A stretch of DNA of 33,475 nt, taken from the NCBI GenBank assembly GCA_022763385.1, contig JALEGQ010000224.1, forward strand, positions 1 to 33,475. Direction: 5' to 3'. Positions within the stretch are counted from its first letter, which is position 1, and the number at the start of each line of letters is the position of its first letter. The translations under genes were made by a program, and so were the position numbers. The notes below the pieces were generated by a model that saw only the letters and a program-made list of their open reading frames with translations, made no database searches and was not told the DNA's origin. This DNA is from a bacterium (GTDB taxonomy: Bacteria; Bdellovibrionota_C; UBA2361; RFPC01). This document shows positions 1-33,475 of the stretch, one piece after another.

Positions 1-277
1 AAACCGCCTCGACTCCGCGCTCTCGAAGCAGTTCACAGTCTCTCTCTTCATCTCGCGGATATGCAGCTAAATCAGCAGAAACATTAAATTGTTTCGGATT
101 CACGAAGATGGAAACGACGGTGAGATCGGCTCGCTCGTTCGCCATATCTATCAGCGAGAGGTGCCCCTCATGAAGGGCCCCCATCGTCGGGACGAGGCAG
201 ATGGTCTTTCCCGCACTTCTTCCCTCTTCCGAGAATGCCTTCATCTCATCCACGGTGTGTATTCGCTTGAGGCCCAT
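1..277 (-). CDS. panC: Pantothenate synthetase, N-terminal part (runs off the window)
   Basis: PanC joins pantoate and beta-alanine using ATP to make pantothenate, the precursor of coenzyme A, in the cytoplasm. The minus strand from the ATG at 277 reads open to base 1 (92 codons) and the gene continues outside the window. Family motifs are visible: LVPTMGALHEGH at about residues 28-39, which holds the HxGH-type nucleotide-binding signature, then VVSIFVNPKQF at 54-64 and AAYPRDEERDCELL further on. An AGGAG ribosome site lies just upstream of the start. The gene is divergent from the BamD-like gene, with 82 bases between the two starts. No panB or panD is visible. The identification is secure; only the 3' part is missing. 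Confidence 0.95.
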   Translation of the reverse strand, partial: MGLKRIHTVDEMKAFSEEGRSAGKTICLVPTMGALHEGHLSLIDMANERADLTVVSIFVNPKQFNVSADLAAYPRDEERDCELLRERGVEAV

Positions 278-359
278 TCTATTTCTCCTGAGTTGCGAAG
301 CTCCAGAAAAACCGAGAGTATGGCGGTGGTCATCTTCAGCGGAGCTCGACCTTTTGCTT

Positions 360-1634
360 ATGGGCCAATATAGTATCGATTCTACACCGCGTGTCACGCC
401 TTCCAGACGAGGGGCTTCCAAACACGGGGCACCATTCAGCCGATGCCTTGCGATGGCCTTCGTTACCTTCCTCCTTCCTGCCTGCTTCGGTGGAAGCCCT
501 GAGCCGGAGGAGATCGACGAAGAGCCCAAAGAGGTCCCCCTCTCGGCAACACCCATTATGGAAGGGACAGAGGACGCACTCTTCTCAAATGCGAAGAAGT
601 TCTACGCGAACGGTTACTACCTCATCGCTCAGGATGCTTTTCGCTCAATTGTAGAGAGCTTTCCCCTCGGTCCGTATCGCGAATTCTCCGAGATTAAGAT
701 TGCAGATGCGCACTTCCTGCAGCGGCAGTATGAGAAGGCTGCTCCACTGTATGAACAGATCTTAAAAAATGCTCCCTCGCTTTCGAACGCCCCCTACGTA
801 ACGATGAGAGCAGGGCGGAGCTACCAGAGGATGAACACCGATCTCGGCAGAGACCGAGAGCCGCTTGAAAAGGCGATGAAGCATTACCGCACCTTTCTCG
901 AAAAATATCCGAATTCGATGTACCGAGAACAGGTGGTCACCTATCTCCAAGAGTCTCAACGGGCCATTGCTCAACACGAACAGATGGTCGCCGAATTCTA
1001 CAAGAAGCGGGGACATCAAAAGGCCTTTAAGAAACGTCACCGCTCGTACCAGGTAGCGAAAAGTACGGTGACACCAGACTCCATGAAGGTGGCAGATCTT
1101 TCGACCTCTCCCACTCTCGTGATGCAAAATCAACAGCTTCCGACCGTGGTCAATGGCATCCTGGTCGAAACGCCCGATGAGCGATCCCGAGTTCGAGCTC
1201 GCATGAGCCCGACCGTCGTCGCGGTACGGACACACTCGAGCGTTGAGGCCCTTCAGGGGCACCCTGCTCAAATTGTCTCTGCCTCGCTCCGTCGTGGAAC
1301 TGAGGCCAAGTTGTCTCAATCGACCTTTGCCTCGCCCGAACTCCGCGATGTCAGCTGCACGGTCCGAAACGGAAGAAAGATCACAGTAGAACTCTCTGAG
1401 AACGCAAATGCTCAACTCCGAAAGAGAGCCCCTGAGAAGATCGTATCAGAGGAAGGAACGGTCACCCTCTCTCTGCCAGTTCAGCTCTCTGAGCCGTATG
1501 ACATGAGCTGCTTTCGCGAGGATGACCTTTCGATCTCCTCGACAGGGGTGATGACGCTCTCTTCAGGAGGAACCTTTCTCGTTTTTCCACTTGAGAATCC
1601 TCCCCGCCTGATGATCATCGAAAAATTCTCCTAA
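360..1634 (+). CDS. BamD-like TPR lipoprotein with long C-terminal tail
   Basis: Probable outer-membrane lipoprotein of the BamD/YfiO type, a family that helps insert beta-barrel proteins. From the ATG at 360 the product is 424 residues. A basic N-terminus and a hydrophobic stretch lead to a lipobox, LLPAC, with the acylated Cys at about residue 42. Residues 72-221 form TPR-like helices (FYANGYYLIAQDAFRSIV, YEKAAPLYEQIL, MKHYRTFLEKYP) and end in EFYKKRG, close to the AEFY-x-RRG motif of BamD. The remaining 200 residues are unlike BamD and unrecognised; they look beta-rich near the end. The frame is open upstream to 201, but that stretch overlaps panC. An ATG at 453 would leave too short a signal peptide. 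No strong ribosome site precedes 360, so the start is uncertain. The gene lies 72 bases ahead of gspC, and a T2SS-linked role is inferred from position only. Confidence 0.72.
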   Translation: MGQYSIDSTPRVTPSRRGASKHGAPFSRCLAMAFVTFLLPACFGGSPEPEEIDEEPKEVPLSATPIMEGTEDALFSNAKKFYANGYYLIAQDAFRSIVESFPLGPYREFSEIKIADAHFLQRQYEKAAPLYEQILKNAPSLSNAPYVTMRAGRSYQRMNTDLGRDREPLEKAMKHYRTFLEKYPNSMYREQVVTYLQESQRAIAQHEQMVAEFYKKRGHQKAFKKRHRSYQVAKSTVTPDSMKVADLSTSPTLVMQNQQLPTVVNGILVETPDERSRVRARMSPTVVAVRTHSSVEALQGHPAQIVSASLRRGTEAKLSQSTFASPELRDVSCTVRNGRKITVELSENANAQLRKRAPEKIVSEEGTVTLSLPVQLSEPYDMSCFREDDLSISSTGVMTLSSGGTFLVFPLENPPRLMIIEKFS

Positions 1635-1706
1635 GCGTCTCTCAAAAGAGCGCAGGAAGGGAAAAGCAGGATGTTGGTTTCGCACCAGGAGCGCTAAGAT
1701 ACCCAA

Positions 1707-2639
1707 ATGAGTACCTCCCCGCTTCCGGTTGAATCGTTTGAGATCGACACTTTCCTCCGAGGTGTCGTTACCCGACGCAACGTAGCCCTCACTGTCCGGG
1801 TACTCCGGGTCGTGCTCCTCATCACCCTTTTTCTGATCGTCGTGCTCAATACCCGCTTTATCGTCAACGAACTCTTTGGCCCCTCATCTTCTCTGGAGGC
1901 CATCCAACGGATCGTTCCTCAGGGCCCCGTTGCGGATCCTGCGGATGCGGCACAGCTCAAAGAGCAGTTTAACCGCAAGGATGCCCGTATTATCCGCGAG
2001 ACCGCTCTCTTCGGAATAACGACGAAGCCCACGGTGGCCCAGCCAACCCAAAAAAAGCCAGAGGCTCCCAAGGAGACCCCCCTTCCATTCGGGCTCGTTG
2101 GGACTTTCGTCTCCGGAACCGGAAATTCTGTCGCGATCATCGAAGAAGAGAAGAAGAAGGTGCAGGAGGTTTTTGCTGTCGGAGAAGAGGTCTTTGAGCT
2201 GGCAACCCTGAAATCTGTCCACGCCTCCTACGTGGAGCTCGACCGAGATGGAAAGAGAGAAATCCTCTCTCTCGATGAAGGGAGCACCGGTGGAGGCGAC
2301 GGAGCGGCTCCAGAGGGAGCAGAGGAGATCGTCGTCGATGAAAATGAGCTGACCTCCGCACTTGATAATTTGCCCCTCTTGCTAACCCAGGCGAGAGCCG
2401 TACCATACTTCAAGGAGGGGAAATCCGTTGGGTTGCGTCTTTTCGCGATTAAGACGGGAAGCCTCTACGACAAGATCGGACTCAAGAATGGAGACATTCT
2501 GAAAACGATTAACGGGAAAAACCTCGGTGACTTCAGTCAGGCGATGAAGCTCTTTGAGCAACTCCGCGAAGAACGGAACCTCACCTTGCAACTGGAACGA
2601 AATCGAAAACCGTCGACCTACTATTACCGTATCGAATAA
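1707..2639 (+). CDS. gspC: Type II secretion system protein GspC
   Basis: GspC is the inner-membrane T2SS subunit that reaches through the periplasm to the secretin and helps recruit substrates. The 310-residue product has the expected order: short cytoplasmic N-terminus, one membrane helix at about 34-54 (VVLLITLFLIVVLNTRFIV), a homology region at about 125-190 (PFGLVGTFVSGTGNSVAII, then VFAVGEEV), and a C-terminal PDZ domain at about 225-310 (GLRLFAIKTGSLYDKIGLKNGD, then INGKNL). An acidic, Gly-rich linker (about 190-215) precedes the PDZ domain. It starts the gspC-D-E run, 10 bases ahead of the proposed gspD start. The ribosome site (AGGAG in ACCAGGAGCG) is farther from the ATG than usual. 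Confidence 0.93.
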   Translation: MSTSPLPVESFEIDTFLRGVVTRRNVALTVRVLRVVLLITLFLIVVLNTRFIVNELFGPSSSLEAIQRIVPQGPVADPADAAQLKEQFNRKDARIIRETALFGITTKPTVAQPTQKKPEAPKETPLPFGLVGTFVSGTGNSVAIIEEEKKKVQEVFAVGEEVFELATLKSVHASYVELDRDGKREILSLDEGSTGGGDGAAPEGAEEIVVDENELTSALDNLPLLLTQARAVPYFKEGKSVGLRLFAIKTGSLYDKIGLKNGDILKTINGKNLGDFSQAMKLFEQLREERNLTLQLERNRKPSTYYYRIE

Positions 2640-2649
2640 GAGCAATACA

Positions 2650-5586
2650 TTGAGCACTCCTTCACACCATCTCCACACGAGGAACGCCGGATCCGGCTCA
2701 CGGCAGAAGCGCATTCTGCTCCCGACTCTCTCTGCATACCTCCTCTTTTGGAGTGTGCTCTCTCTCACCGTAAATGCGGCACTCTTGAGTTCTGCCTCAG
2801 CACAAGCGGCGCCTTCTCCGAGTCGTCAGAAGAACGAAACTCGGACGGAAACGTCTTCTGACGGAACGATCATCAATGTGAAGAACGCTGACATCTCAGC
2901 TCTGATCCGAATCTTTAGCGAAAAGACGAAGCGAAACTTCATCCTCGATGAGCGGGTAAAGGGCAAGGTCTCTCTCTATCTCCCCAAAGAGATCTCAGCA
3001 GAAGAGTCGCTGAAGATCCTCGATACCGTGCTGGCCCTCAAGGGATTTACTTCGGTTCCAGTGGCGGACAATCTCTGGAAGATCGTTCCCTCGAAAGAGG
3101 CTATCCAATCGACTATTCCGACCGTTACGAATAATACAGAAGGGTCGAATTCAACCTCGGCCGTTATCACCAGACTCGTTCACCTCAAGTTCATCAATGC
3201 GGATGACGCCAAGCAGATCCTCACCCCCCTCATCTCGAGCTCCGGGCTAATCAATGCCTACACTGGCACGAATTCCCTCATTATTATCGACTCTGAAGAC
3301 AACATCGACCGGGTGCTTGAGCTCATCACCAGCCTCGATGTTGCTTCTCGCGGACGAGAGCTCACGATTATTCCGATCGAGCACGCTGATGCACTCGACA
3401 TCGCCGAGAAACTGCAGGATATCCTCGGAGAAAACGAAGCTTCCGATGTGGGGACGGACTCAAGGAGCGCCGCTCTCAGCTCTATCCGTGCTCGACTCCG
3501 AGAGACCCGCTCCAATGCGGGAAAGTCAACTGGAGGTGCGGCGACAAGTACAACTACCGCTTCCACCACGGTCTCTGCACGAGCGCTCGCCCCAAAGATT
3601 ATCGCCGACGAGCGAACAAATTCCGTTATCGTGGTGGCTGACGATGATACCACGGCTCGCATTAGAGGACTGGTCGCTCAACTCGATAGCGAAACGAATC
3701 GCAGCGGCTTTCGCTTCTATGTCTACCGGTGCCAGCACGCCAGCTCCGAGGAGCTTGCAGAGGTGCTTGCGAGCCTCACTGGCCAGGGAGGAGTCGGAGG
3801 AAATAACCAGAGCTTCGATAACAATCCGAACGGCCTGAATCGTAATAGCCGAGAACGAGGAGGACAGTTCTCGCGAACCCAGAGCCGGCTGGCCTCTCAG
3901 AGCCGTACACCGGGGCGATCCCGTTCAGAGAACGGTACCGGATCAAGCGGCCCAACCTCGGTGAATTTTGGTGACGACCTTTCGATCACCTCTGATCCCG
4001 CGACCAACTCGCTTATCATCTTCTCTGACAAAGATGGGTATGAAAAGCTCGTTGAGCTTCTCGAAAACCTCGATGTGAAGCCGCGCCAGGTATTGGTGGA
4101 AGCGGTACTCCTTGAGGTACAGGTCGACGACAACCAAACCGACGCCTTCGAGTTCCAGACCTCTGGCGGGGGGGACGACGGAGGCTTTCTTGCTCAGAGC
4201 TCTTTCTCAGGCAACCTCGCCAATCTGATCGCTGATCCAACAGCGCTCTCCAACTTTACCATCGCCGCCGCAAGCTCTGGAACGATCAGTGTCGGAGGAA
4301 TCACCCTTCCCTCACAAACCGCTCTGCTCAACGCTGCCGCCAATAACTCCATGGCGAACGTTCTCAGCTCTCCAAATATCTTGGCGACCGACAATCAACA
4401 GGCAGAGATCGTTGTTGGCCAAAACGTGCCCTTTCTCGCGAGCACCTCGACAAACCCGAATAACCTGAACAATACCTTTAACCAGGTCGACCGCCAGGAC
4501 GTTGGTATTACCCTCCGAATCACCCCTCAGATCTCCTCAAACGACACCGTTCGGCTTGATATCTTTACCGAGGTGTCCTCGGTACTGGAAACTTCGGCCA
4601 ACTCCGACCTCGGACCAACGACGACGGTAAGAACGAGCGAGACGACGGCGATTACAAAATCTGGACAGATGATCGTCATCGGCGGACTGATGTCAGATCA
4701 GATCAGTGAGGTAGATACCGGGGTGCCATTCTTGATGGATGTTCCAGTACTCGGATTCCTCTTCCGAAGCTCATCTGAACGCACCCGAAGAACAAACCTC
4801 TTAATCTTTATCACCGCTCGGATCATCCGAGATCAATTTGATCACCGAGAGGTCACCACCGATGAACGAGATGATTTCCGAGAGGGCATGGAGCAGGCAG
4901 AAGCCTATCCCGGCCGCGAAGAGCTGCTCTACGATAGAAACATCGATCGCGTGGTAGAAGCATCACGGTACGAAGGCCCCCCACCCTCCACCATCCACGC
5001 CCCAAAGCGGAGGGTGACGATCGGAATTCCCCAAAAGCCCACTGAGACGACCTCGCCCACTCAAGAGATGTCCTCTCCGGGTGACAAAGAGAGTGAGGTC
5101 TCACAACCCCAATTCCTGAAGATCGAAGCGGACATTCCCCTTCCGACGGCGAGCAAAAGTGAAGCGCAGAAGAGCCCAGCTCTCTCGGCCCCTTCTGCCC
5201 CCACAACTCCAACCTCTCGCAGGACGGTACTGCCAAAAACTGTGGCGCCAAAAACAGCGCGGCAGAGCACCGATGGCACGAAGTATCTCGTGCTTTCTGT
5301 GGTGAGTGCTCCAGAGAACGGCTTCCGCCCGCCCTTCTCATACGGCGAATATGCAGCTATTACGATCCCACCAACCGGCAAGCGACTCGCTGAAGAGCTC
5401 TCTGTTGGTTCAATGCTCCGCTACGGCCCCAAAGACTCTGCCTTCCTCCTCCGAGTAGAATCACTCTCGGGCACTCAAACCAAGGCCAAGGACGGTGCTG
5501 ATGAAAAGATGGCTCCGTGGTATCAGTTGAGCCCGTTCGAGATCATGAACTTCGGCAAAGGCCCCTGGTATCGGGAGAAGGGCTGA
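2650..5586 (+). CDS. gspD: Type II secretion system secretin GspD, with long C-terminal extension
   Basis: GspD forms the multimeric outer-membrane channel of the T2SS. The TTG at 2650 is chosen because it follows the gspC stop and gives a signal peptide: basic RQKR, a hydrophobic core, and a likely cut after SASAQA. The product is then 978 residues. An N0 domain (INVKNADISALIRIFSEKT) is followed by repeated N1-N3 modules (LVHLKFINADDAKQIL; TIIPIEHADALDIAEKLQ; FRFYVYRCQHASSEELAEVL). The secretin core has VLVEAVLLEVQV, SSPNILATDNQQAEIVVGQNVPF, ITLRITPQI, and GGLMSDQISEVDTGVPFLMDVPVLGFLFR. After ITARIIRD (about residue 724) there are about 250 more residues: a Pro/Ser/Thr-rich linker and a final compact segment (KYLVLSVVSAPENGF to the end). 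This extension is much longer than a usual pilotin-binding S-domain. No ATG start is available in this region. Confidence 0.95.
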   Translation: MSTPSHHLHTRNAGSGSRQKRILLPTLSAYLLFWSVLSLTVNAALLSSASAQAAPSPSRQKNETRTETSSDGTIINVKNADISALIRIFSEKTKRNFILDERVKGKVSLYLPKEISAEESLKILDTVLALKGFTSVPVADNLWKIVPSKEAIQSTIPTVTNNTEGSNSTSAVITRLVHLKFINADDAKQILTPLISSSGLINAYTGTNSLIIIDSEDNIDRVLELITSLDVASRGRELTIIPIEHADALDIAEKLQDILGENEASDVGTDSRSAALSSIRARLRETRSNAGKSTGGAATSTTTASTTVSARALAPKIIADERTNSVIVVADDDTTARIRGLVAQLDSETNRSGFRFYVYRCQHASSEELAEVLASLTGQGGVGGNNQSFDNNPNGLNRNSRERGGQFSRTQSRLASQSRTPGRSRSENGTGSSGPTSVNFGDDLSITSDPATNSLIIFSDKDGYEKLVELLENLDVKPRQVLVEAVLLEVQVDDNQTDAFEFQTSGGGDDGGFLAQSSFSGNLANLIADPTALSNFTIAAASSGTISVGGITLPSQTALLNAAANNSMANVLSSPNILATDNQQAEIVVGQNVPFLASTSTNPNNLNNTFNQVDRQDVGITLRITPQISSNDTVRLDIFTEVSSVLETSANSDLGPTTTVRTSETTAITKSGQMIVIGGLMSDQISEVDTGVPFLMDVPVLGFLFRSSSERTRRTNLLIFITARIIRDQFDHREVTTDERDDFREGMEQAEAYPGREELLYDRNIDRVVEASRYEGPPPSTIHAPKRRVTIGIPQKPTETTSPTQEMSSPGDKESEVSQPQFLKIEADIPLPTASKSEAQKSPALSAPSAPTTPTSRRTVLPKTVAPKTARQSTDGTKYLVLSVVSAPENGFRPPFSYGEYAAITIPPTGKRLAEELSVGSMLRYGPKDSAFLLRVESLSGTQTKAKDGADEKMAPWYQLSPFEIMNFGKGPWYREKG

Positions 5587-5587
5587 T

Positions 5588-7213
5588 ATGACCGAAGAGA
5601 GAGAGAACGGAGAAGAAGAGGGTCACCTCGCGCTCCAGCAACTTGCCGAGACCCTCGGGCTGGAGTGGAGGGAGCGAATAGAGGATCCAGACCCACCCGA
5701 GCACCTCGTCGTCGGAGATTTTGACCGGATCGTCGGATCCTGGGCGAGACAACACGAAGTAATCCCGATTGCCGCAGAGAACGGTCATATCGTGGTTGCC
5801 ACCTCTGCTCCAAAGAACTCCGAAGCGCTCTCACAACTCAGTATCTGCTACGGAAAGCCGATCGAGATCGTGGTCTCTTCGCCGGAAGAGATCACCAAGG
5901 CGATCAACGCGATGCGGACCCGTCTGATGCGCGGAAAATCAAGCGACCTCGAAGATGACGGAGAAGCAGACGAGTCACTTGATGCCGCACTCAAGATCGA
6001 CGTGACCGATGCCGAGGATGATGACGCTCCGATCATGCGGTACGTCAACGCGATTATCTTTAAGGCGAGCTCCGAGCGTGCCTCTGATGTTCACATTGAA
6101 CCGTACGAAGAGGTCCTCAAGATCCGCTTTCGCATTGACGGGGTTCTCTACGACGTGGACACCCAGGATGATAGCCACCACGCAGCGATTATCTCTCGAG
6201 TTAAGGTGATGGCGGGATTAAATATCGCCGAGAAACGACTTCCCCAAGATGGTCGGATAGGTCTGAAGATCGCGGGGAACGACGTTGATATTCGGGTTTC
6301 TACGGTCCCCACCCAGTTCGGAGAACGGGTCGTCATGCGACTTCTCGATAAGTCGGGAACCGTTCTTGATATCTCACAGGTAGGGATTCGACAGAACAAC
6401 CTCGATGCCCTCAACCGCCTGATCCGAAAGCCCAACGGAATCTTCCTGCTCACCGGTCCTACCGGTTCTGGGAAAACGACCACCTTGTATTCGTGTTTAA
6501 CGGCGATTAACACTCCGGCGCTCAACATCCTGACAGTCGAAGACCCGATCGAGTACCAGGTTGATGGCGTGGGCCAGATGCAGGTAAACCCGAAGATCGA
6601 CTTTACCTTCGCCTCTGGGCTTCGTGCTATCCTCCGACAAGATCCTGATGTGGTGATGCTCGGAGAGATCAGAGATGTTGAAACCGCCGAGATCGCCATT
6701 CAGGCATCACTCACCGGTCACCTCGTGCTCTCAACCCTGCACACGAACGATGCTCCGGGTGCTGTTACCCGCCTCATCGATATGGGGATTGAACCCTTCC
6801 TCGTATCATCAAGCCTCCTCGCCGTGATGGGGCAACGGCTCGTCCGGAGACTCTGCCCCCACTGTAGAGAACAGTACGAACTCTCACCGGAAGAGATCTA
6901 CGAGCTCGGCCTTGAAGCGGTACAGCTCCCCTCTCGCCTCGCCTATCGCCCGGGAACGGCAGAGTGTGAAGCGTGTCAGATGACCCGCTACACCGGAAGA
7001 ACCGGGATTCACGAACTCCTCGTCATCGACGAAGCCGTGAGGAGTCTGATCCTGCAACGGGTTGACTCTTCCTCAATCCGAGCGGCTGCGATGGCAAATG
7101 GGTTTGAGCCACTCCGCCTCGACGGAGCGATGAAGGTTCTTCAGGGGGTGACCTCCGCAGAAGAGGTGATCAGAGCGACCCACGAAGAGGTCAGCCAGTC
7201 AGATATATCGTGA
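5588..7213 (+). CDS. gspE: Type II secretion system ATPase GspE
   Basis: GspE is the hexameric cytoplasmic ATPase that powers pseudopilus assembly through GspL and GspF. The 541-residue protein has an N1E-like domain (about 10-115) and then an acidic linker. The core has Walker A GPTGSGKT at 290-297, the Asp-box region around LTVEDPIEYQ, Walker B DVVMLGEIRD at 354-363, and the His box TGHLVLSTLHTNDA. Four Cys form the zinc-binding pair CPHC (423-426) and CEAC (460-463), as in T2SS and type IV pilus assembly ATPases. The ATG at 5588 sits one base after the gspD stop, so the two genes are probably translationally coupled. Association with gspC/D favours GspE over PilB. Confidence 0.97.
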   Translation: MTEERENGEEEGHLALQQLAETLGLEWRERIEDPDPPEHLVVGDFDRIVGSWARQHEVIPIAAENGHIVVATSAPKNSEALSQLSICYGKPIEIVVSSPEEITKAINAMRTRLMRGKSSDLEDDGEADESLDAALKIDVTDAEDDDAPIMRYVNAIIFKASSERASDVHIEPYEEVLKIRFRIDGVLYDVDTQDDSHHAAIISRVKVMAGLNIAEKRLPQDGRIGLKIAGNDVDIRVSTVPTQFGERVVMRLLDKSGTVLDISQVGIRQNNLDALNRLIRKPNGIFLLTGPTGSGKTTTLYSCLTAINTPALNILTVEDPIEYQVDGVGQMQVNPKIDFTFASGLRAILRQDPDVVMLGEIRDVETAEIAIQASLTGHLVLSTLHTNDAPGAVTRLIDMGIEPFLVSSSLLAVMGQRLVRRLCPHCREQYELSPEEIYELGLEAVQLPSRLAYRPGTAECEACQMTRYTGRTGIHELLVIDEAVRSLILQRVDSSSIRAAAMANGFEPLRLDGAMKVLQGVTSAEEVIRATHEEVSQSDIS

Positions 7214-8253
7214 AGAGAAGCGACATCGGCATGCAACGCGAAGAGAGGATGCACACCTTCGTCACCAGGGCGACGCTCGTAGTACTCATCTTTCTCGTGG
7301 TGCTCACCGTGTACTCGGCCATCCCGGCGAAACAACCCACACCGTGGCAGAACCGACTCTTCACCCCCACCCAACTCGCCATTCTTCAAGGCAAATACTT
7401 CCTCGTCGACTGTTGGCACCACCGAGTCTTGTGGTCCGATGAGCTCACCCGGGATCTCTCCGAATGGAAGGTCATCTCCGATCAGGTCATCGGGCCGCAC
7501 TCCATCGCGAGTGACGGTGAGATCTTTCTCGTGGACGATACGGAATCCTCCGCGGTCGTGGCTTATCGTTTTAAGAACGGAGCCTTTTTTGAAGTTCAAC
7601 GGTTTACGAATCTCGGCGTTCGGCCTCACCGAGTACGGTACGACCAGGAGTCAGAAGCGTTCTGGGTCGTCATGTCGAAGTCGCAAGAGATCGCAAAGAT
7701 CACACGAACGGACGGTCGGTATGAGGTGAGCTATACCAAGCACCTCCCCTTTCTGGAAGGAAAGTATACTCGTTCGTTTACGATACACGAAGACCTCATG
7801 TACTTCGTCTCGGGACCGGATGCCGTTATCGGTGTTCGATACCTCGATGACTCCTTTGAAGAGGAAGAGCGGTATCCCGTTCCTCCAGAGCTCGGGAGTA
7901 TGAATGACCTCTTTTTTTCCGGAGAGTACTGGTACCTCTCGGCCACTCCACAGAAACTTATTCGGGTACGAGAGCTGCAAGCCATTGGAGATCCGGAACA
8001 ATACGAAGACCTCTTTGAGAAGCTCCAACTCCGTGGAACGCCCTACTACTTTACCGCTGCCCATGGGCGGATCTATCTCCCGGAGATCACTGAGTACTCC
8101 CGCATTATCTCTTTTGTGGAGAACGGTGCAGAGATAGCCGACCTGCAGATTCACTTCGATTTCGGGCCACCAAACCGAAGCTCTCTTGAACGGAAGGCCG
8201 AGGGGTTTCAGAAACGGCTCTTTTCTCGCCAACCAAAGCCACCGCAGGAGTAA
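7210..8253 (+). CDS. Unrecognised membrane-anchored extracytoplasmic protein, possibly beta-propeller
   Basis: I do not recognise this 347-residue protein. The GTG at 7210 overlaps the gspE stop (GTGA), suggesting translational coupling; an ATG at 7231 is an alternative start. One hydrophobic segment at about 21-38 (ATLVVLIFLVVLTVYSAI) probably anchors it in the inner membrane with the rest in the periplasm. The remainder alternates short strands and turns with repeated aromatic blocks: FLVDCWHHRVLWSDELT, IFLVDDTESSAVVAYRF, FWVVMSKSQEIAKI, YFVSGPDAVIGVRYL, WYLSATPQKLIRV and IYLPEITEYSRIISF. Their spacing of roughly 45-60 residues suggests a propeller of six or so blades, as in NHL or SMP-30-like folds. 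This is inference from pattern only. Its place between gspE and pabBC suggests a periplasmic role linked to secretion. Confidence 0.7.
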   Translation: MKRSDIGMQREERMHTFVTRATLVVLIFLVVLTVYSAIPAKQPTPWQNRLFTPTQLAILQGKYFLVDCWHHRVLWSDELTRDLSEWKVISDQVIGPHSIASDGEIFLVDDTESSAVVAYRFKNGAFFEVQRFTNLGVRPHRVRYDQESEAFWVVMSKSQEIAKITRTDGRYEVSYTKHLPFLEGKYTRSFTIHEDLMYFVSGPDAVIGVRYLDDSFEEEERYPVPPELGSMNDLFFSGEYWYLSATPQKLIRVRELQAIGDPEQYEDLFEKLQLRGTPYYFTAAHGRIYLPEITEYSRIISFVENGAEIADLQIHFDFGPPNRSSLERKAEGFQKRLFSRQPKPPQE

Positions 8254-8260
8254 GAGCAGG

Positions 8261-10060
8261 ATGAAGAGACCTCCTGCCGAGCCACAGCGCTCTACTCCTC
8301 TGGCAGCTCTCTCCTCGGAGAACCAGTGGCTCGTCTACGAAGAGTGCGGGGAGATCATCACTACGGACCTGATCGGAGAGGTTCTTCCTGCTCTTCGAGC
8401 AGTAGAAGAACAGGTGAATCGAACGGAGCAGGAGGCCGTTGGATTTGTGAGCTATGAAGCGGCTTCGGCCTTTGATCCCGCCCACACCACCCAGCACAGA
8501 GATCACCGACTCCCGCTGCTCTGGTTTGGGATATACGAAAAACCTCAAGAGCTTCCGAAGGAGAATGATTCCGTTCCACCATTCCTCGACGAGGAGGATG
8601 GCACTCATGGAGTCCTTCCCGAAAAGTGGCAGCCGTCTCTCTCACAGGAAGAGTACGAACGCGCCATGGAATCGATTCATTCTCACCTCTCGCAAGGAGA
8701 CTCCTATCAGGTCAACTTTACCTTTCCCCTCTCGGCTTCCCTCTCCTGTTCACCGAGAACTCTCTTTGCACACCTCCTCCGCACCCAACGGCCTCGCTAC
8801 GGAACGTATCTCGAGACAGAGGAGTTTGTGGTGTGTAGCGCCTCACCAGAGCTTTTCTTTTCCATAAAGGACGGAGAGCTTCGTGCCCGTCCGATGAAGG
8901 GAACGGCTCCTCGAGCACCGACGACAGCACGGGACGAAGAAGTCCGACGTACGCTCTGCTCTTCCGAGAAAGAGCGAGCCGAAAATATCATGATCGTTGA
9001 TATGATTCGCAATGACATCTCGCGGATTGCAGAGCCAGGCACCGTTCAGGTCTCCTCCCTCTGTGAAACCGAACGCTACCCCTCACTGTGGCAGATGACC
9101 TCTACGGTTGAAGGAAGGAGCAATGCTCTCGTCAGTGAGGTCTTCCAGGCCCTTTTCCCATGTGCCTCCATTACCGGCGCACCGAAAGTAGAAACAATGA
9201 AGATCATCGCTAAGGAAGAACCGACGCCTCGGGGCATCTATACCGGGGCACTTGGGCGAATCGTCTCCGCTCGAGAAGCACTCTTTACCGTTCCGATCCG
9301 CACAGCGGTCTGTTATCCGAGAACCGGAGAGATCTCTTTCGGGGTGGGAAGTGGTGTTACCGCTGACTCCGTAAGCGCAGCAGAATACCAAGAGTGCGCG
9401 GTAAAAGCGTCAATCCTCTCTCCGAAGCCGAGCTTCTCACTCTTCGAAACGATACGGTGGAGTGCGGAGGAGGGTTTTTTCCTCCTCGAAGAACACCTCG
9501 AGCGACTCTCAGGCTCCGCTTCCTACTTTCATTTTCTCTTCTCTCGTCAGAGCGCGATAGAGCTTTTACATGGAGAGTTTTCTGCGAGCACACATAGCAC
9601 TGCTCGGGTTCGCCTCGAACTCGCACCGAATGGAGAGATGAAACTTACCGTTGCACCGGTTCCGGAGGCACTTCAGCACACCCCCCTTCGGCTCACAAAA
9701 AATCCGGTATCACGAAACGATCTCTTCCTCTTCCATAAAACGACGCACCGCGCCGTTTATGATGCAGCACGGGAAGAGTGTGAAGCCGGTGAAGAGCCGA
9801 TACTCTGGAACCGTGAGGGGGAGATTACCGAAACCGACCGAGCGAATATCGTTATCCGACGAGGTGACAAGCTTCTCACTCCCCACCAAGACTCAGGCCT
9901 CCTCAACGGAACGCTCCGCCGGAAGCTCCTCCGAGAAGGCACCATTACCGAAGCTCGCCTCACGAAAAAAGATCTCTTCTCCGCCTCAGAGATTCTCCTC
10001 ATCAATGCCCTCCGGGGATGGCGAAGGGGAATACTGGCGGATTTCCAAGGCTCTCTTTGA
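8261..10060 (+). CDS. pabBC: Bifunctional aminodeoxychorismate synthase component I / aminodeoxychorismate lyase (PabB-PabC fusion)
   Basis: This protein should convert chorismate to 4-amino-4-deoxychorismate and then release p-aminobenzoate for folate synthesis. The ATG at 8261 lies seven bases after the preceding stop, with GGAG upstream, and gives 599 residues. Residues 1-386 are the chorismate-binding PabB part: SYQVNFTF, ASPELFF, PMKGTAPR (Lys213 matches the PabB-specific lysine position), SSEKERAENIMIVDMIRND, SITGAPKVETMKII and GVGSGVTADS. Residues 390-599 resemble PabC: SLFETIRW, then FHKTTHRAVYDAAR with the likely PLP lysine at about 493, then ITETDRANIVIRRGDKLLTP and GLLNGTLRRKLL. 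No glutaminase component (PabA) is visible nearby. A folate gene inside a T2SS cluster is unusual; cotranscription looks likely from the spacing. Confidence 0.93.
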   Translation: MKRPPAEPQRSTPLAALSSENQWLVYEECGEIITTDLIGEVLPALRAVEEQVNRTEQEAVGFVSYEAASAFDPAHTTQHRDHRLPLLWFGIYEKPQELPKENDSVPPFLDEEDGTHGVLPEKWQPSLSQEEYERAMESIHSHLSQGDSYQVNFTFPLSASLSCSPRTLFAHLLRTQRPRYGTYLETEEFVVCSASPELFFSIKDGELRARPMKGTAPRAPTTARDEEVRRTLCSSEKERAENIMIVDMIRNDISRIAEPGTVQVSSLCETERYPSLWQMTSTVEGRSNALVSEVFQALFPCASITGAPKVETMKIIAKEEPTPRGIYTGALGRIVSAREALFTVPIRTAVCYPRTGEISFGVGSGVTADSVSAAEYQECAVKASILSPKPSFSLFETIRWSAEEGFFLLEEHLERLSGSASYFHFLFSRQSAIELLHGEFSASTHSTARVRLELAPNGEMKLTVAPVPEALQHTPLRLTKNPVSRNDLFLFHKTTHRAVYDAAREECEAGEEPILWNREGEITETDRANIVIRRGDKLLTPHQDSGLLNGTLRRKLLREGTITEARLTKKDLFSASEILLINALRGWRRGILADFQGSL

Positions 10061-10109
10061 ACCAAGGGAGTACCACCTCGTCACTTTCGAACGATACATC
10101 GAAATGAAA

Positions 10110-10138
10110 TTGCTGAGCATTCTCCTCTCATGTTATCG
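10110..10138 (+). promoter_or_regulatory. Candidate promoter of the toxin-antitoxin operon
   Basis: TTGCTG (10110-10115) and TTATCG (10133-10138) are separated by 17 bases, like a weak sigma-70 promoter. Transcription would start close to 10145, at or beside the antitoxin ATG at 10146. That would make a leaderless message, which fits the lack of a ribosome site before that ATG. The -10 match is poor, so this is tentative. Confidence 0.3.
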
Positions 10139-10145
10139 TTTCGGT

Positions 10146-10367
10146 ATGAGAAACAAGTTATTGGCAGAGGGGTTATCTCTTGCTCCGGCGGAAAGAATTA
10201 GGCTTGCACAGGACCTTTGGGATAGTGTTTCCGAAGTTCCCGTTCCCGAAGCTTTAACTGATATTCAGAGGCAAGAACTTGATCGCCGGATTGAAGCCAT
10301 CAAGACAAGACCTGATATCTCCATCCCCTGGCGCGATGTTTTGAAAGAGATTCGAGGACTGAAGTGA
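10146..10367 (+). CDS. Antitoxin of a type II toxin-antitoxin system (addiction-module, Unstab_antitox type)
   Basis: A 73-residue protein of the short addiction-module family (PF09720-like). The hallmark is LSLAPAERIRLAQDLWDSV at residues 10-28, followed by a helical region with LTDIQRQELDRRIEAI and a C-terminal IPWRDVLKEIRGLK; the family's Pro-Trp-x-x-Val/Leu segment is visible. Such antitoxins bind and neutralise ParE/RelE toxins and usually repress their own operon. The ATG at 10146 places the conserved block at the usual distance from the N-terminus; an ATG at 10104 would add a hydrophobic extension not expected here. The stop overlaps the toxin start (GTGA). The composition is more AT-rich, with more TTA/TTG/AGA codons than neighbouring genes, consistent with horizontal acquisition. 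Confidence 0.88.
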   Translation: MRNKLLAEGLSLAPAERIRLAQDLWDSVSEVPVPEALTDIQRQELDRRIEAIKTRPDISIPWRDVLKEIRGLK

Positions 10368-10678
10368 GCTTCAAAGTTCGCGTAGAGCCGGAGGCGCGAG
10401 CAGATTTAGTTGCTGCCTTTGATTGGTACGAGAGCCAACAAGAAGGCCTTGGATTAGAGCTATTAGCGTCGGCGGAAGCGACCTTCTCGCTTTTGGAGAG
10501 ATTTCCTGAGGCCTACTACGAAATATACGGCGATTTTCGAAGGGCTCCGATTCGTCGATTTCCATTTGCACTTTTCTATACCATAGAAGAAGAGTCAGTC
10601 CGAGTTATCGGAATCTTTCACTACCGCCGTGATCCAGATGGATGGAAGGAACGAATATCACACTTTCTTAAGAGGTAA
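10364..10678 (+). CDS. ParE/RelE-superfamily toxin
   Basis: A 104-residue protein of the ParE/RelE fold (PF05016-like). The N-terminus has the family pattern VRVEPEARADLVAAFDWYESQQEGLGLELLA broken into strand, helix and helix. The C-terminal sheet has RRAPIRRFPFALFYTIEEESVRVIGIFHYRRDPDGW, close to the ParE pattern ending in hhR-P-x-W. ParE members poison DNA gyrase and RelE members cleave mRNA on the ribosome; the sequence does not decide which applies, though the missing C-terminal catalytic Tyr/Arg arrangement of RelE and the R-DPDGW ending lean to ParE. It starts with GTG at 10364, overlapping the antitoxin stop by four bases, the usual antitoxin-first order. The pair looks intact. Confidence 0.88.
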   Translation: MSFKVRVEPEARADLVAAFDWYESQQEGLGLELLASAEATFSLLERFPEAYYEIYGDFRRAPIRRFPFALFYTIEEESVRVIGIFHYRRDPDGWKERISHFLKR

Positions 10679-10794
10679 GCTGCCGTTTCGTTTGCTCAGT
10701 CCCCAGAAAGGCCGCGATAACATCCGACTATAACGTTCTTCAAAAATTACGTAGCGATTGAAATACATCACTATCGGTATAGGGAACCACGAGG

Positions 10795-12258
10795 CTATTC
10801 TGGATTCAATCTCGAAAGGATCGGCCGGCTCAGATCTCTCGCAAGATCTACGAGCCGATCACTGAGCGACGGCTTTGGATTGATGGTCCGACGAATCTCT
10901 TGGAGGTCATTCCGATCGAACCGCCTCGCTGCGCTGCGCAACAGTCTTTGCTCGTATTGAGGACCGAAGTACTCTTTCAGCATATCGCCATACTCCACAA
11001 GAAGCGTCTTCATTGCATCCGCCGAAAGGTTATCGACTGCGCCATCAACACAGAGGTTCGTAACGGCGGACTTTCCCGCTTCGGTATCCTGGAGCTCCGG
11101 AAACGTCTCAAGAATGTCTAGCACTTTCTTCGGGTCTGAATCTGAAATCGTTTTGACTGCCGCCGTGAAGGATCGCTCAAAAGATGCTTCGAGCACCTCT
11201 TTCCCCTTGAGGGCGTGGTCGTATATGGCACCCACCACATCGTGAACAGCCGAATCATCAGAGAGCAGGGCTGCTGTCATTGATTCTTTGAAGACATCAA
11301 GCGGCTGAGTGCCTCTTTGCCGAGCGAGAAAGGCCTGCTGGAGTATCGGCCCAGCTTTGGTAAAGAGTTCAGCCATATCGCCATCTGCCCGAGTTGTCCT
11401 CCCCGCAACGATAGCTGCCAATTTTGCCTCCAACTGCTCTGCGACGGCGCTATGGAAGTGCCGATCGTTCATGGTCAAAGACGTATCAAACCCTGCTGCA
11501 AGCGGTCGACCATGTGCGGCTTGAGCGATCCAGTAGACCGCTCGATCTTCGGCATTTGGCCTAACATGATCCACAACCGGCCACTCTCCTGCTCGAAGCA
11601 TGCCGTGGAGTGCGGCCTCGTATCGCTGCCGAGGGTGCCCTTCGCCCTGTTCGAGATCCTCTTTTCGCGTTTCCATCAGCGCGTTTCGCAGTTCACTATC
11701 ATCAGCCCGCAGGACGTTCACTTCACCCCGGAGAAACTTCGGCCACTGGCCGTTTAATGTATCCCGAGTTGCGCGAGCGCAGATGGGGTCCTTCAATGCA
11801 GCGATCAACTGCAAAGCGACCTCTCCTCCCTCCACCGTTTGGCGGCCATACACGAGCCGCTGCGCAAGACCGGTCACGGAGTGCTCGTAGGCATCGGCTA
11901 CCGCATCATCTCCTGCTGCAAACTCAGTAAGCTCCTTTCGCAGTGATACCGCTTTTTCCAAATCGCCCTTCGCAAGCGCCAGCACATAGTACCCGTAAGT
12001 TTGATGTCTATAATCTTTTGACTGCTCAAAGGTCTTACCGATCCGCCCTACCGCCTTTTTCGCTCGTGTCATGAGATCTTCGTCCCCTCGATAGGAGAGA
12101 AGGGTGTCAACCCTTCGTGAAGACTTCTTGTGAGCCTCGTGAACATCCTCGCTGAACACCTGACCAATGGTCTTATCTGCATCACCAGAGGGAGAAAGGC
12201 GTGCAACAGCGCTAATATGAGACTGTATTCCTTGATTGACTTGAGGATTAGGCATCAT
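10795..12258 (-). CDS. Unrecognised 487-residue alpha-helical protein
   Basis: I do not recognise this protein. It lacks a signal peptide, membrane helices and obvious catalytic motifs, and has only two Cys (in ICARAT and NLCVDG). It looks almost entirely helical, with repeated amphipathic segments such as MTRAKKAVGRIGKTF, YYVLALAKGDLEKAVSLRKEL, AELFTKAGPILQQAFLARQ and VLDILETFPELQDTEAGKSAV, which suggests an alpha-solenoid (HEAT- or TPR-like) scaffold. The C-terminus (SLSDRLVDLARDLSRPILSRL) is a basic amphipathic helix. The ATG at 12258 has GGAG upstream; a second ATG follows directly. It runs antisense to its neighbours and, with the toxin-antitoxin pair, separates gspC-D-E from gspF-N. The 260-base gap upstream is the largest in the window and probably holds its promoter, but no clear one can be assigned. 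Confidence 0.75.
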   Translation of the reverse strand: MMPNPQVNQGIQSHISAVARLSPSGDADKTIGQVFSEDVHEAHKKSSRRVDTLLSYRGDEDLMTRAKKAVGRIGKTFEQSKDYRHQTYGYYVLALAKGDLEKAVSLRKELTEFAAGDDAVADAYEHSVTGLAQRLVYGRQTVEGGEVALQLIAALKDPICARATRDTLNGQWPKFLRGEVNVLRADDSELRNALMETRKEDLEQGEGHPRQRYEAALHGMLRAGEWPVVDHVRPNAEDRAVYWIAQAAHGRPLAAGFDTSLTMNDRHFHSAVAEQLEAKLAAIVAGRTTRADGDMAELFTKAGPILQQAFLARQRGTQPLDVFKESMTAALLSDDSAVHDVVGAIYDHALKGKEVLEASFERSFTAAVKTISDSDPKKVLDILETFPELQDTEAGKSAVTNLCVDGAVDNLSADAMKTLLVEYGDMLKEYFGPQYEQRLLRSAARRFDRNDLQEIRRTINPKPSLSDRLVDLARDLSRPILSRLNPE

Positions 12259-12506
12259 ACCAACAACTCCAAAAAAAACAGGTAGACCTCGATCACCTTG
12301 ATATTCACGAGCTCAGATGAGATGTCGCATAGTTTTTCGTGAGCGACCTGAAAGCTTGGCTAACACCTCGAATATGGTGGTCTTTTATGCAATCACCGTA
12401 TATACAGCGGCGCCTCGTTCCCAACTCTCAGAGGTCTAGCATCTCTTGCTGGACAGAGAGGAAATGGCCGCTGGTGATCTCGTCGGAAGCTTCATAAACT
12501 GAGGCG

Positions 12507-12512
12507 AGGAGG
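12507..12512 (+). promoter_or_regulatory. Strong ribosome binding site of gspF
   Basis: AGGAGG lies six bases before the gspF ATG at 12519. This is the best Shine-Dalgarno match in the window and fixes the gspF start. It also supports gspF as the first gene of the second T2SS operon, read from a promoter somewhere in 12259-12506. Confidence 0.8.
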
Positions 12513-12518
12513 GCTCAT

Positions 12519-13745
12519 ATGCCGGTATACGAATACCTTGCCATTAACGGGTCGGGGCGAGAGGTGAAGGGACGGGTTGATGCCGAGAACGAGCGGGTGG
12601 CTCGTCAGCGGCTCCGGAAGGAACAGCTCTTTCCGACCTCTCTGAAAGAGACGAGCTCTTCTCCTGAAGATCGCACTCAGAATGTGATGAAGTACCTGAA
12701 GTCCGACCGGGTGGGACTGAAGGAGCTCACCCTGATGACTCGGCAGTTCGCCACCCTCGTGACCGCTGGGCTGCCCCTCGTGAGCGCCCTGCAGGCGCTC
12801 GGAGAACAATCAGACTCTCAGGTGATGCAGCGAGTACTCGTACTCGTGCGGGAACAGGTCCAGGAGGGGGAGTCGCTCGCAAAGAGTCTCCAGGCCCATC
12901 CAAAGACCTTTCCCCGACTCTATATCAATCTCGTTGCCGCCGGTGAGGCCTCGGGAACCCTCGATGAGGTGCTCGAAAAGCTCGCCGAATACCTCGAAGG
13001 GCAGCTCGCCCTCCGCGGGAAGGTGTTCTCTGCCCTCACCTATCCGGTGGTGATGCTCGTGGTGTGCGGACTCGTTATCCTCGGGTTGATGATCGGGGTG
13101 ATCCCGCGAATCGTTGAGATCTTCGTCAAGCAGGGGCTCGCCCTCCCCCTGCCGACCCAGATCGTGATCGCGAGCTCTGACTTCCTGATCGGCTACTGGT
13201 GGCTCCTTCTCCTCGTTGGAATAGCCCTCGCCGTTGCCGCGGCACGGTACTACGCCCTTCCCCACGGACGCGCCGTCGTTGATCGACTCCTCCTCAAGCT
13301 GCCCCTCGTGGGCTCGGTGTATATCAAGGTCATCACTGCGCGAATTGCAAGCACCCTCTCGGCCCTCCTCGGGAGCGGTGTTGAGCTCTTGAAGGCGCTG
13401 GAGATCACGAAGAACATCATCGGCAATGTGCATATCGTGAACCTTCTCGATGAGGCCCGAGAGGGAGTTCGGGAGGGGAAGAACCTGAGCCGAGAGATTA
13501 TGCGGCACAATCTGCTTCCCACGATGTTGAGCCGGATGATCGCGATCGGAGAGAAGAGCGGCGACCTCGAGAATATGCTCGAGAAGGCCGCAAAGACCTA
13601 TGATAACGAAGTGAGCTCTACCCTTGATGGACTCACCTCCCTCCTGGAACCGCTCCTCATGGTGACCGTTGGGATGATCGTGTTATTGATCGTGGTCTCC
13701 GTGCTCCTCCCGATGACGGAGCTGATCAATGTGGTCTCCATCTGA
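12519..13745 (+). CDS. gspF: Type II secretion system inner-membrane protein GspF
   Basis: GspF is the polytopic platform protein thought to couple GspE action to pseudopilin extrusion. The 408-residue length is typical. The N-terminus (MPVYEYLAINGSGREVKG) is the standard start of the family. Two T2SSF domains are present: residues about 65-195 (LMTRQFATLVTAGLPLVSAL, then VAAGEASGTLDEVLEKLAEYLE) and about 265-395 (ARIASTLSALLGSGVELLKAL, then MIAIGEKSGDLENMLEKAA). Membrane helices are visible at about 170-195, 220-242 and 375-400. It begins the second T2SS gene block, separated from gspE by pabBC, the toxin-antitoxin pair and the orphan minus-strand gene. Confidence 0.97.
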   Translation: MPVYEYLAINGSGREVKGRVDAENERVARQRLRKEQLFPTSLKETSSSPEDRTQNVMKYLKSDRVGLKELTLMTRQFATLVTAGLPLVSALQALGEQSDSQVMQRVLVLVREQVQEGESLAKSLQAHPKTFPRLYINLVAAGEASGTLDEVLEKLAEYLEGQLALRGKVFSALTYPVVMLVVCGLVILGLMIGVIPRIVEIFVKQGLALPLPTQIVIASSDFLIGYWWLLLLVGIALAVAAARYYALPHGRAVVDRLLLKLPLVGSVYIKVITARIASTLSALLGSGVELLKALEITKNIIGNVHIVNLLDEAREGVREGKNLSREIMRHNLLPTMLSRMIAIGEKSGDLENMLEKAAKTYDNEVSSTLDGLTSLLEPLLMVTVGMIVLLIVVSVLLPMTELINVVSI

Positions 13746-13772
13746 GGCAAGTGTGGATGGCCCCCTGGTGGA

Positions 13773-13790
13773 ACCGGGAGGGTCTCCGGT
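13773..13790 (+). promoter_or_regulatory. Small hairpin between gspF and gspG
   Basis: ACCGGGAG-GGT-CTCCGGT can fold into a seven-pair stem with one bulged G and a three-base loop. The GGGAGGG at 13776-13782, a possible ribosome site for the alternative GTG start of gspG at 13794, lies inside it. No T-run follows, so it is not a normal terminator. It might stabilise or process the gspG message; this is speculative. Confidence 0.35.
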
Positions 13791-13829
13791 ATAGTGAAAG
13801 CATTCACCATGGAAGCGAGAGAGAAACGA

Positions 13830-14309
13830 ATGGAACGACCAAAGAGAAGAGAGTCCCTCGAGAATGGCACCCCACTGGGAGCGGAGCGCTCCGCTCGTCA
13901 CCGCCGGGAAAATGGGTTTACCCTGGTAGAGATCATGGTGGTCCTCGTGATCATCGGGTTGATCGGAACGTTTCTCTTCGGAAAGATCTTTGCCTCGGGA
14001 GAACGGGCCAAGGCTCGGATTAATGAGATGAAGATGAAAACGCTCTCTCAGAAGATCGGGGAGTACAAGTTGAACTACAACCGACTGCCCGGAACTCTGA
14101 CCGATCTCTCGCAGTGTAACGAAGTAACCGGACAGGGGTGCATCCCGCTCCTGGATCACGATGATCCCGCCCTTGAAGATGCGTGGGGGAACCCCTTTAC
14201 CTACACCGTGGAAGGGTCTGGTCGAACCTTTCGAATTACGAGCCTCGGGGCCGATGGGCGACCGGGTGGAGAAGGGGTGAACTTTGATTTTAATATTCAG
14301 GGGCCGTAA
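13830..14309 (+). CDS. gspG: Major pseudopilin GspG
   Basis: GspG is the main subunit of the T2SS pseudopilus. The prepilin signature G|FTLVEIMVVLVIIGLIGTFLFGKI is present with Glu at +5; cleavage after Gly leaves a mature protein of about 130 residues, the usual size. The C-terminal half has DAWGNPFTYTVEG and ITSLGADGRPGGEG, matching the calcium-binding loop region that separates GspG from other pilins. The leader is long and basic. From ATG 13830 it is 29 residues; GTG 13794 or ATG 13809 would make it longer. None of the three starts has a convincing ribosome site at good spacing, so the start is uncertain. Processing needs a prepilin peptidase (GspO/PilD) not found here. Confidence 0.94.
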   Translation: MERPKRRESLENGTPLGAERSARHRRENGFTLVEIMVVLVIIGLIGTFLFGKIFASGERAKARINEMKMKTLSQKIGEYKLNYNRLPGTLTDLSQCNEVTGQGCIPLLDHDDPALEDAWGNPFTYTVEGSGRTFRITSLGADGRPGGEGVNFDFNIQGP

Positions 14310-14964
14310 ACACGACTCCACTCTCGCTCGCTCATCTGGCTTTACCCTGATTGAGCTGATGCTCGTGATCGCAGTGGTCGGTGCCCTCCTCGTCTTTGGG
14401 GTGCGAAACACCTCGTCCGCTCGACTCTGGAAACGGCAGGCGGCGCTTCGGGAGCTGAACGAAACGATGCGCTTTCTCTTCCATCAGGCGGTGGCAGATC
14501 AGACCTTCTACCAGATTGAGTTCGATCTCGAACGCTCCACCTATACGGTGGGAGCACTCCGCCCCGAGCCGGGGGCTGATGATCGTTTCCGAGAGATCGC
14601 TGCGGACGCGGGGAATATCTCTCTCGAGCTAAACGCCTTTGTGAACCCCTCTTCCGGAGAGACCTACACGGTGATCCCACCGCCAGATTTTCCCTCCCTC
14701 GGAATGCCACGCCCACTCCCCGAAGGACTGACCCTTGAGGCGATCTACACCCCCCAGGGATGGGTTCGGCGAGGAGAAGAGCAACGGGTTCGGATGAGGT
14801 TCTCACCCCGTGGTTTTGCAGAGTTTATCGTTCTCCACCTCCAACTCGGGGGAGTGCAAGAGATGACCCTGGTGAACAACCCCTTCACCGGGCTCACCTC
14901 CACCTACCCAGAGTGGAGAGACTACGAGTGGACCTTCGGAAATCGCGAGGACGGTGCACGATGA
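14284..14964 (+). CDS. gspH: Minor pseudopilin GspH
   Basis: A 226-residue pseudopilin. A TTG at 14284 inside the end of gspG (26-base overlap) is the only sensible start and is preceded by GAAGGGGTGA, a good ribosome site. The leader of 19 residues ends in SSG and is followed by FTLIELMLVIAVVGALLVFGV with Glu at +5. The remaining beta-rich domain (FYQIEFDLERSTYTVG and later VRMRFSPRGFAEFIVLHLQ) fits GspH/FimT, a minor subunit near the pseudopilus tip. Assignment rests on gene order (G-H-I-J) and this pattern. Its stop overlaps the gspI start (ATGA). Confidence 0.85.
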   Translation: MILIFRGRKHDSTLARSSGFTLIELMLVIAVVGALLVFGVRNTSSARLWKRQAALRELNETMRFLFHQAVADQTFYQIEFDLERSTYTVGALRPEPGADDRFREIAADAGNISLELNAFVNPSSGETYTVIPPPDFPSLGMPRPLPEGLTLEAIYTPQGWVRRGEEQRVRMRFSPRGFAEFIVLHLQLGGVQEMTLVNNPFTGLTSTYPEWRDYEWTFGNREDGAR

Positions 14965-15467
14965 CGGACCGATCGAGAGCACATTCCGACACCGCAGGGT
15001 TTACCTTTCTTGAGGTCACGATCGCACTGGCGATCCTCGGTGGTGCGCTCGTGGTGATCCTCGGCCTGCAATCGGCACTCGTTGAGCGGACGGTGGTAGA
15101 ACGACAACAACGGGAGGCGATGGTGTTTGCCCGTGAGATCTTCAGTGCAGTCGAAGCCCGGGAGTCTTCGGGCGATCCTCTTGATACCGGGAGCTACGAG
15201 GGAACCCCCCAAGACATCCTCGGAGGACTCCTCCCCGGAAGCGAGGTGGAAGAAGATCGCTCACTGCAACCGATCGCCGAGTACCGCACACAGCTCTTCG
15301 TCGAGTACTGGGGAATTCCCAGTGTCGATGAGCGGGCCATGAAACGGGTAGAGCTCCTCATCACCTGGGGAGAACGACAACCAGAGTCGCTCCAACTCGT
15401 GCTCTTTATTCCGTTTGATGAGGATGAGCTCTCAAACCAGAACGAAGAGGACGATGCTGATGAGTAA
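14961..15467 (+). CDS. gspI: Minor pseudopilin GspI
   Basis: A 168-residue pseudopilin whose ATG at 14961 overlaps the gspH stop by four bases. The leader MTDRSRAHSDTAG is cut before FTFLEVTIALAILGGALVVIL, again with Glu at +5; FxxLEVxIALAIL is typical of GspI. The downstream region contains ERQQREAMVFAREI and a beta-rich segment with QLFVEYWGIPSVDERAMKRVELLITWG. The very acidic C-terminus (DEDELSNQNEEDDADE) is a notable addition. GspI is the scaffold of the I-J-K tip complex in characterised systems. It overlaps gspJ by eight bases. Confidence 0.86.
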   Translation: MTDRSRAHSDTAGFTFLEVTIALAILGGALVVILGLQSALVERTVVERQQREAMVFAREIFSAVEARESSGDPLDTGSYEGTPQDILGGLLPGSEVEEDRSLQPIAEYRTQLFVEYWGIPSVDERAMKRVELLITWGERQPESLQLVLFIPFDEDELSNQNEEDDADE

Positions 15468-16197
15468 GACTCCACCAGCTTCCCCACCGCTCGAAGACCG
15501 TGGCTTCACCCTGATCGAGGTACTGCTCGCCATCGGCATCCTCTCGGTGATGGTCACCCTCTCCTACTCCTCTATCGAGAGCATCCTCCGTTCGAAAAAG
15601 GCGATCGAGAATGATCAGGAGATCGAACGGCTGGAGCTCGTCCTCATGCGTCGACTCACCCGAGAGTTCCAGCTCGCCTATCCGAATCTTCCTCGACTCC
15701 CTCCGGCAGACAACCTCAAGCAACGTTTTTCATCCAGGGAAAATCTGCTCGGGAAGCAGGGCACGATGCCAAATGGCCAACCAGGAGACTCCGTAACCTT
15801 TGTGGCGATCAGTGCTGGGCAACAGTTTCTGGAAGATCGCAGGAGCAACAGTGGGCTCGTACAGATCACCTACTCCCTCCGGGAAGACCCAGAGAGAGCG
15901 CCCCAAGAAGAGTACCCCGTCTACTCACTGATTCGTGAGGAGGTCCCGTACAAGCGGCCGTATGAACAGGCGTATGCGGAAGCCCTCCGTTTTCCCCTGC
16001 TCGATTTTGCGGAAGGGCTGCAGATCGAGTACTTTGACCTCCGAGAAGGGGTCTGGACGAGGGAATGGGGCGACGAAGAGCGGAGAGACCTCCCGGCACT
16101 CCTCCGATTCACTCTCTCGGTACGGAGTCCAAACGGAAAGCCCGCTCGGATACGAGCCACCGTGCCGATGCGATGGGTGAGAGGGAGGCGACGGTAG
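15460..16197 (+). CDS. gspJ: Minor pseudopilin GspJ
   Basis: A 245-residue pseudopilin. The ATG at 15460 is preferred over that at 15454 because AAGAGG then lies about nine bases upstream. The leader MSKTPPASPPLEDRG precedes FTLIEVLLAIGILSVMVTLSYSS with Glu at +5. The globular part has RRLTREFQLAYPNLPRL and VTFVAISAGQQFL, and ends with RFTLSVRSPNGKPARIRATVPM, like the GspJ family. In other systems GspJ works with GspI and GspK at the pseudopilus tip; here no gspK follows. The 106 bases to gspL hold no gene; a short GCTCG-CAT-CGAGC hairpin lies at 16258-16270. Confidence 0.86.
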   Translation: MSKTPPASPPLEDRGFTLIEVLLAIGILSVMVTLSYSSIESILRSKKAIENDQEIERLELVLMRRLTREFQLAYPNLPRLPPADNLKQRFSSRENLLGKQGTMPNGQPGDSVTFVAISAGQQFLEDRRSNSGLVQITYSLREDPERAPQEEYPVYSLIREEVPYKRPYEQAYAEALRFPLLDFAEGLQIEYFDLREGVWTREWGDEERRDLPALLRFTLSVRSPNGKPARIRATVPMRWVRGRRR

Positions 16198-16303
16198 AAG
16201 ACTACGAAAGCAAGAATTGGCTGCTGGCATCTTTCGGAGCAGCACAGTATCATCAAAGCTCGCATCGAGCATGACGATCTGAAACCCCTGACACCTCACC
16301 TTC

Positions 16304-17851
16304 ATGGAAGCAGAATCAATACTCAGCATTGACGCCACCCACCCCGTTCTCCAGGTAGTCCTCACCCAAGGAACAGGCACTGATATCGTTGTTCAAGAAG
16401 AGTTTGCGCTTGAGGCATCGACGTGGTGGCAGCGGTGGTTCGGTAGCGGAACGCTCCCTGACAATTCTCGAGAGAATCAAGAAGAAGCCCCACCGAGCGA
16501 GCAAGGTGGAGGAGGCGAAGTCCAGGAAGAAGATCGAGAAGGTGGACTCTTTCCAATTAAACAACTCCTCTTGCGACTTCCCGGGAAAGCGTGGGATGAG
16601 TCGCTGATTATTCTCCCCCCCCACCAGGCGATCAACCTCTCACTGAAGCTTCCCTTCTCTCACCGCTCGAGCCTCAATCGGATAGCTCCCCTCGAAGCGC
16701 AGGACAGACTCCCCTTTCCGGTGTCCCCGTTCCACTGTCACGCACGACCAGTGCGAAAGCTCTCTTCTGAACTCTTTGACGTTCAGATGGACCTGTATCC
16801 CGAGGAACTGATCAGTGAGCTCCTCCGAACCTGCAAGCAGTGGAAGTTTGAACCCTCGATTCTCACCATACCAGCCGCGTTGGCAGAAACGTGTCACGGA
16901 CTCTATCCGAAGTACGTCGCTCAGAGTGCCCTCTTTGTGTTTTCCGGCGAAACGCACTACTCCATCGCCGCGCTGGTTGAGGGCCAATCGGTTGCCTATT
17001 TTACCCTCCCGAAAACAGAACCATCCGCAGACTTTGTTGGCAAGAGTCTCCTCAATAGCTGGATCGCTTCCGTAGAAGAACGCCTCGAACACCCGCTGGA
17101 GCGGATCTATTTTATCGGAGAAGAGATGAACTTCCAGGAGTGGAACCGAGAACAGCTGATGCGGCCCTCGGAGGTGCTCTCCTATGAAGATATCCTCCCA
17201 ACAAGCTCCTTCCTCCACCTTGAAGACAATTTTCGCTCAGGCCTAGCAACGCTTGGAGCAACTGCTGTCACCAAAGAAGAAACCGCTACGTTGACGCCGA
17301 ACTACCGAACGGGGAGATACCTCTTTCGTCCGGAGTTGAGAAACCTCGCTGAAGGGATCGGACCTCTCATCAAACCCGCGATCCTCCTCATACTCGTTTT
17401 TGCTGCGCTTATCCCTCTCCAATACTTTGCTCGAGAACAACGAATTGCCTCGCTCCATGACGGACTCCGTGCTGCCGTGCGACAGGCCTTTCCCGATACG
17501 GTGATTCCGGAGGGGAGAGAGCTCTTCGCCGTTCGGCAGAAGCTCTCGCAATCGCAGGAAACCCTCCAACAGCTGGGGACCGGGGGAAAGATCTCTCCCG
17601 ACAAGGAGCTGGCGCTCCTTCTTGACCGACTGAAGAAATTTAAAAGCCTCAAACTCCGGCGGGTGAATATTTTGCGGGAGAAAACCGTACTCGAAGGGAC
17701 CACGGCCTCTTATACTGATGCGGAGCAGATCGAAGGCGCGATGAAGAAGGGAAGAGTCTATTGCGATGTCTCTCTTGATACTGGAGGGGGTGGTCGGATG
17801 GGGCAGCAGAACTTCGATCTTCTCCTGAAGAAGGAGTGTGGCCTCTCATGA
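16304..17851 (+). CDS. gspL: Type II secretion system protein GspL
   Basis: GspL links the ATPase GspE to the inner-membrane platform. The 515-residue product begins like the actin-like cytoplasmic domain of GspL/PilM (MEAESILSIDATHPVLQVVL). It then has an acidic Gly/Glu-rich insert (about 50-80) and the PilM-like pattern DESLIILPPHQAINLSLKLPF. A single membrane helix lies at about 355-373 (LIKPAILLILVFAALIPL), followed by a periplasmic ferredoxin-like domain (DKELALLLDRLKKF to the end). Overall identity to known GspL is low, so the call depends on architecture plus position between gspJ and gspM. No good ribosome site precedes the ATG. The last bases overlap gspM (ATGA). Confidence 0.8.
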   Translation: MEAESILSIDATHPVLQVVLTQGTGTDIVVQEEFALEASTWWQRWFGSGTLPDNSRENQEEAPPSEQGGGGEVQEEDREGGLFPIKQLLLRLPGKAWDESLIILPPHQAINLSLKLPFSHRSSLNRIAPLEAQDRLPFPVSPFHCHARPVRKLSSELFDVQMDLYPEELISELLRTCKQWKFEPSILTIPAALAETCHGLYPKYVAQSALFVFSGETHYSIAALVEGQSVAYFTLPKTEPSADFVGKSLLNSWIASVEERLEHPLERIYFIGEEMNFQEWNREQLMRPSEVLSYEDILPTSSFLHLEDNFRSGLATLGATAVTKEETATLTPNYRTGRYLFRPELRNLAEGIGPLIKPAILLILVFAALIPLQYFAREQRIASLHDGLRAAVRQAFPDTVIPEGRELFAVRQKLSQSQETLQQLGTGGKISPDKELALLLDRLKKFKSLKLRRVNILREKTVLEGTTASYTDAEQIEGAMKKGRVYCDVSLDTGGGGRMGQQNFDLLLKKECGLS

Positions 17852-18486
17852 GCTTCTCTCTTACCGACCTCAAAAAATTCGTCCCCGAGAAACTCTCGGC
17901 TCGAACAAACGGAGCGCCACGCCGGGCATCCCTCTCCCAGATAGCGTCTGGGATCACCTCTTGGTTTGCCGAACGTGAGAGCCGAGAGCAGTATCTCATG
18001 GGAGCCGCTCTTTTCGTCCTGCTTTTTATCATCGTTGACATGATCGCCACCTCCATCGGTGAAGTCTTCGAGGAGCAAGAGAGCAGACTCTCTGCCATTG
18101 AAAGCGACCTCCGAACCGCTTCTTCTCAGCTCGCCGAGTTCAATCAGCTCGAAGCAAAACGCCTCCTGGCACAACAACAGTTCGCCCAGGCCGGGGCACA
18201 ATCGGCGATGCTCGCCCACCTTGAAAGTGTCATCGAGAGAAAGGCAAAGATCGAATCACGGTTTGAGATTAATCGAGGCAGTGAGAACGCTATCGGAAAC
18301 CAATTTACGAGACTCTCCTTCACCGTGATCTTCCGTCAGATCACCCCGGAAGAGCTCTCCCAATTCCTGAAAGAGCTCTCTTCAGATGAGGAAAAGCCTG
18401 CCATTATCTCGAAAGTGAACCTCACCTCGCGAGGGAATAGTTTGCGAGCCGAAGTAAGCCTCGACCTCGTAGCTCGACGGAGTTAA
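17848..18486 (+). CDS. gspM: Type II secretion system protein GspM
   Basis: A 212-residue bitopic protein that fits GspM, partner of GspL. The ATG at 17848 overlaps the gspL stop, with AAGGAG 11 bases upstream; a GTG at 17836 is the alternative. A cytoplasmic N-terminus is followed by one membrane helix at about 50-70 (LMGAALFVLLFIIVDMIATSI), a coiled-coil segment at about 72-130 (EEQESRLSAIESDLRTASSQ, LEAKRLLAQQQ) and a C-terminal ferredoxin-like domain with LSFTVIFRQITPEELSQFL and LRAEVSLDLVAR. The assignment rests on this order and on the flanking gspL and gspN. Confidence 0.8.
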   Translation: MSFSLTDLKKFVPEKLSARTNGAPRRASLSQIASGITSWFAERESREQYLMGAALFVLLFIIVDMIATSIGEVFEEQESRLSAIESDLRTASSQLAEFNQLEAKRLLAQQQFAQAGAQSAMLAHLESVIERKAKIESRFEINRGSENAIGNQFTRLSFTVIFRQITPEELSQFLKELSSDEEKPAIISKVNLTSRGNSLRAEVSLDLVARRS

Positions 18487-18507
18487 AGAAGAGAGAATTC
18501 TGATTCC

Positions 18508-19449
18508 ATGAAAAGATTTTTTGCCAAAAAAATTCTCATCTTCTTTCTCATCGCTATCGTCCTCGGCTTCTCTCTCGTTCCGAGTAGCACCTATGCGAAC
18601 CTCATTACGAAAGCGCTGCTCCGTCAGATCGACACCACAACCGTCTTTGTCTCCGTACGCGATCCCGACCTCGCCTTTATCGGCCTCCGAACCCGAGAGC
18701 TCCTCGTCCGCCCAAAGAGCTCTCTCTTTGGGCTCTCTCTGAAGGAGGTACGGATCGTCCCCCTCTTCAGTGACCTGCTCCGTGGAAGAGTGACGCTCAA
18801 GGTAACCGGGCGATGGCTACAGGGAGACCTCTCCCTCTTATGGCAGCCCAACGAGGACACCATCTCACTCTCCCTCGTCGGCACGGAGCTTCACCGCTTT
18901 CCATTCTTTCAAGGGCTTGGCTTTCAGGGGGGCATCCTGAATACCGAGCTGACCGACCTCGCCTTCCGTCGAGATGGCTCACTCCGATCGGTAAAAAACC
19001 TCACCATCGCGCTCAGCGATATCTCGAAACCGCGGCCCTCCTCACTTCCACCGGCACTCCTCGGGCTCCCCCTCGAAGTGAGCATCCCGCGCCTCTCCGA
19101 GACCTCCCTCCAACTCTCACTTCGCACCGCCCCGCTCGCCAGAGGCGCCTCTGCCCCAGGAGAGCCCCCTCTCACTGCCGAAAACGATGAGCAACTCATC
19201 ATTGAAGAGGCAAAACTCCTCTCGAACCTCGGCGAACTCAGCGGCAGCGGAACCACCCTCCTCCGCTCCCCTCACCACCTCGACCTGAACTTCACCGGAA
19301 CCCTCAAGAAGCCCGGTTTCCGCCTCCTCGAAGACCCCATCAAACTCTTCAGCAGTGGAAAGATCACCGGCCCAGATCAGCCCTTCACCACCATCATCAC
19401 CGGCCCCCTCCGCCCAATCCCCCTCATCAAAATCACCCCGAAAACCTAA
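18508..19449 (+). CDS. gspN: Type II secretion system protein GspN
   Basis: A 313-residue protein with an N-terminal membrane anchor or signal (about 8-28, ILIFFLIAIVLGFSL) and a beta-rich periplasmic part. Features such as FIGLRTRELLVRPKSSLFGLSLKEVRIVPLFSDLLRGRVTLKV and LDLNFTGTLKKPGFRLL follow the GspN pattern of short strands resembling AsmA-like proteins. GspN is an accessory T2SS component of unclear function, present in only some systems. It lies 21 bases after gspM and ends the block. The last codons (PKT and the TAA) lie inside the left arm of a long inverted repeat, so the repeat has shaped or replaced the natural C-terminus. Confidence 0.78.
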   Translation: MKRFFAKKILIFFLIAIVLGFSLVPSSTYANLITKALLRQIDTTTVFVSVRDPDLAFIGLRTRELLVRPKSSLFGLSLKEVRIVPLFSDLLRGRVTLKVTGRWLQGDLSLLWQPNEDTISLSLVGTELHRFPFFQGLGFQGGILNTELTDLAFRRDGSLRSVKNLTIALSDISKPRPSSLPPALLGLPLEVSIPRLSETSLQLSLRTAPLARGASAPGEPPLTAENDEQLIIEEAKLLSNLGELSGSGTTLLRSPHHLDLNFTGTLKKPGFRLLEDPIKLFSSGKITGPDQPFTTIITGPLRPIPLIKITPKT

Positions 19450-19536
19450 AGGGTGTCTGACACCCGTACCTTTTGCTCCACCTGTTTTCAATAACTTAGG
19501 GGTGCGGGGTGTCCGACACCCTTTAGGTTTTCGGGG
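19436..19536. repeat. Long inverted repeat, REP/MITE-like
   Basis: The 30-base left arm (19436-19465) and right arm (19507-19536) are reverse complements with a single mismatch, around a 41-base loop. Each arm contains an internal 15-base near-palindrome, GGGTGTCTGACACCC on the left (19451-19465) and GGGTGTCCGACACCC on the right (19507-19521). Palindromes of the GGTGTCnGACACC type are common dispersed elements, often linked with REP-associated tyrosine transposases. No T-run follows either arm, so an ordinary intrinsic terminator is less likely. No transposase is in the window and no clear target duplication flanks the arms. The gspN stop codon lies in the left arm. Confidence 0.9.
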
Positions 19537-19595
19537 ATGGAGGGGGGTGGAGGAGTGTGCGATATTGCTCGGGTAGGGTGAGCGGAGGAACGCGG

Positions 19596-20258
19596 ATGTT
19601 GTTTGCGATTGTGTCAGTACTGGTGGCGGGTCTCTCGGCCGGGGCGGTGTATGGCACGTATCACGTGGTTTCTAATCGGGCAGCTTCGAGTATCGGGCAG
19701 GAGAGCGCTCGACTCTTGGAGGAGATTCAGGAGAAGGAATCTCGGGCTCAGGAGTTACTCCGATATAAGGATGGATACTGCTCTCAGGCGCAGTACGAGT
19801 CGATTCACGGACAGATTCCCCAACTTGAAGAGGATCTGGCGAAGGAGAAGGAATCCCTGGTCTCGCTGGAGGGGAACCTCGATTCCTCCCAACAACAGGT
19901 CGAGGAGAAAGAAGCCCACCAACAGGAGCTCAAGTCTTCCAAAGAAGAAGATGAGATTAAGCTTGAGGAGCTCCTGACGAGCTATCAGGACAACTCGAGC
20001 GAATCTATCGCTCTGGAGCAAAAACTTGCTCAATCGATGAAGAATCTCGAGTCGATCATGAGCGACCTCACCCTCACCGATGACCAGAGGAGCCAACTCG
20101 ATGCCCTTAATGAGGCACTCAGCGCTGCGGGTGAGAACTTAAGAACTCTCATTACCGAGTACGAGTCGGTCAACGAACGGTTAAAAATGCTCCGAGAACA
20201 ACACGACGACCTCGAAGAAGAATACACAAAACTGGTAGAACAGCAGCTCGGAGAGTAG
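19596..20258 (+). CDS. Unrecognised membrane-anchored coiled-coil protein
   Basis: I do not recognise this 220-residue protein. The ATG at 19596 has AGCGGAGGA six bases upstream, a good ribosome site. Residues 2-22 (LFAIVSVLVAGLSAGAVYGTY) form one membrane helix. From about residue 30 to the end the sequence is Glu/Gln/Lys-rich with a heptad-like pattern (SARLLEEIQEKESRAQELL, LEEDLAKEKESLVSLEG, QQQVEEKEAHQQELK, LREQHDDLEEEYTKLV), so a long coiled coil is likely, with a break near 155-165 (LTLTDDQRSQL). A single Cys lies in the DGYCSQ segment. It follows the inverted repeat and is probably a separate transcription unit. A structural or scaffold role at the inner membrane is possible. Confidence 0.75.
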   Translation: MLFAIVSVLVAGLSAGAVYGTYHVVSNRAASSIGQESARLLEEIQEKESRAQELLRYKDGYCSQAQYESIHGQIPQLEEDLAKEKESLVSLEGNLDSSQQQVEEKEAHQQELKSSKEEDEIKLEELLTSYQDNSSESIALEQKLAQSMKNLESIMSDLTLTDDQRSQLDALNEALSAAGENLRTLITEYESVNERLKMLREQHDDLEEEYTKLVEQQLGE

Positions 20259-20399
20259 CTTTCTCAGGACGAGAGGCTATTTGCTCGGCGATCCCACTCT
20301 TTTGCTTCCCAGGGGGCTATGTTAGCATGCCGGATGCGGTAGGATAGCCGGAGGGGCGCGTTTTTGGAGGACGGCGCCCGCTTGAGCAAGGAGAAGAGC

Positions 20400-20756
20400 A
20401 TGGCGGTCGGTATTGGTGGTACAGGTGATGAAAGTTCAGAGAAGGGAAAGACCCGTGCCCCGGTAAGGAAACTTACAGAGTCGCACATGAACCAGATCCT
20501 GGTTCTCCGTTCCATGGCTGCTGCGCAGACCAAGGATGGCGAGAGAACGACCCAGCTTCATCTCCAGATTGAAGAGATCATCGAAACCACGAAGCTCGAA
20601 GACGAGAAAGAGATCCAACGAATTCTCTTTATCCTCGAAGGTCAAAAGCTTGTTTCTCCGTATCCAGAAGGAGATTTCACTTCTCGGATCTGGAAGATCA
20701 CGACCGAAGGAAAGAAGGCGCTTCGAAGTATTGAGAAGGCCTTTACAGAAGCGTAA
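20400..20756 (+). CDS. Small probable winged-helix protein
   Basis: A 118-residue protein of unknown function. The ATG at 20400 has AAGGAG seven bases upstream; the frame is open to a TTG at 20364, which has no good ribosome site. After a Gly/Ser-rich, low-complexity start of about 28 residues, the pattern helix - helix - recognition helix - wing can be read: HMNQILVLRSMAAAQ, TTQLHLQIEEIIETTKLED, EKEIQRILFILEGQKLVSPYP, then the hairpin SRIWKITTEGKKALRSIEKA. The W-x-IT-x-x-GKKAL ending is typical of winged-helix regulators such as PadR or MarR-like proteins, but the family is not clear. It could regulate neighbours; it converges with fbp 57 bases away. Confidence 0.7.
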   Translation: MAVGIGGTGDESSEKGKTRAPVRKLTESHMNQILVLRSMAAAQTKDGERTTQLHLQIEEIIETTKLEDEKEIQRILFILEGQKLVSPYPEGDFTSRIWKITTEGKKALRSIEKAFTEA

Positions 20757-20813
20757 AGGATCGCTGCATAGGGTGGCATAAGCTGCTACCGGAACAGCGC
20801 TGTCGACACGGCG

Positions 20814-21824
20814 TTATCTACAGGGACAGTCAGAAAACTCTTCCCGGAACCACTGACTCTCCTCCTCTCCACCGACGATAAAGGGGCATCGCTCGTGTAT
20901 GTCGTTCGGAAGAATGTCGAGTATCTCCGTTGGTCCATCGGAAGCACATCCATCGGCTTGTTGCGCGATAAAAGCAAGGGGGATGCACTCATAGAGCAGG
21001 CGAAGTTTTCCTCCCGGACGCTCCACGTTTCCAGGGTGCAGAAAGATTCCTCCTTTGCGGAGAGTTCTGTCAAAGTCAGCAACGAGCGATCCGACGTATC
21101 TCCCAGTATAAGCGTACCCCATCCGGTTCGCCTGTGATCGGAGTGACGAGATGAAGGCCTGAAGCTTCTCACTCCACTTCTCCCAATACCCTTCGTTCAC
21201 GCTATATATACTACCCCGCTTCGGCATCTTCATACTTTCCTCGGTAAGGACAAATTCACCGATCGTTCGATCGAGGGTAAAACCGTGAACTCCATTTCCC
21301 GCTGAGTATACGAACGAAGTCTTTGCACCGTACACGGAATAACCAGCAGCGACGACTTCTCTTCCCTGCTGTAAAAAGTCCTCCTGTGTTGCACCCCGCT
21401 CGTCATCTCGCACCCGAAAGATCGTAAAGATCGTCCCCACCGGAATGTTTGAGCCAATATTGCTGGAACCATCAAGCGGATCAAAGGCGACCACATATTT
21501 TGCTCCGTTCCGTACCGCCTCTGTTTCAAGTACTCCATCGCGTTCTTCTGAGACGAGTGAGCCGAAATGCCCTGAGGAACCGAGGAGGTCAACCAAGATC
21601 TCGTCAGCATCTTCGTCAAGCTGATGGGTCTGCTCCCCCTGCACATTCTTCCTTCCGGTATAGCCGTGCACTCCAGAAAATCCGGCGCTCGCTACGAGAT
21701 GCCCGATCATCTTCACCCCGACGCCGATGCTCGTCAGCAGGTCACTGAGCTCTCCAGTTGCCTCTGGATGCTCAGCTTCGGAACGGAGGATAAATCGTGA
21801 AAGGGTCTCGGTGGGTATGCTCAT
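20814..21824 (-). CDS. fbp: Fructose-1,6-bisphosphatase, class I
   Basis: Fbp removes the 1-phosphate of fructose 1,6-bisphosphate in gluconeogenesis (and in carbon-fixing cycles where present). From the ATG at 21824 it is 336 residues, the usual size. Class I motifs are plain: GEQTHQLDEDADEIL, GSLVSEERDG, the metal-binding FDPLDGSSNIGSNIPVGTIF, and the substrate site RYVGSLVADFDRTLRKGGIF and GKLRLLYECIPLAF. An upstream in-frame ATG at 21839 would lie within the kinase gene. The chosen start overlaps the kinase stop by four bases (ATGA), so fbp is probably translated together with the sensor kinase, which is odd for a central-metabolism enzyme. It is the last gene of the minus-strand operon. 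Confidence 0.95.
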   Translation of the reverse strand: MSIPTETLSRFILRSEAEHPEATGELSDLLTSIGVGVKMIGHLVASAGFSGVHGYTGRKNVQGEQTHQLDEDADEILVDLLGSSGHFGSLVSEERDGVLETEAVRNGAKYVVAFDPLDGSSNIGSNIPVGTIFTIFRVRDDERGATQEDFLQQGREVVAAGYSVYGAKTSFVYSAGNGVHGFTLDRTIGEFVLTEESMKMPKRGSIYSVNEGYWEKWSEKLQAFISSLRSQANRMGYAYTGRYVGSLVADFDRTLRKGGIFLHPGNVERPGGKLRLLYECIPLAFIAQQADGCASDGPTEILDILPNDIHERCPFIVGGEEESQWFREEFSDCPCR

Positions 21825-24091
21825 CAGTCTTCTTTCCAAGAGAGTTCTAACTTTCGTTGGGTGCTCTCTCTCCCGAAGATCGGAAACGAGACGATAACCC
21901 GCGTTCCACGAGGGTTCAGATCGACCACTCGTATATCGCCGTGATGTTCGGCGACAATAGAAGAGACGATAGCAAGCCCGAGTCCGGTTCCTCCACTCCT
22001 TTTTGTAAAATACGGCTGAAATACCTGCATCTTCTCATGATCAGGGATACCAGGGCCGTTATCACGAACTTCAAGTAAGACCTCACCATCAGTTTTCTCG
22101 ACAGAAAGCCTTACAACGATCCGTGGGCTTTCGTTCTGCTGCTGCTCGACATCCTCCTCAAGTGCCTTCACCGCGTTCTCAATGAGATTCATCAAAAGAC
22201 GACGGATCTGCTCAGCATCAACCTCCAGCGGTGGAACATCGTCATCAATGATGCTCTGAAACGAGATGCGCGAGCCCTCTTCAATATAGGAGAGTACGGC
22301 CTCCTGTACGAGGGTCTTCATATCGGTCGTCTCGAGGTGCAACATCGGCATCCGAGCAAAACGAGAGAATTCATCGGTCAGCCGTTGAATGGAATCAACA
22401 TGCTCGATAATCGTGGTGGTCGCATCGTGCACTCCCCTTCCACCCTCCTCATCTACCGAAAACATCTTCTTGAGTCGCTGCGCGGCAAGCTTAATAGGAG
22501 TAAGAGGGTTCTTAATCTCATGGGCGATACGACGAGCAGCTTCACGCCACGCCGCGAGTCGTTGCGCTTCACTGAGGGCGGTCACATCATCGAGCAAGAG
22601 AACACTCCCGAGGAGGTTCTGGTCTCGGGTTCGGAGGATACCAGCGGTACAGAGCATCCGCTTTTCACGACCATCAAGAGAAAACACCACCTCTCGTTCT
22701 TGAAGCCGAGCACTCGTAGATCCTCTCTTGCGATCATCCCCAGACTCCTCGACATGGAGCAGCTCTTTCACCTCCCTCCAGATCTGAATCGGGAGAAAGG
22801 TCTCAACAAGCGCCCCTTCATAAGAGATGCTATCGCGTTGCTTACTGAGCATCCGCAATACCGCACTGTTTACCGCAGAGATACGGGCCATCGGATCGAT
22901 TACGATCACTCCTACGGCCAAGTTCTCCAGCACTGTCTCGAGGTATACCCGACGACTCTCTGCTTGCTCGGTCGACTCTCGCAATTGATTCGTCATCTGA
23001 TTAAAATTCCGGGTGAGGAAAGCGATCTCGTCATCACCGCGGTGATGAACCTGCATCCGAAAATTTCCTTTGGCTACCTCGCGCATCCCCTCAGAGAGGC
23101 GTTGAATGGGAACGGTTAGCTGTTTAGCGATCTGAATTCCAAGCCACATCGCTGCGAAGAGCACCAGACCCGCAATCATGTAGAGGGTCAGGATGTAGGT
23201 CGACCGCAACGGGTTCTTAAAATGGGTGAGCTGTCGATACTCTTGGTAGGACTGCCGAATCGACGAAAGCGCAAGGGTCATCTCGGAACGAACTCGGTGA
23301 GTCACGACGAGCACGACTTCTTCCTTCCCGAGAATAAGCGGTTGAAAAGCCCGGATAAACTGACTCGACGGGGTTTCCTGAACAACGACGTGCGCTTCTC
23401 CCGAAAATGCCCTTTCGAAGGACTCTTCACGGGGAGGCGGTGGAGAGAAAAAGGTGATCGATGCCGTCGCGTTCTCCACTTTTACCAGCGACACTTCCTT
23501 ATTCCGAAAAATTTCGATGGCATAGAGAGTTTCAGCAACTCGACGACTCTCGAGCAGGCCTTTCAAATCTTCCACCCGTGAGATCACCAACTGTTTTGAC
23601 TGCACCTCCTCACTGAGGGAACGAGCGATCTGAGCCGTTCGTTGCTCGAGTGATTGGAAATGAAAACGGGCGATATCTTTCGCTGCTTCAACCGAGGCTT
23701 CTGCCGGAGAGCTAAACCAGCCATCTATGGCTCGGTTCAACAGCCCGCTCGAAACCGCAATGAGGAGCACCGCGGGGATCGCCGTCAAACCGACAATGGC
23801 ACTGACGAGGCGAAAGCGCAGGTGTGAACCAAGAATCTTCCGCTTTCGGTCAAAGATAAGTTGGTAGAAGTTTCTTCCTACCAAAAATATAAGCACGAAA
23901 AGAATCGCAATATTCAGGTTCACTAAACTGAAAACGGCGATATTTGTGGGGAGATAGGTTCCCTCTCCATCAGGACGTTGCCAGTATACCAGGGCAAAAA
24001 GGAGTGCACTTACGGCAAAGAAGAGTGCAAGACGAATCGCGATCCCAGAACGAAACCACCATACGAGAAATTTTTTTCGTGATGAAACCAT
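21824..24091 (-). CDS. NtrY-like membrane sensor histidine kinase
   Basis: A 755-residue sensor kinase that autophosphorylates on His and passes the phosphate to a response regulator. N-terminal membrane helices are at about 18-37, 51-72 and 94-116; a periplasmic or extracytoplasmic sensor loop spans about 117-298; a fourth helix lies at 299-320. A HAMP domain follows (PIQRLSEGMREVAKGNF), then a PAS domain (about 382-505, VLENLAVGVIVIDP). The dimerisation region AAWREAARRIAHEIKNPLTPIKLAAQRL has the phospho-acceptor His524. The ATPase domain shows LLMNLIENAVKAL, DNGPGIP and GGTGLGLAI. This layout, especially AWREAARRIAHEIKNPLTPI, is the NtrY pattern. No NtrX-like regulator is in the window. 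It lies 48 bases after the DUF4390-like gene. Confidence 0.92.
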   Translation of the reverse strand: MVSSRKKFLVWWFRSGIAIRLALFFAVSALLFALVYWQRPDGEGTYLPTNIAVFSLVNLNIAILFVLIFLVGRNFYQLIFDRKRKILGSHLRFRLVSAIVGLTAIPAVLLIAVSSGLLNRAIDGWFSSPAEASVEAAKDIARFHFQSLEQRTAQIARSLSEEVQSKQLVISRVEDLKGLLESRRVAETLYAIEIFRNKEVSLVKVENATASITFFSPPPPREESFERAFSGEAHVVVQETPSSQFIRAFQPLILGKEEVVLVVTHRVRSEMTLALSSIRQSYQEYRQLTHFKNPLRSTYILTLYMIAGLVLFAAMWLGIQIAKQLTVPIQRLSEGMREVAKGNFRMQVHHRGDDEIAFLTRNFNQMTNQLRESTEQAESRRVYLETVLENLAVGVIVIDPMARISAVNSAVLRMLSKQRDSISYEGALVETFLPIQIWREVKELLHVEESGDDRKRGSTSARLQEREVVFSLDGREKRMLCTAGILRTRDQNLLGSVLLLDDVTALSEAQRLAAWREAARRIAHEIKNPLTPIKLAAQRLKKMFSVDEEGGRGVHDATTTIIEHVDSIQRLTDEFSRFARMPMLHLETTDMKTLVQEAVLSYIEEGSRISFQSIIDDDVPPLEVDAEQIRRLLMNLIENAVKALEEDVEQQQNESPRIVVRLSVEKTDGEVLLEVRDNGPGIPDHEKMQVFQPYFTKRSGGTGLGLAIVSSIVAEHHGDIRVVDLNPRGTRVIVSFPIFGRESTQRKLELSWKED

Positions 24092-24139
24092 CTCGCCCTT
24101 CAGCTCACACTATACTTCCGGGGAGTGCTCGTGCATCAT

Positions 24140-24769
24140 TCATTCCACCAGGCGAAAGTACTCACAGCCTGAGTCAGTCCCATAGATGTCGATGATTCCA
24201 AAGGAGACAAAATAAGAGAGGTCAGCGAGGAACTCCCGCATCTCGCCCTTACAGGTTGTTCTTACCCGCATTCCGATACTCCAATTTCCATTTCCAAGGA
24301 GCGGGGGATCGTCTTCTTGTGAGTCGAGAACATACCAAATCGGAAGCTCTCGGACGAGAGAAGCTTCGCCGAGCGAATCATCGAAGACTCGGTGCGATGA
24401 AAGGGTGGGATCCTCTTGATCATCGAGACGATCTTTCATAATGCGATACGCGTCCTGAATCGGATCATAAGAGAGGTTATGCACCACGCGCTTCGTCGTA
24501 CGACAGTCAGTCGTAAAACCGTTCACCTGACGACAGAGCCGAAAGAGGAACCGGTGCTCTAGCTCAAGGCCGGCATCAATACACTCCCGTGTTTCTCGCG
24601 TACTCAGCGGAAAAAGCACAGAAAACGAACGATCTCGAAAGAGCGAAAGCCCTGCTGGCCGAGGAGACCACTGGACAGTTATTCTCGCTTCTTCTTCTGC
24701 AGAGCTGAAGGCAGGATATACCAGGAGAAAAATGCCGAGAACAAGAACGAAGCTCTGTCGGAAAATCAT
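24140..24769 (-). CDS. DUF4390-like exported protein
   Basis: A 209-residue protein beginning at ATG 24769, which overlaps the ruvB stop (ATGA). A Sec signal peptide is clear: [24 protein letters not shown], with a likely cut before EEEARI. The mature part is beta-rich ([13 protein letters not shown], then [40 protein letters not shown]). This resembles the DUF4390 family, whose genes sit beside NtrY-like kinases in many proteobacteria; the function is unknown. Several Cys are present (CIDAG, LCRQV, DCRTT, TCKGE, GCEYF), which could form disulfides in the periplasm. Placement directly before the kinase suggests a partner that modulates sensing. The family name is a judgement from pattern and neighbours. 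Confidence 0.72.
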
Positions 24770-25947
24770 CCGTTTTCCTCCGAGAAAAGCCCTAGATTCT
24801 GAGAAACAGGGCGACCAGGGGGTGAGATCGGTTCTCTTCCAATGTGCGAGTACCCCAGCGGAGTGACCTCCCGCCCCCGCTTCGTACGAGCGATAAAGCC
24901 GCACTGCAACAGAAACGGTTCGTAGACATCTTCAAGGGTGTTCCGCTCTTCCCCGATCGCGGCCGCGATCGTATCGATCCCCACCGGTCCCCCTCCAAAT
25001 TTATCAACGATCGTCGTGAGGATTAGCCGATCCATATCATCAAGTCCGTGATCATCTACGTGCAGCCGAGCAAGAGCTTCATCAGTCAGTGCACTCGTGA
25101 TGCAGTCAGATCCCCGATACTGTACGAAATCTCGTACCCGCTTCAACAAGCGATTCGCGATGCGTGGTGTTCCCCGCGACCGCGCTCCGATTGCGAGGGC
25201 GGCTGATTCTTCAATGGCGATCTCAAGGATAGAGGCGGAACGCTTCACGATCTCTGCGAGTTGATCTTCGGAGTAAAATGAGAGCCGTAGGGCGATCCCA
25301 AACCGGTCACGCAAAGGAGAGGTCAGGAGGCCTGTTCGTGTCGTCGCACCGACCAGGGTAAAGGGCTTCAGATCGATCCGCACTGATTTTGCTGACGGCC
25401 CCTGCCCGATCAGAATATCAAGCTCGAAATCTTCCATAGCAGGATAGAGTACTTCCTCCACCACCCGTGGAAGCCGGTGAATCTCATCGATAAAAAGCAC
25501 ATCCCGCTCAGAGAGTGCAGTGAGGATGGCCGCCAAATCTCCGGGCTTTTCTATCACCGGACCCGAAGTCGCTTTAAACCCGACTCCAAGCTCAGAGGCA
25601 AGGATACGTGCCAGAGAGGTTTTTCCAAGGCCTGGCGGTCCGTGAAGCAAGACGTGATCGAGGGCCTCAATCCGAACACCCGCGGCATTACAGGCGATCT
25701 TCAGGTTCTCCTTGACGGTCTCCTGCCCAATGTAGCTCTCAAACCCATCAGGCCGAAGCGAAGAGAGGTGTCCTTCCTCATCCGCTTGCTCATGTGGGTC
25801 CCTTAGCTCACTTCTCTGCACGACTTCCCCAGCAGACGAGGAGTCGTGCGCGGCTGGAATATCACCCCAATCTCCCCAGATCTCTAACTCATCGCGAAGA
25901 CCCGCGTTCTCTCCCTTTTTACTCCTGTCATCACCCTCATCTGCCAA
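24766..25947 (-). CDS. ruvB: Holliday junction branch migration ATPase RuvB
   Basis: RuvB is the hexameric motor that drives branch migration with RuvA. The core is standard: [19 protein letters not shown], Walker [32 protein letters not shown], Walker [12 protein letters not shown], the RuvA-contact hairpin [18 protein letters not shown], sensor [18 protein letters not shown], and a C-terminal winged domain ([21 protein letters not shown]). The frame starts at ATG 25947 (393 residues). That leaves an acidic extension of about 40 residues before the conserved part, with WGDWGD inside it. A GTG at 25821 with GGGGAAG upstream would remove most of it, so the start is uncertain. It lies 21 bases after ruvA. 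Confidence 0.96.
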
Positions 25948-25968
25948 CGGACTCTCCCCTTACCCTAC

Positions 25969-26595
25969 CTAAAGATACGACAATCCAGCCTTCACCACAT
26001 CACCCGCATCAGTAAAATGGGGAGACTCTTTAAAAACCTTCTCTACTGCCCCTTCAGCGTCCGCTCGCGAAAATCCGAGAGAAAGAAGGGCGAGTGTCGC
26101 ATCGTTCCGAGTCTCAGCACGACGGTCACCACCTGCGCCACGAATATCTCTGATCACTTCAATCTGTTCGGTGAGATGAGAAGAGGTGAGCGCATATGAA
26201 GCGACCTTATCTTTCAGCTCGAGCACAATTCGCCCCGCAGTTTTCTTGCCGATCCCCTTCGCTCGCTGGATCTTTGCCGCGTCACCGCTCCCGAGCACCC
26301 GAATGAGCTCTGCCGCAGGCATGGAAGAGAGCACTTCAAGGGCGCTCTTTGGGCCTACTCCATTTACCTGCAGAAGAAATTGAAAGAGCTGTTGCTCAAG
26401 CTTTTCAGAGAATCCGTAGAGTCGGATCTCAGACTCCTTCATCTCGGTATGGATCGTAAGCGTTGCCTCACTGTTCACCAACAGGGCATCGAGCGTTGAT
26501 TGCGGGCAGTGAACGGTGTATCCGACTCCGTTGACGTCGAGTACCACGCCACTCGCATCTCGCTCTACAATGGTGCCTCGTAGTCGACCAATCAT
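25969..26595 (-). CDS. ruvA: Holliday junction DNA-binding protein RuvA
   Basis: RuvA tetramers bind the four-way junction and load RuvB. The 208-residue protein from ATG 26595 starts with the family's MIGRLRGTIVERD and VVLDVNGVGYTVHCP (OB-fold). It has two helix-hairpin-helix motifs (LLQVNGVGPKSALEVLSSM and IQRAKGIGKKTAGRIVLELKDK) and a C-terminal domain III (NDATLALLSLGFSRADAEGAV) that contacts RuvB. AGGAGATGAGGGG lies before the start. The frame remains open upstream into yebC, but family length and motif position support 26595. It lies 19 bases after yebC. ruvC, often between yebC and ruvA, is absent. Confidence 0.97.
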   Translation of the reverse strand: MIGRLRGTIVERDASGVVLDVNGVGYTVHCPQSTLDALLVNSEATLTIHTEMKESEIRLYGFSEKLEQQLFQFLLQVNGVGPKSALEVLSSMPAAELIRVLGSGDAAKIQRAKGIGKKTAGRIVLELKDKVASYALTSSHLTEQIEVIRDIRGAGGDRRAETRNDATLALLSLGFSRADAEGAVEKVFKESPHFTDAGDVVKAGLSYL

Positions 26596-26614
26596 CCCCT
26601 CATCTCCTGTTGCG

Positions 26615-27364
26615 TCACGCCGCCGAGATCCGCTCAAGCTCGCCTTCATCAAGCTCAAAATTTGCGACCACCCGCTGCACATCATCGAGATCCTCGAGGA
26701 CCTCCAACAACTTCAGCAGACTCTCGGCCTCCTTCCCACTCACCTGAATGGAGTTGTCGGGGATAGGGATGAGTTCCCCCTCAAACTCATGCCCGAGCTG
26801 CTCGATCGCATCTCTTACCGCGCCAAATTGGGTCGGATCACACTGAACCTCCCACACATCACCGTCTTCCTTGAGGTCTTCTGCACCGGCTTCGATGATA
26901 CACTCGAAAAGCTCCTCTTCGGAGACCAGCTCACGAGCAATGGTGAATACACCCCGCTCCTGAAATTGATAGGCAACGGAGTTCGTGCTGCCGAGACTCC
27001 CGCCGTACTTGGTAAAGGCGTGACGAACCTCAGCGACGGTGCGGTTTCGATTCTCGGTCAATGTTTGCACCAAGATCGCTATCCCTCCTGGACCGTACCC
27101 CTCATAGACCACATCCTCGTAGTCTACCCCGTCGAGGTTGCCGGCTCCCTTATTAATGGCCCGCTCAATGTTATCATTCGGGACACTATTGGACTTCGCA
27201 ATCTGAACCGCGACCTTGAGCCGGGGGTTTCCGCTGACATCAGCACCTCCCATCTTGGCAGCCACCTGCACTTCCTTCAGCAGCTTGGTAAAGTTCGCAC
27301 CACGTTTTGCGTCGTTTGCCGCCTTCTTTCGTTTTATCTTCGACCACTTCGAATGACCTGCCAT
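26615..27364 (-). CDS. yebC: YebC/TACO1-family protein
   Basis: A 249-residue member of the YebC/PmpR/TACO1 family; recent work links the family to translation of stall-prone sequences, and older work to transcription control. The start MAGHSKWSKIKRKKAANDAKRG is diagnostic. Other family blocks are NPRLKVAVQIAKSNSVPNDNIERAI, YEGYGPGGIAILVQTLTENRNRTVAEVRHAFTKYGG and VAYQFQERGVF, with a closing VEPD-like region here read as EVLEDLDDVQRVVANFEL. AGGAAGGAGAG precedes the ATG. It is the first gene of the minus-strand operon (yebC-ruvA-ruvB-DUF4390-ntrY-fbp) and is divergent from the penicillin-binding protein gene. Confidence 0.97.
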   Translation of the reverse strand: MAGHSKWSKIKRKKAANDAKRGANFTKLLKEVQVAAKMGGADVSGNPRLKVAVQIAKSNSVPNDNIERAINKGAGNLDGVDYEDVVYEGYGPGGIAILVQTLTENRNRTVAEVRHAFTKYGGSLGSTNSVAYQFQERGVFTIARELVSEEELFECIIEAGAEDLKEDGDVWEVQCDPTQFGAVRDAIEQLGHEFEGELIPIPDNSIQVSGKEAESLLKLLEVLEDLDDVQRVVANFELDEGELERISAA

Positions 27365-27444
27365 GCTCTCCTTCCTCCTCCCACCGGAAAGACGCCTTCC
27401 CTGAACGACACCAGTGAGGTCTACTGTTCAGGATAACCTACAGG
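27365..27444. promoter_or_regulatory. Divergent promoter region (yebC operon / PBP operon)
   Basis: This 80-base gap between two outward-facing gene starts must hold, or closely border, promoters for both operons. The yebC ribosome site (AGGAAGGAGAG on the minus strand) occupies its left edge. No convincing -35/-10 pair or operator can be assigned by eye. Confidence 0.4.
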
Positions 27445-29715
27445 ATGGGGTGCTATTTGCCTAATTCGCCTAAAAAACGACGTTATAAAAAGACGTCGAG
27501 AAAGAATAGTCGGAACCGTAAGAAGGGTCAATCACGCAAGAAGCGGCGACCAGCACCGCGCTGGGGACGTCTGGTGCTCTTTCTCATGCTCTGCGGTCTC
27601 GGCACGATCGGAGGGGCGTTTCTCTGGGCAGAGTACCAGGTACAACGCTATCTCCGAGAAGAGCAGCGAGGGAACTTTCAGGTCTTCGGCACTACCGGTA
27701 TACTGCGAGAGGGGAAAACCACGGTGCTTCCACTTCTCGTCAATTCTCAGGAGAGCACTCTCCTTCACCACCGAGAGCTCCACGAGCTCAGCCCTCATAT
27801 CGTACAGGCGGTTCTCGCCATCGAAGACCGTCGGTTCTTTGAACACCACGGCATTGATCTTCGCGCCATCGCGCGGGCCGCTGTCACCAACCTCGTGGCC
27901 GGAGGAGTTGTTCAGGGAGCGAGTACCCTCACTCAACAGCTCGCAAAAAATCTCTTCCTCTCTCCCGCTCGAACCTTTACCCGAAAGATCCAAGAACTGT
28001 TTATCGCACTCGTGCTCGAGCTCCACCTCACCAAAGACGAACTCCTCACCCTCTATCTGAATACGGTGTACCTTGGGCAAGAAGGACGTGCCCCACTCCT
28101 CGGATTTGCCGCAGCTTCGGAGAGCTTCTTCCGGAAAGATGCGGCAAAGCTCTCGATCGCTGAAGCGGCGCTGCTCGCTGGAATTATCAAAGCTCCCTCA
28201 AGCTTCAATCCTCGCCGACATCCGAAACGAGCACAGGAACGACGAGAGCAGGTCCTCCTCGCCATGCAGGAGATCGGATATCTCTCCGAGGAAAGTCGCA
28301 AGAAGCACGGTGATAAAACCGTTCAGGTACAACCGCCGCTGTTCCGAAAACGATACGCCCCGTTTTTCGAGGTGGCACTGAGACAAAACCTCTCCCAAGG
28401 GGTGTATCTCGATGTTCTCCAAGGACTTCCTTCCCGAGTAATCACCGGCCTCTCGCAGGAGCTCCAACAGTGCGGAGAAGAGGCGCTCGTCAGTCAGCTC
28501 CGTCACCTCGAAAAAAACTCGCCAGCGCTCCGAAAACAGAAGAAGGCGCTTGAGGCCGGACTCGTGGCACTGGATCCCACCACGGGGTCAGTACGAGCGT
28601 GGGTCGGTGGCCGTGACTACTCGAAGAATCAGTTCGATCACGTTCTCCAAGCAAAGAGACCGATCGGCTCAACCGTCAAACCATTTATCTACCTCACGGC
28701 GCTCGACCCCGCACTCAACTCCTATCGGGCCGCTACCCTCCGTTCGATCCTCCCGGACGAACCGATCTCCGTAAAGCTTCCGAACGGAGATCGGTGGAGT
28801 CCTTCAAATGCCGACCGCAAATTTCGAGGGAACGTCACCCTTCGATACGCGCTCGAACGATCGTTAAACCTCCCCCCGATCCACGTGACTCGACGAGTTG
28901 GAGTAGATGCGGTTCGGAAGACCCTCCAAAGCTTTCGCATTCACCAAAATCCTCCCCGCGTGCTTGCGCTCGCCCTGGGGGCCGTTGAGACCGATCTCCT
29001 CTCCCTCACCGCGGCCTACGGTGCTCTTGCCAATGAAGGAAGGTATATCGCGCCAAAACTCTTCGAAAAGGTCGTGCATGAGGATGGAGAGCTGCTCTAC
29101 CAACCCCGCTCGCTCGATCACGAAGTGGCAGATCCGGGGGCAACCTTTCTCGTTACCGACGCCTTGAAAGGAGTGGTTGCCCGTGGAACCGGTCGTCGGG
29201 CGAGGCCGAAGCGACATGCAGAGATGGTTGCGGGAAAGACGGGAACGAGTCAGGATGGAAGAGACGCTTGGTTTATCGGCTACGTACCACGGCTCGTGAC
29301 CGGAGTGTGGGTGGGGTTCGATGATAATGCTCCCCTCCACCTCAGTGGGGGATCCGCCGCAGCTCCGATCTGGAAGAAGTTTATGGAATGCGCCGATCCC
29401 TATCTTGCGTTCCCCGCTCCGATCGCACCTCGTAATGTCGTCCGAGTAGTGCTCGATGGGGAGAGTGGCGAGCGGTATACGGAGCGGTGCCCAGAGGCGA
29501 ATCGGATCTCGGAGCTCTTTCTTCGCGGCAGTGAGCCCATTCGGCGGTGCTCACTGCATGGGGTTACTCACCGAGAACGGCAGGATGAACGAGATGGAGG
29601 CGAGGGCTCTCCACCGAGTAAGGGATCGCCGAAAGGGGGCTCTAATGAAGAACGACGAGATTTCCACGAGAAGAAAAAAGAGAGAGGGTTTTTTGAACGA
29701 ATTTTTGGACTCTAA
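27445..29715 (+). CDS. Bifunctional penicillin-binding protein (class A, PBP1-type)
   Basis: A 756-residue inner-membrane enzyme that polymerises lipid II and cross-links peptidoglycan. A very basic N-terminus (residues 10-40) precedes one membrane helix at about 42-61 (RLVLFLMLCGLGTIGGAFLWA). The GT51 glycosyltransferase domain has AIEDRRFFEHHGIDLRA with the catalytic Glu127, QGASTLTQQLAKNLFLSPART, and ELLTLYLNTVYLGQ. The transpeptidase domain has GSTVKPF (Ser409 and Lys412 of the SxxK motif), RSLNLPPIHV (SxN) and AGKTGTS (KTG, 598-600). The C-terminal tail after CSLHGV is a charged, Gly/Lys-rich low-complexity region, and its last 71 bases overlap msrA. The architecture resembles PBP1b/PBP1a; the exact name is not certain. 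Confidence 0.95.
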   Translation: MGCYLPNSPKKRRYKKTSRKNSRNRKKGQSRKKRRPAPRWGRLVLFLMLCGLGTIGGAFLWAEYQVQRYLREEQRGNFQVFGTTGILREGKTTVLPLLVNSQESTLLHHRELHELSPHIVQAVLAIEDRRFFEHHGIDLRAIARAAVTNLVAGGVVQGASTLTQQLAKNLFLSPARTFTRKIQELFIALVLELHLTKDELLTLYLNTVYLGQEGRAPLLGFAAASESFFRKDAAKLSIAEAALLAGIIKAPSSFNPRRHPKRAQERREQVLLAMQEIGYLSEESRKKHGDKTVQVQPPLFRKRYAPFFEVALRQNLSQGVYLDVLQGLPSRVITGLSQELQQCGEEALVSQLRHLEKNSPALRKQKKALEAGLVALDPTTGSVRAWVGGRDYSKNQFDHVLQAKRPIGSTVKPFIYLTALDPALNSYRAATLRSILPDEPISVKLPNGDRWSPSNADRKFRGNVTLRYALERSLNLPPIHVTRRVGVDAVRKTLQSFRIHQNPPRVLALALGAVETDLLSLTAAYGALANEGRYIAPKLFEKVVHEDGELLYQPRSLDHEVADPGATFLVTDALKGVVARGTGRRARPKRHAEMVAGKTGTSQDGRDAWFIGYVPRLVTGVWVGFDDNAPLHLSGGSAAAPIWKKFMECADPYLAFPAPIAPRNVVRVVLDGESGERYTERCPEANRISELFLRGSEPIRRCSLHGVTHRERQDERDGGEGSPPSKGSPKGGSNEERRDFHEKKKERGFFERIFGL

Positions 29716-30439
29716 GCTTTTCAGATTGAGGAAATCAGAGAGAGTGCTCCTCTCTGTGCTCTTCGTGATCTTCCTCTTCGGGGCCCCCCTCTGCTCGGCA
29801 GAAGATCAGCCGTCCGCTGCCAAGTCTCCCGAGACAGAGCAAGAAGCGATCGAGAAAACCACTGGAGCTCGCCTCCTTCCGGTCGAAAAGAACCCGAATG
29901 CAGCACTCCCAACCGAGAAGGTTGCGGTCTTTGCTGGCGGATGTTTTTGGTGCATGGAGCCCCCATTCGACAAAAAGAAAGGGGTACTTGAAACGATCTC
30001 AGGATATACCGGAGGAAAGATCGCCAACCCAACCTATTCAGAGGTCACCGGGAAAAACACCGGTCACTATGAAGCGCTGCAGGTACGATACGATCCACAG
30101 GTAGTCTCGTACGAGGAACTCCTCGAGATCTTCTGGCGAAACATTGATCCCTTTGATGGAGAAGGTCAGTTCTGTGACCGTGGGCCACAGTATCGAGCAG
30201 CGCTCTTTGTGGCCGATGCGGAGGAGCGAGCGCTTGCCGAAGCTTCACTCGCCGAAAAGAAGGAGGAACTCCGCTCTCGGGGCTCGGTAGCAACCGTGAT
30301 ATTGCCTCTGTCAAAGTTTTATCCTGCAGAGGAGTATCACCAAAACTACTACCAGAAGAACAAGCTCCGCTATGCCTACTACCGAAAGGCGTGTGGACGA
30401 GACAAACGTCTTGAAGAGGTGTGGGAAGATGCCTTTTAA
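29645..30439 (+). CDS. msrA: Exported peptide methionine-S-sulfoxide reductase MsrA
   Basis: MsrA repairs oxidised methionine (S-sulfoxide form). From the ATG at 29645 (AAGGGGG upstream) the product is 264 residues. The first 54 residues form an export signal: a long basic n-region, a hydrophobic core RVLLSVLFVIFLFGAPLC, and a cut near SAED; so the enzyme should be periplasmic. APLC does not fit a lipobox. The catalytic motif FAGGCFWCMEPPF (Cys100) and GYTGGKIANPTYSEVTGKNTGHYEALQVRYDP are typical. A likely recycling Cys lies near the C-terminus (KACGRDK). The start lies 71 bases inside the PBP gene; a TTG at 29726 is an alternative without a ribosome site. No msrB is nearby. Confidence 0.93.
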   Translation: MKNDEISTRRKKREGFLNEFLDSKLFRLRKSERVLLSVLFVIFLFGAPLCSAEDQPSAAKSPETEQEAIEKTTGARLLPVEKNPNAALPTEKVAVFAGGCFWCMEPPFDKKKGVLETISGYTGGKIANPTYSEVTGKNTGHYEALQVRYDPQVVSYEELLEIFWRNIDPFDGEGQFCDRGPQYRAALFVADAEERALAEASLAEKKEELRSRGSVATVILPLSKFYPAEEYHQNYYQKNKLRYAYYRKACGRDKRLEEVWEDAF

Positions 30440-31733
30440 AGAGAAGACGAGTACAGGCCGCCGCGTCATTATCATCGGCGCCGGACTCAGCGGGCTCTAT
30501 GCGGGAAAACTCCTCCACGAGGCGGGCCATCAGGTAACGATCCTCGAGAAAGAAGAACGCATCGGTGGTCGAGTCGTCACCGAAGAGGTCGAGGGTTTTC
30601 TGGTGGATCGTGGATTTCAGATCCTCCTTCCGGCCTATCCCGAGGCCAAGGCCGCTTTTGATTATGTGAGCCTCGATCTGAAACGGTTTCGCCGCGGGGC
30701 TCGCATCTATCACCACAACCATTGGGAAGAACTACGAGACCCCTTAGACTCTCCGTGGCGGGCGATGCTCTCTGCTTTCTCCAAGGTGGGAACGGTGCGA
30801 GACAAACTCGCTCTTGGAGCCCTTCAACTCCGTGCTGCCAATGGCACCCTCCAAGGAAGGAAAGATCGAACGACCCGCGACTATCTTGAAGAGATCGGAT
30901 TCTCAACGAAGATGATGGAGCACTTCTTTATTCCATTTTTCGAGGGAGTTTTTCTCGAAGCAGGGCTTACCCGCCCGAGTACCGAGTTCGCCTTCTACTT
31001 TCGGATGTTTGCGGAAGACGGCGGCGCTCTTCCGGCTCATGGAATGGCAGAGCTTCCGAAACAGCTCGCCCTCGACCTGGAAGACCACGAAATCCGTTTG
31101 CAGTCGGAGGTCACGGCGATATCAACACACGAAGGCAATGTGTCGGCGAAACTCTCTAACGGTGAAGAGCTGTACGCCGATGAGATCGTACTCGCTGTTG
31201 AGACCCCTGCCCTTAGTTCAATACTGCGTGGGTGTGGAGTTGAGGTGCCGAAACAACATGATTCAAAAAGAGGAACCGTATCGCTCGCCATAACGGCCAC
31301 CGTTCCACTCAAACTCCCCCCCACTCTTCACCTGGTCCCCCATTCCAGAACCGGCATTCGAAACATCGCCCCACTCTCTTCAGTTGCGCCACAGTACGCG
31401 CGGAATGGAGTGCGACCCGCAGGCTCCACAGAAAGCAGCGGAAGCCATCCTCCAGAACTCTTCTCCGTCAACTTCCTCCACCACAACGAGAGAGATTCTC
31501 ACGAGGATCCTGACGAAGTATTTGCTGAATTGGGTGAGCTCTTTTCGGTTCCGAAAGAGGTATTCCATCTCGTAAAAAGGGATGAGATCCCCGAAGCTCT
31601 CCCGGCTGAGATCATCGATCCCGAAGAGCTCCAGCTCCCCACAAACATCCGAGTGGCCGGTGACGGAGTACTACAGGGCAGCATTAATGGAGCGCTCGTT
31701 TCAGCACGCCGTGCTGTCGCTGACCTTCTCTGA
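30429..31733 (+). CDS. FAD-dependent oxidoreductase (amine oxidase / phytoene desaturase-like)
   Basis: A 434-residue flavoprotein starting at ATG 30429, overlapping the msrA stop by 11 bases. The dinucleotide-binding fold is at the N-terminus: RRVIIIGAGLSGLYAGKLLHEAGHQVTILEKEERIGGRV (GAGLSG at 17-22 and the acidic residue after strand 2). It is followed by FLVDRGFQILLPAYPEA. A second flavin contact lies at the C-terminus, IRVAGDGVLQGSINGALVSARRAV. The mid-part (MMEHFFIPFFEGVFLEAGLTRPST) resembles the amine-oxidase/protoporphyrinogen oxidase/carotenoid desaturase group. The substrate cannot be read from the sequence. Partnership with MsrA is suggested only by the overlap. It converges with the small minus-strand gene 23 bases away; no terminator is visible between them. 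Confidence 0.88.
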   Translation: MPFKEKTSTGRRVIIIGAGLSGLYAGKLLHEAGHQVTILEKEERIGGRVVTEEVEGFLVDRGFQILLPAYPEAKAAFDYVSLDLKRFRRGARIYHHNHWEELRDPLDSPWRAMLSAFSKVGTVRDKLALGALQLRAANGTLQGRKDRTTRDYLEEIGFSTKMMEHFFIPFFEGVFLEAGLTRPSTEFAFYFRMFAEDGGALPAHGMAELPKQLALDLEDHEIRLQSEVTAISTHEGNVSAKLSNGEELYADEIVLAVETPALSSILRGCGVEVPKQHDSKRGTVSLAITATVPLKLPPTLHLVPHSRTGIRNIAPLSSVAPQYARNGVRPAGSTESSGSHPPELFSVNFLHHNERDSHEDPDEVFAELGELFSVPKEVFHLVKRDEIPEALPAEIIDPEELQLPTNIRVAGDGVLQGSINGALVSARRAVADLL

Positions 31734-31756
31734 AAATTGCCCCGGTTCCAGCTTCC

Positions 31757-31948
31757 CTATTGTCCCAAGCCACTCTGGCGGGCCCGTATAAGCTCAGCGA
31801 GCCCTTCAACAGCTTCAGTGATCGCTTCCTCTCTCGTGAAGAAGAGATCTGAAATTTTGATCGTCCCAGTCGTTCGATGAAGCGCCCGAGCAAGCCACTG
31901 GCCGTCGGCATTCTGTTCCACCATGATCTCAACTTCATCTTCGTTCAC
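31757..31948 (-). CDS. Small conserved-looking protein, HicB-like fold possible
   Basis: A 63-residue product starting at GTG 31948, overlapping the sufE stop by four bases (GTGA), which supports that it is real. The pattern VEIMVEQNADGQWLARALHRTTGTIKISDLFFTREEAITEAVEGLAELIR, read as strand-strand-strand-helix, resembles the short HicB-like/RNase-H-like domains (VExDEDGxWVAxxP, then T-x-EEA). There is no HicA partner and no DNA-binding tail, so an antitoxin role is not supported. An accessory role in the sulfur cluster below is possible by position only. Confidence 0.6.
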   Translation of the reverse strand: MNEDEVEIMVEQNADGQWLARALHRTTGTIKISDLFFTREEAITEAVEGLAELIRARQSGLGQ

Positions 31949-32415
31949 GAACTTCTCCCTTCACGTCGGTGACGACGGGCAAGCGCATGCAACACCGCCA
32001 CCATGCTCATCAACCCCTGCCCCTTTCCCATAGAGAGGGTTCTCCCAAAAATCTCATAGGCGAGCTCGGTCGGAATAGCAAGAATCTCCTCACACGACGA
32101 ACCGTTCACCGTCTGCTGAACAATGGCTGCCATCGCCATCGCAGAGATCCCCTGGGGGTTTTCAACGGCAAAAAAGAACTCTAGCCGAGGTGATTCCTGA
32201 GCCTCTTGCTGACCCGATACCACGCGGGAAAATGCAAACACCTCCGACTCACACCCAGGAACCCGAGCCTCTTCTGGATAGGGAGCTTCGGCGATCTCTC
32301 CAGGAACCGAAACGAATTCATCGGAGAGTTCGATTAAGATATCAGCGCGGGTGGCCTCATCAACCCCGGCAAGCTCACGGAGCAACTCTCCGAGCTTCTC
32401 TGGAATGGCCGACAC
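31945..32415 (-). CDS. sufE: SufE-family sulfur acceptor
   Basis: SufE takes persulfide sulfur from a cysteine desulfurase and passes it to the SufBCD scaffold for Fe-S cluster assembly. The GTG at 32415 overlaps the sulfurtransferase stop (TAGTG) and has GAAGGA upstream, giving 156 residues; the frame is open to an ATG at 32469, but that would add an unrelated N-terminus. Family motifs are visible: VPGCESEVF with the reactive Cys55, LEFFFAVENPQGISAMAMAAIVQQTVNG, and MSMVAVLHALAR at the end. No sufS, sufB, sufC or sufD is in the window. Coupling to a rhodanese suggests that it might receive sulfur from that enzyme. Confidence 0.92.
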   Translation of the reverse strand: MSAIPEKLGELLRELAGVDEATRADILIELSDEFVSVPGEIAEAPYPEEARVPGCESEVFAFSRVVSGQQEAQESPRLEFFFAVENPQGISAMAMAAIVQQTVNGSSCEEILAIPTELAYEIFGRTLSMGKGQGLMSMVAVLHALARRHRREGRSS

Positions 32416-33344
32416 TACTGAACATCCTTCTCTATCGGCACACCGACGAGATTCCCCCACTCTGTCCAACTCCCGTCGTAGTTCTTCACCCGTGAGAACC
32501 CGAGGAGGTACCGAAGTACAAACCAGGTCAAACTGCTCCGCTCACCGATCCGACAGTACGCAATCGTCGCCTCATCAGGGGAGAGGCCGTGCTCTTCACC
32601 ATAGATCTGTTTCAGCTCTGTGGCGGGAAGAAAGCTCCCGTCCTCTGGTGAGAGCGCTCTTGCCCACGGAATACTCTTGGCCCCGGGGATATGCCCACCC
32701 CTTAATGCTCCCTCATTTGGATAGTCCGGCATATGCAGCCGCTCGCCCGAGAACTCCTGCTCACTCCGCACATCAACGAGGGCGCCCCCATCGGTACAGT
32801 GCTGAAGCACCTCATCTCGGAAGGCACGATAGGTCACATCGTCCCGTGGTGGTGCGGGGTAGTGCGTCGGAGAGAGCGTCGGAGAGAGCTTCGGAAGCTC
32901 TCGCGTCAGTGAACGCCCCTCCAACTCCCACTTCTTTCTCCCACCATCCATCACGACCGCATTGGAGTGACCATAGAGTTGAAAAACCCAGAAGGCATAG
33001 CACGCCCACCAATTACTCTTGTCACCGTAGAAAACAACGGTGGTGTCGGGGGTAATCTGAGAGCGGGAGAGAAGCGCCGAAAAGGCTTCTTGTCCAACGT
33101 AATCCCGAACAACCGGATCGTTCAGATCACGAACCCAATCGATCTCAACCGCATTCGGAATGTGACCGCTCCGATAGAGGAGTTGATCTTCATTAGATTC
33201 GACGATCCGCACCGTGGGATCATCCAGGTGCTCTTGCACCCACTCGGTAGAAACGAGGACTTCGGGGTTCGCATACCCCCTCTCAGATATCGCCCCTGCG
33301 AATGACTCACTACTTGCCGAAGCTGACACTGCACTCTCTCCCAT
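32415..33344 (-). CDS. Two-domain thiosulfate sulfurtransferase (rhodanese, SseA-type)
   Basis: A 309-residue tandem rhodanese. The first domain (about 25-145) is the inactive one: [24 protein letters not shown] has Asp108 in the catalytic position, as in other tandem rhodaneses. The second domain (about 165-300) has the active loop YCRIGERS with Cys264, typical of thiosulfate sulfurtransferases (CysA/SseA type), preceded by [13 protein letters not shown] and [11 protein letters not shown]. It transfers sulfane sulfur from thiosulfate to an acceptor. The ATG at 33344 is preceded by AAGGATGGAGAG. It is the first gene of the sulfur block, read toward sufE. A 12-base tandem repeat at 32864-32887 encodes SPTLSPT in the linker. 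Confidence 0.93.
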
Positions 33345-33475
33345 CTGATCTCTCCATCCTTTTCAACCGCTATCTGTTCACCCCAGCGTTGCATAAAAAT
33401 TTGTTCGTAGAGCCACAAGAGTAGTGCAGATTGGGGCTTTGGGCGAGTTTTTAGGACGAAAGTGTACTGCACGTA
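33345..33475. other. Upstream region of the sulfurtransferase gene
   Basis: No gene is supported here. The 131 bases should hold the promoter of the rhodanese-sufE block. On the minus strand TTGTGG and TTTATG, spaced by 16 bases, could be a weak promoter, but the match is poor. Open frames across it show no recognisable protein. Confidence 0.4.

Follow-up and report, generated by a model that had tools for sequence, protein, structure and literature searches.

Can a gene that begins within the last codons of gspE, and reads on in the same direction, be taken to encode part of the T2SS? The window, which is the whole stretch of 33,475 nucleotides that was analysed, contains a T2SS locus that raises this question. 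Between gspE and gspF lies a gene for a predicted propeller protein, followed by several other genes (Table 1). We examined whether this protein belongs to the secretion machinery or only shares its location. The explanation that we favor, with somewhat better than even confidence, is that the protein is an anchored, NHL-like propeller which may act on an envelope ligand, and that its gene is an accessory passenger lying within an interrupted T2SS operon.

The ORF at 7210-8253 is a genuine protein-coding gene. A tblastn search with the propeller protein matched an independent sequence at E = 3e-37, and 26 aligned homologues cover the propeller domain, so the gene prediction is certain. The family profile (27 members, with the window protein as one row) matched the window protein at E = 6.9e-95.

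We found that the start of the gene overlaps the gspE stop codon (GTG 7210 lies within GTGA), and that the ATG of pabBC at 8261 lies 7 nt downstream of its end, both as noted in a previous, sequence-only reading of this DNA. The exact four-base overlap with gspE hinges on GTG 7210 as the start. ATG 7231 and ATG 7249 are in-frame alternatives, and no Shine-Dalgarno-like sequence was seen before GTG 7210. The sequence-only reading had also placed the gene in the secretion operon. This holds for its position, adjoining gspE on the same strand, and does not hold beyond position. The gene probably rides on the upstream gspC-E transcript.

Table 1. Features of the gspE-gspF region (positions are those of the window)
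Feature	Position	Strand	Remarks
gspE	5588..7213	+	left flank of the insertion; C-terminus intact
Propeller gene	7210..8253	+	347 aa from GTG 7210, stop TAA 8251-8253; predicted membrane-anchored six-bladed beta-propeller of an unnamed NHL-like family
Inserted block	7214..12518		5,305 bp between gspE and gspF, in this genome only
Hydrophobic anchor or signal segment	7249..7330	+	residues about 14-40 (hydropathy scan); helix 4-36 in the model
Codons 97-99	7498..7506	+	His97 invariant; start of innermost strand, blade 2; putative pocket
Codons 138-140	7621..7629	+	Arg138 nearly invariant, Pro139 and His140 invariant; blade 3; putative pocket
Codons 186-190	7765..7779	+	Tyr186, Arg188, Ser189 and Phe190 invariant; blade 4; putative pocket
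Codons 278-279	8041..8046	+	Pro278 and Tyr279 invariant; blade 6; putative pocket
pabBC fusion	8261..10060	+	chorismate-binding and class IV aminotransferase; in the insertion
Unstab_antitox-family antitoxin (PF09720)	10147..10367	+	in the insertion; start approximate
ParE-family toxin	10364..10678	+	in the insertion
487-aa ORF	10795..12258	-	no family match; in the insertion, against the direction of the T2SS operon, between gspE and gspF
gspF	12519..13745	+	right flank of the insertion

A 5.3-kb block within the operon

The T2SS genes of the window are arranged in the order TPR protein, gspC, gspD, gspE, the inserted block, gspF, G, H, I, J, a weak GspL, a weak GspM, and GspN. gspK was not recognised between gspJ and the weak GspL-like ORF at 16304-17851 (stretch 15415-17851).

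We compared relatives by fetching gspE together with its flanks. In 28 of them, the two congeners among them, gspF is the next gene after gspE and lies no more than about 60 nt away. The operons of the two congeners (GspE 84-85% and 81% identical) are fully collinear in the order TPR-C-D-E-F-G-H-I-J and continuous from gspE to gspF. Since the C-terminus of gspE is intact in the window, the block is placed exactly between the two genes. The propeller gene would have come, or have been moved, to this site within the accessory block, and such an arrival would make its adjacency to gspE incidental. At the block junctions we found no element ends, and the search for a target-site duplication gave only a 9-base chance repeat.

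One ORF of the block is on the opposite strand, so gspF and the genes after it probably need a promoter of their own. The intergenic stretch 12259-12518 presumably holds this new promoter; no sigma-70-type consensus was found there. The opposite-strand ORF matched no Pfam family, and the 42 other genomes searched around the lineage contained no relative of it. Fusions of pabB and pabC have a patchy distribution in the phylum. The best match within the phylum is 45% identical, and both congeners lack a fusion.

The G+C content of the propeller gene (0.54, and 0.64 at third positions) is the same as that of the gsp genes, which indicates that the gene is well adapted and was not acquired recently, a point that weighs against the favored explanation. 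The Unstab_antitox/ParE pair (10147-10678) is lower in G+C (about 0.48 versus about 0.55 around it), so the block may have been assembled in more than one step.

Predicted fold, anchor and pocket

From input alignments only four sequences deep, AlphaFold2 modeled the window protein as an all-beta propeller (pLDDT 75.6, pTM 0.69) and an Eisenbergiella homologue as a clearer, six-bladed propeller (pLDDT 86.3, pTM 0.81). Propellers dominated the Foldseek matches in the PDB and took the top places; the matches were generic (6-15% identical). Sequence searches of the PDB with the propeller protein gave no significant match. The sequence-only reading had suspected a propeller and suggested structure prediction and a structure search as a check, and the predicted ring of four-stranded blades is such a fold.

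We found a single hydrophobic segment at the N-terminus. In a hydropathy scan the mean hydropathy peaked at 2.45 around residues ~16-40 and was at most 0.77 elsewhere. This agrees with the single membrane anchor proposed previously, as nothing comparable occurs further on. The N-termini of the homologues are TM-like or lipoprotein-like, with several of the latter kind, and the window protein carries the N-terminal membrane or lipid anchor by which membership in the Lachnospiraceae propeller family was judged. Together, the structure prediction and the anchors in the homologues support the earlier description of an extracytoplasmic beta-propeller. The protein would have a six-bladed, NHL-like propeller outside the cytoplasm, preceded by a single N-terminal membrane anchor (or signal helix).

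The alignment of the 27-member family (the window protein and 26 homologues) contains 16 invariant columns, including those of His97, His140, Arg188 and Tyr279. His97, Arg138/Pro139/His140, Arg188/Ser189 and Pro278/Tyr279 are located in predicted blades 2, 3, 4 and 6, at or beside the point where the first, innermost strand begins. Propellers build axial pockets at the starts of their innermost strands. The presence of invariant residues at these positions in four blades points to a ligand-binding or catalytic pocket. We suggest that His97, Arg138-His140, Arg188 and Tyr279 form a pocket on the propeller axis. This predicted pocket could bind, and might chemically modify, a small cell-envelope ligand, for example a fragment of peptidoglycan or of a surface glycan. 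The window protein lacks the blade-6 'TEHR' motif that is common in the family; the invariant residues are kept.

Homologues and alternative explanations

Homologues were present in 22 of 299 Lachnospiraceae genomes and are 27-34% identical to the window protein. A sample of the Lachnospiraceae phylum contained them in 2 of 398 genomes, both of which were also in the Lachnospiraceae set. A search of the window's own phylum with the profile built from all 27 sequences, the window protein included (alignment A4), found the propeller protein in none of 45 other genomes, and 383 genomes from around the lineage and across the domain held no homologue besides the window genome. Single-sequence searches of the same phylum, of plasmids and of genome contigs gave no match, and scans of viral contigs gave no relatives.

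Two candidates were rejected. A weak match in G038 contained internal stops and was gone when the profile was used, and we attribute it to chance. A homologue in MT835945.1, a record labelled 'Bacteriophage sp.', was judged to lie in chromosomal DNA of Lachnospiraceae type and not to be a phage gene, because the record encodes LtaS-like, YfhO, MscL, QueH-like and polysaccharide deacetylase proteins.

The neighborhoods of the homologues in Lachnospiraceae are varied, contain no T2SS genes, and have no family in common with the window proteins. By raw occurrence, frequent neighbors are VanY, polysaccharide deacetylase, amidase, M19 dipeptidase, acyltransferase and sulfatase/YfhO. The anchor and these envelope enzymes make the binding or modification of an envelope ligand the most likely role, and we propose this specific role tentatively. 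A secretin was absent from 23 of the 24 homologue-carrying Lachnospiraceae genomes. The secretin in the remaining genome (G250:C28:4146-4646) is unexpected there and is possibly contamination.

In the family tree the branch of the window protein is 3.94 changes per site long. This length, with the G+C match to the gsp genes, shows that the gene did not pass recently from any of the Lachnospiraceae sampled. The branch is too long for the tree to indicate a donor.

The sequence-only reading had proposed a lineage-specific periplasmic partner, a chaperone for substrates or an assembly factor. These data bear on whether this T2SS recruited a member of the propeller family to such a role, as a protein anchored in the inner membrane and made together with GspE. 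We consider such a recruitment highly unlikely. It would account for the tight same-strand junction with gspE, with no promoter-like site in between, for a base composition matching the gsp genes, and for the very long branch, along which the window protein could have changed function. However, the gene is absent from both congeners and from every other genome of the phylum that was searched, although 28 relatives keep gspE-gspF intact. The homologues all lie away from T2SS genes, mostly in bacteria without secretins; the sequence-only reading had itself named homologues distant from T2SS genes in most genomes as an observation that would refute it. In addition, the window protein keeps the residues that are invariant in the family, a toxin-antitoxin pair and the opposite-strand ORF interrupt the operon, and the gene downstream of the propeller gene encodes a folate enzyme. 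Searches with T2SS family profiles of Pfam and NCBIfam gave no match. We conclude that the propeller protein is very probably not a T2SS component.

Alternatively, the propeller could be a substrate of the T2SS, with its N-terminal helix serving as a cleaved signal before periplasmic folding and secretion. A hydrophobic segment with a short linker after it, a predicted extracytoplasmic fold and the location in a T2SS locus are what such a substrate would have. But the Lachnospiraceae homologues have TM-like or lipoprotein-like N-termini and occur mostly in genomes without secretins, and neither congener has the gene, which makes this explanation very improbable. Similarly, there is little chance that a surface propeller of Lachnospiraceae type entered the T2SS operon of a Gram-negative bacterium and became a new periplasmic partner of that system, anchored in the inner membrane, or its dedicated substrate. 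Least likely of all, despite the 7-nt spacing, the common strand and the shared insertion, is that the propeller gene and pabBC form one functional unit, since the propeller is extracytoplasmic whereas PabBC is a folate enzyme of the cytoplasm, other pabBC fusions in the phylum are in genomes without the propeller, and no PabB or PabC was found among the tightly linked Lachnospiraceae neighbors scanned.

We therefore return to the anchored propeller as an accessory passenger. This explanation removes one candidate T2SS component and shows that tight linkage to gspE can be misleading. The anchored propellers form a family that occurs in about 7% of Lachnospiraceae genomes, has an invariant putative pocket but no dedicated Pfam or NCBIfam model, and is worth naming; our searches of the literature turned up neither such a family nor a propeller in a T2SS. 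By splitting a T2SS operon, the block, with its toxin-antitoxin pair and its opposite-strand gene, offers a natural experiment, on a small scale, in how operons break up.

Comparison with known systems

The propeller gene resembles those of T2SS components in being located between gspE and gspF. It differs in that its product matches no T2SS model and in that every other T2SS operon we examined lacks the gene.

BamB, a periplasmic propeller lipoprotein of the BAM complex, is likewise an anchored extracytoplasmic propeller and was among the Foldseek matches. However, the TM-score was about 0.42 with a large rmsd and 8-13% identity, and there is no sequence relation. BamB has eight blades.

Judged by sequence, NHL repeats (PF01436) appear to be the nearest Pfam family. 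The window protein scored 18.6 bits, below the curated cut-off of 20; 11 of the 27 family members had weak matches at E up to 0.01 (best E 8.5e-7). The six predicted four-stranded blades and the mostly propeller matches in the PDB are also consistent with the superfamily of NHL-repeat and six-bladed propellers.

The window protein belongs to the Lachnospiraceae family. It is set apart by its 27-34% identity, its very long branch, the missing 'TEHR', a diderm genome and a place within a T2SS operon, but it aligns with the family over the whole propeller domain and shares the N-terminal anchor and all 16 invariant columns.

Follow-up and report, generated by a model that had tools for sequence, protein, structure and literature searches.

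The window (the whole stretch analyzed, 33,475 nt) encodes gspN in the same cluster as gspD, gspE, gspF, and gspM, and gspN ends within an inverted repeat (Table 1). The gspN protein matches the GspN family TIGR04411 with an E value of 1.5e-4, which is under the family cut-off. A repeat search of the window returned two 30-nt arms that are 29/30 complementary (97%) and 41 nt apart, confirming the near-perfect 30-base inverted repeat with one differing position that a preliminary description had reported from the letters alone. The palindromes said to be nested in the arms were also found: one GGGTGTCnGACACCC palindrome lies inside each arm, GGTGTCTGACACC in the left and GGTGTCCGACACC in the right, and the sole arm-to-arm mismatch is the center base of these palindromes. 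No further such palindrome was detected in the window, and with up to one mismatch allowed, the palindrome match count in the window was equaled by 1 of 100 shuffles. The left arm does encode the end of gspN, as the same description held, the last codons (Lys-Thr-stop) being read from the repeat foot. Folding of the inverted-repeat stretch as RNA gave −67 kcal/mol (z −7.9) and folding as DNA gave z −8.1, with 0/200 shuffles as good in each case.

Table 1. Features at the 3′ end of gspN, in window coordinates
Feature	Position	Strand	Remarks
gspN, 313 aa	18508..19449	+	ORF; stop codon TAA (19447-19449) inside the left arm
Left arm, repeat copy 1	19436..19465	-	Core 19452-19464; foot AGGTTTT points left into gspN
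Spacer, 41 nt	19466..19506	.	By eye, family tail CCTGTTTTCAATAACTTAGG (cf. site L020), weakly supported in a held-out test
Right arm, repeat copy 2, inverted to copy 1	19507..19536	+	Core 19508-19520; foot AGGTTTT points right
Next ORF downstream, outside the repeat	19557..20258	+	Coiled-coil-like protein, role unassigned

To the preliminary description the element looked like a REP/MITE unit mobilized by a REP-associated tyrosine transposase (RAYT), and a single copy in the genome, together with an identical gspN end in relatives that lack the repeat, was named as the outcome that would tell against it. In the source genome of the window (G000; 3.07 Mb in 228 contigs, 86.5% complete), the core GTGTCNGACAC instead occurs in 63 exact copies and GGTGTCNGACACC in 54, the reversed-pattern control giving 0 for both. 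The center base is A or T in 53 of the 54 GGTGTCNGACACC copies; the one exception is the right arm of the window, with a C center, so the inverted orientation of the window pair was decided by the arms. A sequence model made from 59 sites gave 83 strand-wise matches, equivalent to 66 places after both-strand matches were merged; these comprise 61 of the 63 exact cores and five new degenerate ones, bringing the known places to 68. Model R1 matches the left arm at 19441-19473 on the − strand (E 5.7e-7) and the right arm at 19507-19531 (+, E 0.023) and 19504-19530 (−, E 1.8e-4). No model matches were detected in seven near relatives, for each of which the 150 best first-look candidates were scored, and the 13-mer is present in 12 of 95 other genomes at one to three copies each. 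The repeat is a dispersed palindrome family amplified, among the species compared, in this one only.

Alignment of 61 sites, centered and oriented by the center base, gave a consensus of about 35 nt, AACCnAACGGGTGTCAGACACCCATnAGGTTTT. Two of the 63 sites had been collapsed as near-identical before the consensus, gene-position, and tag counts, and two further sites were omitted from some alignments because a flank was missing or because they were identical over a 37-nt stretch. The outer stem covaries, with 67 cells changed on both sides compared with 38.4 ± 4.7 in shuffles (0/500 as high), and 73.1% of stem cells are paired compared with a maximum of 49.9% when the arms are slid. Neither the number of stem pairs altered on each side (75/500 shuffles as high) nor that of further pair types (351/500) was distinct, and positions 8 and 10 from the center are mostly mismatched. 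By eye, the feet fall into type A (CAAACG..CATGAGGTTTTG), type B (CACAAGG..CCTTGTGAAA), and type C (CCTAAAGGG..CCCTTTAGG), the feet of the two window copies lying between A and C. Also by eye, a tail beyond the foot is common to some copies and the window spacer; a held-out tail model scored above 5 bits at 12/52 sites compared with 6.5% in mononucleotide shuffles, and at 8/52 compared with 1.7%, a test too weak to fix the length of the unit. Neither the GTAG/GTGG tag (GT[AG]G), which defines the GTAG REPs when it lies 0-2 nt 5′ of the stem, nor the CGTC tag, expected at one end in the CGTC REPs, occurs in more than 7 of the 61 sites at any single position; tag and tail motifs other than these were picked after looking at the sites.

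An IS200/RAYT-type gene, which the preliminary description had suggested looking for, is present and is flanked on each side by a repeat copy. Three IS200-like genes in the genome match PF01797, on contigs C117, C31, and C111. The C117 gene encodes a TnpA-REP-like protein of 320 aa and has AGTGTCCGACACC 75 nt upstream of its start and AGTGTCAGACACC 46 nt downstream of its stop, both measured to the 11-nt core. Since there is one core per ~49 kb, two cores within 80 nt of both ends of this gene are unlikely to be there by chance. Both flanking copies read AGTGTC(C/A)GACACC on the + strand and are direct by their AGACACC side, an orientation made ambiguous by the C center and left-pointing foot of the upstream copy. 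For the C117 protein, the matches to NCBIfam REP_Tyr_transpos (E 6.3e-15; 55 of 80 bits) and to Pfam (19 of 23 bits; 20.7 in another search) score under the curated cut-offs, and a profile of eight of its homologs matches the solved TnpA-REP structure PDB 4er8 (E 3e-4). The C117 protein keeps H61, H63, and Tyr126, the middle residue of the HUH motif being Lys and the tyrosine standing in a Y---QP rather than a Y---NP context. A relative on contig C135 is 63% identical to the C117 protein over 49 residues before the contig ends; it has AGTGTCAGACACCTTGTGAAAA upstream at a similar distance, followed by a stretch resembling the C117 one. The C31 and C111 transposases were rejected as owners of the repeat: their flanks carry other repeats, GGTGCGTCCCACC palindromes upstream of the C31 gene and ATTCGTCCCCGGGATGACTATCCC units on both sides of the C111 gene, and no core copies were found in the surrounding 10.3 and 14.3 kb, respectively, the two cores that C31 holds lying ~12.5 kb from its transposase.

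The element at gspN is thus probably an inverted pair of REP-like palindrome copies, from a family amplified in this species only and linked to a resident RAYT, an HUH single-strand nuclease that is encoded on C117 and has a second relative on C135. By analogy with TnpA-REP enzymes, the RAYT would recognize the hairpin in single-stranded DNA, cleave it via Tyr126, and rejoin it, and would spread the palindrome in trans as a non-autonomous unit. One unit would have inserted at the gspN 3′ end, its foot now encoding Lys-Thr-stop, and an inverted second copy would have created the 30-bp hairpin; if transcribed, this hairpin would be located at the gspN stop and could, as a side effect of insertion, stabilize the transcript or attenuate it. 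The family is presumably mobile, and the C117 RAYT may mobilize its amplified sub-type. The main gap in the RAYT link is that most dispersed copies are of sub-type A (..CATGAGGTTTT) and differ in the foot from the RAYT-side copies, which are of sub-type B (..CCTTGTGA). This difference favors a variant within the same repeat class, which we consider rather unlikely, in which a different RAYT, now lost or absent from the assembly, spread sub-type A, and the C117 and C135 genes share only the core by descent. The assembly is 86.5% complete and yielded no RAYT with ends of sub-type A; to judge by the C135 relative, more than one RAYT of the subfamily has existed in this genome. However, dispersed copies of sub-type B also occur (for example on C15, C31, and C175), and the two sub-types do not differ in the 11-nt core.

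Judged against genes called with a home-made codon-usage program, 58 of 61 sites lie outside called ORFs, and 11 of 61 overlap a called stop codon; because many neighbors were not called, the gene-orientation tallies are incomplete. A preference for stop codons was considered and rejected: among the 21 sites with both neighbors called within 600 nt, 7 overlap a stop compared with 5.0 ± 1.6 expected, not above chance given the gap sizes, and 1 overlaps a start compared with 3.8 expected. With stop overlap at chance level, gspN is one of several genes whose stop a copy may supply and is no proof of targeting. Usable GspN homologs align as far as query residues 299-311 of 313, so gspN shows no visible truncation. 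The comparison of the gspN end with relatives that the preliminary description had proposed is a weak one, since the same-genus gspN (35% identical) is truncated at a contig end, and identity to the remaining homologs is only 24-33%. It appears improbable that the unit acts chiefly as a gsp-operon transcript end or mRNA-stability hairpin maintained by selection. The hairpin at the gspN stop codon is very stable, there are four terminator-like sites in 19300-19700 compared with 0.3 expected, and such roles have been hypothesized for REPs generally (PMC3733652); yet the window sequence has no uninterrupted run of Ts after the long stem, an Rfam search gave no match to a known RNA family, and across all sites stop overlap is at the chance level given above. 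It is very improbable that a DNA-binding regulator uses the palindrome as a dispersed target site and that the palindrome is only incidentally close to a RAYT, a reading that the invariant 11-nt core (invariant by choice of search), the near-invariant 13-mer, and the several copies between divergent genes (5/61 sites typed −+) would favor, but against which stand conservation and covariation out to 15 nt from the center, copies also between convergent and tandem genes and in direct clusters, and the copies on both sides of a RAYT.

Compared with known systems, the repeat shows the general features of REPs, a palindrome of 20-40 nt in many extragenic copies, and that of RAYT-associated repeats, copies flanking a Y1 transposase gene at either end (at C117), and lacks the tags of the GTAG and CGTC REP superfamilies. 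REP/RAYT systems (REPtrons), as outlined by Nunvar et al. 2010, have REPs with a GT(A/G)G head, usually in more than 100 copies, with inverted REPs at RAYTs (PMC2817692). As in that outline, we found an intergenic palindromic repeat, a RAYT with a copy on each side, compensatory stem changes, and several RAYT/repeat pairs in one genome; unlike it, the repeat has no GT(A/G)G head, occupies ~68 places, and has C117 copies that are direct by the AGACACC side, though of ambiguous orientation overall. Other close systems are the TIRtrons/TIRYTs, described as untagged, self-complementary repeats beside RAYT-like genes (PMC3733652), and the TnpA-Y1 subclasses reported to have atypical or no REPs and atypical secondary structures (PMC6006769), with which the present system shares a RAYT-like transposase, untagged, partly self-complementary flanks, and a moderately abundant genomic family. 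The 320 aa of the C117 protein is close to the median of 325 aa given for TnpA-Y1 subclass 2.3 (PMC6006769). Its Y---QP differs from the Y---NP of class 2 TnpA-Y1, subclass 2.3 is reported there without REP-like flanks, unlike C117, and no GGGGWSAS consensus was seen in the repeat (PMC3733652, PMC6006769). REPINs are inverted doublets in 93% of cases in SBW25 according to Bertels and Rainey 2011 (PMC3116915). Like them, the window copy is an inverted doublet whose two halves, set apart by a short spacer, fold into a single hairpin, but the family as a whole is different: its copies are mostly singlets or direct pairs, 41 of 63 having no neighbor within 150 nt, and the other 22 form 12 neighbor pairs of which 4 are inverted by the center base, the window pair included. 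The repeat appears to be a variant of the REP/RAYT kind; the tests made place it outside both the GTAG and the CGTC REPs, and its copies taken together do not form a REPIN population. The REP/RAYT proposal of the preliminary description is largely supported, by a dispersed, species-specific palindrome family and a RAYT-type gene bracketed by its copies. The repeat lacks the GTAG tag of classical REPs, and movement by the RAYT would follow from analogy. Among the records returned, a literature search for the motif letters gave unrelated subjects only, and one for REPs with a transposase in Bdellovibrio gave only an sRNA paper.

Matches to the C117 RAYT were detected in 38 of 45 genomes of the phylum, its own included. 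At 8 of 29 other loci (L083, L084, L086, L087, L090, L092, L096, and L099), some of the 29 being without one flank, a 10-mer from a palindrome-like stretch upstream recurs inverted downstream, with a CTCAGA/TCTGAG-type center. TC-centered palindromes (stem ≥4) were counted at the 22 nearer loci, leaving out seven that are more distant or partial (L101, L106-L111): 26 were found in 10,096 near-flank bases compared with 15 in 26,982 bases 500-1250 nt away, 14/22 loci having one near the RAYT and 5/22 having them on both sides. The palindromes beside homologous RAYTs share the TC-N-GA center and have other stems. The nearest named homolog, from Bdellovibrionales MAG HKST-UBA25 (L131), is 51% identical and is flanked by AGTGTCAGACGACCTGTGAA upstream and GTGTCTGATACTTCACAG repeats downstream, close to sub-type B. 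An amplified counterpart in a same-genus genome was considered and rejected, TTCTCNGAGAA occurring 16 times compared with 11 for the control. The motif GGTGTCTGAKA was not amplified in relatives, at 0 to 9 copies per genome in 28 genomes; 2 of its 3 sites in G005 and 3 of its 9 in G019 lie beside a RAYT. In six homologs (L084, L085, L087, L089, L095, and L096), NHIQ stands in place of the H-x-H of HUH nucleases, and L093 has NYIQ.

It is quite possible, if short of probable, that these enzymes form a separate REP-RAYT lineage, in which RAYTs of ~320 aa with Y---QP, several with H-x-Q for H-x-H, occur across an uncultured delta-proteobacteria-like phylum with untagged TC-N-GA palindromes, kept next to their genes, whose stems change fast. 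The palindromes would be element ends in most species, and the ~68 places here would capture a REP family as it emerges from transposase ends. The system bears on how the terminal hairpins of single-strand transposases give rise to a high-copy REP family: related genomes carry the transposase and palindromes of its own, and the dispersed family is in only one of the genomes compared. The GTAG guide underlies present models of RAYT recognition, and a system without it could test what a RAYT enzyme reads.

Several further repeat arrangements were observed in the genome. At 1310-2195 of locus L010 (contig C40), two copies with long inverted arms in common (~80 nt by eye) flank four tRNA genes (Ser-GGA, Ser-TGA, Arg-ACG, and Ser-GCT). 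Repeat clusters with near-identical flanks (~70-100 nt by eye) lie at pairs of contig ends (C8/C63 and C130/C203), a pattern suggesting that the assembly is interrupted by a larger compound repeat. A second palindrome family, GGTGCGTNNCACC or GGTGCGT(CC/GG)CACC, has 30 genome copies compared with 1 for the reversed control, two of them upstream of another RAYT (L017 1150-1300, contig C31). Long inverted units with ATTCGTCCCCGGGATGACTATCC bracket a third RAYT (L016 970-1130 and 1930-2080, contig C111), and a stretch related to these C111 units also adjoins a repeat copy in L012.
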